Shown here: positions 1 through 64,000 of the stretch, piece by piece | How positions within the stretch are numbered: the stretch's first letter is position 1 | How the letters are laid out: the number at the start of each line of letters is the position of its first letter | IMG/VR virus record: IMGVR_UViG_3300047312_000028 | Span: 112,326 to 176,325 of that record | Length of the DNA: 64,000 bases | From: a virus | Reading direction: 5' to 3' (one strand) | Notes under the pieces: generated by a model | What the model saw: the letters and a program-made list of their open reading frames with translations, nothing else | Database searches by the model: none | What the model was told of the DNA's origin: nothing | Made by a program: the position numbers and the translations under genes

Positions 1-480
1 TTCATCCGCAATCTTGTCTTGTCACTCAAGGGGAATACGCTGATTCTGTTTCAGCTAGTGCGGAAGCACGGCGGACCGATGTACGACGATATTGTGGCAC
101 ACACCAAAGACCGTAACATCTTTTTCGTGCATGGTGGCGTTGATACGATGGACCGTGAAGACGTTCGACGAATCACTGAAGAAAGCACTGATGCTGTGAT
201 TGTGGCATCATATGGAACATTCAGCACAGGCACGAATATCAAGAACATCGACAATGTAATTCTTGGTGCTCCATCGAAAGCGAGAATCAGAAACCTGCAA
301 TCAATCGGGCGAGGATTGAGAAAAACAGATACCAAAAATTCAGTCATGTTGTTTGATATCGTCGATGATCTACGAGTTGGTAAACATGTCAACTTCTTAT
401 TGAAGCATTTTGTCGAACGTGCCAACATCTATAACGAAGAAAAGTTTCCATTCAAGCAATACATGATAGACCTCAAATGA
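1..480 (+). CDS. uvsW: UvsW-like DNA/RNA helicase, C-terminal part
   Basis: The reading frame is open from the left edge, so this is a 5'-truncated gene of 159 visible codons. It is the second RecA-like lobe of a superfamily 2 helicase: TFSTGTNIKNID matches motif V and QSIGRGLRK matches motif VI with its arginine finger, followed by VMLFDIVDDL. In T4, UvsW unwinds R-loops and branched recombination intermediates and shuts off origin-dependent replication. The position upstream of gp55 and gp47/46 supports a phage replication helicase. The N-terminal lobe with Walker A lies outside the window, so assignment to UvsW rather than another SF2 helicase rests on the C-terminal motifs and context. 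Confidence 0.85.
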   Translation, partial: FIRNLVLSLKGNTLILFQLVRKHGGPMYDDIVAHTKDRNIFFVHGGVDTMDREDVRRITEESTDAVIVASYGTFSTGTNIKNIDNVILGAPSKARIRNLQSIGRGLRKTDTKNSVMLFDIVDDLRVGKHVNFLLKHFVERANIYNEEKFPFKQYMIDLK

Positions 481-857
481 AAATGACCAAAGAAGAGGTG
501 GCGTCTTACCATGCCAACTATTACCGCAACAACAAAGATAAATGGAAGCCCAACACAAGAACCAGTGCAGTAAGAAGAGCGGACGGTCAAAAACTAAAAA
601 ATCTAGTGTTCAGTCATTATGGAACAGTTTGTCAATGTTGTGGAGAATCTAGATTGGTGTTCTTAGCTTTGGACCACATTCATAACAATGGAAAAGAAGA
701 CAGAAAAATTACTGGGCTGGGACAAAATCTCTATCGATGGCTGAAACTTAATAATTACCCAGACGGGTATCAAGTGTTATGTCATAATTGTAATTGGGCA
801 AAAAGAGATGGAATATGTCCCCACAAGATAGAGAATGTCATTGATCTAAAAGGATAG
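477..857 (+). CDS. small HNH-type zinc nuclease-like protein
   Basis: This 126-aa protein starts in an ATGA overlap with the helicase stop. It carries CQCCG, then LDHIHNNG (HNH-like core), then a second Cys pair in VLCHNCNWAK and a final CPH. The Cys pairs probably bind structural zinc and the DH..HNN segment would be the beta-beta-alpha metal active site. Proteins of this type recur in phages as free-standing, possibly homing, endonucleases. Base composition is more AT-rich than the flanking replication genes, consistent with insertion. Target and activity cannot be read from sequence. Confidence 0.7.
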   Translation: MKMTKEEVASYHANYYRNNKDKWKPNTRTSAVRRADGQKLKNLVFSHYGTVCQCCGESRLVFLALDHIHNNGKEDRKITGLGQNLYRWLKLNNYPDGYQVLCHNCNWAKRDGICPHKIENVIDLKG

Positions 858-869
858 TTGTGCTATAAT
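841..869 (+). promoter_or_regulatory. sigma70-type promoter upstream of 878 gene
   Basis: TTGATC (841-846), a 17-bp spacer, then a consensus TATAAT (864-869). The start codon GTG at 878 lies only 8 nt after the -10 element, so a transcript from this site would begin at or next to the start codon. Confidence 0.55.
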
Positions 870-877
870 TACTTTCA

Positions 878-1429
878 GTGAAACCTCTCACAAGAAAGAT
901 GGACATGGTTGAATCCAAAGCTGATAACGACATAGCAATGGTGATGCTTGAGAACAGAGATGTAATTCTAACTGAGGTACAATCAGAAGATACGACAGGA
1001 CCGATAGGACAAACACGCATTCATATATTCATCACACCAGCTTTAGTCATTGCGCAGCGCGGCCTGCATGGAAGTTTGGGACTACAACTTACCCCGTGGC
1101 TCCCATATGAAATCATGTCTGGCTCACACATTGAATACAGAAAAGATAAGATTATCGGCATATTACAACCCAATCCCCATCTTGTGACATATTACAAATC
1201 GTGGGCGAAGATCGAACGAGACAAACAGGTAGAGTTTGGTAAAGACTTTGCCAGTCAGATCGGAGAACTTCAAGAGTACCACGATCAGAAATATGCACGA
1301 ACAAAACAAATGCACCAAGAGGAGAATGCTGCATCGCCTGTACCAAATCAGCACTCCGCACTGACACCGATTATCTATCAAATGTTCGACGAGGACAAGG
1401 ATTGGGGAGACTCAGGCACGACCCATTAA
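878..1429 (+). CDS. hypothetical protein
   Basis: A 183-aa protein with no family I recognise. The frame begins with GTG at 878, 8 nt after a TATAAT box; ATG codons at 899 and 905 are alternative starts with only a weak AAGAAAG upstream. The N-terminal half is mixed alpha/beta; the C-terminal part (about 110-183) is polar and helical, with many Lys, Glu and Gln. It ends just before the ribosome site of the sigma-factor gene, so the two are probably co-transcribed. Confidence 0.6.
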   Translation: MKPLTRKMDMVESKADNDIAMVMLENRDVILTEVQSEDTTGPIGQTRIHIFITPALVIAQRGLHGSLGLQLTPWLPYEIMSGSHIEYRKDKIIGILQPNPHLVTYYKSWAKIERDKQVEFGKDFASQIGELQEYHDQKYARTKQMHQEENAASPVPNQHSALTPIIYQMFDEDKDWGDSGTTH

Positions 1430-1437
1430 GGAGATTC

Positions 1438-1992
1438 ATGGCCCAGGCTCATTATGTCAATAATCAAGATTTATTGAAAGCACTCATTGAACACAGACAA
1501 GCACTGAAAGAAGCAAAAAAGACCAAGCAAACTCCACCTGAATTGAGTGAGTATCTTGGTACCTGTTTTCTCAAGATCGCCGAGCATCTTTCGCGCAAAC
1601 CGAACTTCATGTCCTACACGTTTCGTGAGGATATGATTTCCGACGCGGTAGAGAACTGTATTCAGTATGTCAACAACTTCAATCCAGCGAAGTCCAAGAA
1701 CCCCTTCGCCTACTTCACCCAAATCATCTACTTCGCTTTTCTGAGACGAATCAGCAAAGAGAAGAAACAACTTTACGTTAAATACAAAGCGACTGAACAG
1801 CTTGGTATCTTACAGAACACTGAAATGCACGACCTCGATGGGATAGGTCAAGGAGGCGGTAAAGCGTTCCAAGTATATGAAAACATTACAGAATTCATTC
1901 AAACGTTCGAGCAGGGGCGTAAAAACAAGAAACGTACCAAGAAGTCAACGAAGACAGCAACGCGCGGAACACTTAAATTTATAGGTGACTAA
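1438..1992 (+). CDS. gp55: gp55-like late-gene sigma factor
   Basis: The 184-aa product resembles T4 gp55, the minimal sigma factor that directs host RNA polymerase to TATAAATA late promoters. The recognisable core is the sigma region 2-like stretch from DMISDAVENCIQYVNNFNP through NPFAYFTQIIYFAFLRRIS, followed by a basic tail (KKRTKKSTK). ATG 1438 is chosen because AAGGAG lies just upstream; an in-frame TTG at 1402 lies inside the previous gene. TATAAATA sites at 40970, 46588 and 55256 (minus) are its expected targets. It sits next to gp47/gp46 as in T4-like genomes. Confidence 0.85.
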   Translation: MAQAHYVNNQDLLKALIEHRQALKEAKKTKQTPPELSEYLGTCFLKIAEHLSRKPNFMSYTFREDMISDAVENCIQYVNNFNPAKSKNPFAYFTQIIYFAFLRRISKEKKQLYVKYKATEQLGILQNTEMHDLDGIGQGGGKAFQVYENITEFIQTFEQGRKNKKRTKKSTKTATRGTLKFIGD

Positions 1993-2234
1993 TGTCCAAA
2001 GGTAAATTTCAACCGCAACCACAACGTTCTCAGATCGATCAACTCGAACAGAGAATGGAAAAGCTTGAGAAACGAATCGAAGCATTAGAACGACAGCAAC
2101 AAAGCGACCACGGCAGACTCGGTCCAGCAGTCATGGGATCGGGCAAAGATAGTCCGTTCTTGGAAATGCAAGACCGCATTAAAGAACTCGAAGATCAGAA
2201 TATCTTTGGTCTCAACCAACGAATAGGTTTTTAA
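1992..2234 (+). CDS. small coiled-coil protein
   Basis: An 80-aa protein whose ATG overlaps the sigma-factor stop (TAATG) and whose stop overlaps the gp47 start. Residues about 14-40 form heptads rich in Glu, Lys and Leu (QLEQRMEKLEKRIEALERQ), a clear coiled coil; a second short heptad stretch follows near 55-68. Function unknown. The tight coupling between gp55 and gp47 suggests a small accessory to transcription or recombination, but this is inference. Confidence 0.7.
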   Translation: MSKGKFQPQPQRSQIDQLEQRMEKLEKRIEALERQQQSDHGRLGPAVMGSGKDSPFLEMQDRIKELEDQNIFGLNQRIGF

Positions 2235-3316
2235 TGAAGCTGGCACTAATCAACGACACGCACGCCGGAGCGCGTAGTGATAACCCACAGGTGAATGAAT
2301 ATTTCTTTCGTTTCTGGAACGATATCTTCTTTCCTTCGCTCACCAAATATAATATCGACAAAATCATCCACTTGGGTGATGTAGTCGACCGTCGCAAGTT
2401 CATTAACTTCGCAATTTGGTATAAGTGGAAGAAGGATTTCTTTGATCGTATTCAGAACGAATTCAATCTTCCTATAGACATGCTCTGTGGTAACCACGAC
2501 GTATACTATAGAAATACCAATGATGTGAATGCGTTAGATGAATTGCTGGGTAACTATCCCAACATTCGTATCTTCAAAGAAGCGCAAGACATGCAATATG
2601 GTAGCTTGAACGTCGCCTTAATCCCGTGGATTAACTCAGGCAACCTTGAGCGCAGCATGACCTATATTAACGAGACCAAGGCGCCTGTGATCTTCGGTCA
2701 CTTAGAAATCTCAGGCTTTGAGATGGACAACGGCAACGTGTGCCTTACCGGTTTGACCAAAGATGTATTTGATCGATTCGACATGGTTCTGTCAGGTCAC
2801 TTTCATCACCGATCAAGCGACGGATCAATCTTCTATCTCGGTAACCAATATGAAATGACATGGGCCGACTACAAGGACCCGCGCGGCTTCCATATCTTCG
2901 ATACCGAAACAAGAGACTTGACTTATATCGAAAATCCATATAGACTGTTCCATAAGATTACTTACGATGATAGTCTCCAGAGCTTTGAATTCTGGAAGAA
3001 TCATGCGTTCAAAAAGTACACAAGTTCGTATGTGAAAGTCGTAGTCGTTCGCAAGCAGAATCCTTATCTATTCGACACGTTCATGGACATGCTGTACAAG
3101 GCATCCCCTCTCGACGTGACTACAGTAGAAGATTACACAGAGACCGCACTAGATGCCGCACAAGGTGTAGTCAATCAGGCAGAAGATACCGTGACCATCA
3201 TTCGCAAGTGCGTCGATGGCATGAAGATGCCTGGTGGTGTGGATCCAGAAAAGCTCAAAGGTATTCTGCAAGAGATTTATGTTGAAGCGGTAAATACGGA
3301 AACGGACGCGCAATAA
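2234..3316 (+). CDS. gp47: gp47-like recombination nuclease subunit (SbcD/Mre11 family)
   Basis: 360 aa, calcineurin-like phosphoesterase. All metal-binding motifs are visible: DTH (residues 8-10), GDVVDRR (48-54), GNHD (86-89), then GHLE and GHFHH further on. It would pair with the gp46 ATPase encoded immediately downstream (TAATG overlap) to resect DNA ends for recombination-dependent replication, as gp46/47 does in T4 and SbcCD/Mre11-Rad50 does in cells. The length is normal and no catalytic residue is missing. Confidence 0.95.
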   Translation: MKLALINDTHAGARSDNPQVNEYFFRFWNDIFFPSLTKYNIDKIIHLGDVVDRRKFINFAIWYKWKKDFFDRIQNEFNLPIDMLCGNHDVYYRNTNDVNALDELLGNYPNIRIFKEAQDMQYGSLNVALIPWINSGNLERSMTYINETKAPVIFGHLEISGFEMDNGNVCLTGLTKDVFDRFDMVLSGHFHHRSSDGSIFYLGNQYEMTWADYKDPRGFHIFDTETRDLTYIENPYRLFHKITYDDSLQSFEFWKNHAFKKYTSSYVKVVVVRKQNPYLFDTFMDMLYKASPLDVTTVEDYTETALDAAQGVVNQAEDTVTIIRKCVDGMKMPGGVDPEKLKGILQEIYVEAVNTETDAQ

Positions 3317-5025
3317 TGCTGCATTTCAAAAAGTTGAAGTGGAAGAACTTTCTTAGCACTGGGAACTACTGGTCAGAAATCGTATTCGACCGCAGCCAGA
3401 ACACACTGGTTGTAGGAGAGAACGGTTCTGGTAAGAGCACAATGCTGGATGCTCTCTGCTTTGCTCTCTATAATACACCGTTTCGTAACGTCAACAAGGG
3501 AACTCTAGTCAACTCTATCAACCAACGCGATTGTTCGGTTGAAGCTGAATTCACTACCGATAACCATGAGTATCGAGTCGTTCGTGGAATCAAGCCTGAT
3601 GTGTTTGAAATCTACAAGGACGGAGTCCTCGAGGACCAGACTCCTTCTGTGGACTATCAAGATCATCTAGAGAAGTTCATTCTTAAGCTGAACTATAAAA
3701 GCTTCACCCAGATCGTGATTCTTGGATCGGCTTCGTTCACTCCGTTCATGCAATTGAAAGCCAGTGATCGACGCGCCATCATTGAAGACTTGCTAGACAT
3801 ACAGATTTTCTCGTTGATGAACAAGATAGTCAAGACTAAGCTTTCAGAACTCTTGAACGGTAAGCTTTCAAATAAGCTCCTGATTGATGCCTGTGCAGAT
3901 AAGATTACCATACAAGAACGATATATTGCTGAAGCGCAGCAGGATGTCCAGGCACGTATCTCAGAGCACAATGAAGAGCTACGAAAGAACATTGAAGAGA
4001 TTACAAAACTCAATATGAATATCGCAGTCTCTAAACGTTCGCTCTCTGACATGAGCTCCAAGATTGCCGACAAAGCGAAAATTGAAGCGTCCTTAAGAAA
4101 AGTGACTCAATTGGAAGCTCAGATCGAAAACAACACAAGTAAACATAAAAAGAATATCAAGTTCTTTGAGACAGAAGATCAATGCCCAACCTGTACACAG
4201 GTGATCGATTCGACATTCAAGACAGCGCAAATCACAGGATTGACTGCTAAAGTATCTGAGTGTCAGACGGGTCTAACCCAACTTGAACAGAAAGCAATCA
4301 CCTATCAAAAGCAGTTGAGTGATATCGCCGTTATTGAACAGGAGATGAATCTACATGAAGTGGGTATCTCTGGCTATGAAAATTCGATTGCGCAGATCGA
4401 ACGATTCAACCAGGTCTTGACAAATAAACTGAACGAATTACAGAACAACCACCACTCGACAGTGCGTGAACAAGATCGACTCAAAGAACACCAAGACGAA
4501 CTCGCCAAGCTCATTGCTGAGAAACAGGTGCTGATTAGCACCGAAGCGTATTATGAAGCGTCTAGCACTCTTCTAAAGGACACCGGGATCAAGACAAAGA
4601 TCATTCGACAGTATTTGCCAATTATCAATACATTCTCGAATAAATACCTTGCCAGTATGGACTTCTTCGTGAACTTCAACCTGGACGAGACATTCAAGGA
4701 AACAATCAAGTCTCGATTCCGTGATGAATTCACATATCATTCGTTCTCAGAAGGACAGAAGCAACGCATTGACATGGCCCTGATGTTGACCTGGAGAGGA
4801 GTCGCTAAACTCAAGAACTCAGCAGACACCAATCTGTTAATCCTTGATGAAATATTCGATTCCAGTCTTGACAATGCGGGCGCCGAAGAACTGATGAAGA
4901 TTCTGTATTCCCTTGAAGGCACAAATGTCTTCGTCATTAGCCACAGAGGAGACATTTTACAAGACAAATTCAGAACCGTCATTAAGTTCGAGACTCACCA
5001 AAACTTTTCACGTATTGCATCATAA
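3316..5025 (+). CDS. gp46: gp46-like recombination ATPase (SbcC/Rad50 family)
   Basis: 569 aa. Order of parts: Walker A GENGSGKST (34-42), coiled-coil arm, zinc hook CPTC (290-293), return coiled coil, ABC signature in FSEGQKQR (about 477-484) and Walker B LLILDEIFD (507-515) with the following SHRGD histidine switch. This is the complete plan of Rad50/SbcC in the short form typical of T4 gp46. It works with the gp47 nuclease encoded just upstream. A good ribosome site precedes the next gene at 5037. Confidence 0.95.
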   Translation: MLHFKKLKWKNFLSTGNYWSEIVFDRSQNTLVVGENGSGKSTMLDALCFALYNTPFRNVNKGTLVNSINQRDCSVEAEFTTDNHEYRVVRGIKPDVFEIYKDGVLEDQTPSVDYQDHLEKFILKLNYKSFTQIVILGSASFTPFMQLKASDRRAIIEDLLDIQIFSLMNKIVKTKLSELLNGKLSNKLLIDACADKITIQERYIAEAQQDVQARISEHNEELRKNIEEITKLNMNIAVSKRSLSDMSSKIADKAKIEASLRKVTQLEAQIENNTSKHKKNIKFFETEDQCPTCTQVIDSTFKTAQITGLTAKVSECQTGLTQLEQKAITYQKQLSDIAVIEQEMNLHEVGISGYENSIAQIERFNQVLTNKLNELQNNHHSTVREQDRLKEHQDELAKLIAEKQVLISTEAYYEASSTLLKDTGIKTKIIRQYLPIINTFSNKYLASMDFFVNFNLDETFKETIKSRFRDEFTYHSFSEGQKQRIDMALMLTWRGVAKLKNSADTNLLILDEIFDSSLDNAGAEELMKILYSLEGTNVFVISHRGDILQDKFRTVIKFETHQNFSRIAS

Positions 5026-5036
5026 AGGAGATTGCT

Positions 5037-5732
5037 ATGAATGATCTGACCGTCAATCAGCCAACCGCACCGAAGAGCTTTTCATATAATACAGAAGCCC
5101 CTCCTACGATTGCACCTAAGCAGCCACCTAAGTTGCTTCCGTTGTATAATGAAAATAATCCCATGTTGGCACTCAAGCAGCCAGAGTTTGATGTAAAGAA
5201 CCCACCAGTCAATATTATAGACTTTGCTAATCAGCTTCTCTACACCATGAGTCATTACGGTGGAGTAGGTCTTGCGGCACCACAATGCGGATTCCCTTTC
5301 CGTATGTTTGTCATGACGGGCGGGATCGTCTGTATCAACCCAGTGATCGTAGAACGATCAAAAGAAACAATATACACAAAGGAAGGGTGTCTCAGCTTCC
5401 CAGGTCTCTATTTGCCTGTGACCCGTCCCGAAACAGTCTTGATTCGCTACACCAACGAGTATGGAAAAGAAGTTGAAGTGCGATGGACAGGCGCCACGGC
5501 TCGATGTGCGCAACATGAGTACGATCATTTGGAAGGGAAAGTCTACACTTCACTAGTTGGTAACCTGACTCTTCAGATGGCGAAGAAGAAGCGACAGAAG
5601 CTTTTCAAGAAGATCCAACGCGCTGTAGAAATCAAGCAACGCAACCTTCGTATCGCTGGAAAAGATAAAGCATATGTCGCCAAGACAGTTGAAAATAGAC
5701 CGGTAGAGATTGAAACACATAGGCAGGGATAA
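5037..5732 (+). CDS. def: peptide deformylase with N- and C-terminal extensions
   Basis: 231 aa, longer than the usual 150-180. The three hallmark motifs are intact: GVGLAAPQ (76-83), EGCLS (116-120, metal Cys118) and QHEYDH (159-164, metal His160 and His164, catalytic Glu161). It would remove the N-formyl group from nascent proteins. The first ~50 residues are a Pro-rich extension and the last ~45 are basic; neither is needed for catalysis in known enzymes. Marine phages carry def genes, often with a shortened C-terminus, whereas this one is long. AAAGGAG precedes the ATG. Confidence 0.92.
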   Translation: MNDLTVNQPTAPKSFSYNTEAPPTIAPKQPPKLLPLYNENNPMLALKQPEFDVKNPPVNIIDFANQLLYTMSHYGGVGLAAPQCGFPFRMFVMTGGIVCINPVIVERSKETIYTKEGCLSFPGLYLPVTRPETVLIRYTNEYGKEVEVRWTGATARCAQHEYDHLEGKVYTSLVGNLTLQMAKKKRQKLFKKIQRAVEIKQRNLRIAGKDKAYVAKTVENRPVEIETHRQG

Positions 5733-6871
5733 TGAAAGACTGGCAACACGGTATTGAAATCGACTATCTCAAGGCGCAAGAACGATTCTATGAACCGTTC
5801 AACAAACATGCTTTGTCGGTCTTTGGTAAGTTCAAGAAAAACGACATTGCTGCCAAATTGTATGCTGGTGTGTGGAAGAGAATGCGCGACTGTGCTTATG
5901 TCGTAGAAGAAGCGAAGGTAGCTACCAAGATCAGTATGCACGGCAGCACGATCATCGGTCAGAAAGAAAAAGGAGATTTGACATTTTCTAAGCTTGTAGG
6001 TGATCTGATAGAGTTGACTTTTGCATTTCACGCATTACACTATAAAGAACGAAACTGTTTCATCGTCGCGTATGCTGGTCAAGAAGATATCTGTGCATTT
6101 GCCGAATACCAGGGATTCAGAAAGCTTGGTTATAAAGTTACTTCGTTTGCAGAGATTCTAGCAGTCTACTATCGTGATTCAGATTTAAGTCTCGCTCCAC
6201 GCGATCATCCTAGAGCGTCTACTGCCGATCTTGTCGGCATGGCACAAGTCGGAATAGCGAATCATAAACTCCTATTAGCCATTCTAGGAAAACTTCAATC
6301 ACTTGACCCTAAGTTCACGAACCACTATAGCAACTACAATGCGAAGAATGCGTGGTCCGCTCTTTCACTTCGTGGCTACTCAGCAGATCCGGGCTTCATT
6401 ATCAAGCCCGCTGAGATGAATGATAAGTGGTTAGCTGAACACAAAACTGAGAACTACTTTCTACAAGATACACCTTTATATACCCAATTCCCCGAGGTCC
6501 GACAATTATTGTCGTTCTTAGATGGGGAAGTGCACCGGGTACGATTTATGCAATTAGCTCCTGGCGGGGGAGAGTTACAAAGACATACAGACCAGGTCGA
6601 TCCTGATGCTGGCAACTCGTTAGGCGCCGTGGCTCGCTTGCACTTCCCTTTAGTCACAAATGAACGAGTGATCTTCAGTACATGGAATGAGTTTGACAAA
6701 GAAGAAAACTATCATTATGGATTCGGTGAAGTGTGGGTGATCGATACACGCAAACCACACAAAGCAGTCAACGGTGGCAAAGACAATCGTATACATCTTG
6801 TGGTTGATGTAGTTGTCACACCTAAGATTGAAAGGATAATTTGTGAAGGTACCTCAAGACGTATTGAATAA
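5732..6871 (+). CDS. aspartyl/asparaginyl beta-hydroxylase-like protein with unknown N-terminal domain
   Basis: 379 aa. The C-terminal half contains QRHTDQVD (HxD iron ligands), ARLHFPLVTNE, and GEVWVIDTRKPHKAVNGG with a second iron His followed by NRIHLVVDVVV, where the Arg would bind 2-oxoglutarate. This fits the Asp/Asn beta-hydroxylase cupin family. Residues 1-190 are a separate domain of unknown function with no motif I recognise. The ATG overlaps the deformylase stop (TAATG). A substrate cannot be inferred. A second, different 2OG oxygenase is encoded at 30954. Confidence 0.75.
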   Translation: MKDWQHGIEIDYLKAQERFYEPFNKHALSVFGKFKKNDIAAKLYAGVWKRMRDCAYVVEEAKVATKISMHGSTIIGQKEKGDLTFSKLVGDLIELTFAFHALHYKERNCFIVAYAGQEDICAFAEYQGFRKLGYKVTSFAEILAVYYRDSDLSLAPRDHPRASTADLVGMAQVGIANHKLLLAILGKLQSLDPKFTNHYSNYNAKNAWSALSLRGYSADPGFIIKPAEMNDKWLAEHKTENYFLQDTPLYTQFPEVRQLLSFLDGEVHRVRFMQLAPGGGELQRHTDQVDPDAGNSLGAVARLHFPLVTNERVIFSTWNEFDKEENYHYGFGEVWVIDTRKPHKAVNGGKDNRIHLVVDVVVTPKIERIICEGTSRRIE

Positions 6872-7286
6872 GATGTTTGAGACGGCAGACCTCTCAAAGG
6901 ATGAACTCTATGATGCTTTGAGAAAGATGGGTGCCAAAGCGATCAAGCCCAAGTTCCGATTTGGTTGGTCTGAAGAAGTGCCTACGTGGTGCACTTGCTA
7001 CTTTGTCTCTGAGTTTGCCTACTTCTATCTTGCACCGAAGGGAACGAAACCCTATTCAGTAAAAGTGCCTGGTGATCCTGGGACGCATAGATTCTTGATG
7101 TGGCCAGATTCCATCATTGTTGATTTAACAGCAGAACAATTCCCAGATTATGGACTGGTGAGAACAGCCTACTCAAAAGCTAGAGTTACAATGTTCATGC
7201 AAACAGGATGTGTCGGTCCATCACAGAGAGCGAAGGAGCTAGCCGGGATCCTTGGCTTTAATGAATCAGCCTGGTCAAAACCTTAA
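6843..7286 (+). CDS. conserved unknown with possible Cys-His-Asp protease-like arrangement
   Basis: 147 aa, GTG start at 6843 supported by AAAGGA at the right spacing; it overlaps the previous gene by 29 bp. The central segment WCTCYFVSEFAYFY, then GTHRFLMWPDSIIVDLTAEQFPD, has the order Cys...His...Asp and the phrase H.....D..IDLT.EQF seen in YunG-like and transglutaminase-like proteins. I infer such a fold with low confidence; no activity is claimed. It is followed closely by the VWA gene. Confidence 0.6.
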   Translation: MKVPQDVLNKMFETADLSKDELYDALRKMGAKAIKPKFRFGWSEEVPTWCTCYFVSEFAYFYLAPKGTKPYSVKVPGDPGTHRFLMWPDSIIVDLTAEQFPDYGLVRTAYSKARVTMFMQTGCVGPSQRAKELAGILGFNESAWSKP

Positions 7287-7296
7287 AGGAGAAGCT

Positions 7297-7914
7297 ATGA
7301 AGCAGAATTACACACATATGATTTTGGTGCTCGACGAATCAGGTTCCATGGCATACACCGCGGCCGCGACACGAGAAGGCGTCAATGGATTGCTCGATAC
7401 GCAGCAAGCGGTGCCTGGCGATCTCACGACAGCGTTGTATAAGTTCTCAAACTCAGTATCGGAAGTAGCGACCCTCTTGGCGCTCACGACAGACAACTAT
7501 CGTCCAAGTGGTGGTACAGCATTGAATGATGCCGTATGCCAAGCGATTGACAAAGAAGGTGCGCGCCTTTCTGCATTGCCAGAAGAACAACGACCGGATA
7601 AGGTTGTGGTAGCGATTGTGACTGACGGATTTGAAAATGCGTCAATCAAATTCAAGAAAGCAGATGTGAAGGATCGTATCACCCGCCAAGAAGCACAGTA
7701 CCAGTGGCAATTTGTATTCTTGGGTGCCAACATGGATGCGTTCGCTGAAGCAGAATCCTACGGCATCTTGAAAACGTCAGGTTATGCGTTCAATATGACA
7801 GCAGACAGCATTAAGACCTCTTATGATGTTACCTCGAAAGCGTTTGCTGATTACAGAGTGGGAACGAAAAAGACAGTCAACATGGCAGACGCCGCAAAGG
7901 ACCTGGGTAAATAA
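7297..7914 (+). CDS. von Willebrand factor A (VWA) domain protein
   Basis: 205 aa, nearly all VWA domain. The MIDAS metal site is intact: DESGSM (DxSxS) near residue 13, a Thr in the GGTALNDAV loop, and the distal Asp in IVTDGFEN. VWA domains bind partner proteins through Mg2+ or Ca2+. ATG 7297 is preceded by AAAGGAG. It is distinct from the larger VWA protein at 10972 and has no AAA+ partner next to it. Proteins like this are common, uncharacterised members of large phage genomes. Confidence 0.85.
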   Translation: MKQNYTHMILVLDESGSMAYTAAATREGVNGLLDTQQAVPGDLTTALYKFSNSVSEVATLLALTTDNYRPSGGTALNDAVCQAIDKEGARLSALPEEQRPDKVVVAIVTDGFENASIKFKKADVKDRITRQEAQYQWQFVFLGANMDAFAEAESYGILKTSGYAFNMTADSIKTSYDVTSKAFADYRVGTKKTVNMADAAKDLGK

Positions 7915-7915
7915 T

Positions 7916-8743
7916 ATGTTTTACAAACCCCTCTCAGTTATGCCTGGTATGTTTGATTTTCTGCATGAATCGATTGCAGAGATAGAACATTCTGGATGGC
8001 AAGACCCAAACCCACCAATTCAAGTCATGGATCATGAGGGCTTCCTCGTGGTCCGTGATGACCTCCTCGGATACGGATCGAAAGCTCGATTCATCGATTA
8101 TATGATTAAGACAGCACCACAACAGCAATTCGTATTCGGTGCCTGTCCTGCGACTGGTTACGCACAGATCAGTTTACCCGCCGTCGCTACTCGGTATAAT
8201 AAGCAGGTGCATTTGTTCATGGCACAACGAAACATGAACAAACTTCACGACTATCAGAAGCTAGGAGCGGACTTAGGATCGATCTATCACTGGGTGCCTT
8301 CTGGTATGCTGAACGTAACCAAAGCCAGAGCAATGGAGTATGCCGCAGAAGATCCAATCAATCGCGTCTTATTACCTATCGGTCTTGAGAATCCCACAGT
8401 CATTGCCAGCATCGTCAAAGTGGCAAGAGACCAAATAGGATTCACACCAGATCATGTATGGACGGTTGGTTCTAGCGGTACGCTGAACAGAGGTCTGCAA
8501 CTTGCCTGGCCGACTGCCGAAGTACATGTAGTCTCTGTGGGTCATAAAATGAGTGAACGAGAAATAGGCAGAGCAATCATACATACCGTTCCGTATAAGT
8601 TCGACAAGAAGCTGAAGCCAATCGATGCACCACCGTTCCCAAGTGCGCCGACATACGATGCAAAGGGATGGCGTCCGATGGTTGATTGGTATAAGACACA
8701 TGAACGACCTGAGAAGGTTCTCTTCTGGAACGTCGCCGCATAA
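7916..8743 (+). CDS. PLP fold-type-II enzyme-like protein (tryptophan-synthase-beta/ACC-deaminase superfamily)
   Basis: 275 aa, ATG 7916 two bases after the VWA stop. The region VVRDDLLGYGSKARF resembles the (K/R)RDD..G.GxNK.RK segment of ACC deaminase and D-cysteine desulfhydrase, where the Lys forms the PLP Schiff base; VWTVGSSGTLNRGL resembles the Gly/Ser-rich phosphate-binding loop. The pattern FGACPATGYAQISLPAVATRYNKQVHLFM fits the Asn/Ser-rich cofactor cap region. The protein is shorter than cellular homologues (about 330 aa). I infer the fold; the substrate is unknown and it may be a catalytically altered relative. Confidence 0.55.
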   Translation: MFYKPLSVMPGMFDFLHESIAEIEHSGWQDPNPPIQVMDHEGFLVVRDDLLGYGSKARFIDYMIKTAPQQQFVFGACPATGYAQISLPAVATRYNKQVHLFMAQRNMNKLHDYQKLGADLGSIYHWVPSGMLNVTKARAMEYAAEDPINRVLLPIGLENPTVIASIVKVARDQIGFTPDHVWTVGSSGTLNRGLQLAWPTAEVHVVSVGHKMSEREIGRAIIHTVPYKFDKKLKPIDAPPFPSAPTYDAKGWRPMVDWYKTHERPEKVLFWNVAA

Positions 8744-8747
8744 TTCC

Positions 8748-8776
8748 TTGACATTTCAATTCACTTGTGGTATAAT
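8748..8776 (+). promoter_or_regulatory. consensus sigma70 promoter, leaderless arrangement
   Basis: TTGACA (8748-8753), exactly 17 bp, TATAAT (8771-8776): a perfect E. coli-type consensus. The ATG of the SLOG gene follows after 8 nt with no Shine-Dalgarno in between. Confidence 0.85.
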
Positions 8777-8784
8777 TCTCACTT

Positions 8785-9174
8785 ATGCGTCTACTTGTCT
8801 GCGGCGACCGTGAATGGTCAGACTACATTATGATCGAACGTGAAATCAAAAATCTCAAGCCCGCCATCGTGATTGAAGGTGAAGCTAGAGGCGCAGACAG
8901 TCTTGCCCGCAAAGCTGCCGAAACTCTCGGCATTCCAGTTCTCCCCTTCCCCGCTGATTGGGACCAGTATGGTCGATCAGCGGGGCCCATTCGCAATCGC
9001 TTGATGTTAAGTAAAGGTATGCCTACACTTGTACTTGCGTTCCATGATAATCTAGCGAAGTCAAAAGGCACTCTTGATATGGTGAATGCTGCACGAAAGT
9101 ACGGCGTAGAAGTGAGAGTGATTGGACATGGCTCAACCGTAACCTACCCCGCAACAGGAAGACTTGATCTATGA
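8785..9174 (+). CDS. SLOG-family (DUF2493-like) nucleotide-binding protein
   Basis: 129 aa, Rossmann-like. It starts MRLLVCGDREW, then VIEGEARGADSLARKAAE, FPADWDQYGRSAGPIRNRLML: this is the DUF2493/YspA-type SLOG pattern (GxR/D, GGArGaD, ADW, AGxxRN) that binds nucleotide or nucleotide-sugar ligands. Its cellular role is unknown; SLOG proteins are often linked to nucleotide-signal defence or DNA-uptake (DprA) relatives. The start codon lies 8 nt after a perfect promoter. The next gene overlaps by 4 bp. Confidence 0.85.
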   Translation: MRLLVCGDREWSDYIMIEREIKNLKPAIVIEGEARGADSLARKAAETLGIPVLPFPADWDQYGRSAGPIRNRLMLSKGMPTLVLAFHDNLAKSKGTLDMVNAARKYGVEVRVIGHGSTVTYPATGRLDL

Positions 9175-10847
9175 ATTGGTTTTATGAAAAGAACAACGAA
9201 CTCTTAGAGTCACCCGTCAACAAGACGTTTGAAGAACTCTTGTGGATGACGAAAGATGAATTCAGACAATGGGTGATTGATCTCCGCAAGACGGTGGTAT
9301 ACCTATGGGATGAGAAAGGCCAGCCACCTCGTGTTGGATATAACGAGAATGAAATTATCGAACAGTTCAACGATCTTGAGCCATTCATGGTCGATAGCTT
9401 CTTGAAACTTGATGAATACACAGGCGACAAGAATATCATTCGCAACACATCCAATCTTGGTAACGCGGTCAATCAGTTCTTCCCTACTATGATGAAGACT
9501 CGTATCAACTACACAAAAGACCCAAGTGCAGGTAAGTCCATCTATGACTTCTTCGCAAAGCCAGAGCTACTTGATACATTCATCACGTATGCTTCGCGGC
9601 ACTTTAAGCGCGACAGCTTCTATCATTACTCTGTACCAATCAAGACGTTTGATCGAACGCGCATGGGATTGCTGCCAGTGACACAGACTGGTATTGAGTG
9701 GATCAAAGAGTTTGAAGCTGGTGTATTCAGAAAGAAGAACTGGGACTACTGGCTGGCGCCACGAGAAATTGAATCAGAATACACAGGTTACAACGAAGAC
9801 CTGAAAGGCCAGTCCTACCTTCGTGTAACCAAACAAGAACTCGACACACTCACTGTACCCGACAAATGCAAGACTAATGTTCGAGAACTCAAAGACAATG
9901 AATCATTCTTGATCCGTGTGTTTGAGAAGGGACAGAAAGTATTCCCTATCGGTCTCAAAGCGTTTCGTGTCTCGTTCTGTCAATACGCTGTGAACTTCCC
10001 ACCGTTGACTGCAAAGTTCATTTATGAGAAGTATACCCAAGAGTGGAAAGATGAATCGATGATCTATGTCTGGGACCCATCGTCTGGTTGGGGTGGTCGT
10101 TTGCTCGGTGCATTGTCTGTTGCCGATACTTTGCGACTCACCTACCTAGGCAACGATCCTAATACCGATCATAACATCGGTCACGGGAAGACGAAGTATC
10201 ACGCTATTGCCGACTTCTATCATGAACATGTGCAGAAGGGCGGCGGGACCATGATGAAGTATGCAGAAAGTCCACGACCGCATAACAAGTTCGTCTTCTG
10301 GCAGAAGGGTTCTGAGGAGATGCAGTATGAACTTGAGTTTCTGAAGTATAAAGGAAAGTTGAGTCTGGTATTCACAAGTCCTCCGTACTTTGCCAAAGAA
10401 GCGTATTCAGAAGACAAAGAGCAATCTTATAAGAAGTTTTCACAGTATGATCTGTGGCGCGATGGTTTTTTACAAGAAACACTCAAGACCGCAGTTGAAT
10501 GGTTGCGCCCAGGCGGATATCTCGCGTGGAACATTGCCGATGCAGACTTTGGTGGGCAGACACTTCCACTAGAAGGAGATTCGCGTAAGTTCCTTGAAGA
10601 TGCCGGTATGATCTACGTTGAGACTATGAAAATGTCACTCGCACAGATGCCTGGCGGTAATCGACTTGACACTGTTACCGGTTTGCCGAAAGCTAAGAAC
10701 TTCTGCAAAGTCGATGGATTGTGGCTGAAGTACGAACCCATCTTTATCTATCGCAAACCCGGCACATCCGGCGCACAACGGCGCAAAGAGACAACACCCG
10801 ACAGACAGATCATAGTCAGACCTCCGGCAGGGAAGCTAGACTTTTGA
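9171..10847 (+). CDS. DNA methyltransferase (N4-cytosine/N6-adenine type)
   Basis: 558 aa. The catalytic motif TSPPYF is at about 402-407 and an AdoMet-binding motif DPSSGWGGRLLG at about 302-313, giving the order motif I then motif IV. The long N-terminal part (1-290) has no motif I recognise and may hold a target-recognition or structural domain. TSPPY is most common in N4-cytosine enzymes. No restriction partner lies adjacent, so self-protection of phage DNA is the likely role. The ATG overlaps the preceding stop (ATGA), so expression is probably from the promoter at 8748. Confidence 0.82.
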   Translation: MNWFYEKNNELLESPVNKTFEELLWMTKDEFRQWVIDLRKTVVYLWDEKGQPPRVGYNENEIIEQFNDLEPFMVDSFLKLDEYTGDKNIIRNTSNLGNAVNQFFPTMMKTRINYTKDPSAGKSIYDFFAKPELLDTFITYASRHFKRDSFYHYSVPIKTFDRTRMGLLPVTQTGIEWIKEFEAGVFRKKNWDYWLAPREIESEYTGYNEDLKGQSYLRVTKQELDTLTVPDKCKTNVRELKDNESFLIRVFEKGQKVFPIGLKAFRVSFCQYAVNFPPLTAKFIYEKYTQEWKDESMIYVWDPSSGWGGRLLGALSVADTLRLTYLGNDPNTDHNIGHGKTKYHAIADFYHEHVQKGGGTMMKYAESPRPHNKFVFWQKGSEEMQYELEFLKYKGKLSLVFTSPPYFAKEAYSEDKEQSYKKFSQYDLWRDGFLQETLKTAVEWLRPGGYLAWNIADADFGGQTLPLEGDSRKFLEDAGMIYVETMKMSLAQMPGGNRLDTVTGLPKAKNFCKVDGLWLKYEPIFIYRKPGTSGAQRRKETTPDRQIIVRPPAGKLDF

Positions 10848-10903
10848 GCAATATCAATGACTTACCCTCCAACATTATAATCCTCTAATCTTCACACAAT
10901 TTC

Positions 10904-10932
10904 TTGACTAACCCCCTATGCTCTGATATTCT
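10904..10932 (+). promoter_or_regulatory. sigma70-type promoter for the CobT-like gene
   Basis: TTGACT (10904-10909), 17 bp, TATTCT (10927-10932). Transcription from here would start at about 10939, which argues for translation from ATG 10972 (with AGGGGAG upstream) rather than ATG 10942. The stretch 10848-10971 holds no gene, only this promoter and leader. Confidence 0.6.
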
Positions 10933-10971
10933 CTAACCATAATGAGCAACAAAATAGGGGAGACAAAAAGC

Positions 10972-13449
10972 ATGTTCACAGTCGAAACAAAAAGCATGTT
11001 GGCAAAGTTGATGGCGACTGAGAATATCAAGGTCGAACATCGAAACTGCAAGACAGCGGGATTCAATCTGAAGACCCGCACCTTGATTTGCCCAATCTGG
11101 AAAGACATGTCAGGTGATCTGTATGACATGTTGATGGGTCATGAAATCTCACATGCTCTTCGTACCCCTGTTGATGGTTGGCACGATTCAGTTGTCTACG
11201 CTGGCGGCGACAAGAAAGCGAGCCCGGAAGCTCAACGCGCATTCAAGCATTTCCTGAACGTTGCTGAAGATGCACGAATTGAAAAGCTTGTGAAGCGCCA
11301 GTATCCCGGCATTCGTCGACCCATGGTCAATGCGTACAAAGAACTGCTAGCAAAAGACTTCTTCGGTCTTTCTGCCATCACAAATTTCAATGAACTCTAT
11401 TTGATCGATAAGCTGAATCTTGCCGCGAAGTGTGGAACTCTTGTAAACATTCGCTTCTACGGCAAAGAAAAAGCACTCTATGATGAAATGATGGGCACAG
11501 AGACATGGGATGAAGTGGTCGCGTTCACGCGCAAAGTGTACGAATATAGCAAAGAAGAACAGCAACAAGGCGAACAGAAGCGCAAAGAGCTTGCCGATCA
11601 TTTGAAAGAAATGTATGAGCAGGAGCAAGCTGAAGAGGACGAACAATGCGACGATGACGAAGATTCTTATTCTTTTGAGGGTGAAGGCGACGATGAAGAC
11701 GGCGAAGAAGGTGAGGATGGCGACAGCGACGGAGAGAGTGATGAAGATGAAGACGGCGAAGATGGCGACGGAAAAGGTGAAGATGGGGAAGACGGAGAAG
11801 AAGGCGATGGTAAGAAAAGTAAGTCAAAGGGTGAAAATGCCAAAGATGACAAAGAAAAGAAAGCTGATGACAAAGCAGTAGACAAAAAGAAAGATGACGG
11901 CAAGGGAAATCGAAGCAAGAAGTCTGATTCGACAAAACCGGCTCAGGTTGGCGAAGATAAGGGTCAAGAGAACTCGAACGAGAAAGGCGACTTTGTTCCT
12001 AAAGCAAAGACAGATGAAGCGTTCCGTGCTCGTGAGGAACGATTGATCGAAAAGACCAAGACTGAATCATATTATGTAAATATTCCTCTAGTCACGTTGA
12101 AGGATGTTGTAGCTCCTGCGGAGATCGTGAATCGTGGGCTCACGTACTACTACGCGGCGCGAAAAGAAGAAGGATACAAGCTCTTCAACGAATTCAAGAA
12201 GAAGAATGAGGACTATATCTCATTGCTGGCAAAAGAATTTGAAATGAAGAAAGCTGCACGATCATATGCGAAAGCGAAGATTTCAGATTCGGGCGATATC
12301 AATATCAACAAGCTGGCAAACTATCGCATGGAAGATAACATCTTCAAGAAGATGATTCAGGTTCATAAAGGTAAGTCTCACGGTCTAGTCTTGATTCTCG
12401 ACAAATCTGGTTCGATGCACCAGCACATTGAAGGGGCAATGGAACAGATTCTTGTCATGGCGCTCTTCTGTCGTAAGGTCAATATCCCGTTCGTTGCGTA
12501 TAGCTTCACAAGCAGTGGGTGTGGTTCGATGGAACATGACTTTCCAGGACGTGGACATGGATCAAAGAATCCTTTAAGACCATTCAGCAAGCGCCCCCTC
12601 GACATGATAATGGGCAATCTTGAACTTCGTGAAATGTTCAACTCAAAGATGCCCGCTAGCGAGTTTACACAATCAATTATGAACCACTTGATGGTAGCGA
12701 AAGCGTTATCAAGTCGCCAAGGGTATTCAGCACCCAATCATGAACGCATGGGCGGCACCCCGCTGAACGAAGCGTTGGTAGCCTTGCGTGATCTGATTCG
12801 CCAGTTCAAAGGTCAACATCGATTAGATATCGTGAATGCTGTAGTCGTGCATGACGGCGATTCTGATGGTAACAGCAGAGCCTTTGCTGAGAATAGCAAT
12901 ACCAAGGGCAACGAGGGCGACCATTCGTATTCATACAACACAATCCATTTTCATCCAGAAATCAATCGTCTGACTCTTGTGGACACGAAAGAGAAGATCC
13001 AGATTGATGTGCCGAAAGAAAGCCGGGGCCTCACGATTGCATTGATGAAGTGGATTCAGATGACCGCCGATTGTGGAGTCTTCGGATTCTACATCACAGG
13101 CGCTACAGCATCGACGGCACGTGGTGGGATCATGAATCTCTTTCAGAATGAGCAGGGAATTAAATTAGAGCATGTGCGCAAGCATAATACAAATGAAGCG
13201 GGGATGTTGATTGACAAGCTCTGCCGCGAAGTGATCGAAAAGAAGTTCCTTGAATCATGGACTTCAGGCTACACGCGGTTCTATTTCATTCCCGGTTCAG
13301 TTGAGTTGAAGACCGAGAATCTTCAGATGGTTGAGAACGGCAAGGGTTGGACCCCTTCGCGTCTTCTGACGGCGTTTAAGCGGGTCAATCGACGTAAACA
13401 AGTGTCTCGCGTTCTCGTGAACAAGTTTATTGAGCTAATCGCCGTCTAA
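10972..13449 (+). CDS. CobT-like protein: HExxH metalloprotease-like plus VWA domains
   Basis: 825 aa. The N-terminal part has DMLMGHEISHALRTP, a zincin HEISH motif (about 57-61). Residues about 220-280 are almost purely Asp/Glu/Gly, followed by a Lys/Asp-rich linker to about 330. The C-terminal half holds a VWA domain with MIDAS DKSGSM (477-482) and a GGTPLNEAL loop. This mirrors CobT of the aerobic cobaltochelatase and related MoxR-partner proteins. An AAA+ gene of the CobS/MoxR type follows at 13556, so the two probably form a chaperone-like complex. Cobalt insertion itself is not implied, because no CobN is present. Confidence 0.75.
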   Translation: MFTVETKSMLAKLMATENIKVEHRNCKTAGFNLKTRTLICPIWKDMSGDLYDMLMGHEISHALRTPVDGWHDSVVYAGGDKKASPEAQRAFKHFLNVAEDARIEKLVKRQYPGIRRPMVNAYKELLAKDFFGLSAITNFNELYLIDKLNLAAKCGTLVNIRFYGKEKALYDEMMGTETWDEVVAFTRKVYEYSKEEQQQGEQKRKELADHLKEMYEQEQAEEDEQCDDDEDSYSFEGEGDDEDGEEGEDGDSDGESDEDEDGEDGDGKGEDGEDGEEGDGKKSKSKGENAKDDKEKKADDKAVDKKKDDGKGNRSKKSDSTKPAQVGEDKGQENSNEKGDFVPKAKTDEAFRAREERLIEKTKTESYYVNIPLVTLKDVVAPAEIVNRGLTYYYAARKEEGYKLFNEFKKKNEDYISLLAKEFEMKKAARSYAKAKISDSGDININKLANYRMEDNIFKKMIQVHKGKSHGLVLILDKSGSMHQHIEGAMEQILVMALFCRKVNIPFVAYSFTSSGCGSMEHDFPGRGHGSKNPLRPFSKRPLDMIMGNLELREMFNSKMPASEFTQSIMNHLMVAKALSSRQGYSAPNHERMGGTPLNEALVALRDLIRQFKGQHRLDIVNAVVVHDGDSDGNSRAFAENSNTKGNEGDHSYSYNTIHFHPEINRLTLVDTKEKIQIDVPKESRGLTIALMKWIQMTADCGVFGFYITGATASTARGGIMNLFQNEQGIKLEHVRKHNTNEAGMLIDKLCREVIEKKFLESWTSGYTRFYFIPGSVELKTENLQMVENGKGWTPSRLLTAFKRVNRRKQVSRVLVNKFIELIAV

Positions 13450-13450
13450 G

Positions 13451-13466
13451 TGTACAAAAATGTACA
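13451..13466. repeat. paired TGTACA palindromes
   Basis: Two copies of the palindrome TGTACA separated by AAAA, placed 20 bp upstream of the -35 element of the AAA+ gene promoter. A further TGTACA occurs at about 14839-14844 in the leader of the 14930 gene. The placement suggests an operator, but no binding protein is known. Confidence 0.35.
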
Positions 13467-13487
13467 GAAAATACGTGGTATTTGAGC

Positions 13488-13516
13488 TTGACTTTGTGGT
13501 GTGTCTTTGTTAGACT
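13488..13516 (+). promoter_or_regulatory. sigma70-type promoter for the CobS/MoxR-like gene
   Basis: TTGACT (13488-13493), 17 bp, TAGACT (13511-13516). The downstream leader contains AAAAGGAG before ATG 13556. Confidence 0.5.
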
Positions 13517-13555
13517 TCTACCAGATTGACACACATATCAACAAAAGGAGCGAAT

Positions 13556-14791
13556 ATGACAGAGCGAATTGAATCCCGTGACAAGTTTCTGGCTCTCTTA
13601 GTCTCGACTGGCAAGAGTGTCATTACGAAACAAGAGATACGGGACTTGTGTGAAGCGAATGATATGAAGGTCCCTCAGTGGTTCACGAAAGACGATGTGA
13701 ACCGCGCGGGTCGCGGGATGTTCAGAGTGCCAGGTGTCCCAGTGTCAATCACAGCAGATAATCACGTATCAACTCAAGAAGAGAAAGAGGAGGAGATTGT
13801 GGAACAAGTTGCTATGCAGCCGTTGGCATTGGCGCCTGTGACAAAGAAACTCAAGATTGCGACGATTGCAACCGATCTTGAAGAGCAGGGGATTATCCCG
13901 CTCAAGTATAAGAACTATGTTCCCTTCGGCAACTTTGATGATCTGAAGGCGATCATTCTTTCTCGACAGTTCTACCCCGTGTTCATCACAGGCCCGTCTG
14001 GTAACGGCAAGAGCTTGTCAGTTGAGCAGGTCTGTGCAATGCTCGGGCGTGAATATGTGTGTGTTAGTATGACGCCTGAGACTGATGAAGGTGACTTGCT
14101 CGGCAACTACATCTTGCTTGACAATCAGATGATTTGGCGAGACGGTGCAGTGACTACAGCGGCTCGACGTGGCGCGGTTCTTTGTATCGATGAAATTGAC
14201 TACGGCGCACAGAATCTTTCGTGTCTGCAACGAGTGCTTGAAGGAAAGCCGTTCTTGCTTAAGAAGAAAGGCGAACTTGTGACCCCGGCTCCTGGGTTCC
14301 AGATCATTGCGACTGCGAACACAAAGGGGAAGGGATCTGAAGACGGACGCTACATGTTCACGAACGTCTTGAATGAATCGTTCCTTGAGCGATTCCCTAT
14401 CACGTTCGAGCAAGAATGGGCGCCGAACAATGTTGAGCGACGTATTATCAAGAAAGAACTCGAAACGTCTGGTCGTGAGGATGATGACTTTGCGATGAAC
14501 TTGGTCACCTGGGCTAGCACGATTCGCAAGGCCTACGAAGAAGAAGGTGCTTCAAGTGAAGTAGTCTCGACTCGTAGACTGGTGCACATTGCCCGTGCGT
14601 ATCCGATATTCAACGGAGATCGTATCAAGGCCATCACGTATTGTTTGAACCGATTCGATGAAGAAACCAAGAAGTCATTCATCGATTTGTACACGAAGGT
14701 GGATGCCAGCGTGACTGTGAACAATACAGTGAACTCTACCGATCCGAGTGCGATACCAGACCCTGATGCGGCGACTATAGTGGTAACATAA
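13556..14791 (+). CDS. CobS/MoxR-like AAA+ ATPase
   Basis: 411 aa, start chosen at ATG 13556 with AAAAGGAG upstream. Walker A is GPSGNGKS (146-153) and Walker B LCIDEID (209-215); FQIIATANTKGKG and ESFLERFP supply sensor 1 and the arginine-containing motif. The N-terminal ~110 residues are a separate small domain. CobS-like ATPases are widespread in T4-like marine phages, and MoxR ATPases act with VWA proteins, here the gene just upstream. The likely role is remodelling of a protein target during infection; the link to cobalamin is by homology only. Confidence 0.85.
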   Translation: MTERIESRDKFLALLVSTGKSVITKQEIRDLCEANDMKVPQWFTKDDVNRAGRGMFRVPGVPVSITADNHVSTQEEKEEEIVEQVAMQPLALAPVTKKLKIATIATDLEEQGIIPLKYKNYVPFGNFDDLKAIILSRQFYPVFITGPSGNGKSLSVEQVCAMLGREYVCVSMTPETDEGDLLGNYILLDNQMIWRDGAVTTAARRGAVLCIDEIDYGAQNLSCLQRVLEGKPFLLKKKGELVTPAPGFQIIATANTKGKGSEDGRYMFTNVLNESFLERFPITFEQEWAPNNVERRIIKKELETSGREDDDFAMNLVTWASTIRKAYEEEGASSEVVSTRRLVHIARAYPIFNGDRIKAITYCLNRFDEETKKSFIDLYTKVDASVTVNNTVNSTDPSAIPDPDAATIVVT

Positions 14792-14798
14792 AAAGTTC

Positions 14799-14827
14799 TT
14801 GACAGTTCGTCCGAGTTGTGTTATCAT
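14799..14827 (+). promoter_or_regulatory. sigma70-type promoter for the 14930 gene
   Basis: TTGACA (14799-14804), 17 bp, TATCAT (14822-14827). It drives a roughly 95-nt structured leader. Confidence 0.7.
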
Positions 14828-14843
14828 GCGTCATTGAATGTAC

Positions 14844-14924
14844 ATGCTGCCGCCTGAAAGAGTGCAGCATTAAACAAATTGAGGGTGGATCGACCTCCTT
14901 TTCGATCCGTTAAACAATGAGGTG
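14844..14924 (+). promoter_or_regulatory. two-hairpin leader with anti-ribosome-site loop
   Basis: First hairpin: ATGCTGC (14844-14850) pairs with GCAGCAT (14864-14870). Second: GGATCGA (14887-14893) pairs with TCGATCC (14902-14908), with a CCTCCTTT loop. The bases ACCTC (14893-14897) are complementary to GAGGT (14919-14923), the ribosome site of the next gene. TTAAACAA follows each hairpin (14870-14877, 14910-14917). An 11-codon GTG frame (14885-14920) ends just before the ribosome site. The arrangement suggests translational control; mechanism inferred. Confidence 0.45.
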
Positions 14925-14929
14925 TTTTG

Positions 14930-15214
14930 ATGGCGAAGGTAGCAAAGGTTTCTGGCAAGTCACGCATTTTGGCATTCTTGCAGAAGACTGAGGGTTACAA
15001 CACTCTCAGCGTCCGTCAGGCTCAAGCCCGCTTTAGAGTTGCAAACGTGTCAGCAACGATTGCGAAGCTCAGAGCAGAAGGATATTCCATCTACACAAAC
15101 ACGCGCAAGCGTGGCGATGGAAGTGCAGTGGCAGTGTATCGCTTGGGTCGTCCGTCTGCGTCCTTTATTGCGCAGTGTGAATTGCGGAACGTCACCCCGA
15201 AGGGCACGAACTAA
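14930..15214 (+). CDS. small basic winged-helix-like DNA-binding protein
   Basis: 94 aa, start ATG 14930 with GAGGTG five bases upstream. The sequence RILAFLQKTEGYNTLSVRQ..FRVANVSATIAKLRAEGYSIYTN looks like a helix-turn-helix with a beta wing. It has its own promoter, a structured leader and a strong terminator, so it is an independently expressed unit. A high-copy DNA-binding or regulatory protein is likely; autoregulation through the leader is possible. No specific family recognised. Confidence 0.75.
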   Translation: MAKVAKVSGKSRILAFLQKTEGYNTLSVRQAQARFRVANVSATIAKLRAEGYSIYTNTRKRGDGSAVAVYRLGRPSASFIAQCELRNVTPKGTN

Positions 15215-15245
15215 TCCAAGTTCGTTTCTGTCCTTCTAGTAGTCG

Positions 15246-15280
15246 GCGGAGGTCTCCAATCGGGGGCCTCCGCTTTGTTT
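15246..15280 (+). terminator. rho-independent terminator
   Basis: GCGGAGG (15246-15252) pairs with CCTCCGC (15267-15273), followed by TTTGTTT. It ends the single-gene unit 14930-15214. Confidence 0.85.
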
Positions 15281-15300
15281 CGTCTTCTGGAGAACCCACC

Positions 15301-15762
15301 ATGACTCAATCATTTAGAAAATGGGACCTGCGTTTCATCGAACTCGCCAAACATATTTCCACATGGTCAAAAGATCCCAGCACTCAGCTAGGTTCAGTGA
15401 TCGTTGACAAGCGCAATCGAGTTATCTCTATGGGGTACAACGGTTTCCCTCGTGGCGTGAAAGACACACCTGAACGACTGAATACCAGAGAAGTCAAATA
15501 TAAGATGATCGTTCATGGTGAAATGAATGCCCTAGTGTTCGCAACGCAACCCCTCAAGGGAACCACCATGTACATCTGGCCGTTTATTTCATGCTCTACA
15601 TGCACAGCGGTTATTATCAATGCGGGTATACAACGAGTCGTAGCACCTGTGAATGACAACCCACGATGGAAAGAATCGTTCGATCTAAGTAAGCAACTCT
15701 ACCATGAAGCTGGCGTACAAGTTGTCCTTCTTGATGGATTATTGGGGGAGGAGTTATGCTGA
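15301..15762 (+). CDS. dCMP/cytidine deaminase family protein
   Basis: 153 aa. The zinc site is complete: HGEMNALVF (His ligand and catalytic Glu) and SCSTCTAVIINAGI (two Cys ligands). The phrase KDPSTQLGSVIVDKRNRVISMGYNGFPRG is typical of deoxycytidylate deaminase. It would convert dCMP to dUMP, the substrate of the ThyX encoded at 51229. The gene follows a terminator and starts at ATG 15301. The next tiny ORF overlaps its stop. Confidence 0.92.
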   Translation: MTQSFRKWDLRFIELAKHISTWSKDPSTQLGSVIVDKRNRVISMGYNGFPRGVKDTPERLNTREVKYKMIVHGEMNALVFATQPLKGTTMYIWPFISCSTCTAVIINAGIQRVVAPVNDNPRWKESFDLSKQLYHEAGVQVVLLDGLLGEELC

Positions 15763-15836
15763 TTTTTATTACTATAATTGCAGTACTGCTTTTCTTGATC
15801 TTCGTTCATGAAATTACAACCCCAAAAGGACAATAG
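15756..15836 (+). CDS. 26-residue membrane peptide
   Basis: ATG 15756 follows GGGGGAGGAG within the end of the deaminase gene. The product begins MLIFITIIAVLLFLIFVHE, a single transmembrane helix, and ends with a short polar tail. The strong ribosome site and ATG/stop overlap at both ends support expression. Function unknown. Confidence 0.5.
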   Translation: MLIFITIIAVLLFLIFVHEITTPKGQ

Positions 15837-15837
15837 G

Positions 15838-16152
15838 ATGATACCAGAATATATAAAACAAGAAGCAGGTAAAATACTTTACTCATACGCGGGGGAGGTA
15901 AATGATGAAGTCACAAGGTCGCGTATTACCCTTCAGCTTGCTGGATTATTTCGTTCGCTCAAAGAGGCTGATATGATAGAACGATTCTCTGTGTACTGCA
16001 ATAAAGAGAACAACACACCGGATGTGATCGACGAACATGCCGTTGTGGTTGATATCAGAATACAGTTTCCTGAATCCCCAGATCATATAGATTTCCAAGC
16101 TAAATTTGAAGTGAAAGGAGTAGATTTCTCTGAGTTAACCTCCGGAGAATGA
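15838..16152 (+). CDS. hypothetical protein resembling a tail-sheath C-terminal segment
   Basis: 104 aa from ATG 15838 (AAAAGGA upstream). The sequence IERFSVYCNKENNTPDVIDEHAVVVDIRIQFPESPDHIDFQAKFEV has the order of the C-terminal subdomain of contractile tail sheath proteins (R/C..NTP..ID....V.V...P...I.F). It is far too short to be a sheath protein and sits among metabolism genes. I record the resemblance but not a function. Confidence 0.6.
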   Translation: MIPEYIKQEAGKILYSYAGEVNDEVTRSRITLQLAGLFRSLKEADMIERFSVYCNKENNTPDVIDEHAVVVDIRIQFPESPDHIDFQAKFEVKGVDFSELTSGE

Positions 16153-16198
16153 CGCATATATAGTATGATGATATTTATTTCTCCCACGGAGGTGAACT

Positions 16199-16993
16199 TT
16201 GGAAATCAAGATTGACCTAGATAAACTGCGCCAACATCGAATCTTCATTGCCACTCCAATGTACGGCGGTATGTGTTGTGGTATGTACATGAAGAGTTGC
16301 TTGGATCTGCAAACGATCTTTCAACAATATGGCATTCCTTCTCGCTTCAGTTTCATCTTCAACGAATCACTAATCACCAGGGCCCGTAACTACTTGGTGG
16401 ATGAATTCTTGCGTACCGATTTCACACACTTACTCTTCCTCGATGCCGACATTCATTTCAACCCGCAAGATATCGTGGCCATGTTGGCATTAGACAAAGA
16501 CGTGATCGGTGCACCTTATCCTAAGAAAGCATTGAACTGGGGAAACATTGCTGATGCCGCGCGTAAACACCCAGAGCTTGATCCTAAAGAACTCGAAAAC
16601 GTAGTCGGTGATTATGTGTTCAACGTGGTCAAGGGTACTGAACGTTTCCAAGTGTCTGAACCCCTTGAAGTCATGGAGATCGGCACAGGCTACATGCTCA
16701 TTAAGCGTGATGTGTTTATGAAGTGGGCAGAAGCGTATCCACATAAGAAGTATCGTCCTGACCATGTCGGTCAAAAGAACTTCGACGGTTCGCGCTATAT
16801 TCATGCGTACTTTGACACCGAGATCGATCCAGACTCAGAGCGTTACTTATCAGAAGACTATGCGTTCTGCCAGTGGTATCGTAAGATTGGTGGTCATATC
16901 TGGCTCTGTCCTTGGGTGCAGACTCAACACGTTGGTACCTATGCGTTCACAGGCAACATGGCGAAGATTGCAGACTTGACGGGGAAACTCTAA
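16199..16993 (+). CDS. GT-A-type glycosyltransferase-like protein
   Basis: 264 aa with a TTG start at 16199, supported by GGAGGTGAAC just upstream. FTHLLFLDADIHFNPQDIVAML contains the DxD metal/nucleotide-sugar motif; GTGYMLIKRDVF and SEDYAFCQWYRKIGG match the acceptor half of phage GT-A enzymes. It would transfer a sugar to DNA, virion or host glycan; the target is unknown. It stands apart from the main glycosyltransferase island at 33-38 kb. Confidence 0.82.
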   Translation: MEIKIDLDKLRQHRIFIATPMYGGMCCGMYMKSCLDLQTIFQQYGIPSRFSFIFNESLITRARNYLVDEFLRTDFTHLLFLDADIHFNPQDIVAMLALDKDVIGAPYPKKALNWGNIADAARKHPELDPKELENVVGDYVFNVVKGTERFQVSEPLEVMEIGTGYMLIKRDVFMKWAEAYPHKKYRPDHVGQKNFDGSRYIHAYFDTEIDPDSERYLSEDYAFCQWYRKIGGHIWLCPWVQTQHVGTYAFTGNMAKIADLTGKL

Positions 16994-17142
16994 TGGAAGA
17001 ACTTCTTTGGAAAATCTCTGTGGAAGGTGTAGAGCACAAAAAACTCTACACTACCAAAGAGCGTGATGAAATGTTCGGCAGATTGACAATGATACAATTT
17101 GCCACAGTAACGGCCATTCAAGTAGGAGTGAATTATACATGA
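16993..17142 (+). CDS. small hypothetical protein
   Basis: 49 aa starting at ATG 16993, overlapping the glycosyltransferase stop (TAATG) and running into the ATG of the kinase gene. Sequence MEELLWKISVEGVEHKKLYTT... is compact and probably folded, but no family is recognised. Support comes from start/stop coupling on both sides. Confidence 0.55.
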   Translation: MEELLWKISVEGVEHKKLYTTKERDEMFGRLTMIQFATVTAIQVGVNYT

Positions 17143-17777
17143 TTATTGGACTTGTGGGATTCATCGGCTCTGGGAAAGGCACTGTTGGCGACCTACTACA
17201 CACTCAATATGGTTATGCGACTGATTCATTTGCTCGACCATTGAAAGATGCTGTAGCTGCGATCTTTGGTTGGGACCGTGACATGCTAGAAGGCAACACG
17301 GTACAATCACGCGCCTGGCGCGAAGTGCCAGATGCTTTCTGGTCTGAGAAGTTTGGATATCCTTTCACTCCTCGACAAGCTCTCCAATTGATGGGTACCG
17401 AAGCGGGCCGAAACGTATTTCACAAACAAGTCTGGGTGATTTCTCTCCTACAGCGAAACCAGGGTCGTGATGTGGTGGTCACTGATGTTCGATTCAAGAA
17501 CGAAGTGCAGGCCCTTCATGATGCAGGTGGTATTATCGTGCGAGTGCGACGTGGTCCAGAACCAGAATGGTACGAGACCGCATTGAATGCCAATCAAGGT
17601 GATCCGGTCGCGTTAGCGAGTATGATGTTTTCATCCCCACTTATTCATTCTTCAGAATGGGACTGGATCGGTTCCAATATCAATCACACAATCTATAATG
17701 ATGGTAGACTTGCCGACCTTCAAGATAATGTTCGGCATTTAGTTGAAAATCGAAATGTGTTCTTGACTTCGTTGTAA
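17139..17777 (+). CDS. deoxynucleoside monophosphate kinase (T4 gp1-like)
   Basis: 212 aa. The P-loop GFIGSGKGT is at residues 7-15, followed by DSFARPLKDAVAAIFGWDRDMLEG and VVVTDVRFKNEVQAL, which match T4 gene 1 dNMP kinase. It phosphorylates dNMPs to dNDPs for phage DNA synthesis and works downstream of ThyX and the dCMP deaminase. The promoter for gp45 begins inside its 3' end. Confidence 0.9.
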   Translation: MIIGLVGFIGSGKGTVGDLLHTQYGYATDSFARPLKDAVAAIFGWDRDMLEGNTVQSRAWREVPDAFWSEKFGYPFTPRQALQLMGTEAGRNVFHKQVWVISLLQRNQGRDVVVTDVRFKNEVQALHDAGGIIVRVRRGPEPEWYETALNANQGDPVALASMMFSSPLIHSSEWDWIGSNINHTIYNDGRLADLQDNVRHLVENRNVFLTSL

Positions 17778-17791
17778 GTTCCGAGTATAAT
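17763..17791 (+). promoter_or_regulatory. sigma70-type promoter for the gp45 operon
   Basis: TTGACT (17763-17768) within the end of the kinase gene, 17 bp, TATAAT (17786-17791). The leader carries GAGGT before ATG 17820. It should drive the clamp and clamp-loader genes. Confidence 0.8.
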
Positions 17792-17819
17792 TCATTTATT
17801 ATTAACCTGTGAGGTCCCT

Positions 17820-18488
17820 ATGAAACTATCAGAGAACACCCTATCCGTCATTAAGAACTTCGCCGCAATCAACGATTCTTTGTTTTTCAAAACAGGAAAC
17901 GTTCAACGCACAGTCTCTACACACAAGACGATTCTTGTGGAAGCTGTACTCGACGAAGTGTTCCCGGTTGACTTCGGTATTCACCAGTTGAACCAACTTC
18001 TATCAATCATGTCTCTCTCAAAAGATGGTGTTGAATTAGAAGTAAACGGACCGAATGCAATGTTGACTACACAAGTAGGTCGCAGTAAATTCACCTACCG
18101 TTGCTGTGATGAAACGATGATTAAGAATCCACCACCAAAGAACGTCGCGCTGCCTTCTCAAGATTGTTCGTTCCTGTTAACGGAATCGGACATGGAGTAC
18201 ATTCTCAAGGCCGCTAGTGTATTGAGCAGTCCAAACATTGCTGTGGTGAGAGAAGCTGATAAGCTTTTCATTAAGACCATGGACGCGCAAGACGATGCAG
18301 CACATATCCAAACGCTTGACATGGGTCCTGCAATTGGTCCTGCACAGACCTTCCTCTTTAAGACTGAGAACTGGAAAATGATGCCAGGTGATTATACCGT
18401 CACACTCTCAAGTAAAGGTGTGTCTCATTTCCAGAATAACGCCCGCAAAATCCAGTACTGGGTCGCTCTTGAACAGCGTTCCAGCTAA
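17820..18488 (+). CDS. gp45: gp45 sliding clamp
   Basis: 222 aa, the length of T4 gp45. The opening MKLSENTLSVIKNFAAINDSL and the middle LNQLLSIMSLSKDGVELEV fit the T4-type trimeric clamp. It encircles DNA, tethers the polymerase encoded at 24691 and activates late transcription with gp55. It lies directly upstream of gp44 as in T4, though separated by a structured 169-bp gap. No anomalies. Confidence 0.93.
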   Translation: MKLSENTLSVIKNFAAINDSLFFKTGNVQRTVSTHKTILVEAVLDEVFPVDFGIHQLNQLLSIMSLSKDGVELEVNGPNAMLTTQVGRSKFTYRCCDETMIKNPPPKNVALPSQDCSFLLTESDMEYILKAASVLSSPNIAVVREADKLFIKTMDAQDDAAHIQTLDMGPAIGPAQTFLFKTENWKMMPGDYTVTLSSKGVSHFQNNARKIQYWVALEQRSS

Positions 18489-18522
18489 CTGACAGTAGAT
18501 ATTCTAACAATACCGATTTGCA

Positions 18523-18630
18523 CCCCGCTCTAGTAGCGGGGATTGCCAGGCGATTTCCCTGTTTCCCGGCGGTTCCACCCATTCCCGACACAAGATACAG
18601 TTTTTGATTGGAACCGCCGTTCTCCCGCCG
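18523..18630 (+). promoter_or_regulatory. structured gp45-gp44 intergenic leader
   Basis: Hairpin 1: CCCCGCT (18523-18529) pairs with AGCGGGG (18535-18541). Hairpin 2: CGGCGGTTCC (18567-18576) pairs perfectly with GGAACCGCCG (18610-18619) across a 33-nt loop. A second CCGCCG at 18625-18630 offers an alternative partner. There is no T-run, so simple termination is unlikely. The intergenic gap otherwise holds no gene. Confidence 0.6.
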
Positions 18631-18657
18631 TTTTATCGTCTTTATTATGAGGTCATT

Positions 18658-19593
18658 ATGTTGCAGCATATGCTATGGACAGAGAAGTATCGTCCGCACA
18701 AAGTTGAAGATTGTATCCTTCCAGATCGACTCAAACAACCATTCGCCGAATACGTCAAACTGAAGATGATTCCCAATCTTCTGTTGTCTGGTGGTGCAGG
18801 CACCGGAAAGACCACTATCGCCAAAGCGATGTGTCAAGAGATCGGGTGCGACTATTTGGTCATTAACGGATCAGATGAATCTGGCATCGACACGTTCAGA
18901 ACCAAGATCAAGAATTATGCCTCCTCTATGAGTCTGTCAGGTGGTCGTAAAGTCATTATCATCGACGAAGCAGATTACCTGAATCCAAACTCTACTCAGC
19001 CCGCCTTGCGTAATGCGATGGAAGAGTATGCAGGTAATTGTTCGTTCGTCTTCACCTGTAACTTTAAGAGTCGAATCATCGAACCATTACATTCACGATG
19101 CGCCGGGGTGGACTTCACCCTCAAAGCAAGTGAGAAGAAGCAGATGGCCGGGACGTTCTTTAAGCGAATCTGCGGCATCTTGAGAACTGAGAACGTTGAA
19201 TATGATGAAAAAGTAGTGGCCGAACTGCTTAAGAAATACTTCCCAGACTTTCGACGTGTGGTGAACGAACTTCAGCGATACTCGAAGTTCGGAAAGATCG
19301 ATGTAGGCCTTCTGGCGCACATTGGTGATATTGAAATCACCGAAGTGGTGAAGTATCTCAAAGAGAAAGATTTCAACTCACTGCGTAAGTGGGTCGCCTC
19401 ACGCGATGTGGAGCCTGCGGTGTTGTATCGCAAGCTGTATGACAACCTCTACGAAGTCCTGAAGAAGGAATCAATCCCACAGGTTGTATTATTGTTGGCA
19501 GACTACCAATACAAAGGTGCGTTCTGCGCGGACCAAGAGATCAACACCATGGCCTGTTTGACAGAGATCATGGTCAGTTGTGAATTTCTATAA
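18658..19593 (+). CDS. gp44: gp44 clamp-loader ATPase subunit
   Basis: 311 aa from ATG 18658 (GAGGT upstream). LWTEKYRPHKVEDCILP is the AAA+ clamp-loader N-terminus; Walker A is GGAGTGKTT (45-53), Walker B IIIDEAD (100-106), and LHSRCAGVDF contains the SRC motif with the arginine finger. Four copies with one gp62 load the gp45 clamp. In T4 gp62 follows at once; here three foreign-looking genes intervene before gp62 at 21386. Confidence 0.95.
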   Translation: MLQHMLWTEKYRPHKVEDCILPDRLKQPFAEYVKLKMIPNLLLSGGAGTGKTTIAKAMCQEIGCDYLVINGSDESGIDTFRTKIKNYASSMSLSGGRKVIIIDEADYLNPNSTQPALRNAMEEYAGNCSFVFTCNFKSRIIEPLHSRCAGVDFTLKASEKKQMAGTFFKRICGILRTENVEYDEKVVAELLKKYFPDFRRVVNELQRYSKFGKIDVGLLAHIGDIEITEVVKYLKEKDFNSLRKWVASRDVEPAVLYRKLYDNLYEVLKKESIPQVVLLLADYQYKGAFCADQEINTMACLTEIMVSCEFL

Positions 19594-19602
19594 GGAGTGT
19601 TC

Positions 19603-20298
19603 ATGGTATATGATAAGATGTTAGAAGCTTTGCAGTCGTGTTATAACCAACATGTGATGCCCACACACCCTGATTTCAAAACTGACCATGAAGAGGGGGT
19701 ATTGGAACGATTCACCCGAGTTGGGTTCTCGATTGTCACACGAGAAAAATATCCACCTAAATTTCAAGACTACGAAGAGTGGTTATATGCAGGCAGTCGA
19801 TTTATGCCTAATATGACAATCATGAGGCATCCTTTCGGTAAGAACCGTCCAACGGATCTTATTGTGGTAGAGCATGATAGGAGTTTTCTAATCGAGTGTA
19901 AGGGAACAAAGGAACGCTCCATACAGAGTGTACAATTTAACAGTTCGCTGCCTCATGAGGCCATCATTTATATCATGTCAACGATGGATCAAACTATGAT
20001 TATGAGAGGCGATCATATCATCACTCCGGCACAACGAGCACCTTGGTTAGAATATGAGAAAAAAGTGTTTGCGGTGGAGCCACCCAACCATGATATATTA
20101 GGCGGCCGACCGCGCCTGTTTTATTTTATCAAGCCAAATGAAGAATTTCTTGCCGAAGCTGCAAGCGCAGGATCAAAGAAAGTGTTTGACGAACTTCGTG
20201 GCATCACAGAACAAGCGCCTGCAACAATGTGCTATTATCAACCTCCATTCTCAATTGTAGATTTTTGCATGAGCTCCCAAGAACCAGATGATAACTGA
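19603..20298 (+). CDS. PD-(D/E)XK nuclease-like protein
   Basis: 231 aa from ATG 19603 (AAGGAG upstream). RPTDLIVVEHDRSFLIECKGT gives the restriction-endonuclease-fold signature: Asp in a beta strand, then E-C-K in the next strand, followed by a helix (VQFNSSLPHEAIIYIMS). The flanking sequence is not similar to any phage enzyme I know. It lies between gp44 and gp62, a slot where T4-like phages accept mobile endonuclease genes. DNA cleavage is inferred from the motif only. Confidence 0.65.
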   Translation: MVYDKMLEALQSCYNQHVMPTHPDFKTDHEEGVLERFTRVGFSIVTREKYPPKFQDYEEWLYAGSRFMPNMTIMRHPFGKNRPTDLIVVEHDRSFLIECKGTKERSIQSVQFNSSLPHEAIIYIMSTMDQTMIMRGDHIITPAQRAPWLEYEKKVFAVEPPNHDILGGRPRLFYFIKPNEEFLAEAASAGSKKVFDELRGITEQAPATMCYYQPPFSIVDFCMSSQEPDDN

Positions 20299-20785
20299 TG
20301 CCGTCATAGATCAAACGAGAAAGTACCGATACAGACTCTCCAGAGAGTGGGGAGTGATACGGGATTGGCAAGACGAAGCACATCCACATACAATTACATG
20401 GATCATGCTGAATCCGTCGACCGCTGATGCCGATAAAGATGACCCCACTATTCGACGTTGTATTACGTTCTCAGAGCGTTGGGGATACTCGAAACTCATT
20501 GTCGTGAATCTCTATGCTATGAGAGCGACGAATCCCCAACACTTACTCAAAGATCATGATCCTATTGGTCGTGAGAATAGAGGATATATACAAGAAGCAA
20601 TTCAATATAGTAGCACGGTTATGGCGGCCTGGGGTGCATTCAAGATGGGTGTGCCACAAGAACTCGTCCGGCTTTTACAAGACTGCAACCTGTGGTGTTT
20701 AGGAACAACCAAGAACGGGTCTCCAAAACATCCCCTCTATGTAAGTTCGATCACCGACCGCGAACGCTTTCAATTAACATTATGA
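20288..20785 (+). CDS. DUF1643 family protein
   Basis: 165 aa. The family phrases are clear: YRYRLSREWG, WIMLNPSTADADKDDPTIRR, WGYSKLIVVNLYAMRATNP, and a C-terminal LGTTKNGSPKHPLYV. DUF1643 proteins are found in bacteria and phages with no established activity that I can state. The start overlaps the nuclease gene by 11 bp and the stop overlaps the next ATG, so these three genes form a unit inserted in the clamp-loader operon. Confidence 0.88.
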   Translation: MITDAVIDQTRKYRYRLSREWGVIRDWQDEAHPHTITWIMLNPSTADADKDDPTIRRCITFSERWGYSKLIVVNLYAMRATNPQHLLKDHDPIGRENRGYIQEAIQYSSTVMAAWGAFKMGVPQELVRLLQDCNLWCLGTTKNGSPKHPLYVSSITDRERFQLTL

Positions 20786-21399
20786 AACCAAAAAGAAGTT
20801 CTATTTCAGTGACAAAGGATGAAATCATCATTCATTGGGGTGAATTTCTAATGAATCACAAAGGGAGAAGGGATGATTTGTTTGGTAGATGTTTCGCTTG
20901 TGATTTCAAAACAGAACATCTAGATAGAGCGCACATCATGCCAGTTATGGAAGGCGGTAGTAACAAGGTCGATAATCTTCACTGTTTGTGTAAAATATGT
21001 CATCTTGAAAGTGAATTACTATACGGGGATCAGTATTTTAGATGGTTCAAATCCATGAGTCCGGAGAAACGAAGAGCTATAGAGTTTTTGAAATATGGAG
21101 ATGACTCTATCAATAGTAAGTTTATTTCAATGATTAAAAAACCACATCATATAGATGTGGCAGAAGCTTCTCACCAAAGATCCTTAAGTAGAAAATTAAA
21201 CATCACAAAAAATATGCAATCTTCTGACAATATGGGAAGGCCTTCCCGAGATTTTACTCCAGAAGAAATACAAACCATATTAACTGAAAGAAAGAATGGT
21301 ATTGGGATAAAGGTTCTAGCAAAGAAATATAGCATAGGAATAGGTACCATATATAGAATTTTAACCCAACCAATTCAATCAACACATGAACCCCTTTGA
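20782..21399 (+). CDS. HNH endonuclease with C-terminal helix-turn-helix
   Basis: 205 aa from ATG 20782, overlapping the preceding stop. The HNH/zinc core is CFACDFKTEHLDRAHIMPV with GGSNKVDNLHCLCKICH. Residues about 155-195 (GRPSRDFTPEEIQTIL...LAKKYSIGIGTIYRIL) form a resolvase-type HTH likely to give site recognition. The gene is visibly more AT-rich and uses more AGA/ATA codons than gp44 or gp62, a sign of recent transfer. A free-standing homing endonuclease is the best explanation. Confidence 0.82.
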   Translation: MKPKRSSISVTKDEIIIHWGEFLMNHKGRRDDLFGRCFACDFKTEHLDRAHIMPVMEGGSNKVDNLHCLCKICHLESELLYGDQYFRWFKSMSPEKRRAIEFLKYGDDSINSKFISMIKKPHHIDVAEASHQRSLSRKLNITKNMQSSDNMGRPSRDFTPEEIQTILTERKNGIGIKVLAKKYSIGIGTIYRILTQPIQSTHEPL

Positions 21400-21769
21400 T
21401 TACGTCAAAAACATCCAACACACCAAAGAAAATCTCATGGCTGACCCTCAGTCAGAGAAAGAGTATCAGCCGTTCCTTATCAACAAGACACTCTCCTATG
21501 AGATGGATTGTTTGATGCAGGCGAACGAGATGAACCAGCGGCATCACCTCGACAAAAAGCTTCAATACCACTATCTTATAAATATCATTCGCGCACGTAA
21601 GCGACCTTTTCATAAGTGGATTAAGCCTGAGACCAGTGAAGTGATAGACGCAATCAAGCTCTTTTTTGATTGCTCGGACCAAAAAGCGCAGGAAGCTCTC
21701 AGAATACTTTCCACCGAAGAGATCGAACTCATTCAACAGAAGACGATTAAAGGTGGTATTGTAAAATGA
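21386..21769 (+). CDS. gp62: gp62 clamp-loader small subunit
   Basis: 127 aa. The pattern NPFDYVKNIQHTKENLM..DPQSEKEYQPFLINKTLSYEMDCLMQANEMNQ, then LDKKLQYHYLINIIRARKRPFHKW, matches the short gp62 of marine T4-like phages. It is one-third shorter than T4 gp62. With gp44 it forms the ATP-driven loader of gp45. Its ATG lies inside the HNH gene end (14-bp overlap) and its stop overlaps the regA ATG. Confidence 0.85.
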   Translation: MNPFDYVKNIQHTKENLMADPQSEKEYQPFLINKTLSYEMDCLMQANEMNQRHHLDKKLQYHYLINIIRARKRPFHKWIKPETSEVIDAIKLFFDCSDQKAQEALRILSTEEIELIQQKTIKGGIVK

Positions 21770-22176
21770 TTGATCTATCTACATTCGCTGAGGTATCCCT
21801 CAAATCACCAGATGACTTCTTGAAAGTACGCGAAACGCTTAGCCGCATTGGTGTAGCGTCACGCAAAGACAAGATTCTCTACCAGTCTTGTCATATTCTA
21901 CACAAGCGCGGCAAGTATTATATTTGCCACTTCAAAGAACTCTTCGCCCTCGATGGAAAACTCACCGATATCTCTTCAAACGACTATGCACGCCGAAATG
22001 CGATTGCACGATTGTTGGAAGAATGGGGCCTGGTGACCATTATCAATCCAAGTGTACTTGGTGAAGTTGCACCATTACACCAAATCAAAATCATTACCCA
22101 TAAAGAAAAACACGAATGGCAATTGATTACTAAATACACAATTGGAAAGAAAAGAATCGAAGAACAAAAACAGTAA
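21766..22176 (+). CDS. regA: RegA translational repressor
   Basis: 136 aa. SPDDFLKVRETLSRIGVASRKDKILYQSCHILHKRGKYYICHFKELFALDGK and DYARRNAIARLLEEWGLV are the RegA signature. In T4 it binds the initiation regions of early mRNAs, including clamp and clamp-loader genes, and represses their translation. The position between gp62 and gp43 is as in T4, although the polymerase is 2.5 kb away here. Confidence 0.95.
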   Translation: MIDLSTFAEVSLKSPDDFLKVRETLSRIGVASRKDKILYQSCHILHKRGKYYICHFKELFALDGKLTDISSNDYARRNAIARLLEEWGLVTIINPSVLGEVAPLHQIKIITHKEKHEWQLITKYTIGKKRIEEQKQ

Positions 22177-22346
22177 CGAATTGGTAATGAAAAATAAATT
22201 TCCTAAAAGGTTCAGATTTGGGAAAATGATGACATATATACTCTTATCCGGACCTCTTAAGAATCCTAAATCATTCCTAATGAGTCTTACGACGAACGAG
22301 CAGAGCGAGTGAGGAGTAAACGCCGAAGGCGTCAATAAGGAACCTA
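22177..22346 (+). other. AT-rich spacer with small hairpin and possible 28-aa ORF
   Basis: The gap between RegA and the HNH-like gene contains an ACGCC-gaa-GGCGT hairpin (22320-22332) preceded by a purine-rich GACGAACGAGCAGAGCGAG stretch, unlike the rest of the window. A 28-codon frame (22226-22312) after GGGA could be a peptide or the remnant of an N-terminus. No promoter of the usual type is seen. Confidence 0.35.
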
Positions 22347-22622
22347 TTGCCTCTTCATCATATCATTCCAAAACACGAGTGGATGGAACGATTTGGAACT
22401 CTTCAGGGAGTAAATGCACCTGACAATACCGTTATTCTCACTCTCCACCAACACGCTGAAGTGCATTTGTTATTGTATGAATTGAATCATAATGAAAACG
22501 ATTTCATTGCTCATAAAGCAATTGTCGGAATGCTCTTGAAAAGATATCGAGCACAAAAGCGTCACAAACCTCGACCCAAGAAACGCAAACCCCGCAATCG
22601 ATATAGAAGATGGTCACTATGA
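22347..22622 (+). CDS. short HNH-like protein, probably a remnant
   Basis: 91 aa beginning at TTG 22347 after AAGGA. LHHIIPKHEWMERFGTLQGVNAPDNTVILTLHQHAEVHLLLYEL is the C-terminal HNH-type segment found in phage homing endonucleases (HHI.PKH...DN.V.LT..QH...H..LY). The tail is very basic (KRHKPRPKKRKPRNRYRR). A usual N-terminal half is missing, so this may be a decayed or minimal endonuclease. Confidence 0.6.
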   Translation: MPLHHIIPKHEWMERFGTLQGVNAPDNTVILTLHQHAEVHLLLYELNHNENDFIAHKAIVGMLLKRYRAQKRHKPRPKKRKPRNRYRRWSL

Positions 22623-22921
22623 ACAATCATATTCACACCTCAGGTTACATGAGAATTATTTGTGGCACCTGTGGCGAACCTATGAACTACACCATTGGTT
22701 ATATTAACGGCATGGGTGTATGTCTGTATTGTTACGATCTTCATAGGATTAGCAAAAACACCATGGAGCTTCCTATCAAAAATCTTCGCAGTCGTAAACT
22801 ACCAGAGAAGCCACAACCAATCAAATGTGAATTGAGCACAGGCGTTATAGGATTAACTAACCCAAATGCGAACACTTTTACGGTTCCTACCTTACATTCA
22901 CAATGGCTGGGTAAACCCTAG
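22619..22921 (+). CDS. small zinc-ribbon-like protein
   Basis: 100 aa; ATG 22619 overlaps the previous stop (ATGA), with an alternative ATG at 22610. Two Cys pairs, CGTCGEPMNY and CLYCYDLH, about 20 residues apart, suggest a zinc ribbon. The C-terminal 50 residues are Pro-rich and probably flexible. Function unknown. Confidence 0.55.
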   Translation: MNNHIHTSGYMRIICGTCGEPMNYTIGYINGMGVCLYCYDLHRISKNTMELPIKNLRSRKLPEKPQPIKCELSTGVIGLTNPNANTFTVPTLHSQWLGKP

Positions 22922-23456
22922 TCACCTCGTTATCATTAAGCATCCTGAATATGGATTCGGACGCTATCATGATGCCGATACCACCATGCTGTTCGCTATG
23001 TTTCAGATATTGGTAGACTTCGTGGAGATTGAGTGTGGTTCGATCTGTGGTCCATATCGATTTGAAACTCGTCTGCAAAAGATTCACCGAGTCATTACCA
23101 ATCTACCATTGCTGCATTGGTTGCTTCCTCCGGTGAGAAATAAGCGCCGTGGATTGCATCATTTGCGTTGGGCGATGAAGTTGCAAGACTCACCGAGCCA
23201 AGCCGCGCACGCCAAGGATGTGTTCGCGTTATATAGATTCTGGACGAAGCAACGACCGAATCGTAAGGGTCCTTGGGATTGGGCAGAGACATTTGAAGAG
23301 ATCAAGCGCATACCAAATACTGAAGGCCTTCTTAGTTTCTCACCTGAGTATAGTGCTCGACTTGATGAAGCAAATGAACTAGAAGAACTCTACCACCAAG
23401 AAGACGAAGCGGCGCTTCTGCTTCTAGTTAAGATAAGGAGAGGATTATGGACCTAA
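22866..23456 (+). CDS. conserved phage hypothetical protein
   Basis: 196 aa. The phrase YGFGRYHDADTTMLFAMFQILVDFVEIECG recurs in unrelated large phages as an uncharacterised conserved protein. The rest is Trp/Arg-rich and helical. The ATG at 22866 overlaps the preceding gene by 56 bp and I see no better in-frame start. It overlaps the M15 peptidase gene by 10 bp. Confidence 0.7.
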   Translation: MRTLLRFLPYIHNGWVNPSHLVIIKHPEYGFGRYHDADTTMLFAMFQILVDFVEIECGSICGPYRFETRLQKIHRVITNLPLLHWLLPPVRNKRRGLHHLRWAMKLQDSPSQAAHAKDVFALYRFWTKQRPNRKGPWDWAETFEEIKRIPNTEGLLSFSPEYSARLDEANELEELYHQEDEAALLLLVKIRRGLWT

Positions 23457-23938
23457 ATCAACAGCTTACACCTCATTTCACACTACGAGAACTCACACGT
23501 TCCGATACAGCGGTTCGATTGGGAATTGACAACACTCCTAACGAAGTGTATTTGAAGAATTTGATTATCGTATGTGAGAACGTCTTAGAACCAGTTCGAG
23601 CACACTTCGGTCCTGTTCGAGTGAATTCTGGATTTAGGGCCCTTGCAGTCAATATGGCAGTCAATCCTATGACGGCGACTGTCACGACGGTAAGTAAACA
23701 TTGCACAGGTCAAGCGGCAGACTTTGAAGTAATTGGTGTGTCAAATGTTACACTCGCTGAGTGGTGCCGAGATAACCTACCAGACTACGATCAGATCATT
23801 CTTGAATTCTATACACCAGGCGATCCAAACTCTGGTTGGGTACATGTTAGTTTTGTTGCAGGTGTCAATCGAAAACAATTACTTACGGCCGTGACAGAGA
23901 ACAAGAAGACGGTCTACAAGCAAGGATTGATAGCATGA
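23447..23938 (+). CDS. M15-type D,D-peptidase-like endolysin
   Basis: 163 aa. After an N-terminal LTPHFTLRELTRSDTAVR, the zinc-site elements are present in order: VNSGFRA, SKHCTGQAADFEV (His and Asp ligands) and WVHVSFV (distal His). This matches the peptidase M15_3 family (D-Ala-D-Ala carboxypeptidase/L,D-endopeptidase). Such proteins cleave peptidoglycan stem peptides and act as phage endolysins or tail enzymes. It lies among replication genes, far from the holin at 49184. Confidence 0.88.
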   Translation: MDLNQQLTPHFTLRELTRSDTAVRLGIDNTPNEVYLKNLIIVCENVLEPVRAHFGPVRVNSGFRALAVNMAVNPMTATVTTVSKHCTGQAADFEVIGVSNVTLAEWCRDNLPDYDQIILEFYTPGDPNSGWVHVSFVAGVNRKQLLTAVTENKKTVYKQGLIA

Positions 23939-24312
23939 ATCGTGAACAAGCGATGGTACAGGGATTTCATGAAACATTCGACATTGCCCGTGGTGTACGG
24001 CCCGACCACGTTAATGACGAAACGAAGACGCTTCGCATTCGATTGATTCAAGAAGAGTTTGATGAAGTTAAAGAAGCGATGGGTCTTGAAAGTCTTGCTG
24101 ATATCGCTAAAGAGATGGCAGATTTGTTGTATGTGATTTATGGTACGGCTATCTCCTATGGCATCGATATGGAGCCTGTGTTTCTTGAAGTGCACCGCTC
24201 GAATATGAGCAAAGTGGGTGGTCATAAACGTGAAGATGGAAAGTGGGTGAAACCGGCGACCTACTCTCCGGCAAACATTACGCCGATCATTGTGAGTCAA
24301 CAGTCCATATAG
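23935..24312 (+). CDS. MazG-like NTP pyrophosphohydrolase
   Basis: 125 aa. RIRLIQEEFDEVKEAMG and DIAKEMADLLYVIYGTAISYGID give the EExxE and DxxD-type Mg2+ site of the all-alpha NTP pyrophosphatases; VFLEVHRSNMSKVGG...REDGKWVKP is typical of the phage form. It would hydrolyse (d)NTPs or alarmone-related nucleotides. A second, shorter MazG-like gene lies just after the polymerase at 27312. Confidence 0.88.
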   Translation: MNREQAMVQGFHETFDIARGVRPDHVNDETKTLRIRLIQEEFDEVKEAMGLESLADIAKEMADLLYVIYGTAISYGIDMEPVFLEVHRSNMSKVGGHKREDGKWVKPATYSPANITPIIVSQQSI

Positions 24313-24323
24313 GAGGTTTTATT

Positions 24324-24653
24324 ATGTCAGATGTTCGTTTAGTGGTTTTGAACAACGGGTTACAGTTAGTCGGTGTGTTTGAAGGAAAGGACGAGGAGAG
24401 TCATTCGATTAAGTTGAGCAGTCCGGTACAGCTTATCATCATCCCTCAGGGACAGGATGCAGCAGGAAAAGGTAACCAAGTTGGTATGGCATTCGCTCCG
24501 TTTTTGCAATACACTGAAGAATGGAAATCTGGTTTGAAGTTTGTGGTCAGTGATGTACTCACAGTCGCTACTCCGGTACGCGATCTTGTGAACTCCTATC
24601 AGCAATCGTTCGGTACAGGTCTCGTGTTGCCACCTGGCGTTGGGTCGTTATAA
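24324..24653 (+). CDS. small beta-rich protein, possibly Sm-like
   Basis: 109 aa from ATG 24324 with GGAGG upstream. RLVVLNNGLQLVGVFEGKDEESHSIKLSSPVQLIIIP resembles an Sm/LSm core (strand, GxxLxGxF turn, strand), and such proteins are conserved next to the polymerase in marine T4-like phages. RNA binding is therefore possible but unproven. It is the last gene before the polymerase promoter. Confidence 0.6.
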   Translation: MSDVRLVVLNNGLQLVGVFEGKDEESHSIKLSSPVQLIIIPQGQDAAGKGNQVGMAFAPFLQYTEEWKSGLKFVVSDVLTVATPVRDLVNSYQQSFGTGLVLPPGVGSL

Positions 24654-24656
24654 TCC

Positions 24657-24685
24657 TTTACTTTTGTGATGTGAACTGATATAAT
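24657..24685 (+). promoter_or_regulatory. sigma70-type promoter for gp43, leaderless
   Basis: TTTACT (24657-24662), 17 bp, TATAAT (24680-24685). Only five bases separate the -10 box from ATG 24691, so the transcript would start at the start codon. There is no Shine-Dalgarno sequence. Confidence 0.75.
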
Positions 24686-24690
24686 ACACA

Positions 24691-27315
24691 ATGAGATTTT
24701 ACACCAACGTTGCCTGCCAAGGTAACTATATTTACTATCGTGGTATCGATGAAGGACGGAGAGTACGCCTGAAGATGGAGTACTCTCCGACTTTGTTTAT
24801 GCCTTCAAACGCTCCAACTATTAAGGGTCGTGAATACTGGAAAAACTTACAAGGTGAGATTGTTGATGCAAAAGAATTCAACAGTATCACTGAGGCGCGT
24901 GAGTTTATCAAGTCGTATGAAGATGTTGAAGGGTTTACGATCTACGGTAACTCAAAGTTTGAATACTCATTCATAGCTGACCAGCATCCAGAAGAATTGA
25001 TGGAGTGGCAAGCGGAACAAATTGTGACCGCATTCATCGATATCGAAGTCGGCACAGAACATGGCATGCCCGATATCAACCTCTGCAACAATCCCATCAC
25101 GGCTATTACTGTCAAGCTCTCCAACGATCCAAAGTATTATGCGTTTGGGTGTAAAGATTACACACCCCACCGCCCAGATATACATTGGAACAGAGCGATC
25201 AACGAAGTGGATCTATTGAACTCTTTCTTGAGTTTCTGGAATGACAAAGCGCCTGATGTGGTCACAGGATGGAACGTCAAGACGTTCGATATTCCATACC
25301 TTGTGGGACGTATGGTAGGCCTACCTGAGTTTGGTGAAGATAAAGCACGATGGTTGTCACCGTGGGGACGAGTCAATCGACGTGAAGAGACCTTCTATAA
25401 CAAGCCACAATCAGTCTACCAGTTGCTTGGTATCTCTATTCTCGACTACATGCAGTTATTCAGAAAGTATGCTCCGAATGCCGCACAGGAAAGCTATAAG
25501 CTCGACCATATCGCTCACGTTGAACTGAAAGAGCGCAAGACCGACTACTCTGAATATGAGACACTCCACAACCTCTATCGTGATAACTACCAGAAGTTTA
25601 TTGAGTACAACATTCATGACGTAGAACTGGTACAGAAGTTAGATGATAAGGGTAAGTTGATTTCTATGGCGTTCACACTCGCCTATGACAACAAGACAAA
25701 CTATGAAGATTGTTTCTCTCAGGTGCGCATGTGGGACGCGATCTGCTACAATCATTTGAGACGTAAGGGTATCGTTATACCTCCCAAGAAGCATACCAGT
25801 AAAGATCAAGCGTATGAAGGCGCGTATGTGAAAGACCCGCAGCTTGGGTTGCATGAATACATTTGTTCACTCGACTTGAACAGTTTGTATCCTCACCTCA
25901 TGATGCAATACAACATGTCACCCGAGACGATCATTGATCCGAAGCATTACACAGATGCGCATAGAAAGATTCTTCAAGATGGCGTCAACGTCAACAATCT
26001 CTTGTATAAAAAGATCGACCTGAGTTTTCTTGGCGATTCGACTATCACACCTAATGGACAGTTCTTCACCAAGATGCAATATGGTTTCTTACCAGAGATC
26101 ATGCAGAAGATGTACAACGACCGAGTGGTCTACAAGAAGAAGCAGATTGCAGCACAAAAAGAAAAAGAGCAATGCACCGATCCTGTGCGCAAGAAAGAGC
26201 TTGAAGCGATTATCTCACGATATAAAAATCTTCAGCTTGCAAAGAAGGTCGGTCTGAACTCTGCATATGGTGCCATGGGGAATGAGTACTTCAGGTTCTT
26301 TGATGTTCGAGTCGCAGAAGGTATCACGCTTGCCGGTCAATTGAGTATTCGTTGGATTGAAAACAAACTCAACGAATTTATGAATAAGCTGTTGTCAAGC
26401 ACCAACGTTGATTATGTGCTGGCAAGCGATACCGACTCGGTCTATCTGAATCTAGGACCTCTGGTCAAGAAGGTGTACAAAGATACCAGCAACACGGCAA
26501 AGATCATCGAATTCATGGATAAGGTATGCCAACAGAAGTTGCAACCATTCATTGATACGAGTTACCAAGAACTCGCTGATTACACAAATGCCTATGAACA
26601 GAAGATGCAGATGAAGCGAGAATCTTTGGTGGATAAAGCGATCTGGACAGCCAAGAAACGCTATATACTGAATGTCTGGGATCTTGAAGGTGTGAGATAC
26701 AAAGAACCTGAATTGAAGATCCAGGGGTTGGAAGCAATCAAGTCTTCAACACCGAGCGCCTGCCGAGATAAGATCAAAGAGGCGATCAAAATTATCATCA
26801 CAGGCACTGAAGATCAGTTGATAGCATACATCGGTAAGTTCAGAGAAGAATTCAAAGCATTACCGATTTCTGATATCGCATTCCCACGAGGGATGAACGG
26901 GCTAGGCAAATATACAAACAAAGATGGCAAGCAGAAGTGGGAGACCTCTACGTTTATGTCGTTCGATGCCGGTGCGCCGAAACTCAGCAGTGCCATCTAT
27001 ATTAGCGGCACTCCCATTCATGTGAAGGGTGCATTGGTATACAATCACTTCTTGAAAGAGATGAAGCTTGATAAGAATTATGAGACGATTCGAGAGGGTG
27101 AAAAAATCAAGTTCGTACATCTGAAACCCCATAACCAGTTTGGTGAATCGGTCATGTCCTTCATTGGACGTATACCGAAAGAATTTAAGCTCGAAACGTG
27201 TGTGGATTATGATATGCAGTTTGAAAAGAGCTTTGTTGAGCCGCTAAATATCATATTATCTTGCATAGGATGGCACTCAGAAAAAACATCTACATTGGAG
27301 GATTTCTTCGGATGA
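24691..27315 (+). CDS. gp43: gp43 family B DNA polymerase
   Basis: 874 aa, close to T4 gp43 (898). Exonuclease motif FIDIEVG has Asp117 and Glu119; polymerase motif A SLDLNSLYP has Asp395; motif B is KKVGLNSAYGAMGN (about 518-531); motif C ASDTDSVY has Asp580 and Asp582. Both proofreading and polymerase sites are intact and there is no split or intein. It replicates the phage genome with gp45/44/62, gp41 and gp61. The start codon immediately follows a promoter. Confidence 0.97.
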   Translation: MRFYTNVACQGNYIYYRGIDEGRRVRLKMEYSPTLFMPSNAPTIKGREYWKNLQGEIVDAKEFNSITEAREFIKSYEDVEGFTIYGNSKFEYSFIADQHPEELMEWQAEQIVTAFIDIEVGTEHGMPDINLCNNPITAITVKLSNDPKYYAFGCKDYTPHRPDIHWNRAINEVDLLNSFLSFWNDKAPDVVTGWNVKTFDIPYLVGRMVGLPEFGEDKARWLSPWGRVNRREETFYNKPQSVYQLLGISILDYMQLFRKYAPNAAQESYKLDHIAHVELKERKTDYSEYETLHNLYRDNYQKFIEYNIHDVELVQKLDDKGKLISMAFTLAYDNKTNYEDCFSQVRMWDAICYNHLRRKGIVIPPKKHTSKDQAYEGAYVKDPQLGLHEYICSLDLNSLYPHLMMQYNMSPETIIDPKHYTDAHRKILQDGVNVNNLLYKKIDLSFLGDSTITPNGQFFTKMQYGFLPEIMQKMYNDRVVYKKKQIAAQKEKEQCTDPVRKKELEAIISRYKNLQLAKKVGLNSAYGAMGNEYFRFFDVRVAEGITLAGQLSIRWIENKLNEFMNKLLSSTNVDYVLASDTDSVYLNLGPLVKKVYKDTSNTAKIIEFMDKVCQQKLQPFIDTSYQELADYTNAYEQKMQMKRESLVDKAIWTAKKRYILNVWDLEGVRYKEPELKIQGLEAIKSSTPSACRDKIKEAIKIIITGTEDQLIAYIGKFREEFKALPISDIAFPRGMNGLGKYTNKDGKQKWETSTFMSFDAGAPKLSSAIYISGTPIHVKGALVYNHFLKEMKLDKNYETIREGEKIKFVHLKPHNQFGESVMSFIGRIPKEFKLETCVDYDMQFEKSFVEPLNIILSCIGWHSEKTSTLEDFFG

Positions 27316-27608
27316 CACGCAATGAAGCATTATTAACACAACTCGCTGAAGAAGCTTCCGAAGTCGCACAGGCGGCAAGTAAGTGCAATCGTTTCGGTGT
27401 TGAACATACATGGCACACACATGTCGGTACCGCTGAACGTAGACTCTTCCAAGAGTATGTTGAGGTTGTTGCCGTAATGGAAATGTGCATCGATGCTGGA
27501 TTAGTCACACCATACTCAACCGAAGAATACTTTGCTGCCATTAAAGCTAAGAGAGAAAAAGTAGAGAAGTATTTGAAAGTCTCTATGGAACTAGGGTGTG
27601 TACAATGA
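27312..27608 (+). CDS. MazG-like protein, short
   Basis: 98 aa from ATG 27312 (GGAGG upstream), overlapping the polymerase stop. LLTQLAEEASEVAQAASKCNRFG and FQEYVEVVAVMEMCIDAG give two Glu/Asp-bearing helices of the MazG type. The metal site is less complete than in the 23935 protein, so it may be a divergent paralogue or non-catalytic. Likely NTP hydrolase by family. Confidence 0.65.
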   Translation: MTRNEALLTQLAEEASEVAQAASKCNRFGVEHTWHTHVGTAERRLFQEYVEVVAVMEMCIDAGLVTPYSTEEYFAAIKAKREKVEKYLKVSMELGCVQ

Positions 27609-27820
27609 AGCCAGGCTTTCGTGTTGTAGATATGCCTAAACTCAACCACAAAGATAGAGTGGTATGTAAACGATGCAACACAGAGTATCATGCCGATGAA
27701 CTCTTGTATGCCTGTCCGCTCAAAGGTCCCAATAACACTCACCTAAGCTGGTATTGTCCTACCCATAATTGTCTCGGTCGCTTAAACTACGGAGTCTACT
27801 ACCTCCAAGTATCATGTTGA
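27605..27820 (+). CDS. small zinc-finger-like protein
   Basis: 71 aa, ATG 27605 in an ATGA overlap. CKRCNTEYHADELLYACPLKGPNNTHLSWYCPTHNCLGR contains two Cys/His pairs suited to zinc binding. Function unknown. Confidence 0.65.
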   Translation: MKPGFRVVDMPKLNHKDRVVCKRCNTEYHADELLYACPLKGPNNTHLSWYCPTHNCLGRLNYGVYYLQVSC

Positions 27821-27845
27821 TTCATACGTAAAATTCTGCTATAAT
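27817..27845 (+). promoter_or_regulatory. sigma70-type promoter for the RyR-domain gene
   Basis: TTGATT (27817-27822) spanning the previous stop, 17 bp, TATAAT (27840-27845). A normal leader with AAAGGA precedes ATG 27861. It may also serve uvsX. Confidence 0.75.
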
Positions 27846-27860
27846 GAAAGGATTAGAATA

Positions 27861-28220
27861 ATGTCAAAAATGTTGCTCACTCACGAACAAATTGCCGAAA
27901 TGGCGCACGAAAATAACAGAGCGTATTGTCATGCGTTAGGAGATTACTCACAAGCACCTTGGAGACTTCTTTCGGATGAACTAAAGACTTCTGCTATTCA
28001 TGGTGTGGGATTTCATATTGCCAATCCTGATGCAACACCAGAACAGTCGCATGAGAGTTGGATGAAAGAGAAGACAGAGAACGGCTGGAAATTTGGTCCA
28101 GTGAAAGATTTAGTCAAGAAGGAACATCCGTGTTTTGTTCCGTACGGTCAGTTGCCGCTCGAACAACGAGTTAAAGATTATCTCTTTACCGCAATAGTAG
28201 ATACTCTTAAAACTTTCTAA
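27861..28220 (+). CDS. RyR-domain protein
   Basis: 119 aa, a single RyR domain: IAEMAHENNRAYCHALGDYSQAPW, then SAIHGVGFHIANPDATPEQSHESWMKEKTENGWKFG, KKEHPCFVPYGQLPLEQRVKDYLF. The domain is shared with ryanodine receptors and occurs alone in many phages and bacteria. Its ligand in phages is unknown; a nucleotide-sensing role has been suggested for bacterial relatives. It directly precedes uvsX. Confidence 0.9.
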   Translation: MSKMLLTHEQIAEMAHENNRAYCHALGDYSQAPWRLLSDELKTSAIHGVGFHIANPDATPEQSHESWMKEKTENGWKFGPVKDLVKKEHPCFVPYGQLPLEQRVKDYLFTAIVDTLKTF

Positions 28221-28247
28221 GATATCCTCCAGAAAGGTATAATCATA

Positions 28248-29288
28248 ATGAGTCTCATGGATCGAATGAAGAAGAACAGCAGCATTAGTATTGCTAGTGT
28301 TTTGGACGAGTCAGAAGTCTTCGGTGAACGACAAACAATCCCTACCGAAGTGCCGATTATCAATATTGCATTATCAGGCTCACTGAAGGGCGGATTGACT
28401 TCTGGTGTCACGCAAATTGCAGGTCCCTCAAAACATTTCAAGACTGGTATCGCCCTCTTGCTTATGAGATCGTTCTTGAATCTCTATCCTAAAGAAGGTG
28501 TGATTCTATTCTATGATGCCGAATTCGGAACTCCTCAGTCGTACTTTAAGACGTTTGGCATCGATATGAGCAAAGTGTTCCACACCCCTATTACAGATGT
28601 GGAGCAACTTAAGCACGATATCATGAAGCAACTTGCTGAATTTAAGCGCGGCGAACGAGTCATGATCGTGCTCGATTCGGTAGGACAGCTTGCATCATTG
28701 AAAGAAGTCGAAGATGCGCTTGAAGGGAAACAAGTCGCAGACATGACCCGCGCCAAGGCGCTGAAGTCATTGTTTCGCATGATTACTCCTCATTTGCGTA
28801 TCAAGGATATCCCTTTCGTGGTCGTGAATCATACATACAAAGAAATCGGGATGTTCCCAAAAGACATTCCTGGTGGTGGTACAGGTAGCTACTTCGCTGC
28901 CGATAACATCTGGATCGTTGGTCGCCAGCAAGAGAAAGTTGAAGGGGCGATCACAGGCTTCCACTTTGTCATAAACATCGAAAAGTCACGTTATGTGAGA
29001 GAGAAATCTAAGCTTTCGTTGTCCGTCATGTTTGGAGAAGGAATTGAACAGTACTCAGGTTTGCTCGAACTGGGATTGGAGAGTGGATTTGTTGAGAAGC
29101 CCGCACCAGGATGGTATCTCAAGAAGGGTGAAAAGACACGAGTCCGAGAAGCAGACACTAAGACCGCAGCGTTTTGGAATGATATTCTAAAGGATGAGGC
29201 CTTCAATGAATTTGTTAAGAAGAAGTTTGAAGTGGCTTACGGAGAGATTCTGGAAGACTCCAACGAGACCACTACAAAAACTAAATGA
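28248..29288 (+). CDS. uvsX: UvsX recombinase (RecA family)
   Basis: 346 aa. Walker A is GPSKHFKT (59-66), Walker B VMIVLDSVGQL, with FYDAEFG and VVNHTYKEIG further on, as in T4 UvsX. It forms filaments on ssDNA and drives strand invasion for recombination-dependent replication with gp46/47, gp41 and UvsW. AGAAAGG lies 10 bases upstream; a TATAAT at 28238-28243 overlaps this spacer, so an extra promoter is possible. No UvsY is recognised in the window. Confidence 0.94.
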   Translation: MSLMDRMKKNSSISIASVLDESEVFGERQTIPTEVPIINIALSGSLKGGLTSGVTQIAGPSKHFKTGIALLLMRSFLNLYPKEGVILFYDAEFGTPQSYFKTFGIDMSKVFHTPITDVEQLKHDIMKQLAEFKRGERVMIVLDSVGQLASLKEVEDALEGKQVADMTRAKALKSLFRMITPHLRIKDIPFVVVNHTYKEIGMFPKDIPGGGTGSYFAADNIWIVGRQQEKVEGAITGFHFVINIEKSRYVREKSKLSLSVMFGEGIEQYSGLLELGLESGFVEKPAPGWYLKKGEKTRVREADTKTAAFWNDILKDEAFNEFVKKKFEVAYGEILEDSNETTTKTK

Positions 29289-29598
29289 GGATTATGAGTT
29301 TTACGATATCACGGTAGAAGAAGAGTTGGTGAGTGCTGTACGATTATTGACAGAACCATACTCTAAAGTAATTTACTACTATGGATATGTAAAGGTAGTC
29401 CCAGAAGGTAATCTCAACAAACTCGCCTATCAATATACGCTGTGGGACACAGCCTGTTTCACAAAAGGTCAACTCACAGGTTCAGCAGCATTTAATACCC
29501 GTATTGGTGATGTGTTGGTATCGATCATTGCGGATGAGCACGGGAAGGGGGAATATGTATCGCCTAGAGTCAACGATCCTGAAGAACTTAGTCTATAA
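29206..29598 (+). CDS. hypothetical protein in the gp40 position
   Basis: 130 aa if started at ATG 29206, which has GAGG six bases upstream but overlaps uvsX by 83 bp. A TTG/GTG pair at 29326-29331 would give a shorter, 90-aa form. ITVEEELVSAVRLLTEPYSKVIYYYGYVKVVPEGNL and FNTRIGDVLVSI form a compact alpha/beta core. It sits between uvsX and gp41, where T4 has gene 40, but I cannot confirm homology. The start is uncertain. Confidence 0.6.
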   Translation: MNLLRRSLKWLTERFWKTPTRPLQKLNEDYEFYDITVEEELVSAVRLLTEPYSKVIYYYGYVKVVPEGNLNKLAYQYTLWDTACFTKGQLTGSAAFNTRIGDVLVSIIADEHGKGEYVSPRVNDPEELSL

Positions 29599-30952
29599 CG
29601 AAACGTACATGAGGAAGGTGATTCCCTTCCTGAAATCAGAATACTTCAAAGAACGCACCGAACGAACGGTGTTCGACCAGATTGCCTCTTTCATTGATAA
29701 GTATAAAAACCTCCCAACACATGAAGCGTTAGTTATCAACATCACAGAATCGATAGAGTTGAAAGAAGAGCAGGTAAAAGACGCCATCGATCTACTCAAG
29801 CAGATTCATGTGGACCGCAGTGAAGCGACGGACCTAAAGTGGTTGACTGAAGCGACAGAGAAGTTCTGTCAAGAGTCGGCATTGTATAATGCAGTGCTTG
29901 AAGCGGTACAGATCATGGACGACAAAGGCGACAAGAAGAAGCCCAAAGAGTCGATCCCTGATATTCTCACAAGGGCCCTTGCAGTCACATTTGATCCACA
30001 TGTCGGGCATGATTACATGCAAGACTCAGAAGCACGATTTGCGTTCTATCACAGTAAAGAAAGAAAGATTCCATTTGATCTTGAGATGTTCAACAAGATC
30101 ACCGGTGGTGGGTTCTCAGTTAAAACATTGAACATCTTCTTGGCAGGCACCGGCGTCGGTAAGACGTTGTTGATGTGTCACTTAGCCGCGGCAGCCCTCA
30201 CAATGGGGTTCAACGTCCTCTACATTACGCTTGAGATGGCGGAAGAGCGAATAGCTGAACGTATCGATGCAAACCTCTTAAATGTTGATATTAACACGCT
30301 TGAGCAGATCCCAAAAGCGGAATACGATAAGCGATTTGCAGGCTTTCGTAGTAAGACACAAGGCAAGCTGATTATCAAGGAGTATGCGACAGCTTCAGCC
30401 TCGACGTTACACTTCAAAGCGTTGTTGAATGAATTGTTGCTGAAGAAGACCTTCAAGCCTGATATCATTTTTATTGACTATATAAACATCTGTGCTAGTT
30501 CGCGCATTCGCCAAGGCGGCAATGTCAACAGCTACACATACATAAAAGCTATTGCTGAAGAGCTTCGTGGGTTGGGTGTTGAATTTGTAGTGCCTGTAGT
30601 GTCGGCGACACAGACGACCAGATCGGGGATGGATTCAAGCGATCTTGAAATGACTGACACCTCAGAGTCAATTGGATTGCCAGCCACAGCAGACTTCATG
30701 GCAGCGATTATCAATAACGAAGAGTTAGAGCAATTGAATCAGTTGATGATAAAACAGTTAAAGAGTCGCTATCAAGACAAATCTACACGAAAGAAGTTTG
30801 TGGTTGGTATCGATAAGAAGAAGATGCGATTATATGATGTGGCGCCGAGTGCGCAAGTGAATATCAGCGATGCAGGGCCTAAAGAAGAAATGATGCAGAA
30901 GCCATTTGAAAAGTCGCGCACCACCAGAGACTTCACTAAGTTTAAGGTATAA
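29555..30952 (+). CDS. gp41: gp41 replicative DNA helicase (DnaB family)
   Basis: 465 aa from ATG 29555 (GGGGGA upstream, inside the preceding gene). The helicase N-domain is followed by Walker A GTGVGKT (198-204), NVLYITLEMAEERIAERIDANLL, Walker B DIIFIDYINI and VVSATQTTRSG, all typical of hexameric RecA-like DnaB helicases. It unwinds the fork 5'-3' and forms the primosome with the gp61-like primase at 50186. Confidence 0.95.
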   Translation: MYRLESTILKNLVYNETYMRKVIPFLKSEYFKERTERTVFDQIASFIDKYKNLPTHEALVINITESIELKEEQVKDAIDLLKQIHVDRSEATDLKWLTEATEKFCQESALYNAVLEAVQIMDDKGDKKKPKESIPDILTRALAVTFDPHVGHDYMQDSEARFAFYHSKERKIPFDLEMFNKITGGGFSVKTLNIFLAGTGVGKTLLMCHLAAAALTMGFNVLYITLEMAEERIAERIDANLLNVDINTLEQIPKAEYDKRFAGFRSKTQGKLIIKEYATASASTLHFKALLNELLLKKTFKPDIIFIDYINICASSRIRQGGNVNSYTYIKAIAEELRGLGVEFVVPVVSATQTTRSGMDSSDLEMTDTSESIGLPATADFMAAIINNEELEQLNQLMIKQLKSRYQDKSTRKKFVVGIDKKKMRLYDVAPSAQVNISDAGPKEEMMQKPFEKSRTTRDFTKFKV

Positions 30953-30953
30953 C

Positions 30954-31550
30954 ATGCAAATCAGTGAATTACAATTACCAGAACAACCATTCTTCCCCTA
31001 CGTGACCGTGTTTGATGGTGCGTTGCCACGAGCATTTTGCGAACGAATGATTGGTAAGTTTGAAGCCAACGAAGGGGACGTTCAGCGTCAAACATATCTA
31101 CGAGGGGTGAGAAACTTCACAGAAATCAATGTGTCTGAGAACTGGCACGATGAACATGAAATCATGGTGCGTTGTATTCAATCAGCAACAGCGGCGTATG
31201 TGGCCTACCATGGTATCATATACGATGCACAAATTCCTAGACAGTTTGGGTATGAACAGTTCAGAATGAAGCGATATCTCCCCAATGGCATCGATGTATT
31301 CAACCAGCACGCCGATGTGGGTAACTATGGTTCAGCACGACGCTTTGTGGCATTTCAATGGTATTTGAATACTGTAAAAGAAGGTGGAGAGACGGGGTTT
31401 GGTAGAAAGGCTGATGAAGCAGTCTTAAAGATTCCAGCAGTAGAAGGACGTTTGCTTGTGTTTCCTCCATTATGGACCCATTTACATTGGGGATCAAAAG
31501 TAGTCAGCGGACCTAAGTACATTCTAACTGGATATTTACATTACATCTAA
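30954..31550 (+). CDS. prolyl-4-hydroxylase-like 2OG-Fe(II) oxygenase
   Basis: 198 aa from ATG 30954. NQHADVGNY (HxD iron ligands), FVAFQWYLNTVKEGGETGF, and LLVFPPLWTHLHWGSKVVSGPKYILTGYL (distal iron His and the Lys that binds 2-oxoglutarate) are a complete P4H-type site. Phage members hydroxylate unknown protein or nucleic-acid targets. It is co-transcribed with gp41 and overlaps the next gene by one base. Confidence 0.88.
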   Translation: MQISELQLPEQPFFPYVTVFDGALPRAFCERMIGKFEANEGDVQRQTYLRGVRNFTEINVSENWHDEHEIMVRCIQSATAAYVAYHGIIYDAQIPRQFGYEQFRMKRYLPNGIDVFNQHADVGNYGSARRFVAFQWYLNTVKEGGETGFGRKADEAVLKIPAVEGRLLVFPPLWTHLHWGSKVVSGPKYILTGYLHYI

Positions 31551-32182
31551 TGAAACTACAACACATTCATGACTTGGTTGTGAAGGTGCCAGAGGGTAGT
31601 CTCACTCCCAAGCAGATCATTCAGCCATTGAGAAAAGCGTTCAAACCCTATCCTTGGATACGGTTTGAGAAAAGAATTATGTCTATTTCAAACGCAAAGG
31701 GTCTTGCTGATGGAATGCTTATCACTGGAAAGTTTGAGCATGATTGGGTTGATCGGCCAGTCTGCTTTGTGACACTGTGGTTTCACTCTGGCAAAGAAGA
31801 TAAGAGTATATGGTTCTCTGGTAAACTAAGAGATCGTATCTTGTTTGATATCTTTGCCACGATTGCTCATGAGCGCGTTCATATGTTGCAGGCGAAGAAA
31901 GCCAAAGCCTGCCCTCGAAACTTTCATGTGAATATAACGCATGATTGGATGTTGAAGCGCGATATTCAATATTACGGATCGAAGATTGAGATTGATGCGT
32001 TCGGTCTTACTTCCGTGCTTGAAGATCGATTCGGTATGTCCGGTGAAATCATAGAACGTTATAGAAAGCTATTCACACCTTATAGTCTTCTCTATAAGCG
32101 ATTCTTAAAGAAAAAGTATGAGTACAACTTGAAAACTCCTCACATAAATAGTTCATTATGCAACCATTCAAAACTCACATAA
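31550..32182 (+). CDS. HExxH metallopeptidase-like protein
   Basis: 210 aa. LFDIFATIAHERVHMLQAK holds a zincin HERVH motif. The stretch EIDAFGLTSVLEDRF, about 45 residues later, could supply the third ligand (gluzincin Glu). No signal peptide. Related short HExxH proteins occur in many T4-like phages, another at 48564. Function unknown. Confidence 0.7.
   Translation: MKLQHIHDLVVKVPEGSLTPKQIIQPLRKAFKPYPWIRFEKRIMSISNAKGLADGMLITGKFEHDWVDRPVCFVTLWFHSGKEDKSIWFSGKLRDRILFDIFATIAHERVHMLQAKKAKACPRNFHVNITHDWMLKRDIQYYGSKIEIDAFGLTSVLEDRFGMSGEIIERYRKLFTPYSLLYKRFLKKKYEYNLKTPHINSSLCNHSKLT
32143..32150 (+). promoter_or_regulatory. possible T4-type late promoter (CATAAATA)
   Basis: CATAAATA lies 8 bp before ATG 32158, one mismatch from the TATAAATA late-promoter core. 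It is inside the previous gene, so chance is possible. Confidence 0.35.
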
Positions 32183-33375
32183 CAACAGAGAAGAATATAC
32201 ACCTAGAGCACATTGAAGACCAGGTGCTCAATCGTGGCGCCTATGGTGCGACAGAATCACTCAACTTCCTATTTGCGTTGCGTGATATGCTTGCCGGCCA
32301 TGCGACTGCACCAATCAATCTTACCACTAAGTGGGACGGAGCACCGGCAGTTGTATGCGGAGTCAATCCAGAAAACGATCAGTTCTTTGTTGGAACAAAA
32401 TCAGTGCTCAACAAAACACCAAAGTTGAACTATACTGAGAGAGATATTAACGTCAATCACCCTAACGATGAACTTAATCAGAAGTTGAAGGCCTGTCTTC
32501 GATATCTTCCTAAGCTCGGTATCAAAGGTATCTTGCAAGGGGATCTGATGTTCACGAAAGGTGATGTGAAGGATCAAACCATCGACGGCCGAGAGTATGT
32601 GACGTTCACACCCAACACACTCACCTATGCGTTTCAGAAGGGTACTACACTTGCTGAGAGGATCAAAGAGGCACAACTCGGTATCGTGTTTCATACATCA
32701 TATCACGGCACGAAGATGGATAACCTAATCGCGTCTTACAACGTCGATATCGGGTACTTGAATCACCCCAAAGAAGTCTGGTATCGTGATGCTAGTTATG
32801 TGGATGAAACAGGCACGGTCACATTCACGCAAGAAGAACTGACATACTTGAATACACTCTTGAATAGTGCAGTCAAGTCATTTTCGGCGATCAATGACAA
32901 GGTACTCAACCAGATTGCGCTGAACGGTATCTATCGTGACAACATAAAGATTTTCAACAACACAAAGGTCCGCGCTGGCGAATCAATCTTAGATACGACA
33001 CTATATACCAATCAGTTGATCCACTGGCTTGAAACTCGTATGACAGCAGCTATCGGTGAAGCGAAGTTACCAGAGACAAAACGCAAGCGTACACAAGAGC
33101 GAACCAACGTCCTAGGGTTCTTAAGAGCCCATGCTCCTGAACTCAGATCGATTTTTGACTTGCAGAATCAACTTGTCTATGCTAAAATGTTTATCTTAAA
33201 TAAGCTTCACCAAGTCAGCAACACACATACATTCCTACGAACAGAGACGGGATACAAAGCGACGAACCCAGAGGGGTTTGTGGCCGTCGATCATTTTGGC
33301 AATGCTGTTAAGCTTGTCGATAGACTCAGCTTTTCCCATGCGAACTTCACCGCCGCAAAGGATTGGTCAAAGTAA
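32158..33375 (+). CDS. nucleotidyltransferase (RNA/DNA ligase fold)-like protein, DUF6267 type
   Basis: 405 aa. TTKWDGAPAVVCG contains KxDG (Lys58), the nucleotidyl-accepting motif I of ligases; FVGTKSVLNKTPKLNYTERDI and KGILQGDLMF follow, and EGFV (372-375) with KLVDR (385-389) near the end match motifs IV and V. The order and spacing fit a polynucleotide ligase core. Close phage relatives are catalogued as DUF6267 or possible RNA ligase. Ligation of nicked RNA, perhaps tRNA cut by host defence, is a reasonable but untested role. Confidence 0.75.
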   Translation: MQPFKTHITTEKNIHLEHIEDQVLNRGAYGATESLNFLFALRDMLAGHATAPINLTTKWDGAPAVVCGVNPENDQFFVGTKSVLNKTPKLNYTERDINVNHPNDELNQKLKACLRYLPKLGIKGILQGDLMFTKGDVKDQTIDGREYVTFTPNTLTYAFQKGTTLAERIKEAQLGIVFHTSYHGTKMDNLIASYNVDIGYLNHPKEVWYRDASYVDETGTVTFTQEELTYLNTLLNSAVKSFSAINDKVLNQIALNGIYRDNIKIFNNTKVRAGESILDTTLYTNQLIHWLETRMTAAIGEAKLPETKRKRTQERTNVLGFLRAHAPELRSIFDLQNQLVYAKMFILNKLHQVSNTHTFLRTETGYKATNPEGFVAVDHFGNAVKLVDRLSFSHANFTAAKDWSK

Positions 33376-33391
33376 TAAAAATGGAGTGATT

Positions 33392-34273
33392 ATGAGCAAG
33401 CGTGATTTGGTAATCGGTGCAGTAACAGGCTACAAGTTCAATCAACTTCTCCCTTGGGTCAATAGTCTAGATCGATCAGGCTTTGAAGGTATCAAGGCCT
33501 TGATTATGTACAACACAGACTTTGACACTGTGCGCGAACTCAACAACCGCGGATACGCGACGATTCTTCTTGGTAAAGATGATACAAAAGGAAACTTCGT
33601 TTATCATAAACAAGACTTTGCCATTGTAGTCGAACGGTTCCTCCATTACTATCTCTTCCTTGGTAACAACGACAATGCTAACATCGTCCGAAATGTCATT
33701 GCAACCGATGTGAAGGATGTAATCTTCCAACATAACCCATCTACTTACCTCGATACACTAGAAGCCCGTAAGAAGAAGCTGGTAGCTTCCTCTGAAGCGA
33801 TTGCTTATGAACATGAGCCGTGGGGCGCCAACAATCTATTACAGTCATTTGGTATCGAGATGTACGAACGACACAAGTCCAATATCGTTGTAAACTGCGG
33901 AGTCATTGCAGGTGAATTTTCAACGTTCATGGGATTGTGTAAGACGATCTATTTGGCATGTGCTGGCACGGTGCAACATGTGCCTGGAGGTGGCGGTCCC
34001 GATCAAGCAGCATTGAACTTGATGATGGAGACTCCCGCCTATCAAGATATCACCGACTTTGCGACACATGAGTATCCTTGGGCTGCACAATTGGGTACGA
34101 CAATGGATCCCAATAAGATCAATGCGTATCTTCCCAACATTCACGAAGCATTGCCGGTCTTCAACCCAACTACAAATATGGTGGAAACGCCATCTGGTAT
34201 GCCGTATGCGATTGTACACCAGTGGGATCGTGTCCCTGAAGTCAAGCAAGCTGTGGAGAAACTTTATCTATGA
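33392..34273 (+). CDS. glycosyltransferase-like protein (GT-A, nucleotide-sugar)
   Basis: 293 aa from ATG 33392 (GGAG upstream). NVIATDVKDVIFQHNP is the D-x-x-D-type nucleotide-sugar site; IVVNCGVIAGEFSTFMGLCKTIYL and GGGGPDQAALNLMM are typical of phage enzymes of this kind. First gene of the sugar-modification island; stop overlaps the next ATG. Confidence 0.75.
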   Translation: MSKRDLVIGAVTGYKFNQLLPWVNSLDRSGFEGIKALIMYNTDFDTVRELNNRGYATILLGKDDTKGNFVYHKQDFAIVVERFLHYYLFLGNNDNANIVRNVIATDVKDVIFQHNPSTYLDTLEARKKKLVASSEAIAYEHEPWGANNLLQSFGIEMYERHKSNIVVNCGVIAGEFSTFMGLCKTIYLACAGTVQHVPGGGGPDQAALNLMMETPAYQDITDFATHEYPWAAQLGTTMDPNKINAYLPNIHEALPVFNPTTNMVETPSGMPYAIVHQWDRVPEVKQAVEKLYL

Positions 34274-35292
34274 GCACTGTAGAAGAATCCCCTGAGAATC
34301 GGAAAGTACCAGTCGTTCAAGAACCAGAACGACTGAGACGTATATGTTATGTGGTACATCGTTATGCGCCATATCCGGGTGGCTCTGAGAACTATGTACG
34401 CGACATGGCAGAAGAAACTGCTATGAGAGGTCACCATGTGGCGGTGTTCGCAGGTGAGCACATGGGTAATCAACGAGGCATTCGTGTGACTTCAGACCCA
34501 GCGATTCTGATGGAACGTTGGGATTTGATTGTCGTACATGGTGGTGATGTAGCGGTACAGAACTTCGTCTTGAACAATGCACACCGACTTGGTGGTCCTG
34601 TGCTCTATATGCTCATTATGCCCTCCCACTCTGTTGAATGCGTAGGAGCACTCCATAAAGCTGCATACATAGGATGCTCGACATATGCAGACTGGCGACA
34701 TGTAACATCATATAATGCTCAAAATCGTTCGGTCAGAATTCGTCATGGAATCAACCTTGACTCTTCTGTGGGCACTCCAGGCTTCCGTAAGAAGTACAAT
34801 ATTAAAACTAGGTACATGTTCTTATCATCTGGAGGATATTGGGCCAACAAAGCATTTAATGAATTGGTTGAGACCTTCAATAAGGTCAATCGCCATGATG
34901 TTACGTTAGTTCTAACTGGCTATGACAATCGATCAAACTTGATGCCCAAAGCGAGTGAATTTGTGAAACCGTTCTTGTTAGATGATCGTGGGGAGATGTT
35001 ATCGGCCCTTATGGATTCCGATCTATATATCCTCAATAGTCACAGTGAGGGGTTTGGATTGGTGTTGCTTGAATCGATGTTGAATCTAACCCCGTGGGTG
35101 GGGCGACACATTGCAGGCGCAGAACTCATGAGAGAATTTGGGAAGACATATACCACGCAAAATGAACTAGCTCGATATCTGAATGACTTTGTGGGGCAGA
35201 CTGCGGCGCATTTACTCGAATCACAGAAGTATGTTATGTCCACGCACCTTATTAGACATACGGTCTCTGATATCTTAAGGGTATTTAAGTGA
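34270..35292 (+). CDS. GT4-type glycosyltransferase (GT-B fold)
   Basis: 340 aa. RRICYVVHRYAPYPGGSENYVRDMAEETAMRGHHVAVF is the N-terminal Rossmann domain with GGxE loop; RIRHGINLD and the C-terminal NSHSEGFGLVLLESMLN (EX7E-like nucleotide-sugar motif) are typical of family GT4. The first ~15 residues are an extra polar tail. It transfers a sugar to an unknown acceptor. ATGA overlap with the previous gene. Confidence 0.9.
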   Translation: MSTVEESPENRKVPVVQEPERLRRICYVVHRYAPYPGGSENYVRDMAEETAMRGHHVAVFAGEHMGNQRGIRVTSDPAILMERWDLIVVHGGDVAVQNFVLNNAHRLGGPVLYMLIMPSHSVECVGALHKAAYIGCSTYADWRHVTSYNAQNRSVRIRHGINLDSSVGTPGFRKKYNIKTRYMFLSSGGYWANKAFNELVETFNKVNRHDVTLVLTGYDNRSNLMPKASEFVKPFLLDDRGEMLSALMDSDLYILNSHSEGFGLVLLESMLNLTPWVGRHIAGAELMREFGKTYTTQNELARYLNDFVGQTAAHLLESQKYVMSTHLIRHTVSDILRVFK

Positions 35293-35915
35293 ACCTAACG
35301 TTTGGTGTCTTGACAGCATACGAAGATCACACACGGCTGAACGCGGTGATTCAGTCGATCAAAGATTTGAATGTACCAAACTCTGAGGTGATTGTTGCGG
35401 GGTCTTATAGTCCAAATAAGCTTCCTACAACAGGCGCCTTTGAAGGAGTTGGACATATTCTCACTGACGGTTGGATCACTCGTAAGAAGAACTTAATTGC
35501 CAATCTAGCCCTCGGTGAAGTGTTAGTGCTTGTTCATGACTATTATCTCTTTGATAAAGGGTGGTATCGATCATATGAGAAGTTTGGGTATGATTGGGAT
35601 ATTTGCAGCAATCCGCAGTTTCTACAGAATGGGCGGAGACATTTTACTGATTGGGTGGTGTGGGATTCCCCGACCTATCCAAGGTATCATTCGTTGTGTT
35701 ATGACGATTTGAGTCAAACTAAATATCAGTATATTTCAGGTGGTTATTTTCTTGTGAAGAGAGATTTCTTACAAGCGTACCCCCTTAACGAAGAGATGCA
35801 ACCTGGGTCACCAGAAGACGTTGAGTGGAGTCTACGAGTCAGAGACGTAGCAACAATCAAATGCAACCCGTGGGCAATCGTTCGCCACAATAAGAGGCAC
35901 CGTGACTGCAAATAA
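35289..35915 (+). CDS. GT2-like glycosyltransferase
   Basis: 208 aa, GTG start overlapping the previous stop (GTGA). MNLTFGVLTAYEDHTRLNAVIQSIKDLNVPNSEVIVAGS is the GT-A nucleotide-binding half; WITRKKNLIANLALGEVLVLVHDYY has the acidic HD.Y in place of DxD; GGYFLVKRDFL and GSPEDVEWSLRV form the acceptor part. Sugar and target unknown. Confidence 0.78.
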   Translation: MNLTFGVLTAYEDHTRLNAVIQSIKDLNVPNSEVIVAGSYSPNKLPTTGAFEGVGHILTDGWITRKKNLIANLALGEVLVLVHDYYLFDKGWYRSYEKFGYDWDICSNPQFLQNGRRHFTDWVVWDSPTYPRYHSLCYDDLSQTKYQYISGGYFLVKRDFLQAYPLNEEMQPGSPEDVEWSLRVRDVATIKCNPWAIVRHNKRHRDCK

Positions 35916-37275
35916 ACTTGTGATATTTGATTTAGATGGTGTATTAGTTAAGAGTCGAGAGATTCACTTTGAGGCGCTGAATAAGGCCTTAGCTGAAGTG
36001 CATCCTAATTGGGAGATCGGTTGGGAGGAACACCTCGCTAAGTATGATGGTCTCCCTACAACAAAGAAACTTCAATTACTCACGGAAGAGAAAGCATTTC
36101 CAGAACACTACTACGATCAAATTTGGAAAGCCAAACAAAAATATACAGTCGAACTCTATCAACAGATACAACCTAGTATCAAGCTGCAAGGACTATTAAA
36201 ACATTTAAAGGATTGTAATATCAGAATCGCCGTAGCATCTAATAGCATACGTGAGACCATGGAAACGGCGTTGATTCGTTTGGGTATAAGAAGTATGGTA
36301 GGATGCACAGTGTCTAATGAAGATGTGCAGTATCCTAAGCCGTATCCGGAAATGTACTGGAACTGTATGTCGTTCTTTAAGGCGCTACCAGAGAACACTG
36401 TGATTATCGAAGACTCTCATATCGGTAGGGAGGCTGCACTTGCAAGTAGAGCACATTTAGTTCCTGTGAGTGACCCTGAAGACCTCACATGGAAGACGAT
36501 CAGCCATACCATCGACATATTAAATGGTGTAGGCAAGACCAACGTGCCATGGCGCAATAAGAAGATGAATGTGGTCATTCCTATGGCAGGTCATGGTTCA
36601 CGCTTTGCACAAGCAGGCTACACATTCCCAAAGCCACTCATTGAAGTGAACGGCAAGCCGATGATTCAGCTTGTCGTAGAGAACCTAAACATCGACGCTC
36701 ACTACATTTTCATTGTGCAGAAAGAGCATCATGATAAGTACCAACTCAAGTATATGCTCAATCTGATTGCACCTGGTTGTGATATCGTACAAGTAGAAGG
36801 AGTAACAGAAGGCGCGGCATGCACCACGCTTCTTGCTTCGCACCTTTATGGTAATGGAGATCCTCTCTTGATTGCCAACTCCGATCAATTTATTAAATGG
36901 AACTCCAATGAATGTTTGTATGCGTTCACCGCAGACGGCATTGATGCTGGGTTGTTAACCTTTAAGTCGATACATCCTAAGTGGTCATTTGCTCGATTAG
37001 GACCTGATGGATTTGTTGCTGAAGTGGCAGAGAAGCGTCCTATCTCAGACTTAGCATCTGTGGGTATATACTACTGGAAGCAGGGGCTTGATTATGTGCT
37101 GTACGCAGATAGAATGCTCCGAAAAAACATTCGCGTCAACAATGAATTCTATGTGTGTCCTGTGCTCAACGAAGCAATCGCCGATGGGAAGAAAGTTCGC
37201 GTCAAGAGTGTGGAAGAGATGTGGGGTCTGGGTACACCTGAAGATTTGAAAACATATTTGGAGCATCATCCATGA
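35902..37275 (+). CDS. HAD phosphatase - sugar nucleotidyltransferase fusion
   Basis: 457 aa, GTG start with GAGG upstream. Residues 1-215 are a beta-phosphoglucomutase-like HAD hydrolase: VIFDLDGVLVKS (nucleophile Asp10, Asp12), VASNS and IIEDSHIG. From about 222 follows a nucleotidyltransferase: VVIPMAGHGSRFAQAGYTFPKPLIEVNGKPMIQ with PLLIANSDQFIKW and EMWGLGTPEDL. The second half would activate a sugar-1-phosphate with NTP; the first may dephosphorylate or isomerise a sugar phosphate. It likely makes the donor for the neighbouring glycosyltransferases. Confidence 0.88.
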   Translation: MTANKLVIFDLDGVLVKSREIHFEALNKALAEVHPNWEIGWEEHLAKYDGLPTTKKLQLLTEEKAFPEHYYDQIWKAKQKYTVELYQQIQPSIKLQGLLKHLKDCNIRIAVASNSIRETMETALIRLGIRSMVGCTVSNEDVQYPKPYPEMYWNCMSFFKALPENTVIIEDSHIGREAALASRAHLVPVSDPEDLTWKTISHTIDILNGVGKTNVPWRNKKMNVVIPMAGHGSRFAQAGYTFPKPLIEVNGKPMIQLVVENLNIDAHYIFIVQKEHHDKYQLKYMLNLIAPGCDIVQVEGVTEGAACTTLLASHLYGNGDPLLIANSDQFIKWNSNECLYAFTADGIDAGLLTFKSIHPKWSFARLGPDGFVAEVAEKRPISDLASVGIYYWKQGLDYVLYADRMLRKNIRVNNEFYVCPVLNEAIADGKKVRVKSVEEMWGLGTPEDLKTYLEHHP

Positions 37276-37802
37276 GTGTTATAGTAGAAGTAGGCGCCCA
37301 TTTAGGTGCTGAGACATTTAATTTTCTAGGCGATGCTGAGGCACTGGTCTATGCGTTTGAGCCAGAACAACGAAGCTTTGCAGAACTCTATCGTAAAGCA
37401 CAATCCTACCCACGACTCACGGTCCTTCCATTCGCTGTTGATATCGGGGACAATCAAGAACCATTGTTTCATAGAGAATCGGGATTCAGCACACTTGATC
37501 CTCCAGCATTCGGTTCGCAGAGTGCTCAATTTACGATGACATGGACCATTCGTCTAGACACGTTCATGACGCTCTATAACATCGAAAAGATTGATTATCT
37601 ACGAATCGACGCTCCACTACGGGAAGAGATGTGCTTGGAGAGTATCGACACCCGTATAAAAGACGTACAGAGAGGACGCATTCGACGCTACGGCCCTCGA
37701 TCCGTGGTTCCTGCATGGTTACTTGACCACGGCTTCCATCTTGAACTAGACACAACTTCTGATAATGTGACAGATCCTGATATTCGATTCTGGAGGACAT
37801 AA
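37272..37802 (+). CDS. FkbM-type methyltransferase
   Basis: 176 aa. IVEVGAHLGAETFNF (AdoMet loop), VYAFEPEQRSFAELYRKA, LPFAVDIGD, TWTIRLDTFMTLYNIEKIDYLRID follow the FkbM family plan. These enzymes O-methylate sugars. The C-terminal motif is degenerate around residues 120-145. It overlaps its neighbours by 4 and 1 bases in the same operon. Confidence 0.82.
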   Translation: MSVIVEVGAHLGAETFNFLGDAEALVYAFEPEQRSFAELYRKAQSYPRLTVLPFAVDIGDNQEPLFHRESGFSTLDPPAFGSQSAQFTMTWTIRLDTFMTLYNIEKIDYLRIDAPLREEMCLESIDTRIKDVQRGRIRRYGPRSVVPAWLLDHGFHLELDTTSDNVTDPDIRFWRT

Positions 37803-38581
37803 TGAATACGTGGATTTTGACATTTAACAGGCCAGCAGCACTTAATAGACAAATTTCTTCATTCAAAACATGGACAGGTGTGAATATTTTCACCAACCAC
37901 CCCTATGTGCAACTCAATCAGGAACACCATGATTCTCACTCCGCAGGGAATTTGCCAGTACTTTATAATTCACTCTCAGACCAAGAAGCAACTTCCTATT
38001 GTGCTAGAAGTTGGAACAACATATTCTTAAAGGGGTTTAAGTATGTCGATGAAATGATCTGTGTTCAAGATGATACCTTTATCACTGACCCAGAACGATT
38101 CAAGGACCTGATTCTCAGCAACAAAGACAAGTATGATTTGATATGGGGACCTGCTGGTGACCAGTTCTTCTACCTCAAAAAGAAAGTCCTACAGACGGTA
38201 GGATGGTTCGATGAACGCTACCTTGGTTGCTACTGTGGAGATGCTGATTGGCTCAAACGTGTGTGGAATAACTACGACCGTAACCGTTTGTCAATCTCCG
38301 AATCCCACGACTGGGGATTCAAACACAACAACATTGGGTTGGAGAATATCATCCCTACCCATATCAATTCTAAGCGAATTGACGCCACATATATAAATCA
38401 GCATGAGGAGATAGAACAGGCTGTAGGCGCCAAAACGAATCGTGTTCTTGAGCACTCTCAGTTATTCTATGAGGAGAAGTGGGGGCACCCACTCAATGGC
38501 AATCCATTGAATTCACGAGTGGAACCTCTTATCGAAGAGATTGATTGGTATCCGTGGTTCACAGAGAAGTATCTAAAGTAA
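37802..38581 (+). CDS. glycosyltransferase-like protein (GT-A)
   Basis: 259 aa. MNTWILTFNRPAALNRQISSFKTW starts a GT-A fold; MICVQDDTFITDPERF has the DD metal motif; VGWFDERYLGCYCGDADWLKRVW is the acceptor region seen in GT2-like enzymes. Last glycosyltransferase of the island. The target is unknown. Confidence 0.78.
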   Translation: MNTWILTFNRPAALNRQISSFKTWTGVNIFTNHPYVQLNQEHHDSHSAGNLPVLYNSLSDQEATSYCARSWNNIFLKGFKYVDEMICVQDDTFITDPERFKDLILSNKDKYDLIWGPAGDQFFYLKKKVLQTVGWFDERYLGCYCGDADWLKRVWNNYDRNRLSISESHDWGFKHNNIGLENIIPTHINSKRIDATYINQHEEIEQAVGAKTNRVLEHSQLFYEEKWGHPLNGNPLNSRVEPLIEEIDWYPWFTEKYLK

Positions 38582-38603
38582 TTTATTTTAACTAGGAGGT
38601 ATC

Positions 38604-39059
38604 ATGAAAAAGTTACTAAGTTTTATTGTGTTGGCATTTATGTTGGTGTTTGGATCAACATCCTATGCTGATACCACAACAAGTGCACCTATCAATATTG
38701 ACGGAAACGCATTCTATAATGCCACTTTCACACCGGCCGGTGGAACTTGTGTACTCTCTAACCAGATTCATATTGACGGTCTCAACCACGTCATGATCTA
38801 CTCTAAGGTTGATAATAACGCATTCGCTGAGGCTGGTGGTTATATGATCGTTGAATTCAGCCCAAATGGAGTGGTCTGGTATGATCTACAAGGAACGGGT
38901 TGGTCTTTTGCGTCAGGTTGGTTGGTGCCATTCCCACCTGCCAATGGGGTATATAATTACACATTTTCCTATCCTACAGGTTCTGTTGTGGCTACAGATA
39001 TTAGATTTAAGGTGTGTTTCGCTGTTGTTAATTTGACAGTCTCGGTATTTGGGAGGTAA
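38604..39059 (+). CDS. secreted protein with signal peptide
   Basis: 151 aa with AGGAGGT upstream. The N-terminus is a classic Sec signal (MKKLLSFIVLAFMLVFGSTSYA, cleavage before DTTT). The mature part is beta-rich, with many Asn, Gly and aromatic residues and a Cys early and late (a possible disulfide). It may be displayed in the periplasm or on the surface. No family recognised. Unusual amid cytoplasmic sugar-modification genes. Confidence 0.75.
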   Translation: MKKLLSFIVLAFMLVFGSTSYADTTTSAPINIDGNAFYNATFTPAGGTCVLSNQIHIDGLNHVMIYSKVDNNAFAEAGGYMIVEFSPNGVVWYDLQGTGWSFASGWLVPFPPANGVYNYTFSYPTGSVVATDIRFKVCFAVVNLTVSVFGR

Positions 39060-39060
39060 T

Positions 39061-39741
39061 ATGTCAGAACATTTGAAGCCTTTTTGGAACGAAGAAGCCT
39101 CCCGATGGTCCTTGACAAACAAGAACCCTCTTGTCGGTTGGTATGATGAACACATGAATGACACTCAAGAGGGGGAGATATTATTCCGAGGCATTCCAAC
39201 GAAGGTAGGCTCGCTGGCCTTAGAGTTTGGGTGTGGGCCGGGACGTAACTTCATTAAGTTCCGTGATTGGTTCAGCCGTATTGATGGAGTAGATATCTCT
39301 GATGAAATATTAAGAAAACTTCCTCTCAACTTAGCAGAGTCGAATACGCCAGTCCCAAATACATGGTTGATCGATGGTCACTCTCTACCCGAGGTGCCAT
39401 CCAACACCTATGATGTGGTATTCTCTATTATCTGTATGCAGCATATCTCTTGCCGATCCTGGCGCTTGGAGTTGTACAGAGAATTTATGAGAGTACTCAA
39501 GCCAGGTGGCTTCTTCACATTTCAGATGGGATTCGGCCCAGGCCATCCTATCTCACGGGATTACTTCCATGAATACGGGCCCGAAGACTTGATACATCGT
39601 GATACGAGGGTAGAAGATCCTGATGCACTTAAGAAGGATCTGATGGACCAAGGATTTGAGGGATTTGATTACAAACTTACTGTACCTTGTCATGACCAGC
39701 ATCCATCGTGGATTTGGGCGCGAGTGCAGAAGCCTTTATAA
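39061..39741 (+). CDS. class I methyltransferase, copy 1
   Basis: 226 aa from ATG 39061 (GGGAGGT upstream). LEFGCGPGRNFIKFRDWFSRIDGVDISDEIL is the AdoMet-binding motif I with acidic post-I; VVFSIICMQHISCRSWRLELYREFMRVLKPGGFFTFQMGFGPGH completes the fold. Clearly paralogous to the next gene. Substrate unknown; context suggests a sugar or small metabolite. Confidence 0.85.
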   Translation: MSEHLKPFWNEEASRWSLTNKNPLVGWYDEHMNDTQEGEILFRGIPTKVGSLALEFGCGPGRNFIKFRDWFSRIDGVDISDEILRKLPLNLAESNTPVPNTWLIDGHSLPEVPSNTYDVVFSIICMQHISCRSWRLELYREFMRVLKPGGFFTFQMGFGPGHPISRDYFHEYGPEDLIHRDTRVEDPDALKKDLMDQGFEGFDYKLTVPCHDQHPSWIWARVQKPL

Positions 39742-39757
39742 TATTTAAGAGGTTATT

Positions 39758-40504
39758 ATGAGCGTTGGAGAAAGCAGCTTTCTACAGAGACAACAGAGAT
39801 TTTGGGGCGACATTGCGAAGACCTGGAGTCTTCAGAATAAGAATCCTATCGTCGGTTGGTACAATGAGCACCAGAACTTTCCAGAGTACGATACGGTCCT
39901 GTTCAGAGATATTGCTATCACAGGGCAAGAGGTCGTACTTGAGTATGGTTGTGGGCCTGCACGAAACATCATTCGATGGTATGGAAAGTTCAAGCGTATT
40001 GATGGTGTAGACATTGCGCCTGAGTGCATCGAAAAAGCCAAGATCAACCTTGCCGCTTCGCGTCTTCCAGAACCCAATCTCTGGTCGAACGATGGTCGCT
40101 CACTTAATATGATCGACTCAGCAGGAAAAGATCCTAATAACCCAGGCCCAAGTGAGTGGCAGGGTTATGATATTGTGTTCATGGTGATTAGTCACCAGCA
40201 TATCACGTCCCGCGCTGTGCGTTTGCATTTGTATAGAGAATTCTTACGTGTCTTGAAGCCGGGCGGACACTTATGTTTCCAAACAGGCTTCGGTCCTGGA
40301 CATCCACGTTCTGTTGATTACTTTGCCGAAGACTTTAACACTGAAGCAGACTTCGTGGATAAAGACGTGCGAGTAGAGAACGTAGAGATTATCAAGGCCG
40401 ACTTGGTCAACCAGGGATTCACTTGGCTCGATCATGCAATCACGAGGACCTGTAAGGATGAACACCCAGCTTGGTTGTGGGTGCGTTGTCAAAAACCATT
40501 ATGA
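39758..40504 (+). CDS. class I methyltransferase, copy 2
   Basis: 248 aa. VLEYGCGPARNIIRWYGKFKRIDGVDIAPECIEKAKINL and MVISHQHITSRAVRLHLYREFLRVLKPGGHLCFQTGFGPGH align motif by motif with the preceding protein, including the shared NKNPIVGWYNEH-type N-terminus. The pair arose by tandem duplication. Copy 2 has an extra loop near 125-140. Probably the same class of substrate. Confidence 0.87.
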   Translation: MSVGESSFLQRQQRFWGDIAKTWSLQNKNPIVGWYNEHQNFPEYDTVLFRDIAITGQEVVLEYGCGPARNIIRWYGKFKRIDGVDIAPECIEKAKINLAASRLPEPNLWSNDGRSLNMIDSAGKDPNNPGPSEWQGYDIVFMVISHQHITSRAVRLHLYREFLRVLKPGGHLCFQTGFGPGHPRSVDYFAEDFNTEADFVDKDVRVENVEIIKADLVNQGFTWLDHAITRTCKDEHPAWLWVRCQKPL

Positions 40505-40974
40505 TCTATATTGCGCACAGAGGTAATATCAAAGGTTCGGATCCTCAACGAGAAAATGCGCCTGGATACATCGACGAGGCTTTGAACCTGGGGTATAAAG
40601 CTGAGGTTGATCTGTGGGCAGAGGGTGACCAATTGTGGCTCGGCCACGATGCTCCCCTTTACCCAATCTACATTGATTTCATTCGATGTAGACAACGAGA
40701 ACTCTTTGTTCACTGCAAGAATACAGATGCACTAGATGCCGTAAGATCAGGTAAAGTTGATGCCCATTACTTCTTTCACCAACATGATGACTACACATTG
40801 ACCAGTGAAGGCCTTGTATGGGTCTATCCTGGTCGCATGATGTGTGATAAGTCAATCCTCGTCCTTCCTGAGTCGTGGCTTAACAACGATCAGTATGTTG
40901 ATTACATAGAGCGATGGCAAGGTAAGATCGTTGGTGTGTGTTCAGATTTTGTTGACACACTCAAGACTTTATAA
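40501..40974 (+). CDS. GDPD-like phosphodiesterase family protein
   Basis: 157 aa from ATG 40501 (ATGA overlap). IYIAHRGNIKG, ENAPGYIDEALNLGYKAEVDLWAEGDQLWLGHD reproduces the start of glycerophosphodiester phosphodiesterases (HRG, E.D, LWLGHD). It is shorter than cellular enzymes (about 240 aa) and ends soon after the second His region. It may act on a phosphodiester-linked sugar or lipid; activity unverified. A late promoter overlaps its stop codon. Confidence 0.75.
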   Translation: MIYIAHRGNIKGSDPQRENAPGYIDEALNLGYKAEVDLWAEGDQLWLGHDAPLYPIYIDFIRCRQRELFVHCKNTDALDAVRSGKVDAHYFFHQHDDYTLTSEGLVWVYPGRMMCDKSILVLPESWLNNDQYVDYIERWQGKIVGVCSDFVDTLKTL

Positions 40975-40977
40975 ATA
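40970..40977 (+). promoter_or_regulatory. T4-type late promoter TATAAATA
   Basis: Perfect late-promoter core overlapping the previous stop codon, 37 bp upstream of the TTG start at 41014. It is expected to be read by the gp55-like sigma factor with gp45. Confidence 0.8.
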
Positions 40978-41013
40978 CACCACAATCTAATATTCCTGTA
41001 GAGGGGATAGTCC

Positions 41014-43440
41014 TTGTATCTACCAAAAGACGGCCTTAATATCTCCAGAGAACTTCTCCCCCAGGTCGCCAACGCGGACCTCCCCGATTACTTCAATTGG
41101 CTTAAAACTAACAAGCAAATCTCCTGCATTACTACCGAATTGCCTGTTTCTTCGCTTCATCCATCACAAGGTGACTTCAATGAAGAGAAGATTGCCGAAT
41201 TGATGACGCATAGACTGGAAGAACTCAAAAAGCCAATCATTGTGTCTTCTGACTTCTTCGTGCTCGATGGTCACCATCGTTGGCTAGCGTTGCTCAATAT
41301 GGACCAGAACGACACTATACCGGTAGTCATGACGAATGTGAAGATCATGGATCTGCTTGCAGCCACGAAAGAGTATCCTAAGTCATTCACTAGAACTGTG
41401 GTCGAATCATTCAAGAGTATGATCGGTAGCAAACATGCGGTTATGTCTTATGCCCGCATGAATCCTCCAACGAAGGGTCATGAGAAGCTGATTCATACGG
41501 TGCATCATGTAGCGAATGAGTTTGCCGCTCACCATGAGATCGTATTAAGTCATAAACACGACAACACAAAGAACCCATTGAGCCAGGAGACCAAGCACAG
41601 CTACCTGAAGCAGATGTTTCCAGATACAAATTTTGTGAACGCAACAGATGAACATCCAAGTATATTTCACCACGCGACACGTTTGAATCGCGCAGGATAC
41701 AAGCATTTACATGTGGTCGCTGGTGATGATCGTGCCAAAGAGTTTGAGGAGAAATTACATAAATACAACGGGCACTATGATGACGCAGGCAACGGCTATA
41801 AATTCGACTCGATAACTCTTCACTCCGCTGGTTCGAGAAACCCAGAAGGAAAAGGACTTGAGGGGTTATCGGGTACGAAATTGCGTGATTATGCAGCAAA
41901 TGGGAACTATCCAGAATTTGCAAAAGGTGTGCCAGGATCAACAGAAGTCGCCAAAAGACTCTACAACGATGTGCGACAAGGATTAAAACCGATGAACGAG
42001 AGTGCAGAACTTCTAGAAGAAGGCGTCCATGACGCTGCTATTTTCAAGGCCGTGTTTCTTGCTGGTGCACCAGGCTCCGGTAAAGACTATGTTCTTAAGC
42101 ATGCCTTAGATGGCCACGGTCTTACAGAGATCAGTTCAGATCCGATGTTGACCCATTTGATCGATAAGAACCAAATGGATCGAAAGATGCCAGAGCATGA
42201 GCAAGAGAAGCGTGGCCTGTTGAGAAAGAAAGCTCAATCACTCACCGACCTGCGCCAGAAGCTTGCATTACATGGTCGCAACGGTATCATAGTCAACGGT
42301 TCAGGTGCTAGTTTTGACCAGGTTAAGAAAATCAAAGGTATGCTTGATGAACTAGGCTATGCCTGCAAGATGATCTTTGTAGATACCAGCGACAATGTAA
42401 GCCGCAATCGCAATATCGAACGTGGTCAGAAGGGCGGTCGCACTGTTCCTGAGAAAGCACGAGCAGAGAAGTGGAGAGCCGCGCAGGATTCTCGTGTCAA
42501 TTTCTCTAAACTCTTTGGTTCTGAGAACTATCACGAATTCAACAACGACGAAGACCTCCGCAATAACACTGACGGTGAAGTACATAAGCAGAAGACGAAA
42601 GAACTTGAAGACCTCTTCAAGACAGTCAAGAAGTTTACGCAGCAACCACCGGAGCATCCATCTGCACAAGAATGGGTTCATAAGAATCTTGGTAAGCTTG
42701 CAAAGCAACCACTTGGCAACAAGACTCAGCAAAAGAAGCAAATCCCGGCTTCACCCGATGCACAAGCGACAGAAGACGCCCGCAAACTTGGGCTTCAGTA
42801 CTATGGGTATGGTCGCTATGGTAAAGCAGGACGTGTCACGCATTTCTCATTGAACGGCAAACTGGTAGAGAAGAAGAAAGCATTGACTCCACCTAAGTCG
42901 TTAGAACCAGCAAAAACAACAAAGAAGCTTGATGAAGCTTTTGAAGAACTATTTACGGAGGATAATGATGAACGTATACGATTGGAAAATCACATGGCTT
43001 CTTCTTTTGTGGTGGGAGGATTGGAAGTGGTTCCTTTACATGTACAATACCTCTCCGACACCATGCGAGGACACAGAGAAAGAGTTGATAAAAACAGTCA
43101 AGACAGATTCAGTAACCTCCGTGAATACGTTTGTGAAACCAGCAGGAGTGAAGTTCGAGTGGGAACCGACAAAAGTGACACCAAAGCGCAAGGTAACCAA
43201 GAAGAGAAACCCCAAGAAACAACTTCTTCTTTCCGAGGGCTCATGGAACGATTGGGGTCTAGAAGAACAGAAGTCAAAAAAGAAATCCTCAAAGAAGGCG
43301 AGCCGACGCAAGACGTAGGAGGTGACGGTGGTCCTATTCTTGGTACTGGAACCGCCGAGACTGTTGATAGTACAAACGGTGGCATTGCCACGAACGGTCC
43401 AAAGAAGACATTGAAGAAGTTCAAGGGAGATATCAAGTAA
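41014..43440 (+). CDS. ParB-like/NadM-like nucleotidyltransferase/P-loop kinase fusion (late)
   Basis: 808 aa, TTG start with GAGGGG upstream. Residues 1-120 contain VLDGHHRW (85-90), a ParB/sulfiredoxin-type motif. Residues 140-325 form a HIGH-superfamily nucleotidyltransferase: YARMNPPTKGHEKLI (GH 155-156) and SGTKLR (286-291), as in NadM/NMN adenylyltransferases. Residues 345-500 carry a P-loop GAPGSGKD (351-358) of the polynucleotide or zeta-toxin kinase type. The last 150 residues are low complexity and overlap another frame (42968-43318). A multi-function late, possibly virion-associated enzyme; substrates unknown. Confidence 0.82.
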   Translation: MYLPKDGLNISRELLPQVANADLPDYFNWLKTNKQISCITTELPVSSLHPSQGDFNEEKIAELMTHRLEELKKPIIVSSDFFVLDGHHRWLALLNMDQNDTIPVVMTNVKIMDLLAATKEYPKSFTRTVVESFKSMIGSKHAVMSYARMNPPTKGHEKLIHTVHHVANEFAAHHEIVLSHKHDNTKNPLSQETKHSYLKQMFPDTNFVNATDEHPSIFHHATRLNRAGYKHLHVVAGDDRAKEFEEKLHKYNGHYDDAGNGYKFDSITLHSAGSRNPEGKGLEGLSGTKLRDYAANGNYPEFAKGVPGSTEVAKRLYNDVRQGLKPMNESAELLEEGVHDAAIFKAVFLAGAPGSGKDYVLKHALDGHGLTEISSDPMLTHLIDKNQMDRKMPEHEQEKRGLLRKKAQSLTDLRQKLALHGRNGIIVNGSGASFDQVKKIKGMLDELGYACKMIFVDTSDNVSRNRNIERGQKGGRTVPEKARAEKWRAAQDSRVNFSKLFGSENYHEFNNDEDLRNNTDGEVHKQKTKELEDLFKTVKKFTQQPPEHPSAQEWVHKNLGKLAKQPLGNKTQQKKQIPASPDAQATEDARKLGLQYYGYGRYGKAGRVTHFSLNGKLVEKKKALTPPKSLEPAKTTKKLDEAFEELFTEDNDERIRLENHMASSFVVGGLEVVPLHVQYLSDTMRGHRERVDKNSQDRFSNLREYVCETSRSEVRVGTDKSDTKAQGNQEEKPQETTSSFRGLMERLGSRRTEVKKEILKEGEPTQDVGGDGGPILGTGTAETVDSTNGGIATNGPKKTLKKFKGDIK
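42968..43318 (+). CDS. overlapping-frame membrane protein candidate
   Basis: 116 aa encoded in another frame within the 3' end of the previous gene. GGAGG (42957-42961) lies six bases before ATG 42968. The product starts MNVYDWKITWLLLLWWEDW, a Trp-rich hydrophobic segment, then CEDTEKELIKTVKT... and a strongly basic tail. Size and shape (short membrane anchor plus charged domain) would suit a spanin-like or membrane-attached protein, but no homologue is recognised. Either frame could be the functional one here. Confidence 0.45.
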   Translation: MNVYDWKITWLLLLWWEDWKWFLYMYNTSPTPCEDTEKELIKTVKTDSVTSVNTFVKPAGVKFEWEPTKVTPKRKVTKKRNPKKQLLLSEGSWNDWGLEEQKSKKKSSKKASRRKT

Positions 43441-45281
43441 TGGATACCTCAACGAAGTGGACGCCAGCCGTAAAGACTGCCCATCATTATCAGGGGCAGA
43501 TCAACGGTAAGACATATGTGGTACCTCATGCGTCTTTGAATATCTATCACAAAGGTGGATATGCAGAGCCGATGCGTCATTCGATTGTCACTTCGTTGCA
43601 TCATGTGCAGCATAACAATCCAGACTTGACGCCTGAAGAACATACACGAGTGCATGAACATATCAAGGCAATTCATGGGGGACAAGCGCCTGCCAAGCTG
43701 AAGGAAGAAATCAAAATCACCACGACGCCTGCAACACGAAAAGAGTTGAAGGCGGCACGACCAATGCGTAAAGGAGCCGCGGAGAGATTTATGAAAAGAT
43801 TTGCTGCCAAAACAGAACTAGAAAAAAAAGAACAACTCAGTGAATCAAAACAAAAGCTCTACAATCCCGATGGGTCGTTTCGAGCCGGCGTCAAAGTGAC
43901 CGTCGATGGAAAGCACGGAGAGATCAGTCATGTTCATCACAGTCAAGAACACCCAACCTATCCACACTCCTATAAAGTCACTGACTTGGGCGCGAATGAT
44001 CCCTACAAACAAACTCGTTTACGCGGCAACACATTCATTTCACATAGAGACATAAAGCCATTAGAAGAACGAGCATTAACTGCCGCCGAGACGGACAAGA
44101 AAGAGGATATGGTGCATTCCATGAAGAAGAACCTTCAGAGCTTCAAAGATCGATACGGCGCGGACGCCAAGAGTGTGATGTACGCGACGGCGACGAAGAA
44201 AGCAAAAGAGTTGGCAGAACGAAGTGAGAACTTCATGTTTACCCATCACCCTGGCGACCCAGAGAGCGAAGATAAGTTGAAACGCGCTAAACAAATGCTA
44301 CAGGGTACCGGTAAGAAGCTGCACGTTCGCGCCCGTTTAGGAAAAGACAATCCTAACGCCCATGAATATAAGAACAACACGCGCCATGGGCATCCTGCTT
44401 CAAATAGATATCAGACGATCTTGAAGCAAGACGCCAAGCATTTTGACGTATACAAGCGTCCAAGCATTCATGAAGAATCGCATGGTAGTAACTTCCTTGA
44501 TAAGGACCGTACAGACGCCAAGATCAATCGACGTAAAAGTTTTGCGGCTCATGCGAAAGAGAAGAGAGAGAATGAAGCCCATAAGGATAATCATCATGAG
44601 GGTCCTTTGAATGAAAGTCTCTCTGCCTTTATGAAGACCTATAAGAAAAACGAAGCACGAAACGAACACCAAGCTAATATGGTGCATCTTGCAAAACACT
44701 TCGGTAATGAAGCCGATCAAAAAGAAGCACAGTTTTACTATGATGAACAGAAGAAGCACGGAGAGAATAGACACTCCGAAGCTCAATCTAAGTTACACAG
44801 AAAGTTATGGCCGAGAGCAGTAGCCAAACACACCTATAGCAATTACAACGAAGAGGTAGACGCCATGAGTCAACTTAACGAAACATTACATGCGTACCAG
44901 GTACATCACAACGGCAAGCATATCGACACTGTATTCTATGGTAGTCACGAAGACCCAGCCGATGTGAAGAAGTCGTTGGTCAACCATGATGGTTATGACC
45001 CAGGCATCACAATCAAGAAAGAAAAGTTCCATCACCTTCCAGTGAGAAAGAACCTGAAGGAAGAAACACCATCCAAGCTTCCATTGATTCGATCTGTGTT
45101 GAAAGAAATGTCCACCCGTAAACACTTTCAACAAGTGGCCGATTTGATTAAGGCGAACCCAGATGCGAAGAAGCGCCAGGAGTTTGCGAATCATCATGCT
45201 ACAGTGTTTGCGGCGCAGAACCCACGTTTCAACCATGAGTTATTTCATAAGGCCGCGGGCACCACATATACGAAATCATAA
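43440..45281 (+). CDS. large Lys/His-rich virion-type protein
   Basis: 613 aa, very rich in Lys, His, Glu and Asn. It contains YGADAKSVMYATATKKAKELAE, matching a YG..A..VMYATATK.A motif found in structural proteins of marine T4-like phages, and a C-terminal TRKHFQQVADLIKANPDAKKRQEFANHHATVFAAQNPRFNHELFHKAAG module. SD/TAATGG coupling links it to the upstream late gene. A prohead-internal or packaged protein is the best guess. Confidence 0.65.
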   Translation: MDTSTKWTPAVKTAHHYQGQINGKTYVVPHASLNIYHKGGYAEPMRHSIVTSLHHVQHNNPDLTPEEHTRVHEHIKAIHGGQAPAKLKEEIKITTTPATRKELKAARPMRKGAAERFMKRFAAKTELEKKEQLSESKQKLYNPDGSFRAGVKVTVDGKHGEISHVHHSQEHPTYPHSYKVTDLGANDPYKQTRLRGNTFISHRDIKPLEERALTAAETDKKEDMVHSMKKNLQSFKDRYGADAKSVMYATATKKAKELAERSENFMFTHHPGDPESEDKLKRAKQMLQGTGKKLHVRARLGKDNPNAHEYKNNTRHGHPASNRYQTILKQDAKHFDVYKRPSIHEESHGSNFLDKDRTDAKINRRKSFAAHAKEKRENEAHKDNHHEGPLNESLSAFMKTYKKNEARNEHQANMVHLAKHFGNEADQKEAQFYYDEQKKHGENRHSEAQSKLHRKLWPRAVAKHTYSNYNEEVDAMSQLNETLHAYQVHHNGKHIDTVFYGSHEDPADVKKSLVNHDGYDPGITIKKEKFHHLPVRKNLKEETPSKLPLIRSVLKEMSTRKHFQQVADLIKANPDAKKRQEFANHHATVFAAQNPRFNHELFHKAAGTTYTKS

Positions 45282-45289
45282 GGACTGAT

Positions 45290-46585
45290 ATGAAGAAGTT
45301 CACTGAGTTAAAAGAAAACACACCGACAGTGCATACCTACAGAGGGTACTCTATCAAGGAGTATGAGGGAAAGTTCCATGTGCAGAAGACGCCTGGGACT
45401 ACTCTATCCCATCATGCCAGCAAGAAGGATGCCAAGAGTCGTATCGATTACTACCACAGGCTCCCAGATAAGAGCATGTCGCATGGTGATATGGTCTCGT
45501 TGGTCAATGAAACAAAGTGGCATGTTAAAGAAGAGAAAGAAGTACCGAAGAGCACACTACCTAGCGACGAACCAAAGAAGAATGAGGAGTCTATCAAGAA
45601 CATATCTGCGCATGATAAAAGGACTCTATCACTCATGAAGTCAATGTTTGGTCGCCGCCCTATGAAGGAAGAGACAGAGCGAGAACGTAAGTCTCATGCT
45701 GTGCGTATGGCACCTGCACCTACTAATGACCAATTAGAAAAGCGGGATGAGTCAGATGATCTTATCAAGAAGAATTTTGAGACTGCACAAAAGAAAACGG
45801 CTGATGCACTTGCCTCTAAGGAAATCACGAAAGTCATGAAAGAGTCAGTCGGTAGTGTACCGGGTGGCGGTGTGCTCGACGAAAGCGGACCTGATACATA
45901 CAAAGTCGGAGATCATGTCATTGCAAAGATCGGTCCTCACGCTGGTCAGGTGCATAGAGTCATTCATGTGCATCCTACAGGGCATCTGAATATTACACCA
46001 ATCGGGCACAGCAACCGATATAAGTTAGGGGCAGCGAAAGCGAACCCAGAAGATGTGACGCGACAGCTTGAAGAAGCGAAGAAGAAACCTAAAAAGAAGT
46101 TCGTACCAGATCCAAAGATTTGGAAAAAACTGCCCGTACTATCAAAGCTCCTAGGTGTCAAATTAGAAGAATCGATCATATCACGCACGACAGTCCAAGA
46201 GGTCTTTCAGGCAGCGAAAGCGAAGAAGAAAGAAGCGGGTAAAGACAAGAAAGAGATCAAGACTGACCCAAAGAAAGATCCAAAGAAAGAGAAAGTGTCA
46301 GCACAAGACTTTGACAAACCGAAGGAGTTTCAGGACCCTGGGCAAGCTGAACCAGATCAGACCGAAGTCCAGGCAAAACCCCCTCAGTTCGGCGGCAAAG
46401 ACGGTGACGATGCAAAGCCCAAGGAGAAGAAGAACAACACTCCAGAGCCAGAAAAGAAGGGCACAAAGCTTGTAGTCAAGGGCCCTGGTGCTGATGACAA
46501 GTTCCAGACCGATCCTATCGTAACCCCTGTGACAACGTTGCCGGACACGGCATCCGCACGAACCGGTAGCCAAGGGGTCAGGTAA
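45290..46585 (+). CDS. Lys-rich late protein with KOW-like segment
   Basis: 431 aa. The first ~80 residues (HTYRGYSIKEYEGKFHVQ...HHASKKDAKSRID) form a small domain; YKVGDHVIAKIGPHAGQVHRVIHVHPTGHLNI (about 205-237) is an SH3/KOW-like barrel; residues 300-431 are low-complexity Lys/Glu/Pro. It shares style and order with the preceding protein and probably belongs to the same virion or assembly complex. Confidence 0.6.
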   Translation: MKKFTELKENTPTVHTYRGYSIKEYEGKFHVQKTPGTTLSHHASKKDAKSRIDYYHRLPDKSMSHGDMVSLVNETKWHVKEEKEVPKSTLPSDEPKKNEESIKNISAHDKRTLSLMKSMFGRRPMKEETERERKSHAVRMAPAPTNDQLEKRDESDDLIKKNFETAQKKTADALASKEITKVMKESVGSVPGGGVLDESGPDTYKVGDHVIAKIGPHAGQVHRVIHVHPTGHLNITPIGHSNRYKLGAAKANPEDVTRQLEEAKKKPKKKFVPDPKIWKKLPVLSKLLGVKLEESIISRTTVQEVFQAAKAKKKEAGKDKKEIKTDPKKDPKKEKVSAQDFDKPKEFQDPGQAEPDQTEVQAKPPQFGGKDGDDAKPKEKKNNTPEPEKKGTKLVVKGPGADDKFQTDPIVTPVTTLPDTASARTGSQGVR

Positions 46586-46587
46586 CA

Positions 46588-46595
46588 TATAAATA
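46588..46595 (+). promoter_or_regulatory. T4-type late promoter TATAAATA
   Basis: Perfect late core just after the stop at 46585. The expected transcription start (about 46602) leaves too short a leader for ATG 46609, favouring ATG 46624 for the next gene. Confidence 0.8.
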
Positions 46596-46623
46596 GAGTG
46601 ACAATATTATGAGAGATCCAAAT

Positions 46624-47121
46624 ATGATTATTTACTGCGATAGTGACGGTGTTATCTGTGACTTCTACGGTGGTGCCGAGAAGCTCCTGGGGCATCCTTG
46701 GGGTGAACGGCACGGGGTAAGACAAAAAGCACTCGAACAAGGTTTACTACTCAACAAGCACGAAACTTTCTGGTCGACACTCCCAGAGATACCAGATTGG
46801 AAAGTTTTGTGGAGCTTTATTGAAAAGTACGATCCTCATATTCTGACAGCAGTTCCGGCTTGGGATCATGATTTTGCTGTAGTTGAAGAAGGTAAGTGGG
46901 AGTGGTATCAGAAACACATTCCTTTGCTTCCGAGAGACCGCTTTCATGTTGTGTATCGTGACGAAAAGGCACAATTCGCACGAAATGGTGACGTGCCTAA
47001 CATTCTGATTGATGACCATCCAGGTAACATAAAAGACTTTGAAGCGGCCGGCGGTATTGGAATCTATCATGTCAGTGCGAAAGTTACGATTTTGAAACTT
47101 AAGGAACTCGGGTATCACTAA
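46624..47121 (+). CDS. HAD-superfamily 5'-nucleotidase-like protein
   Basis: 165 aa from ATG 46624 (GAGAG upstream; ATG 46609 is an alternative). MIIYCDSDGVICDFYGGAEKLLG holds the DxDGV nucleophile motif of HAD enzymes; ILTAVPAW, YRDEKAQFA (motif III region) and NILIDDHPGNI (motif IV) complete the site. It resembles 5'(3')-deoxyribonucleotidases. Located in the late region, so it may recycle nucleotides late in infection. Confidence 0.8.
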   Translation: MIIYCDSDGVICDFYGGAEKLLGHPWGERHGVRQKALEQGLLLNKHETFWSTLPEIPDWKVLWSFIEKYDPHILTAVPAWDHDFAVVEEGKWEWYQKHIPLLPRDRFHVVYRDEKAQFARNGDVPNILIDDHPGNIKDFEAAGGIGIYHVSAKVTILKLKELGYH

Positions 47122-47138
47122 CAAAAGGGAGAAGTAAC

Positions 47139-47711
47139 ATGAGTCTATGGACAATGACCGATTTAGCTAACGGGGCACCAAAATTCGCTGTGGCAGGAGG
47201 CCTCGGTGTTGCGGCGAATGGCAGTGTCCTATTCGACAACGTGCAAGTTGGCGCTTTTGTCACAAATTCCGCAATTGGAATCTTTGGCGTCGATGCGAAT
47301 GAAACATCCAATCTGTTAGGGACCGCGGTTGAGTCCAACAGAGGGTATCACGCAGGATGGGTCAATCGTAAGGTTGGTACGGGCCCGGTTACAGGAATCA
47401 CTCTTGTAACAGGTGGTCTTGGATACTCAAACGGCTTCATCGATTTCACAGGTGCAGGTGGCCAGGGGGCTGGTGCCAATGCAGCATTCACAGTGAACGC
47501 AAATGGAGCAGTGGTATCTGTTACGTTAGCGAGTGGTGGTGGAGATTATATTTCTGCACCAACTGCAACAGCGAACGGGGCCAATAACTCTGCCGCTGTA
47601 TTCACTACAACGGTAGGTGGTCGTGCAAATCGTATTCAATATGAAACTATCGTAGCCGCTGGATCAATATCAACAGACGGCGGAGCAGACGATACTGAAT
47701 TCGGCGTATAA
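47139..47711 (+). CDS. conserved virion-type beta-rich protein
   Basis: 190 aa with AAAGGGAG upstream. MSLWTMTDLANGAPKFAVAGG, then GIFGVDANET, GYHAGWVNRKVGTGPVTGITLVTGGLGYSNG: the HAGWV..GTGPV phrase recurs in T4-like marine phages in proteins of the head-gene region. Gly/Ala/Thr-rich, no charged linker. Probably a structural or decoration protein. Confidence 0.65.
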   Translation: MSLWTMTDLANGAPKFAVAGGLGVAANGSVLFDNVQVGAFVTNSAIGIFGVDANETSNLLGTAVESNRGYHAGWVNRKVGTGPVTGITLVTGGLGYSNGFIDFTGAGGQGAGANAAFTVNANGAVVSVTLASGGGDYISAPTATANGANNSAAVFTTTVGGRANRIQYETIVAAGSISTDGGADDTEFGV

Positions 47712-47713
47712 TC

Positions 47714-48148
47714 ATGAAAGCATTCGATTTGTTTTTGAAAGAACATGCGATGGGGGAGGAGCCTCTTCTCCCCTCTACGCAAGGCGAACTGGGTGCTCTA
47801 GATTTACATGATGAACAAGTCAGAGATGGCTTGAACATGGAGCTTCTAGATATCACAGATAGTCCTGAACGTATGCTTCCTGTGATTACTTTCGATAGAG
47901 TGCGCGAGGTACTTGGAGCCGCTGGCTACTGGATCCCTTCCGCCACTATGAACTCTGCACTCTTTGATGAAGAGATAGGGGATGAAGTATTCGTATTGTC
48001 TCCACCTACGAAGGATGCCGATCAACCAGTGAAAGCAGATTGTTATTTGTATTTTGCATTTGCAGAGACCGAAACAGGTGATTGGGATGTATTGGCTGAA
48101 GTAGTCAACTCCTTGGAGCTAGAAGATATTCTTTCAGATCAACAGTAA
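47714..48148 (+). CDS. conserved late hypothetical protein
   Basis: 144 aa. LDLHDEQVRDGLNMELLDITDSPERMLP and VLGAAGYWIPSA...EIGDEVFVLSPP..., YLYFAFAETETGDWDVLAEVVNSLELEDIL form an acidic alpha/beta protein of the kind conserved beside T4-like structural genes. No function known. Confidence 0.65.
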   Translation: MKAFDLFLKEHAMGEEPLLPSTQGELGALDLHDEQVRDGLNMELLDITDSPERMLPVITFDRVREVLGAAGYWIPSATMNSALFDEEIGDEVFVLSPPTKDADQPVKADCYLYFAFAETETGDWDVLAEVVNSLELEDILSDQQ

Positions 48149-48162
48149 GGGTGCACTAGATT

Positions 48163-48561
48163 ATGGATGATATGATTGATCTGACACCTGATACTGTTAT
48201 GATCTACGCGGTGAAGTCATATGATAAACCCACGTATATCAAAAGTGAGCTTCAAGAAGACCTCAAGCATTTAAGTTATGTGAGGAGATTGTTTAGACGA
48301 TATCACCAGTACGGTGAATTGCGAGAGCGGCTGATTCTGAACCATATTGTGATTCTCTACAATATCTTCGGTGTCCCCGCTGCCACCAAACTTCTCTTCT
48401 ATCACACACGACCTGAAGACTTTGCAATTCTTAAGACGTTTCTTGTGTTCTTGAACTATATGCCTGATAGAGTCTATGGAATCAATAGCAAGACGATCTA
48501 TTCATCGGATTTACAAGTTGACCCTATCATCGTAGACGCGCTGAGAAAGATTAAAGGGTAA
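48163..48561 (+). CDS. conserved T4-like hypothetical protein (DUF7207-like)
   Basis: 132 aa. DLKHLSYVRRLFRRYHQYGELRERLILNHIVILYNIFGVPAATKLLFY and LKTFLVFLNYMPDRVYG match a small protein conserved in the late region of marine T4-like phages. Mostly helical. Role unknown; likely in head or neck assembly by context. Confidence 0.7.
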   Translation: MDDMIDLTPDTVMIYAVKSYDKPTYIKSELQEDLKHLSYVRRLFRRYHQYGELRERLILNHIVILYNIFGVPAATKLLFYHTRPEDFAILKTFLVFLNYMPDRVYGINSKTIYSSDLQVDPIIVDALRKIKG

Positions 48562-48563
48562 TT

Positions 48564-49181
48564 ATGCAGTTTCTTGTCGAACAGATCGAACGCTTTGATT
48601 CAGCGGGTCAAGAAGATCAAATAAACGACTTCTATCATTTTTGCTGTGTTGGTCTTGAAATCTTCGATAACCCCACCATCTTCTTCATTACAGAAACAGG
48701 CGGAACATCATTCGGTTCTTACAGCCCATCACAACAATTGGTGATGGTAGCTACTAACGGTCGTCATATCTCTGACATTCTACGCACATTCGCCCATGAA
48801 CTCGTCCATCACAAACAGATGGAAGTCAATCCGAATGCACCTATTGAAGAACTTGAGTATGAAGCGAATGCGATTGCTGGTATGATAATGCGCGACTATA
48901 ATAAGCTACATCCAGAGATGTTCAATTTAACAACTGAGATAGAAGATGCCGCTCCTTCAGATTCATTAGGTGACTCACAAGGTGCGGTAGCAGATGATAC
49001 GACCAGGCCTTCACAGCCCGTCGAAATGTCTGAAGATGCAGGCGCTGTCACAGCAGGGAGTGGTGATATCGCTGGTATTGGTGTTGGACCACAAGGGGAG
49101 CCTGGATTCACGAAGAAGAATCGTCCTAACATGTTTAAGCGCAAGACACTCAAACAATTGAAAGAAGAATTGAAGGGGTAA
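48564..49181 (+). CDS. HExxH metallopeptidase-like late protein
   Basis: 205 aa. ILRTFAHELVHHKQME contains HELVH, and IEELEYEANAIAGMIMRDY, about 20 residues later, supplies a gluzincin-type third-ligand Glu with the E..A pattern. After residue 125 the chain is acidic and Gly/Ala/Pro-rich, ending in a basic RKTLKQLKEELKG. A processing protease or structural relative. Confidence 0.75.
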   Translation: MQFLVEQIERFDSAGQEDQINDFYHFCCVGLEIFDNPTIFFITETGGTSFGSYSPSQQLVMVATNGRHISDILRTFAHELVHHKQMEVNPNAPIEELEYEANAIAGMIMRDYNKLHPEMFNLTTEIEDAAPSDSLGDSQGAVADDTTRPSQPVEMSEDAGAVTAGSGDIAGIGVGPQGEPGFTKKNRPNMFKRKTLKQLKEELKG

Positions 49182-49183
49182 TC

Positions 49184-49729
49184 ATGGCAGACTTTTTGAA
49201 ATCAGCAGGCGGCATTCTTGCAACACTCGCACCAACCGTAGCTAGCGTCTTAGGTGGACCACTCGCAGGCATGGCGACTACGGCTATTATCAGTGCGTTC
49301 GGTTTAGCACCTGATGCCAGTCAAGATGATATCATGAAAGCTGTATCAGCCGCTACACCTGACCAGATGATAAAGCTAAAAGAGATTGAATCGAAACTCA
49401 TTATTGATTTGAAAGCTCTCGACGTTGACCTCGAAAGAATCAATGCTGGCGATAGAGACTCAGCACGTAAGAGAGAAATTGCTACGAACGATTGGACACC
49501 ACGAATCCTTGCAAGTCTTATCATTGGTCTCTATATCGGCGTACAATATTTTATTTTCGGTGGTCATGTACTCGATCCAGGAATGCGTGACATTGCGATG
49601 CGATCACTTGGTACATTAGATGCCGCAGTGGGATTAGTCCTAGCATATTACTTTGGATCATCTAATTCTTCAAAGCAAAAGACAGATCATCTTGCATCGT
49701 TGGCCATAGCAAATAAGGATTCAAAGTAA
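49184..49729 (+). CDS. holin, three-TM type (GTA_holin_3TM-like)
   Basis: 181 aa. An N-terminal hydrophobic stretch (GGILATLAPTVASVLGGPLAGMATTAIISAFGLAP), then a helical linker with INAGDRDSARKREIATNDWTPRILASLIIGLYIGVQYFIFGG and AAVGLVLAYYFGS. DR.SAR...ND..P before the second TM is the hallmark of the PF11351-type holins. It would permeabilise the inner membrane for lysis; the M15 peptidase at 23447 is a candidate partner. Confidence 0.8.
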   Translation: MADFLKSAGGILATLAPTVASVLGGPLAGMATTAIISAFGLAPDASQDDIMKAVSAATPDQMIKLKEIESKLIIDLKALDVDLERINAGDRDSARKREIATNDWTPRILASLIIGLYIGVQYFIFGGHVLDPGMRDIAMRSLGTLDAAVGLVLAYYFGSSNSSKQKTDHLASLAIANKDSK

Positions 49730-49730
49730 G

Positions 49731-50144
49731 ATGGCTGAACCAGAAATCAGTTCTGAATGCCAGGAAGATTTTACCGACCTACGACTTGCCGTTGGCATCA
49801 TTCAGCATGACTTGGTCTCCCAGAGTAAGATCACCGATAAGCTTGCTGAGGCAGTAGAGAAGATTGAAGAGATGAATGCCAATCTAGTAAAGATGATTGC
49901 CCTTCATGAACTGAAGCATGAGAATGCTACTGATGATCTAAAAGAACTCGAACACCGATTTGATAACTTTCGTCAAGGTAGTGTGACGACCACAACCACC
50001 ACATCTACTGTTGAGGATGAAGCGCGACAGACACTCGAACAATTGAATAAGTGGAAATATATGATTATTGGTGGCGCTCTAGTTGTTGGTGCGTTACTCT
50101 CACATGTAAAATGGTCAGTGTTACTTTCCATCTTCGGCGGATAA
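49731..50144 (+). CDS. coiled-coil membrane protein, possible lysis accessory
   Basis: 137 aa. Residues about 25-80 are coiled coil (DKLAEAVEKIEEMNANLVKMIAL...), followed by a Thr tract and a C-terminal transmembrane helix (KYMIIGGALVVGALLSHVKWSVLL). It has the shape of XhlA-type or antiholin accessory proteins. Two bases separate it from the holin gene. Confidence 0.65.
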   Translation: MAEPEISSECQEDFTDLRLAVGIIQHDLVSQSKITDKLAEAVEKIEEMNANLVKMIALHELKHENATDDLKELEHRFDNFRQGSVTTTTTTSTVEDEARQTLEQLNKWKYMIIGGALVVGALLSHVKWSVLLSIFGG

Positions 50145-50148
50145 TCTC

Positions 50149-50177
50149 TTGCAATTCCGCTATGTTTGATATATAAT
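50149..50177 (+). promoter_or_regulatory. sigma70-type promoter for gp61, leaderless
   Basis: TTGCAA (50149-50154), 17 bp, TATAAT (50172-50177). ATG 50186 follows after 8 nt without a Shine-Dalgarno. It marks the return from late to early-type transcription. Confidence 0.75.
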
Positions 50178-50185
50178 GATTCGCT

Positions 50186-51232
50186 ATGGCACTCCACATT
50201 GATTTGAAATACGCCAATCTACTTTCTTCACACTTTGACAGATTCGTCCGTAAGGATGATTATCTGTTTAATGTGCGTTGTCCTATCTGTGGCGACTCTC
50301 AAGCGAAGAAAACCAAGATGCGCGGGTACATCTACCAGTCGAAACAACGACTGGCCTATAAGTGTCATAACTGTAATGCGAGCCTGTGGTTAGGCGCATT
50401 GATTAAGCACATGAACCCAGGCTTATATAAAGAGTATGTGCTTGAGACGTTCAAAGACTCTCCCCGACCATCGAAAGCTACCACACCACAGAACTCTTGC
50501 ACGACAAAGATCCGATTTGGTACCGTTGACCAACCTATCTATCAACATGCTGAAAAGATTAAGGATTTACCACAACAACATTACGCGAAGAAATACGTCA
50601 AAGATCGACTCATACCAGAGAAGTTCTGGCACAAGCTCTACTTCACTGAACGCTATAAAGATTTCTGTGATGAAGTCGCACCTGGTCATGATAAAGAACT
50701 TCGCAACGATGCCCGCTTAGTGATTCCTTTCTATGACGCGCATGGAGATGTGATAGCAGTAAGTGGTAGAGCGTTCGACGATGATGGCATTCGGTACATT
50801 ACGATTCGCACGACGAAAGATACCAATAAGATCGTCTATGGCCTGGATAGGGTGGATCAATCGAAACCAGTCTTCATTGTAGAAGGCCCGCTTGATTCGT
50901 TGTTCTTGAGCAATGCGGTAGCTTCAGGTGACTCAAATTTGATCTTGACTGCCAAACAGCTATCAGCCGCTCAGGTGGTTCTTGTGTTTGACAATGAGCC
51001 ACGGAACAAAGAAAACATACGACTCATTGAAAAAGCAGTAGAGGAAGGATACTCAGTAGTGATTTGGCCAGAATGGCTACATGAGAAGGATATTAACGCT
51101 ATGGTATTGGCGAAATACGATCCTTCTGCAATCGAAACTATTATACATACATCTATACACAGTGGGCTAACTGCACTAACCCACCTCTCTTTCTGGAAGA
51201 AAACCCCAACACGTAAAGGAGTTTTGGTATGA
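50186..51232 (+). CDS. gp61: gp61-like DNA primase (DnaG family)
   Basis: 348 aa. The N-terminal zinc-binding domain has CPICG and CHNC pairs separated by KKTKMRGYIYQSKQRLAYK; the Toprim domain has VFIVEGPLDSLFLSNAVA and VVLVFDNEPRNKEN (acidic metal triad). It makes RNA primers at the fork with the gp41 helicase. Slightly longer than is typical for phage primases, with a basic C-terminus. The start codon follows directly after a promoter. Confidence 0.92.
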   Translation: MALHIDLKYANLLSSHFDRFVRKDDYLFNVRCPICGDSQAKKTKMRGYIYQSKQRLAYKCHNCNASLWLGALIKHMNPGLYKEYVLETFKDSPRPSKATTPQNSCTTKIRFGTVDQPIYQHAEKIKDLPQQHYAKKYVKDRLIPEKFWHKLYFTERYKDFCDEVAPGHDKELRNDARLVIPFYDAHGDVIAVSGRAFDDDGIRYITIRTTKDTNKIVYGLDRVDQSKPVFIVEGPLDSLFLSNAVASGDSNLILTAKQLSAAQVVLVFDNEPRNKENIRLIEKAVEEGYSVVIWPEWLHEKDINAMVLAKYDPSAIETIIHTSIHSGLTALTHLSFWKKTPTRKGVLV

Positions 51233-51909
51233 GTGAAGTGAAGGTATTAGACCATGGTCATGTGAGATTGGTAGATCATATGGGATCTGACTTGTCTATC
51301 GTGCGATCAGCACGAGTGAGTTACAATGCCGTCTGGCGCACGGGCGAAGATGAAGGCAAAGATGCTAAACTGATTCAGTACCTAGTGAAGAATAAACACA
51401 CGACCCCTCTTGAATCTGTGACGTTTACCTTTGATGTGAAGTCTCCCATCTTCGTGTTTCGTCAATGGCATAGGCATCGTACATGGGCCTACAATGAAGT
51501 AAGCGCCCGCTATACAGAGTTGCCAGAAGAGTATTACATTCCCGCAGTCGATGTGATTACGCACCAGTCTACATCGAATAAACAAATGAGAACTGATGAA
51601 GTGCATCCTGAAGCAGAGAAGATGCGCCAAATGATGATAGAGTCAAACAAGCGGTCCTTTGGTGTGTATAAAGAACTACTTGCTATGGGGTGTGCGCGAG
51701 AACTGGCACGAACAGTGCTTCCTCTTGCTACCTACTCACAAATGTTCGGTACAGTGAACTTACACAACCTCTTTCATTACCTTGGACTCAGAACGCATTC
51801 ACATGCGCAGCATGAGATCCGAGTATATGCCGTTGCAATGCTAGAACTTATTCGCCCAATCTGCCCCATTACAGTGGCCGCCTGGGAAGAACTCAATCTA
51901 AAAAAGTAA
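51229..51909 (+). CDS. thyX: flavin-dependent thymidylate synthase
   Basis: 226 aa. FRQWHRHRTWAYNEVSARYTEL contains the ThyX signature RHR...N.xSxR (82-94). The enzyme methylates dUMP to dTMP using FAD, NADPH and methylene-folate. Substrate would come from the dCMP deaminase at 15301. ATG overlaps the primase stop (ATGA). The C-terminal RTHSHAQHEIRVYAVAM is also typical. Confidence 0.95.
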   Translation: MSEVKVLDHGHVRLVDHMGSDLSIVRSARVSYNAVWRTGEDEGKDAKLIQYLVKNKHTTPLESVTFTFDVKSPIFVFRQWHRHRTWAYNEVSARYTELPEEYYIPAVDVITHQSTSNKQMRTDEVHPEAEKMRQMMIESNKRSFGVYKELLAMGCARELARTVLPLATYSQMFGTVNLHNLFHYLGLRTHSHAQHEIRVYAVAMLELIRPICPITVAAWEELNLKK

Positions 51910-51915
51910 ACAGTC

Positions 51916-51946
51916 GAGAACATTGGCGTAGTATTTGCCTGTTCTC
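51916..51946 (+). promoter_or_regulatory. hairpin in nrdJ leader
   Basis: GAGAACA (51916-51922) pairs perfectly with TGTTCTC (51940-51946), just before the AGGAAAGG ribosome site of the reductase gene. No poly-T follows, so regulation of translation or mRNA processing is more likely than termination. Confidence 0.4.
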
Positions 51947-51964
51947 TAGGAAAGGTATTTTCAA

Positions 51965-53746
51965 ATGGACGCACCCGAGTATTCTCCAGAAGGCTTCTCC
52001 CTTAAGATTTTTCGAGATCGTTACGCATTCACAGCAGAAGAGACATGGCAAGAAGCGTGTACTCGTGTCGCACACCAGATGGCCATAGCTGAAGCGCCAG
52101 ACAAACAAAAAATCTACGTAGATCGTTTCTACAAGATTCTCGCCTCTAATGTTTTTGTGCCTGGTGGTCGTATTTGGTACAATTCAGGACGCACGAACCC
52201 ACAGTTACTCAACTGCTTTGTGCTCGATCCCAATAAGGATAGCAAAGAAGGTTGGGGTAAGTCAGCTTACGATATGATTGTCACGAGCATGACCGGCGGT
52301 GGATGTGGCGATGACTTCAGTGATGTACGGCCGCGTGGCGCGTCAATAGCGGGGCAAAGGGGCGCCGCACCTGGCGCTGTTGAACTCATGCGATTGATCG
52401 ATGCCTGTGCGCAGCCAGTACGCAACGGTGGGCAACGACGTGTCGCGTTGATGTTCTCGTTGGATCTATCACACCCAGACATTGAAGAGTTTCTAAGTGC
52501 AAAGCTTACCAAAGGTGAACTCACTCATGCGAATGTGTCTGTGCGATCACGACACACAAAAGCTTTCATTAAGGCGGTGAAGGATGATGGTGAGATTGAG
52601 TTACATTGGAAGGGTAAGTATAAGCGTCATATTAAGGCGCGCACCTTATGGGATACGATTGTTAAGAACGCATACAACTCAGCAGAACCAGGCTTCTTGA
52701 ATTGGGAACTCGTAGAGCATGAGAGTAACATCTATTACATTGAAGACTTAGTGACCACGAACCCGTGCGGCGAGTTAGCATTAGCCACGATGGAACCCTG
52801 TTGCCTGGGGCATATCGTACTCAGTCGCTTTGTAAATGATGGTGATATTGACTACCCATGCCTAGGCAATACGATTCGATTGGCGGTACGCTTCCTTGAT
52901 AATGCGCTTAGTGTGAATCACTTCCCATTAGAAGAGATGAAGATTAAGTCCAGCAATCTTAGACGCATTGGTCTTGGTACGACTGCATTAGCTGATACGC
53001 TGGCGCTATTGGGTCACCGTTATGGTTCTGAAGAGGGGAACAAGTTCGTCGATAAGCTCTATCGATTCATTAGCAAAGCTGCATATGAGGCAAGTGTGAT
53101 GCTTGCGATTGAGAAGGGTGCCTTTCCTATGTGCAACCCTATCAAGCATGTTGAATCAGGCTTCATGAGACGCATGACCGCCAAGACACAGGCATTGGTA
53201 CTTGAGAACGGCATACGCAATTGTGCAATTCTCACACAGGCACCAACAGGCACAGTCAGCATACTCTCAGAGAATTGTTCGAGTGGTATTGAACCGATGT
53301 TTGCCCCTGCCTATGAACGTCGCTATTGGGAGAATGAGGTACGCAAGATGGAGTTAGTGTTTCACCCCTTGTTTGAAAAATTCATGCAAGAAGGTAAGTC
53401 GGTTGAGCATTTTGTGGGATCACATGACCTCAGTGTGCGCGATCACCTTGAAGTGCAAAAGGTGATTCAGAAGCATGTAGACAATGCCGTGAGCAAGACG
53501 ATTAACATACCACATGACTTCCCTATCGAAGAGATGGAGAAGGCCTGGCTTGAGTATCTACCATACTTGAAAGGCACGACGTTCTATCGTGAGACAACCC
53601 GAGGCTATGTGAATAAGTTAGGGGAAGTAGAAGAGCCACCGTTGACTGCTATTCCATTGAAGGATGCCAAGAAGCGATTCAAAGAGAAGCATAAGGTTGA
53701 AGCAGCGCAGGTCAGCGATTGCCCATCTGGGATCTGTACTATATAG
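51965..53746 (+). CDS. nrdJ: class II (B12-dependent) ribonucleotide reductase
   Basis: 593 aa. SMTGGGCGDDFSDVRPRGA (111-125), NPCGEL (266-271, radical-site Cys268), ILTQAPTGTVSILSENCSSGIEPMFAPAY, and a C-terminal CPSGIC redox pair place it in the NrdJ family. It reduces ribonucleotides to deoxyribonucleotides using adenosylcobalamin and needs no small subunit. It supplies precursors for phage DNA together with ThyX. The host or environment must provide B12. Confidence 0.93.
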   Translation: MDAPEYSPEGFSLKIFRDRYAFTAEETWQEACTRVAHQMAIAEAPDKQKIYVDRFYKILASNVFVPGGRIWYNSGRTNPQLLNCFVLDPNKDSKEGWGKSAYDMIVTSMTGGGCGDDFSDVRPRGASIAGQRGAAPGAVELMRLIDACAQPVRNGGQRRVALMFSLDLSHPDIEEFLSAKLTKGELTHANVSVRSRHTKAFIKAVKDDGEIELHWKGKYKRHIKARTLWDTIVKNAYNSAEPGFLNWELVEHESNIYYIEDLVTTNPCGELALATMEPCCLGHIVLSRFVNDGDIDYPCLGNTIRLAVRFLDNALSVNHFPLEEMKIKSSNLRRIGLGTTALADTLALLGHRYGSEEGNKFVDKLYRFISKAAYEASVMLAIEKGAFPMCNPIKHVESGFMRRMTAKTQALVLENGIRNCAILTQAPTGTVSILSENCSSGIEPMFAPAYERRYWENEVRKMELVFHPLFEKFMQEGKSVEHFVGSHDLSVRDHLEVQKVIQKHVDNAVSKTINIPHDFPIEEMEKAWLEYLPYLKGTTFYRETTRGYVNKLGEVEEPPLTAIPLKDAKKRFKEKHKVEAAQVSDCPSGICTI

Positions 53747-53755
53747 GAGACGATC

Positions 53756-54115
53756 ATGAACTACGGTCTTGTGTTCGCTGTGTTGTTATTATCTGGGTGC
53801 TCAGTATTATTCATCCCTCAATGGGATGCTACAGAGTATAATGATTTTGTTGACATTGCTAGTGAATCAGCACAAGGTACCTGTTCAGTTGAACAACGTG
53901 ACCGACTGGCGAAACTCTCTACCCATGCTCGATATTATTCAGAGTTTCTACCCCATAACGAGTTGATTGCAGAAGGCGCACTCAAAATGGATGAGACGGT
54001 GCAAGAACTTAATCAGAATGACACACCTTCCGCCGTGTATTGTAAGATAAAGCTACGCGCTATTAACATGATGGCAAGAACGTTAGCTAAGTCCGTAGGA
54101 GGGAAGCCGAAATGA
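53756..54115 (+). CDS. small lipoprotein
   Basis: 119 aa with GGAG upstream. MNYGLVFAVLLLSGCSVL has a short hydrophobic core and the lipobox LLSGC, so Cys15 would be lipidated. The mature part is helical with two further Cys. Outer-membrane spanin (o-spanin) or superinfection-exclusion roles are possible; nothing confirms either. Overlaps the next gene by 4 bp. Confidence 0.75.
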   Translation: MNYGLVFAVLLLSGCSVLFIPQWDATEYNDFVDIASESAQGTCSVEQRDRLAKLSTHARYYSEFLPHNELIAEGALKMDETVQELNQNDTPSAVYCKIKLRAINMMARTLAKSVGGKPK

Positions 54116-54381
54116 TTCTCGAACAAATACTTGAACTCAATCTAGAACAACTTTTACAATATGGTGACCCACAGGTCACAGAGTTTGCACAGTTACTTAA
54201 AGATATCAAGTCCGCATTAGACGAAAAGAAGCTCACACAACAAGAGTATGTCAGCCTTATGGTCGATGCTGAACGACTCAAAGATATCATTGCACTCATG
54301 GAACGCCAGGCCCTTAACGTCAAGATCAACGATGCAATCAAGATCATTGTCGAGATTGCCAAAGCCGCTAACATACTCTAA
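54112..54381 (+). CDS. small helical hypothetical protein
   Basis: 89 aa, ATGA overlap with the lipoprotein gene. Almost wholly amphipathic helix (LEQILELNLEQLLQYG, QLLKDIKSALDEKKLTQQEYVSLM, RLKDIIALMERQ). Soluble, acidic, no motif. Translation coupling suggests it acts with the lipoprotein. Confidence 0.65.
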   Translation: MILEQILELNLEQLLQYGDPQVTEFAQLLKDIKSALDEKKLTQQEYVSLMVDAERLKDIIALMERQALNVKINDAIKIIVEIAKAANIL

Positions 54382-54389
54382 AGGTGTCT

Positions 54390-54791
54390 ATGTTCACCAG
54401 ACTCTTACTATTATTCACATTCTTATTGATGACATTCACAGCCACGACTACTGAAGCCCACCTTTCAAAGAAGGTACTTCAATGCCCGCAGTTCAAAGTA
54501 ATTGCGCCCAAGGGAGATCCGAAGCTGTTGAAGAGTGAAGCAATCGAGATGGGATTGTTTGTAGAGTTGTATGATGTGAATAGAGACGGCAACCCTGACG
54601 TGGCCACATACTCAGCACAGATTGATCCGCGATTACATGTGAAGCAACCCATCTTCTATGAAATTGATTTAGATGGAGATATGGTGCCTGATGTGCTCTA
54701 CATAGATGTAATTGGTGAACTCAAGTGCTCAGACCTATTACAATACTCACACGAAGCAAGAGGCGGGCTCGCTTCGTGGTATGCTAATTAA
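54390..54791 (+). CDS. secreted Ca2+-binding-loop protein
   Basis: 133 aa from ATG 54390 (AAAGG upstream). Signal peptide MFTRLLLLFTFLLMTFTATTTEA, then a mature domain with two Asp-rich loops, YDVNRDGNPDVATYS and IDLDGDMVPDVLYID, that resemble EF-hand or dockerin-type calcium loops (DxNxDGxxD). Two Cys (CPQF, KCSD) could form a disulfide. Periplasmic or outer-surface protein of unknown role. Its end overlaps the convergent dps gene by 8 bp. Confidence 0.7.
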   Translation: MFTRLLLLFTFLLMTFTATTTEAHLSKKVLQCPQFKVIAPKGDPKLLKSEAIEMGLFVELYDVNRDGNPDVATYSAQIDPRLHVKQPIFYEIDLDGDMVPDVLYIDVIGELKCSDLLQYSHEARGGLASWYAN

Positions 54792-55233
54792 CTAAATGTG
54801 CCTTGAGTTGCCAACCGATCTTAGCATGTTTGTCGATACGCTCTTCAATGAAGTTGACCAGACCATCATGCTCTTCTTCTTTGGCCGCACTGTGCGCGTC
54901 ATAGAGAGAAGCCAAGACAGCGTGATTGTACTCTAGTAGTTCTTGAATCATTTCATTTGGTGTGCCAGGTGTGGCTGTTGTATTGCTTGTGAGAGGGGTT
55001 GTGGCGTGTTGTACGAGATCGTTGAGGGTAGCAGGTGCAAGTGGGCCCAATGCTCGAATCTCTTCAGCAATAGGATCAACGGCTTGCCATAGCTCATTGT
55101 AGAGATTATCAAAGTACTGGTGCATGGAGTGAAACAAAATGCCTGTGACGTTCCAATGAAACGCATGGGCGCGAATGTACATCATGAATGTATTCGCCAA
55201 GACTACTTCCAATGCAATCGCTGAATTTTCCAT
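54784..55233 (-). CDS. Dps/ferritin-like protein
   Basis: 149 aa on the minus strand. LANTFMMYIRAHAFHWNVTGILFHSMHQYFDNLYNELWQAVDPIAEEIRALG carries the Dps ferroxidase pattern (His, H..F....D, E). Dps proteins oxidise iron and protect DNA. A perfect TATAAATA late promoter lies 23 bp upstream on the same strand and GGAGG precedes the ATG, so it is a late gene and may be packaged or protect DNA before lysis. Confidence 0.92.
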   Translation of the reverse strand: MENSAIALEVVLANTFMMYIRAHAFHWNVTGILFHSMHQYFDNLYNELWQAVDPIAEEIRALGPLAPATLNDLVQHATTPLTSNTTATPGTPNEMIQELLEYNHAVLASLYDAHSAAKEEEHDGLVNFIEERIDKHAKIGWQLKAHLVN

Positions 55234-55255
55234 AGTTCACCTCCGTTGATAGGAG

Positions 55256-55263
55256 TATTTATA
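55256..55263 (-). promoter_or_regulatory. T4-type late promoter for the dps-like gene
   Basis: TATAAATA read on the minus strand (TATTTATA on plus), 23 bp upstream of the dps ATG at 55233. It overlaps the first base of the divergent gene at 55263. Confidence 0.8.
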
Positions 55264-55454
55264 TGAGATGTTCTCGCACATGTGAAGACTGTAACCGTAA
55301 ATACACGATTGAGTATGATGAAAGCGACGGAACCCCGGAATTCTGTCCTTTGTGCGGCAGTGAGAGCGATAGCACCACCTGGGGAGAAGAAGACATACTA
55401 GAGGTTGACGTTGATATTCAGGATCACTTAGATGGAGAGATTGAAGATTTCTGA
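55263..55454 (+). CDS. small zinc-ribbon protein
   Basis: 63 aa, AGGAG upstream. CEDCNRKYTIEYDESDGTPEFCPLCGSE is a two-CxxC zinc ribbon; the rest is strongly acidic (EEDILEVDVDIQDHLDGEIEDF). It diverges from dps and its end overlaps the convergent GIY-YIG gene. Perhaps a protein-binding or RNA polymerase-interacting peptide; unknown. Confidence 0.7.
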   Translation: MRCSRTCEDCNRKYTIEYDESDGTPEFCPLCGSESDSTTWGEEDILEVDVDIQDHLDGEIEDF

Positions 55455-55849
55455 AGCGTTGACTTATGAAGCTTCAATGATACCCATTTGTTATAATACT
55501 TATCAGAGAGCAATGCGCCCCGTGTCAGTATCTCATATGCTTCCCAATAGTTCGTTTCGCCGCGTCCCTTACAAAGTCGTAGAATCTCACGGCTGAACTT
55601 CTCTTTCCCTAGAGTCTTGATATCGTCGAGTAGTTCTTGAGATGAACCATAGTAGTTCTCCCAGTCGCTTGCGACTCTGAGTTTCTTCTTACGAGTTGTT
55701 TTTGTCTTAGCTTTTATCTTCGCTTTTGTGAAGAGCTTACGCCCGATATATTGTCTACCGGTGTCTAAGTTCGTGATAATATAGACAAATCCGAAGTAAT
55801 TGGTGGGATCTTCAGTGAATGGATATCCGTCGCCATAAGTCCATGACAT
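55424..55849 (-). CDS. GIY-YIG nuclease-like protein
   Basis: 141 aa on the minus strand. FGFVYIITNLDTGRQYIGRKLF is the GIY-YIG core (VY...10 residues...YIG) with the following Arg; WENYYGSSQELLDDIKTLGKEKFSREIL and ETNYWEAYE provide the conserved helix and the metal-binding Glu. Such short proteins are widespread in phages. Basic loop KAKIKAKTKTTRKKK may contact DNA. AAGGAG precedes the start on the minus strand. Confidence 0.82.
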   Translation of the reverse strand: MSWTYGDGYPFTEDPTNYFGFVYIITNLDTGRQYIGRKLFTKAKIKAKTKTTRKKKLRVASDWENYYGSSQELLDDIKTLGKEKFSREILRLCKGRGETNYWEAYEILTRGALLSDKYYNKWVSLKLHKSTLQKSSISPSK

Positions 55850-55876
55850 AATGAGTCTCCTTTGTGTATATTTAGC

Positions 55877-55906
55877 TTGACAAGCAAGGGGATCGTATGT
55901 TATCGT
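55877..55906 (+). promoter_or_regulatory. sigma70-type promoter for the 55931 operon
   Basis: TTGACA (55877-55882), 18 bp, TATCGT (55901-55906), followed by AAAGGAGGAG before ATG 55931. It lies in the divergent gap after the minus-strand GIY-YIG gene. Confidence 0.55.
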
Positions 55907-55930
55907 GTTACATAAAGGAGGAGAACTATC

Positions 55931-56197
55931 ATGCTTGAAACACTATTGTTGGTGATGTTGTGGGCTGTCGGTATCATTGCAGCGGTTGCACTCTCGCCAT
56001 TTTTACTGATACTTGCTGTGATATTATTGATGGTGGCGTTTATGGGTATCATGGCAGTACTATTCATTGCGTTCTTTGTTGTGGCGATTGTTGTGAAAAT
56101 CATCATGCTTCCATTTGAAAAGCTTGCTGATTACGTTCGAGAACGAAGACGTTCAAAGATTGAAACAATCAAGCGAATGAATAGAATCAACCGATGA
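55931..56197 (+). CDS. small integral membrane protein
   Basis: 88 aa. Two long hydrophobic segments (about 4-30 and 32-58) and a basic cytoplasmic tail (DYVRERRRSKIETIKRMNR). GGAGG upstream is strong. Could be a superinfection-exclusion or holin-like protein; no family recognised. Confidence 0.7.
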   Translation: MLETLLLVMLWAVGIIAAVALSPFLLILAVILLMVAFMGIMAVLFIAFFVVAIVVKIIMLPFEKLADYVRERRRSKIETIKRMNRINR

Positions 56198-56652
56198 ATT
56201 TCAAAGCAGCACAACAGAACTCAGTATCAGCAGAACAAAAACCTGAGAAATGGGATGGGTTCGGGTTCTTCAAAGACTATGAGACAGGGGAAATAAAATT
56301 CTATTTCTTTGATGACGTGTCAGAAATGTTTGGCGAACAAGAACGCGAGCCTGGCATCCCTGATGACCGCGACCCCTATCATGTCTTGCTTACTTCGACC
56401 CACAAAGGTGTCATATGGGTCGATCATCCATTTGTGTCGAACTTCATTGATCCTATCATCTATGCAGCACGAATTGCCGGTATGGGCTTCTCAGGTACGA
56501 TGTTACGCAAGACGAAGGTCTCTGACACATTGATGCACGAGGTACTCAAATATACCTTGATGCTACATAGTAAGGGTCGTAACTTTGTCTATGTTGATGA
56601 ATCGGGCGCACAACTTACACTGAAAGGGAAGCTTGGCGATGCTACCGTATGA
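56194..56652 (+). CDS. hypothetical protein
   Basis: 152 aa, ATGA overlap. EKWDGFGFFKDYETGEIKFYFFDDVSEMFGE and RDPYHVLLTSTHKGVIWVDHPFVSNF suggest an alpha/beta domain with acidic patches. No family recognised. Co-transcribed with the upstream membrane protein. Confidence 0.65.
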   Translation: MNFKAAQQNSVSAEQKPEKWDGFGFFKDYETGEIKFYFFDDVSEMFGEQEREPGIPDDRDPYHVLLTSTHKGVIWVDHPFVSNFIDPIIYAARIAGMGFSGTMLRKTKVSDTLMHEVLKYTLMLHSKGRNFVYVDESGAQLTLKGKLGDATV

Positions 56653-56920
56653 GTGTCATATCACAATCGAACCAGTGATACCCATGACTCTTGAGGGTAT
56701 CAAGATCAGGGTAGAAGAAGTGAAGTGGTTCTTTTCATGTATTCATGCCGACCCTATGCTTGGCCAGAAAACATTGTGCTATGCCACGAATCATTTTAGT
56801 AATGAATCGAGTGCCATATTGATGACACAAAGAGTGTCTGAGGTACTCAATGAATTGGGGTGTTATGTCGTTCGAGCAAAGGTTGAGCATGTGATATTCG
56901 ACACAAGGAGCAAAGCATGA
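56639..56920 (+). CDS. conserved small phage protein
   Basis: 93 aa; ATG 56639 overlaps the preceding gene by 14 bp. ECHITIEPV, then WFFSCIHADPMLGQKTLCYATNHF and VEHVIFDTR form a pattern I associate with uncharacterised phage proteins. CHITIEP near the start and the late KVEHVIFDT give two beta strands with His, loosely like 2H-type phosphoesterase repeats, but motifs are incomplete. Function unknown. Confidence 0.6.
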   Translation: MLPYECHITIEPVIPMTLEGIKIRVEEVKWFFSCIHADPMLGQKTLCYATNHFSNESSAILMTQRVSEVLNELGCYVVRAKVEHVIFDTRSKA

Positions 56921-57216
56921 TACTTGATGCAGATAAGCTTGAAATGGGAATTGACATGCTCAGTGACTATCTCTCACGAGATGTGATGGTGGTATCATTC
57001 ACGAAGAAAGACGGCACAGAACGAGTCATGCGATGCACTCAGAATATGGACTTGATTCCTGTTGAGTTTCATCCCACCCCCAAGTTGCCCACCGATTTAC
57101 AAGAAGATTCAGACCCCCAGTTATTTAAGGTCTTTGATCTTGATAAGAAGGGATGGAGATCGTTCCGGTACACAACAATCAAGTCGTTAATAGCGTTTAC
57201 AAACCAGAAGAAATAA
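56917..57216 (+). CDS. WYL_2/Sm-like SH3 beta-barrel protein (DUF2693-like)
   Basis: 99 aa. VMVVSFTKKDGTERVMRCTQNMDLIPVEFHP and LFKVFDLDKKGWRSFRYTTIKSL are the signature of the small SH3-barrel family (FtKkdGt.R.m.cT...iP ... vfD...gWRsfr). Such proteins probably bind nucleic acid. ATGA overlap upstream. Confidence 0.82.
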   Translation: MILDADKLEMGIDMLSDYLSRDVMVVSFTKKDGTERVMRCTQNMDLIPVEFHPTPKLPTDLQEDSDPQLFKVFDLDKKGWRSFRYTTIKSLIAFTNQKK

Positions 57217-57220
57217 AGTC

Positions 57221-57249
57221 TTGACAAATGCCAGAGTGTGTGTTAGAGT
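57221..57249 (+). promoter_or_regulatory. sigma70-type promoter for the glycine-rich lipoprotein
   Basis: TTGACA (57221-57226), 17 bp, TAGAGT (57244-57249). GGAGG precedes ATG 57302. The same TAGAGT -10 recurs at 60166. Confidence 0.6.
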
Positions 57250-57301
57250 AGCGATATAATTTGAATGGGGATTCTCCCATCACAAAAACAGGAGGTTTGT
57301 T

Positions 57302-58027
57302 ATGTTTATGAAGTCATTGCGGCATTCGATGCTTGCAGTATCGATGCTGTTTGTGTTTGCACTCATGACGGCATGTAGTTCAGTGTCGTTCTTGCCTATC
57401 ACTGCCGTCGGTCCAGACAGGATGTTGGGGCAACGCACAGTCAACGAAATGAATGCGCTGGCGCCTTCAGTTCAGCGTTCATGGACAGAAGTTTGTAACG
57501 TTCTTATCGTGCAGCACACTGCTCCTTGGGACTGGTCAGAAACATTGTATGAGCCCCCATGTGATCCAGTCGTTATTCCTGGTGCAAACTATGCGAACTC
57601 TCCTGGATACATTGCAGGACTCGCTGCTCCTTTGATTCAAGCAGGAGCAATCGTTGGTGGCGCGTATTTGATTGGGGACGGAATCAAGCATTCTGGCTCT
57701 AAGACTACGAACAACAACGGCGCTTCATCTAATGTCAGCGGTAACACGAACGGCAACAGCAACAATGCTAATGCTCACGGTGGAAACGCGAATGCCCATG
57801 GCGGGAACGCTCAGGGTGGACAGGGTGGAGTTGGTAACGGTGGTCAAGGCGGCGTAGGTAACGGTGGTGAGGGTGGAGTTGGGCAAGGCGGTCAGGGTGG
57901 TGGCGGTGGAATAGGTAACGGCGGCGAGGGCGGCGTCGGAGGCCAGGGTGGCAACGGTGGTCAGGGTGGAGTTGGCGGACAGGGTGGAGCAGGTGGAAAA
58001 GCCTGTGGACAGAACCCAAACTGCTAA
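57302..58027 (+). CDS. lipoprotein with glycine-rich repeat tail
   Basis: 241 aa. Signal MFMKSLRHSMLAVSMLFVFALMTAC with lipobox MTAC (Cys25 lipidated). A 90-residue folded part with two more Cys and a hydrophobic GYIAGLAAPLIQAGAIVGGAYLIGDGI follows. From about 155 the chain is a run of HGGNA, then GGQGGVGNGG-type repeats, almost only Gly with Gln, Asn, Val, Glu, ending KACGQNPNC. Its own promoter and terminator make it an independent unit. A cell-surface lipoprotein made by a phage could alter host surface or block superinfection. Confidence 0.85.
   Translation: MFMKSLRHSMLAVSMLFVFALMTACSSVSFLPITAVGPDRMLGQRTVNEMNALAPSVQRSWTEVCNVLIVQHTAPWDWSETLYEPPCDPVVIPGANYANSPGYIAGLAAPLIQAGAIVGGAYLIGDGIKHSGSKTTNNNGASSNVSGNTNGNSNNANAHGGNANAHGGNAQGGQGGVGNGGQGGVGNGGEGGVGQGGQGGGGGIGNGGEGGVGGQGGNGGQGGVGGQGGAGGKACGQNPNC
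57772..58000 (+). repeat. degenerate glycine-codon tandem repeat
   Basis: Imperfect short repeats of the GGTGG(A/T)CAGGG and GGTAACGGTGG type encode the GGQGGVGNGG tail. Repeat units vary in the third codon position, so the repeat is kept at protein level. Confidence 0.75.
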
Positions 58028-58052
58028 TCTCTCTTAGTAGTCACTCAGAGAA

Positions 58053-58085
58053 GCTCCGGGGTGTAATGCCCCGGAGCATTTTGTT
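58053..58085 (+). terminator. rho-independent terminator
   Basis: GCTCCGGGG (58053-58061) pairs perfectly with CCCCGGAGC (58069-58077), followed by ATTTTGTT. Ends the glycine-rich lipoprotein unit. Confidence 0.88.
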
Positions 58086-58102
58086 GAAGACTGGAGCTAT
58101 CG

Positions 58103-58171
58103 ATGAATCGTTTAACTCTCTTATGTGCTGTGATTGTTGTTCTCGCGGCAGTCATTGTGTTCATGCAATGA
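58103..58171 (+). CDS. 22-residue membrane peptide
   Basis: MNRLTLLCAVIVVLAAVIVFMQ: a single transmembrane helix. GGAG lies just upstream and the stop overlaps the ATG of the next small gene. Translation coupling supports expression; function unknown. Confidence 0.5.
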   Translation: MNRLTLLCAVIVVLAAVIVFMQ

Positions 58172-58305
58172 TGCTCCTCGTGGCAATACAAGTTTTTTCT
58201 GTCTCAGTCACACTGATAATCATACTTGTCGGTCTCAGTGTCTTAGATAGATTCGGAATGTGGTGTCTTCGTCTTATTGATCGAATAGGGAGTACTTTGA
58301 AATGA
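58168..58305 (+). CDS. 45-residue membrane protein
   Basis: MMLLVAIQVFSVSVTLIIILVGLSVLDRF... has one long hydrophobic helix and a basic C-terminus (RLIDRIGSTLK). ATG 58168 overlaps the previous stop, and its own stop overlaps the next ATG. Part of a chain of three tiny genes. Confidence 0.55.
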   Translation: MMLLVAIQVFSVSVTLIIILVGLSVLDRFGMWCLRLIDRIGSTLK

Positions 58306-58481
58306 ACCCAGCGAACTTCCCAGACAACAAAAGACGCAAACAAAAAGAAGCATTGGATCGTAACAATGAATGGAAGCTCATGGCCCCAGGTGCCCAGTTG
58401 AAAGCTCTTGATCGTCGGCCTGGCGCCTGCAAGAAGCAACGAGAAAAGATTCTTGAGAGATTGAAACCAGCAGTGAAGTAG
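58302..58481 (+). CDS. small basic hypothetical protein
   Basis: 59 aa: MNPANFPDNKRRKQKEALDR..., rich in Lys, Arg and Leu, probably helical and nucleic-acid binding. ATGA overlap with the preceding gene. It ends 8 bases before the structured RNA candidate. Confidence 0.6.
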   Translation: MNPANFPDNKRRKQKEALDRNNEWKLMAPGAQLKALDRRPGACKKQREKILERLKPAVK

Positions 58482-58488
58482 AACATAA

Positions 58489-58773
58489 GGGAGAGGTGTG
58501 GCAGAAGTCTCCTTCTTGCGAGGAGAATGCTGAGTACGTTCACCTCGGAAAGAACAAGTAGTTGGCTATTGGGTAGTGCCAGTAGATATGAGGACTCTGG
58601 TGTGGGTCTCATGGTCGCTGAATCACATGTATACATAAAAACCAGCAAGCATGTGACGGAGGGTAAAATCCCCCTAGTTCGTAGAAGCGTTGTTGCAACA
58701 GCGTGGAGAACTATCGCATAGTAACCTGTAGTTGATGAACGTTGTAGGGGTTGGCATCCCTATCACCTCTCCC
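58489..58773 (+). ncRNA. structured RNA candidate closed by a 10-bp helix
   Basis: GGGAGAGGTG (58489-58498) pairs perfectly with CACCTCTCCC (58764-58773), enclosing 265 nt without a convincing gene. Inner hairpins: TCTCCT/AGGAGA (58508-58513, 58521-58526); ATGA-GAC/GTC-TCAT (58588-58595, 58606-58612); TCACATG/CATGTGA (58623-58629, 58650-58656); AGTTC/GAACT around 58676-58711; TAGGG/CCCTA (58745-58749, 58758-58762). The right arm is followed by ATTTTATTATT. The layout is a multibranched RNA. It is not a tRNA, tmRNA, RNase P or SRP RNA by motif. Class unknown. Confidence 0.6.
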
Positions 58774-58792
58774 ATTTTATTATTGAGGTATC

Positions 58793-59086
58793 ATGAATAA
58801 AACTTTAACCGACGATCAAAAGACAATTAAAGACCTCAGAAGGCAAATCTCTCAACTCAAAGAACAAGGCAACAGGTTCTTCGATCAAATCATATGCCGT
58901 GAGACTTACGGTATGTTCCTTTACCCAAAAGACAAACTCAACATATCGTGGACACTTTCTGATGTGTACGAGCGCGCCCATGCTGCACAGACGCTTGGGT
59001 ATAACGTACTGATTCGTGTGGATGATAAAGGGTTGCACGTCGATTACGCGAAGAAGCTCCCAAACTCACGACCATGGGCATTCTAA
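58793..59086 (+). CDS. small protein with N-terminal coiled coil
   Basis: 97 aa, GAGGT upstream. DDQKTIKDLRRQISQLKEQGNRFFDQI is a coiled coil; ISWTLSDVYERAHAAQTLGYNVLIRVDDKGLHVDYAKKLP forms a small alpha/beta unit. No family recognised. First protein gene after the RNA candidate. Confidence 0.65.
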   Translation: MNKTLTDDQKTIKDLRRQISQLKEQGNRFFDQIICRETYGMFLYPKDKLNISWTLSDVYERAHAAQTLGYNVLIRVDDKGLHVDYAKKLPNSRPWAF

Positions 59087-59105
59087 ATCTAAAAGGAGTG
59101 CAATC

Positions 59106-59537
59106 ATGAAACTGGCATTGAAATACTGGTTAGTCATGGCGGCAATTGTTGCTGCTATCGCATTGTTCGGTGCACTCGCCCAGGCATCTGATAAGATACA
59201 ATCATGTGTACAAGCAGATGGCACAATGATCTACACGAACAAAGATATCAAAGGGTGCACAACTCTAAAGGCACATGAACTTTCCGTGGTTCCCTCTTAC
59301 GATCAGATTAAGCACGAAGATATTGCTCAGTCATTGATCGTGCCAACCCCGCCAGTCGTTCTTACCCCCGAAATCTCAAGCGTCTTGAGCGATACCTGCC
59401 AACTCTATCATGAATGGGTCAAACTAAATTCAACAGACCAAGGTGGGCTGAGAAACAACACAATAGAACGTCAACAGCGACGTGTGGCACTCACGATGAT
59501 TTTCGGATCAGGCTTCTCACCTTCAAACTGCAAATAA
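59106..59537 (+). CDS. secreted DUF4124-like protein
   Basis: 143 aa from ATG 59106 (AAAAGGAG upstream). The signal peptide ends ALAQA/SDK. Then IQSCVQADGTMIYTNKDIKGC matches the DUF4124 pattern (Y.C.dadG...YT). Three to four Cys suggest disulfides in the periplasm. DUF4124 proteins are typical of proteobacteria, a hint to the host. Function unknown. Confidence 0.75.
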   Translation: MKLALKYWLVMAAIVAAIALFGALAQASDKIQSCVQADGTMIYTNKDIKGCTTLKAHELSVVPSYDQIKHEDIAQSLIVPTPPVVLTPEISSVLSDTCQLYHEWVKLNSTDQGGLRNNTIERQQRRVALTMIFGSGFSPSNCK

Positions 59538-59950
59538 TGGGCAAACAAGATTTCAAAACTCGATTGATTGTAACCGCGCTCACACGAGATCACGGAATAC
59601 AACAAATTGAGGTAGACACAGATTTATCTGGGTTCATGCCTGAGTATGCTTCTGTACGCATACTCCACAAAGGGCAGGAACCATCGAGTTTTGACCCACG
59701 GAAACAATGGGACAGATGGACACATTCAACAGAAGATCCTAGAGACATAATGATTTGTGTTCAGTATTTTTGTGCTGGGTTCTATATTCAAAAAGATTTA
59801 CCGTTCATGATTGAAACGACAGAATACAGACAGCATTTGAGAGCAAATAGATCAAGAATAAACGAAACGGCGAGATGGGTAGGTATGGATTTACTGAACA
59901 ATCCAATGAGAAAGAATCTTCATTGGGGTATAGGTAATATAGTATGTTGA
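59537..59950 (+). CDS. hypothetical protein
   Basis: 137 aa from ATG 59537, overlapping the previous stop (TAATG). Mixed alpha/beta, with DPRKQWDRWTHSTEDPRDIMICVQYFCAGFYI and a polar C-terminus. More AT-rich than neighbours. No family recognised. Confidence 0.55.
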   Translation: MGKQDFKTRLIVTALTRDHGIQQIEVDTDLSGFMPEYASVRILHKGQEPSSFDPRKQWDRWTHSTEDPRDIMICVQYFCAGFYIQKDLPFMIETTEYRQHLRANRSRINETARWVGMDLLNNPMRKNLHWGIGNIVC

Positions 59951-60165
59951 GTGAGATCAACATGACGCAACAACTCTCACCGCGCGATTACTCAGTGGTT
60001 CTTGGTAGACTCACAGATCATGGAGTGATTGAAGAAACTGAAAAGAATCAATGGCTTATGAACGCTATACAAATGTCAGACTGTGACTACCATGCACGAT
60101 ATCTTGAATGCCTCAAAGAACTTCATACCCGCCACATAACTCTTGACAATCACTTTCACCTATGA
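59944..60165 (+). CDS. small hypothetical protein
   Basis: 73 aa from ATG 59944 (or 59962). LSPRDYSVVLGRLTDHGVIEETEKNQWLMNAIQMSDCDYHARYLECLKELH is helical. No family recognised. Its 3' end contains the -35 of the PRPP synthetase promoter. Confidence 0.55.
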   Translation: MLSEINMTQQLSPRDYSVVLGRLTDHGVIEETEKNQWLMNAIQMSDCDYHARYLECLKELHTRHITLDNHFHL

Positions 60166-60171
60166 TAGAGT
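60143..60171 (+). promoter_or_regulatory. sigma70-type promoter for the PRPP synthetase gene, leaderless
   Basis: TTGACA (60143-60148), 17 bp, TAGAGT (60166-60171). ATG 60180 follows after exactly 8 nt, the same spacing as at 878, 8785 and 50186. Confidence 0.65.
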
Positions 60172-60179
60172 GAGACATT

Positions 60180-60974
60180 ATGATTATCTCAAACATACCG
60201 CACAAGATGTTTAAGTTCCCTGTGGGCGAAATGCAGGTGAATGTAGAGTATGAACGCCCCTATGATAGTGCTGTTCATGCTGTCAATGTGACGTTTACAT
60301 TCACAAAGAACGAAGACATTATCGAACTCATGTTGTTTGTTGATGCGTGTAAGCGCCAGGGAATGGTCTTAGGTACGCTCACGATGCCGTATGTGCCGTT
60401 TAGTCGCCAGGATCGTAAGAATGCTATTGGAGAATCATTCAGTCTTGCTGTCTTCTGCAATCTCATTAACTCACTCAACTTCTTTCAAGTTGTTGTGCAT
60501 GATCCGCATTCTGATGTGACACCCGCCCTCTTGAATAACTGCTTCGTGCGCGAACAACATACGATGTTGAAGCCTATCCTTGATAAGAACTTAGGCGCTC
60601 AACCATTCTATCTTGTCAGCCCTGATGCTGGCGCACTCAAAAAGATATACAAACTGGCAAAGATGTTTGATAACAACAGGATGATTGGTGTGATTGAGTG
60701 CGGAAAGAAGCGCGATACATCGACGGGTGATATCACAGGCACAGTCATATACAGAACACAACCACTCGTGCCTCAAGTGCCATGTGTGATGATCGATGAT
60801 ATTTGTGATGGTGGGCGAACATTCGTTGAACTTGGTAAAGCACTCAAAGCAAAAGGCGCAGAGAGAGTCCACCTCTATGTGACACACGGATTCTTCACGA
60901 AGGGTCTTGATGTGTTCAATGGAATTGTTGATGTAGTCGATGCAGCACACTTTTATCCGAGCTTCAAATCATGA
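60180..60974 (+). CDS. ribose-phosphate pyrophosphokinase-like enzyme (PRPP synthetase or ADPR-PP synthetase)
   Basis: 264 aa, shorter than cellular enzymes (about 310). LTMPYVPFSRQDRK (69-80) is the ATP-loop signature; VVHDPHSDVTPALLNN, LVSPDAGALKK, and the PRPP loop VMIDDICDGGRT (203-214) are intact. It transfers pyrophosphate from ATP to ribose-5-phosphate or, in NARP1 phages, to ADP-ribose. A NAMPT-family gene follows three genes downstream, so the pair fits the NARP1 NAD+-rebuilding pathway. ADP-ribose specificity cannot be told from motifs alone. Confidence 0.88.
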   Translation: MIISNIPHKMFKFPVGEMQVNVEYERPYDSAVHAVNVTFTFTKNEDIIELMLFVDACKRQGMVLGTLTMPYVPFSRQDRKNAIGESFSLAVFCNLINSLNFFQVVVHDPHSDVTPALLNNCFVREQHTMLKPILDKNLGAQPFYLVSPDAGALKKIYKLAKMFDNNRMIGVIECGKKRDTSTGDITGTVIYRTQPLVPQVPCVMIDDICDGGRTFVELGKALKAKGAERVHLYVTHGFFTKGLDVFNGIVDVVDAAHFYPSFKS

Positions 60975-61444
60975 CTATCACCTTTGTTGAATTTGTCACA
61001 TATAAAACAAAACTAGATGAACGTCTAGCCATTGCAAGTGAACGATGGCGTGAATTGCTGAACAGAAATAACAGAAGGAGCATTCATCCTTCAGTTGTTT
61101 TCACTGACATTTACTATAATCTAGAGCCCGTAACCCAATTACTCAAAGAACTTGGAGTGACAGGCGCCACGGCATACATGAGTGGTATAGATAGATGGGG
61201 CGATGGAGAAAGTATAGAGGTGCCCCTTGATCTTGTGCTGCCGTTATTTGAATTCACAGATGAGGATCCCTATAGCACTGTGAAACTTCTACACTATCGA
61301 TCAATGCTTGATGAACTCGACCAACGGCTACTTACAGAAAAGAAAATACAAGAAGAAAAAGATGAAGTAGCTAGAAAAGAGAGTGATTTGAGAGTATTTG
61401 AATCATTGTTAAAGAAATATCCAGAACTCAGGAATAACATATGA
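60971..61444 (+). CDS. hypothetical protein
   Basis: 157 aa, ATGA overlap. The N-terminal half has SIHPSVVFTDIYYNLEPVTQLLKELGVTGATAYMSG; the C-terminal half is coiled coil (LDELDQRLLTEKKIQEEKDEVARKESDLRVFESLLKKY). No family recognised. It lies between the two NAD-related genes. Confidence 0.6.
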   Translation: MTITFVEFVTYKTKLDERLAIASERWRELLNRNNRRSIHPSVVFTDIYYNLEPVTQLLKELGVTGATAYMSGIDRWGDGESIEVPLDLVLPLFEFTDEDPYSTVKLLHYRSMLDELDQRLLTEKKIQEEKDEVARKESDLRVFESLLKKYPELRNNI

Positions 61445-61749
61445 GAGAAATCTTAATTGCCATAGCAATGGGTGTTCTATTGTATATGTCAGGATGCTCA
61501 AGTGTTCCCTCATTATACAGTGAGCTTGAAGCATGGAAAGGTCAATCGATTGGGTTAGTCATTGAGCATTATGGCAAACCGAGTCAGATTTCTTACAAGG
61601 CAAAGAGCACAGAATATCGATGGCTCAATCATGTTCATGATATGAAGAGTGGTCGAGATTTCTATTGTGCCATCATCGTGACAACAGGCGCAGATGATAA
61701 GGTTGTTGGTTGGGAATACGCTGGTGATAGACAAGCAGGTTGTATCTAA
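61441..61749 (+). CDS. small lipoprotein, SmpA/BamE-like fold possible
   Basis: 102 aa, ATGA overlap. Signal MREILIAIAMGVLLYMSGCSS with lipobox MSGC. The mature part LEAWKGQSIGLVIEHYGKPSQI...TEYRWLNH resembles small outer-membrane lipoproteins in which a G...V...G.P helix-turn precedes a beta sheet. Function unknown. Confidence 0.7.
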   Translation: MREILIAIAMGVLLYMSGCSSVPSLYSELEAWKGQSIGLVIEHYGKPSQISYKAKSTEYRWLNHVHDMKSGRDFYCAIIVTTGADDKVVGWEYAGDRQAGCI

Positions 61750-61763
61750 CATAGGAGATTGAC

Positions 61764-63221
61764 ATGAGCACATCCCCAATACATTTTTCAGATTTCTACA
61801 AAACAGATCACGCACGTCAAGCGCCTGATGGTACGACAGGTATTTATGCGAACATGACGCCGCGCGGATCACGTATTGAGGGGATTGATAAGGTGGTTGT
61901 GTTCGGCTTTCAATATTTCGTGCTTGAGTATCTAATCAAGCGATTCAATCGAGACTTTTTCGAGCAGCCTAAGGACCTTGCCGTTCGGAGATATAAGCGC
62001 AGACTTGACAATGCCCTAGGCAAAGATGCTGTAGAGGTCTCACGATGGGAGAAGCTGCATGATCTTGGCTATCTACCATTGCATATCAAGGCGCTGAACG
62101 AAGGATTGTTGTGTCCTATGCGTGTGCCTGCACTCACAATTCGTGAGACACATCCAGATTTCTATTGGCTACCTACATGGATGGAAACGCTGTTATCAAC
62201 AGTCACATGGCATCCGATGACTAGCGCGACGATTGCACACCAATATCGTGTACTGATTGATGCGTATGCTGTAGAGACTTCAGACATTCCAAACTTTGCA
62301 GATTGGCAGGGGCATGACTTCAGTATGCGTGGTCATACAAGTGTTGAATCATCCTGTGTGAGCGGCATGGCGCACTTGTTAAGCTTCACAGGTACAGATA
62401 CGATTCCAGCAATTGATTTCCTCGAGGAATACTATTTTGCCAACTCTGATGAAGAGTTAGTGGGTGGTAGTGTGCCTGCGACTGAACACTCGGTCATGTG
62501 TTTGGGTAGTAAAGAGACTGAATTTGAAACATATAAACGCCTTATCTCTAAAGTGTATCCAAAGGGATTCATTAGCATTGTGTCAGACACATGGGACTAC
62601 TGGAAGATTCTCACAGAGGTGCTCCCTGCCTTGAAAGCAGAGATCATGGCACGAGATGGTCGCGTGGTCATACGACCTGACTCAGGCGATCCTGTGAAAA
62701 TCATTTGTGGCGACCCTGATGCACCCAAAGGGAGCCCAGCACACAAAGGCACTATCGAATTGCTCTACGAAGCATTCGGTGGTGAGAAGAACTCGAAAGG
62801 GTACATACAGCTTGATACCCATATCGGTGCTATCTATGGTGATTCGATCACTCTGCAACGTGCCAAAGAGATACTTGAGGGATTGAAGAGTAAAGGATTT
62901 GCATCCACCAACATAGTATTCGGCATCGGTTCATTCACATATCAATATGTGACACGAGACACATTTGGATTCGCAGTGAAAGCAACCTCAGGTATTATCA
63001 ATGGGGAACGAGTAGCGATCTTCAAAGATCCAAAGACTGATTCAGGTCTTAAGCGATCTGCAAAGGGATTACTCAGAGTCAATGCAGACTTCAGCTTATC
63101 GGAAGATGTGACTGAAGATGAAGAGAAAGAGGGATTACTTGAAACCATATTCGACAATGGGGTAGCATACAACCTTCAAACACTTACGGAGATTCGTAAG
63201 AGATTGGCAGAGCAGCTATGA
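61764..63221 (+). CDS. nicotinamide phosphoribosyltransferase family enzyme (NAMPT/Namat)
   Basis: 485 aa, the length of NAMPT, with GGAG upstream. FSDFYKTDHARQAPDGTTGIYANMTPRGSR, DWQGHDFSMRGHTSVESS, IVSDTWDYWKILTEVLP, RDGRVVIRPDSGDP and FGIGSFTYQYVTRDTFGFAVKA are family landmarks, including Asp and Arg residues of the nicotinamide and PRPP sites. NAMPT makes NMN from nicotinamide and PRPP; the NARP1 version (Namat) makes NAD+ from nicotinamide and ADPR-PP. Phage NAD+ repair counters NAD+-depleting defences. Confidence 0.93.
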   Translation: MSTSPIHFSDFYKTDHARQAPDGTTGIYANMTPRGSRIEGIDKVVVFGFQYFVLEYLIKRFNRDFFEQPKDLAVRRYKRRLDNALGKDAVEVSRWEKLHDLGYLPLHIKALNEGLLCPMRVPALTIRETHPDFYWLPTWMETLLSTVTWHPMTSATIAHQYRVLIDAYAVETSDIPNFADWQGHDFSMRGHTSVESSCVSGMAHLLSFTGTDTIPAIDFLEEYYFANSDEELVGGSVPATEHSVMCLGSKETEFETYKRLISKVYPKGFISIVSDTWDYWKILTEVLPALKAEIMARDGRVVIRPDSGDPVKIICGDPDAPKGSPAHKGTIELLYEAFGGEKNSKGYIQLDTHIGAIYGDSITLQRAKEILEGLKSKGFASTNIVFGIGSFTYQYVTRDTFGFAVKATSGIINGERVAIFKDPKTDSGLKRSAKGLLRVNADFSLSEDVTEDEEKEGLLETIFDNGVAYNLQTLTEIRKRLAEQL

Positions 63222-63370
63222 GGCCTTTAACAGATACACAGGCAGAGATATTAAGAATTCAAATCCAACAACTTAAATTTGCTGCTAAGTTTAAGTTTGA
63301 TGTGGATGATGTGTTGTATTTTGTCGATAAGATCAGACGAAATGTTAGCCGTTGGTCACACAAATCATGA
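63218..63370 (+). CDS. small hypothetical protein
   Basis: 50 aa, ATGA overlap with the NAMPT stop: MRPLTDTQAEILRIQIQQLK..., helical, basic at the end (KIRRNVSRWSHKS). Unknown function. Confidence 0.55.
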   Translation: MRPLTDTQAEILRIQIQQLKFAAKFKFDVDDVLYFVDKIRRNVSRWSHKS

Positions 63371-63391
63371 TTGAGATAGTTGGGGACTAGG

Positions 63392-63586
63392 ATGGGACTA
63401 AAGTATCAGATATACACACCAGGATCCAAGAAGCGTCTACTCTTTATCATTCGTGATATTGAGAATTTGCTTGAATGTGATGCCGACCGTGAACATATTA
63501 TGTTTAAGATAGCAGAATTGATGCCTTTAGCGGTCAATCAATTCGCCTGTTGTCCATCACCAATAGTCAAGAAGAAAGATTCATGA
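63392..63586 (+). CDS. small hypothetical protein
   Basis: 64 aa from ATG 63392 (an in-frame TTG lies at 63380). Amphipathic; contains VNQFACCPSP near the end. Its stop overlaps the ATG of the PRTase gene. Unknown function. Confidence 0.5.
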   Translation: MGLKYQIYTPGSKKRLLFIIRDIENLLECDADREHIMFKIAELMPLAVNQFACCPSPIVKKKDS

Positions 63587-63993
63587 ACCCAGAATATGAG
63601 GCATGGCTCGATGGTTATAGGGGACCCGCTCTCTTTCAATTTGGTGTCTTTACCCTTCATTCCGGTAAGCAATCAACATTCAAACTTGAATGCGATGCCG
63701 TCCGTAAATCTGAATGGCATTCACTTGCACGAATTGCGCTACCGATTCTGCCAGCATTTGGTGCTGTGCAAGCTGTCCCGAATGGTGGTTACAACTGGGC
63801 AGATATCTTCGAGCATTATATCCAACCGGGTGTCCACAGAACTTTAGTCGTGGATGATGTGTGGTCAACAGGTGATAGTATGATGCAGCACGTCCCTAAA
63901 GATACTCCCTGGCATGGTCTCGTGCTCTTTGCCCGTGGGCCTGTACCTAAGAATGTCACAGCATTGTTTATGTTGCATGAGGATCTACAATAA
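63583..63993 (+). CDS. phosphoribosyltransferase (orotate-PRTase-like)
   Basis: 136 aa, ATGA overlap. FGVFTLHSGKQSTFKLECDAV resembles the orotate PRTase N-terminal hood (F.LhSGk.S..), and RTLVVDDVWSTGDSMMQ is the PRPP-binding loop (VVDDV.STG). It is short (cellular OPRTs about 210 aa). It would use PRPP made by the enzyme at 60180, or act on another base. The next gene begins with ATG at 63993 (TAATG) and leaves the window after 8 bases. Confidence 0.78.
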   Translation: MNPEYEAWLDGYRGPALFQFGVFTLHSGKQSTFKLECDAVRKSEWHSLARIALPILPAFGAVQAVPNGGYNWADIFEHYIQPGVHRTLVVDDVWSTGDSMMQHVPKDTPWHGLVLFARGPVPKNVTALFMLHEDLQ

Positions 63994-64000
63994 TGGCCAA

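Follow-up and report, generated by a model that had tools for sequence, protein, structure and literature searches.

A structured non-coding RNA, probably trans-acting, in large tRNA-rich phages: an apparent new family

Phage RNA classes known to have an elaborate conserved structure are few, and the most familiar of them, GOLLD and ROOL, are still without an assigned function. Both are phage RNAs that often lie near tRNA islands, and both assemble RNA-only cages with kissing loops (PMC12286853). OLE, another orphan, is about 600 nucleotides (nt) long and occurs in Bacillota. Its kink-turn is reported to be needed for recognition by the protein OapC (PMC9723947). Among the RNAs whose function is known, class A RNase P RNA (RF00010) offers a multi-helix structure with a conserved single-stranded core. 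The lysine riboswitch (RF00168) offers a five-way junction, a turned stem and a loop-loop contact, and some riboswitches combine a kink-turn with such a contact.

The locus to be compared with these lies in a window (the whole stretch of DNA that was analysed) of 64 kb, bases 112326-176325 of a virus record of 176,325 bases (G000). Here, a preliminary description had suggested a possible new non-coding phage RNA, some 285 nt long, pointing to a 10-bp helix that joins its two ends, to five internal hairpins, to a T-rich stretch past the right arm, and to a position between two small protein genes. Most of this was borne out. The arm GGGAGAGGTG (58489-58498) is the perfect 10-bp complement of CACCTCTCCC (58764-58773), the right arm is followed by ATTTTATTATT, and the region is flanked by open reading frames (ORFs) of 59 (58302-58481) and 97 (58793-59086) amino acids. 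Hairpins do lie inside the end helix, but the final model counts seven of them. The suggestion that the RNA might be "large ornate" is only partly apt, its size being well below that of GOLLD, ROOL and OLE.

Alone, the end helix and the single-sequence fold are weak evidence. This is because 64 kb of sequence should by chance contain some 18 perfect inverted repeats of 10 bp whose arms are separated by less than 300 nt (our own arithmetic), and because the fold of the window RNA reaches only z = -2.99, with 2 of 200 shuffles as good. Among homologues, just the inner 8-9 bp of the end helix are conserved.

Homologues were sought by fetching viral contigs via the nicotinamide phosphoribosyltransferase (NAMPT) gene 3 kb downstream, and then searching these with the 285-nt sequence. 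This delivered homologues at L014:5926-6210 (77% identical to the window RNA; the L013 version is the same sequence), at L010:5347-5635 (63% identical) and, with a weak sequence match, at L012:5426-5711, the most distant member. A covariance model (R1) built from the window, L014, L010 and L012 retrieved L099:4326-4617, which was not used in building it, at 212.8 bits (E ~1e-74). The family thus has five members, with pairwise identities of 48-82%, split in two clades: window/L014/L099 and L010/L012.

Outside these carriers the RNA was not found. Searches with R1 and a further covariance model, R2, of 111 virus records, each searched whole, returned known carriers only; blastn gave no homologue in phage isolates or plasmids; 5,426 E. 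coli genomes held no match; and pattern matches in a collection of genomes from 84,980 species included no homologue. The pattern matches in bacterial genomes and in other viral contigs were rejected, having failed the profile or the covariance model. A 24-nt match in Synechococcus phage S-CBWM1 can be put down to chance, as the annotated genes that it abuts leave the RNA no space.

Folding the five-row sequence alignment with RNAalifold gives -69.8 kcal/mol, vs -23.0 ± 3.8 kcal/mol for column shuffles in which gaps and conservation class were preserved (z = -12.2). On the minus strand the fold is poorer (-57.7, vs -69.8 on the plus strand). In the least biased test, the minimum-energy structure of the window RNA alone was mapped on the MAFFT alignment. 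Here 81% of cells pair, vs 69% in shuffled alignments, and 37 pairs are changed on both sides, vs 20.1 ± 3.1; none of 500 shuffles reaches either value. When partners are slid by 1-3 columns, no more than 45% of cells are paired and no more than 14 double-change pairs appear. The structure predicted from L012, projected on the alignment, does equally well. The final consensus, pseudoknot included, has 91.5% of cells paired vs 75.6% shuffled and at most 46% slid. Covariation among homologues, which the preliminary description had proposed as a check, is thus strong with the window-only structure, the L012 structure and the consensus alike.

The double-change counts are, of course, counts of cells and not of events. 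The five members fall in two clades, no tree-based covariation test was made, and many double changes across the two clades may reflect few events. We left out of the model a 5' GTTC/GAAC hairpin that belongs to the window's minimum-energy fold but lacks conservation. None of the reading frames is conserved; stops occur in all frames of all five members on both strands, in agreement with the earlier view that the region has no convincing frame. That 58489-58773 is a real structured RNA seems to us close to certain, a judgement made because of the comparative evidence (the energy of the alignment fold and the covariation) and not because of the end helix. Its parts, by position in the window, are these:

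58489-58773, plus strand: whole structured RNA, putatively mature, from the 5' end to the 3' end of P1 (five-member alignment; R1/R2; alignment fold; plus strand better)
58489-58498, plus strand: P1 5' strand, pairing with 58764-58773 (8 conserved pairs formed in 5/5 members, 3 double-changed)
58500-58531, plus strand: P2/P2b hairpin, with P2 58500-58503/58528-58531 and P2b 58509-58514/58520-58525 (five-member alignment)
58515-58519, plus strand: P2b loop CTTGC, pseudoknot strand, pairing with GCAAG 58645-58649 (5 pairs formed in 5/5 members)
58548-58561, plus strand: near-invariant GAAAGaACAAGTAG, core strand lying between P3 and P4 and for the most part unpaired (invariant at 13 of 14 positions across the five members)
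58558-58740, plus strand: P4 stem (58558-58579 / 58716-58740), closing the five-way junction with P5, P6, P7 and P8 (8 double-change pairs)
58587-58613, plus strand: P5 hairpin (7 of 9 pairs double-changed)
58624-58655, plus strand: P6 hairpin, with the 3'-side conserved motif ACYAGYARRC bearing pseudoknot strand 58645-58649 (alignment)
58658-58674, plus strand: P7 hairpin (2 double-change pairs)
58675-58713, plus strand: P8 hairpin with kink-turn, apical loop TTGCAA (C-NNN-GA / GA-G in 5/5 members, stems covary)
58737-58744, plus strand: conserved strand GAACGTTG, between P4 and P9 (no differences among four members, a single change in L014)
58744-58763, plus strand: P9 hairpin, TGGC/TGGA loop, abutting the P1 3' strand without a spacer (alignment)
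58764-58773, plus strand: P1 3' strand (pairs with the P1 5' strand)
58774-58785, plus strand: AT-rich 3' flank, a possible processing or termination site (AT-rich past P1 in 5/5 members)

P1 closes the element; inside it follow P2/P2b, a small P3, GAAAGaACAAGTAG, P4 with the five-way junction, GAACGTTG and P9. Folded singly, the window RNA, L014, L099 and L012 all form the five-way junction, and the L010 optimum differs locally. In the sequence alignment, the two clades differ in the register of the P6 helix. Invariant columns make up 43 of the 112 unpaired and 59 of the 166 paired, so that the unpaired core is as conserved as the helices. Such strands fit, by inference, a binding or an active site.

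The kink-turn in P8 consists of a C-stem TAGTTC/GAACTA, a loop GTA (58681-58683) and then the NC-stem, with GA 58684-58685 opposite GA 58706-58707. The canonical form is present in all five members with both stems covarying, and the three free bases read GTA, ATT, GTT, GCA and GTT across them. A pattern search sees it in 4/5, missing L010, which has a bulged T in its C-stem. Between 5 and 26 of 300 shuffles of a single sequence hold such a pattern anywhere. The pseudoknot, between the P2b loop and the 3' side of P6, is CTTGC/GCAAG in three members and TCTAC/GTAGA in two; three of its five pairs show compensatory double changes, and among 1000 column-shuffled alignments a stack as good arises anywhere in only 3. 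No phage-encoded L7Ae-type protein, which would bind a kink-turn, was found in the carrier phages, so that a protein partner, if there is one, would come from the host or belong to another family.

Known RNA classes do not account for these features. With Rfam 15, neither the whole window at gathering scores nor 58000-59200 at E<=10 gave a match to the RNA, and the L010 and L012 versions gave sub-threshold chance matches only (E 1.7 and worse). The claim of a new non-coding RNA, for which an Rfam search had been a suggested check, is supported by this and by the covariation. The Rfam models of GOLLD, ROOL and OLE do not match. Like GOLLD and ROOL, the RNA is phage-encoded, has an elaborate covarying structure and no known function, and occurs in phages with tRNA arrays. 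Unlike them, it is much smaller, has no sequence or Rfam similarity to them, lies distant from the tRNA array, and has not been shown to multimerise. It resembles OLE as an orphan structured RNA with a kink-turn, but differs in size and host, in having no Rfam match, and in the lack of an L7Ae-family protein in the phages.

Class A RNase P RNA shares with it the many helices, the conserved single-stranded core and a short GGAAAG similarity. However, a P4-type long-range helix is missing here, and the RNA has no local similarity to the RNase P RNA of the phage itself, a true RF00010 copy of which is encoded elsewhere in the same phages. A relative of RNase P RNA was rejected, the GGAAAG similarity being the only one, with no shared core and no RF00010 match. 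The likeness to the lysine riboswitch is one of architecture only; there is no Rfam match, the junction here is internal (P4), the element is longer, and the downstream genes vary. A riboswitch would be recognised by a conserved function of the downstream gene, which the carriers do not show.

Other candidates were rejected as well. Retron RNA fails since the five carrier records have no RVT_1, for which control genomes do ring. A tmRNA or tRNA-like RNA has against it the absence of any ARAGORN or RF00023 match and of a CCA after P1 in any member. P9 abutting P1 resembles a T-arm on an acceptor stem; its loop lacks the T-loop pattern, and again there is no CCA. Mimicry of 16S rRNA or of the anti-SD rests on a CACCTC at the P1 3' strand that is not conserved, and there is no E. 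coli genome match. By the available tests the RNA is a member of none of these classes; it would be a new family within the orphan structured phage RNAs, and it works most like the orphan ornate RNAs.

The surroundings of the RNA bear on how it acts. In L101, L015 and L008, the gene that lies downstream of the RNA in L099 directly follows the upstream neighbour, with no RNA between. Where the RNA is present, the gene 3' of it differs: the 97-amino-acid ORF in the window, an 88-amino-acid homologue in L014, a 143-amino-acid p59106-type gene in L099, and unrelated small ORFs followed by a release-factor-like gene in L010 and L012. Gene order thus establishes the putative RNA gene as a discrete cassette, which as a whole is either there or missing between phage genes. 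Because the flanking genes change and relatives keep the neighbours without the RNA, it is probably trans-acting rather than a cis-regulatory leader.

In L012 a sigma-70-type promoter with an extended -10 (TTGACG, 17 nt, TAGTAT) ends 9 nt before the RNA. No such promoter was seen upstream of the RNA in the window by scan, or in L014, L010 and L099 by eye. In these four the RNA begins right after the upstream stop codon. For both reasons read-through and trimming is likely in the four, in the absence of expression data. No canonical terminator was found past the RNA where scanned.

Three of the carriers are long records: G000, G009 and G011. In G000, one region outside the window holds 28 tRNAs together with genes for tmRNA (83.6 bits) and class A RNase P RNA (176.6 bits). 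G011 has an RNase P RNA of 208.1 bits, a tmRNA of 100.8 bits and 28 tRNAs; G009 has an RNase P RNA of 191.1 bits, a tmRNA of 89.3 bits, with tag VESEFALAA (ARAGORN), and 25 tRNAs. All three encode a short release-factor-like GGQ protein, whose gene adjoins the RNA in G009 and G011. The positions are:

class A RNase P RNA (RF00010, 177-208 bits): G000:C1:31495-31797 (L255:11495-11797, plus strand); L265:13749-14062, minus strand; L271:18741-19070, minus strand
tmRNA: G000:C1:28445-28796 (L255:8445-8796, plus strand); L265:10237-10570, minus strand; L271:16197-16507, minus strand
tRNA arrays: L255:3744-14087; L265/L266; L271/L272; L279 (ARAGORN: 28 in G000, 28 in G011, 25 in G009, 16 in the G044 fragment)
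short release-factor-like GGQ proteins: L012:3860-6910 and L010:3352-6730; G000:C1:40601-40792

Of the related records that lack the RNA described here, 27 were searched for RNase P RNA, among them eleven of more than 140 kb, and none has it. RnpA protein was not found in the three phage records bearing RNase P RNA, and an SmpB gene was not found in the same records as the phage tmRNAs. A limited search of open-access papers turned up no report of a phage-encoded RNase P RNA. The gene of the RNA described here lies far from the tRNA array, and its link to translation is no more than co-occurrence, seen in one phage lineage.

The best explanation, which we hold with some confidence, is that 58489-58773 encodes a discrete structured non-coding RNA that acts in trans and represents a new family in a lineage of large tRNA-rich phages. 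Its role during infection would most likely be in tRNA or ribosome metabolism, because its carriers encode RNase P RNA, tmRNA, 25-28 tRNAs and the GGQ protein. Taken by itself, a role in the tRNA and translation kit can be put forward only tentatively. Rather doubtful is the further step to a new class of functional phage RNA, which may be catalytic or form the core of a new ribonucleoprotein (RNP), in a self-supplied RNA-processing and translation kit with RNase P RNA, tmRNA and tRNAs.

As to mechanism, the RNA would be transcribed from its own promoter in L012 and elsewhere probably arise by read-through and trimming. In the fold supported by comparison, P1 joins the ends, the central junction holds the near-invariant unpaired strands, P8 is bent by its kink-turn, and the P2b loop-P6 pairing docks the 5' domain on the junction domain. 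By inference, the kink-turn and the loop-loop contact may hold the core strands in place, and the core may bind a protein, another RNA or a substrate. Our best guess, with function again inferred, is a stable trans-acting RNA in the phage's RNA and translation kit, one that acts as a compact RNP or an active core.

Against this stand other readings. The structure might be due to chance, or the region might encode protein, with no functional RNA at all; the 10-bp helix and the single-sequence folds are, after all, not far beyond chance, and the fold of L012 alone is unremarkable (z = -1.73). As far as aligned sequences can decide, the comparative data already contradict this, since covariation, alignment energy, pseudoknot, a kink-turn in 5/5 members, the independent retrieval of L099 and stops in every frame all speak for an RNA, and we give it practically no credence. 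A cis-acting, riboswitch-like leader, in which ligand binding controls the downstream gene, would fit the position immediately upstream of a small gene, as well as the kink-turn and loop-loop contact. It is improbable given that this gene differs among carriers, that P1 closes the whole element, and that no expression platform is seen. Precise presence or absence between genes would also suit a ribozyme or an intron-like mobile element (self-cleaving, self-splicing or an inactive derivative), as would invariant unpaired core strands, which are typical of active sites. Rfam, however, gives no match to group I/II introns, RNase P or self-cleaving ribozymes, no carrier has a reverse transcriptase, and the element sits between genes and not inside one, in a neighbourhood kept across carriers, unlike that of a freely moving element. 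We regard this reading as very improbable.

Equally hard to favour is a role as decoy or in anti-defence, with the RNA titrating a defence nuclease or host protein during infection. It would explain the accessory pattern of presence and absence, and the RNA does lie near the genes for phosphoribosylpyrophosphate synthetase (PRS) and NAMPT, a pair linked to NAD+ salvage and counter-defence; yet no mimicry of a host RNA was found, in sequence or structure, either in Rfam or in the 5,426 E. coli genomes. Unlikely, but deserving of somewhat more attention, is an ornate homo-oligomer of the GOLLD/ROOL/OLE kind, in which palindromic loops of different copies pair to give a symmetric RNA complex. Four members have the palindrome TTGCAA as the apical loop of P8, and in the fifth this loop contains CCGG; the conserved GAACGTTG holds the palindrome AACGTT in four; and the kissing-loop cages of GOLLD and ROOL are also made by phage RNAs, often near tRNA islands (PMC12286853). 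Against this, 285 nt is far below the size of those RNAs, palindromic hexamers arise by chance, and five sequences are too few for intermolecular covariation.

At about 285 nt, the RNA is small enough for chemical probing, in vitro assays and structure determination. As its carriers have RNase P RNA, tmRNA and tRNAs, it can be used to test concretely whether phages of this kind bring other RNA machinery with them.

Several genes near the RNA may be recorded. In G011, the GGQ protein is accompanied by a Pth2-like peptidyl-tRNA hydrolase and an RNA ligase, no more than 3 kb from the RNA, and similar ORFs occur in G009; these genes may be a ribosome-rescue and RNA-repair set. In the window, genes for PRS and NAMPT lie at 60180-60974 and 61764-63221, an NAD+ salvage pair that is kept downstream of the RNA in all carriers. 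The window also encodes, at 57302-58027, a putative lipoprotein whose C-terminus carries a glycine-rich tail of GGxGGxGG repeats; its homologues occur in several relatives.

Follow-up and report, generated by a model that had tools for sequence, protein, structure and literature searches.

A predicted NARP1 operon and a RyR-domain protein in an uncultivated tailed-phage lineage

Layout of the locus and its surroundings

The window, the 64,000 nucleotides analysed here, forms the final 64 kb of a virus record 176,325 bases long. Its NARP1 locus lies among tailed-phage genes, including those for a family-B DNA polymerase, UvsX, a DnaB-type helicase, a primase, ThyX and ribonucleotide reductase. 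Four genes follow one another on the + strand in the order synthetase, 157-aa protein, lipoprotein and Nampt-family protein. A first-pass annotation had assigned the outer two, at 60180–60974 and 61764–63221 on the + strand, to the PRPP-synthetase and NAMPT families. The reading frames were found at these positions, and both family assignments hold, with matches far above chance to phrog_619 (E 1e-75) and phrog_448 (E 2e-193), respectively. The lipoprotein and the coiled-coil protein described as lying between them were also recovered. The first is a 157-aa orphan whose C-terminus is charged and probably coiled-coil (60971–61444, +), whose start overlaps the stop of the synthetase gene in an ATGA, so that the two are predicted to be translationally coupled. 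The second is a 102-aa predicted lipoprotein (61441–61749, +) with the lipobox ...LYMSGC. The start of the Nampt-family gene is preceded by AGGAGA. With two genes between them on the same strand, the outer genes fall within the spacing of 10 genes that was used to define an operon, and in most relatives the synthetase gene likewise adjoins, or lies shortly upstream of, its partner.

The promoter of its own that had been proposed for the synthetase gene is present as a sigma-70-type sequence, TTGACA-17-TGaTAGAGT, at 60143–60171 (+), ending 8 nt before the ATG. Promoter-like sites across the region were in no excess over shuffled sequence. A similar site occurs within 100 nt upstream of adps in 6 of 8 syntenic genes, compared with 2.6% of random 100-nt windows, and a host-type promoter of its own probably drives transcription of the NARP1 pair. 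The 8-nt spacing makes a leaderless adps transcript plausible. The distance from the −10 site to the start is 23–37 nt in most relatives, so the leaderless transcript, if real, would be peculiar, or nearly so, to this copy. Elsewhere on the + strand of the window, strong promoter-like sites were seen at 8748–8787 (TTGACA-17-TGnTATAAT) and 14799–14840 (TTGACA-17-TGnTATCAT), each with an ATG 8–10 nt past the −10 site, and a set of near-leaderless transcripts is possible in this phage.

Three other genes of the window deserve description. An 808-aa protein (41014–43440, +) combines a phage cytidylyltransferase-type domain with an AAA_33/zeta-like P-loop kinase domain; it gave weak matches to PF01467 (below the cut-off) and to NMN-adenylyltransferase PHROGs, and in NCBIfam nothing beyond weak kinase matches. 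It was considered as an NMN adenylyltransferase and rejected, the PF01467 match being below the cut-off and lying inside a nucleotidyltransferase plus kinase protein. A 241-aa predicted lipoprotein (57302–58027, +) has a long Gly/Asn-rich repeat tail and no family match; relatives of it lie upstream of adps in loci L009, L012 and L015. Finally, an open reading frame downstream of namat (63550–63993, +; ATG at 63583) carries the PyrE-like motif TLVVDDVWSTGDSM, and its product could be a third phosphoribosyltransferase, of the small type-I class. Its match to TIGR00336 is weak and covers 19 residues only (E 5.5e-4), PF00156 does not pick it up, no relatives were found in phages or IMG/VR, and structure prediction without an alignment reached a pLDDT of 42, too low to be informative.

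Identity of the two enzymes

Namat, the nicotinamide ADP-ribose transferase of NARP1, is defined by an adenine clamp consisting of a helix, GSX-Phi-X-Phi-X-Phi-TRD, and a loop residue (Lan et al., PMC12774641). Residues 3 and 7 of the clamp helix are aromatic and stack on the adenine, and the loop residue is as a rule Arg, Lys or Tyr (PMC12774641). The 485-aa protein at 61764–63221 (+) matches this signature exactly with GSFTYQYVTRD at residues 389–399 (nt 62928–62960), and its loop residue Arg37 corresponds to Arg40 of the Namat of Bacillus phage SPbetaL1. The two proteins are 54.5% identical over 98% of the length. The closest solved chain was 9w5x, which in both sequence and residue numbering corresponds to SPbetaL1 Namat as published; the window protein scored 575 bits with this chain and 212 bits with human NAMPT. 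Aligned with SPbetaL1 Namat, the window protein shares every NAD+ contact listed for that enzyme (PMC12774641) but one: A362 is replaced by Ser, as in most Namats. In the same alignment the Nampt-like core (Phe189, Arg192, Asp215, Arg306, Asp308 and the catalytic His) is also identical, with the catalytic His242 sitting in ATEHSVM.

The clamp motif was absent from nine Nampt-type control proteins of phages (Margaery, ValKK3, Moby, Ccr34, RaK2, PG07, PX29, Mendera and ACP17). The first six of these are Nampts with no Adps neighbour, and in the tree a 100/100 branch placed the window protein on the Namat side, apart from these six. On clamp, contacts and tree position taken together, the Nampt-family protein is identified as a Namat.

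The synthetase (60180–60974, +; 264 aa) is related to the PRPP synthetases (Prs), with a match to TIGR01251 (E 3e-32) slightly under that model's cut-off. It had been described as shorter than the cellular enzyme, rightly, since eight cellular Prs are 313–340 aa long; Adps lengths span 241–328 aa in the compared set, making shortness a trait of the family. The ATP motif RQDR (76–79), the metal histidine in DPHS (108–111) and the catalytic Lys/Arg (KKRD, 176–179) are kept. The ribose-5-phosphate loop is different: it reads DDxxDT(G/A)GTL in cellular Prs but DDICDGGRTF (206–215) in the window synthetase, whose Namat-associated relatives, with few exceptions, show DD(I/L)xDGGxTF or something close to it. 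Our literature search found no residue signature for the substrate choice of Adps, a matter that PMC12774641 terms obscure, and the altered loop is suggestive of ADP-ribose use. The predicted structure (39 relatives in the alignment; pLDDT 94) matches PRPP synthetases along the whole chain (Z 21; 2.5–2.9 Å over 244–251 residues), a fold that does not discriminate between substrates.

A maximum-likelihood tree of 63 sequences placed the synthetase with proteins encoded beside namat (nearest clade 100/98) and split it with 100/100 support from the eight cellular PRPP synthetases, which come solely from the eight sampled bacterial genomes; some branches elsewhere in this tree are long. The trees of both proteins, proposed beforehand as a check, thus separated them from Prs and Nampt. 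Clustering with ordinary PRPP synthetases, the outcome that the first-pass annotation had named as fatal to its reading, was not observed, and the refutation fails because the synthetase groups with Namat-associated Adps and carries the altered loop. On this evidence we identify the synthetase as an Adps, an ADP-ribose pyrophosphate synthetase. These comparisons establish the enzyme identities, the catalytic and adenine-clamp residues, the tree positions and the operon order in relatives.

The same data bear on ordinary NMN salvage, in which the synthetase would make PRPP, the Nampt-like protein would make NMN, and a host NMNAT would complete NAD+. Both proteins do belong to the wider Prs and Nampt families, and SPbetaL1 Namat retains an NMN-forming activity, producing NMN from PRPP in vitro (PMC12774641), so that both NAD+ and NMN are possible products of the window enzyme. 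However, the adenine clamp is complete and is missing from phage Nampts without Adps, the substrate loop is unlike that of every cellular Prs examined, and both trees give the Namat/Adps placement. The genome also has no clear NMN adenylyltransferase, the sub-cut-off PF01467 match inside the 808-aa protein being the only candidate. We therefore regard plain NMN salvage as very improbable.

Genes at the adps–namat junction and the RyR-domain protein

The two genes that split the pair were compared with the corresponding region of related loci. The window and the related contigs share the gene order upstream of adps. In the syntenic loci L005, L009, L012, L015 and G059, both middle genes are missing and the gap between adps and namat is 0–82 nt. 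Searches of phages and IMG/VR gave no relative of the 157-aa protein; the lipoprotein has none in IMG/VR, one marginal match in phages and a weak match to phrog_3716 (E 4e-7 over residues 16–51), and neither gene has relatives at the other NARP1 loci compared. By this comparison the two genes represent an insertion into the adps–namat pair.

It could be argued that all four genes form a single unit, with the 157-aa protein and the lipoprotein required for the NAD+ pathway, given that the genes overlap or nearly touch in one orientation throughout 60180–63221. Conservation speaks against such a requirement, in that the syntenic loci do without both genes and other NARP1 loci have no relatives of either, and a two-gene NARP1 was enough in the published assays. 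We give an obligatory four-gene pathway almost no credence, and treat the middle genes as additions to a two-enzyme operon.

Other genes were found at this junction in other genomes: RyDEP in Mycobacterium phage DyoEdafos, an HNH endonuclease gene in pinkbiff, a gene with a weak macro-domain match in locus L058 and one for a deoxyribosyltransferase-like protein in L060. From their position alone, we infer that the two middle genes of the window may have a counter-defence role.

A further gene of potential relevance lies outside the operon. Only one RyR domain came out of a family search over the entire record; it lies in a 119-aa protein of the RyDEP family encoded at 27861–28220 (+; PF02026, E 2e-12), between polB and uvsX in the replication block. 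This protein is predicted to be either a cADPR sponge or a glycosidase. His64, Trp67, His89 and Asp106 align with H75, W78, H100 and D117 of RyDEP, which are its catalytic dyad and ligand residues (PMC13232231). Gln54 of DyoEdafos RyDEP is replaced by Ser in the window protein, and likewise in all other aligned homologues. The window protein is 56% identical to a homologue from a Pectobacterium phage; with DyoEdafos RyDEP it shares 33% identity over 89 aa. Of eight RyDEP homologues tested in the preprint PMC13232231, six bound cADPR and none cleaved it, which makes a sponge likelier than a glycosidase for the window protein. One of the sponge-type homologues there is from a Pectobacterium phage, although it may not be the 56%-identical protein. 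The RyR protein is thus probably a cADPR sponge that would block Thoeris signals.

The combination is shared by relatives. The 168-kb contig G010 has the same polymerase–RyR–UvsX order together with adps and namat, and the 62-kb contig G059 carries both RyR and NARP1. RyR was not found in the NARP1 phages SPbetaL1, ctKR88, G15, DirkDirk, JSF13, pinkbiff, outra, BIS47, FADO and DAC15; DyoEdafos, alone among the named NARP1 phages searched, has it too. The record and the two related contigs document a lineage with NARP1 plus a RyDEP-family protein.

A more speculative possibility is that the junction serves counter-defence genes as a landing site, and that the two orphans found there encode new counter-defence proteins, working alongside NARP1 and a RyR protein that disarms Thoeris. 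We hold this idea tentatively and would not bet on it. If it were true, the phage would act on both the Thoeris signal and the loss of NAD+. The variable junction itself, with its RyDEP, HNH endonuclease, macro-like and orphan genes, offers a concrete place to hunt for new counter-defence genes.

Relatives of the window Namat were found in 1,938 phage records, true Nampts included. They are also common in bacterial chromosomes, mostly of Bacteroidota (264 loci in one scan); at loci L108–L187 they are 57–61% identical and have the clamp motif. Many bacterial loci contain genes for macro domains, ADP-ribosylglycohydrolase, PARG, NADAR, KptA/Tpt1 or metallophosphatases between adps and namat, suggesting that these clusters may recycle ADP-ribose to NAD+ as a chromosomal function. 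Locus L004 (CAKLQF020000015.1), labelled Acinetobacter phage MD-2021a, has adps, namat and a NadM/Nudix gene; because ABC transporter and multidrug-resistance genes adjoin them, it resembles a bacterial chromosome and not a phage.

Probable NAD+ reconstitution and comparison with known systems

With an Adps at 60180–60974 and a Namat at 61764–63221, the locus is a NARP1 operon in composition, and that it belongs to a large tailed phage and rebuilds NAD+ against defences is, in our judgement, highly likely. The NARP1-like reading first put forward from the open reading frames is thus supported by the clamp and contact residues, the trees and the Adps-type substrate loop. Among the points against it, the Adps is just 31–33% identical to the assayed Adps proteins (33% over 178 aa to that of SPbetaL1), and two unrelated genes split the pair.

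The proposed pathway is as follows. During infection the operon would be expressed, and a defence effector (TIR, SIR2 or SEFIR) would split NAD+ into ADP-ribose and nicotinamide. Using ATP, Adps would convert ADP-ribose to ADP-ribose pyrophosphate (ADPR-PP), and Namat would join ADPR-PP and nicotinamide directly into NAD+, in two steps altogether and with no NMN adenylyltransferase. The restored NAD+ would then allow phage growth. Upstream of these steps, the target of the RyR protein would be the cADPR signal of Thoeris, and if the protein were catalytic it would supply ADP-ribose to the operon as well. The genome encodes no NUDIX protein. The substrate specificity and the anti-defence role in this scheme are those of characterised relatives, from which we infer them.

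The same chemistry could be put to anabolic use, the pair just raising NAD+ for replication or recycling ADP-ribose released by phage or host ADP-ribosylation. Bacterial NARP1 loci, with their accompanying macro, ADP-ribosylglycohydrolase, PARG, NADAR and KptA genes, indicate general ADP-ribose recycling. Characterised phage NARP1, on the other hand, counters several NAD+-depleting defences (PMC12774641), and a RyR protein of the anti-Thoeris type is present in the same phage. We consider a purely anabolic role unlikely and favour NAD+ reconstitution as counter-defence. NARP1 is widespread and already described; what was less expected is NARP1 and RyR in one uncultivated lineage, with a variable junction. 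A complete operon could be recognised there by the published clamp rules.

The uncultivated relatives L005, L009, L012, L015 and G059 of IMG/VR have the same upstream order, enzymes that are both 53–68% identical and, in most, a promoter-like site upstream of adps, but no intervening genes. The phages Margaery, ValKK3, Moby and Ccr34 encode Nampt, or Nampt plus NMN adenylyltransferase; these Nampts are distant homologues with 30–33% identity to Namat, no nearby Adps and no GS......TRD clamp, and are expected to make NMN. The window pair is homologous to both the SPbetaL1 and the DyoEdafos pairs, which have been assayed (PMC12774641, PMC13232231). NARP1 of SPbetaL1 (Adps WIT26982, Namat WIT26983), for whose Namat structures are available (PMC12774641), comes from a different phage and encodes both families, ordered as in the window; its genes touch, whereas the window pair is split by two extra genes. 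The NARP1–RyDEP operon of DyoEdafos (PMC13232231) is similar in content, with Adps, Namat and a RyR protein in one genome, as here, and with accessory genes inserted at the adps–namat junction in both phages. In DyoEdafos, however, it is the anti-Thoeris RyDEP itself that occupies the junction, whereas in the window the orphans are found there and the RyR gene lies 32 kb away.
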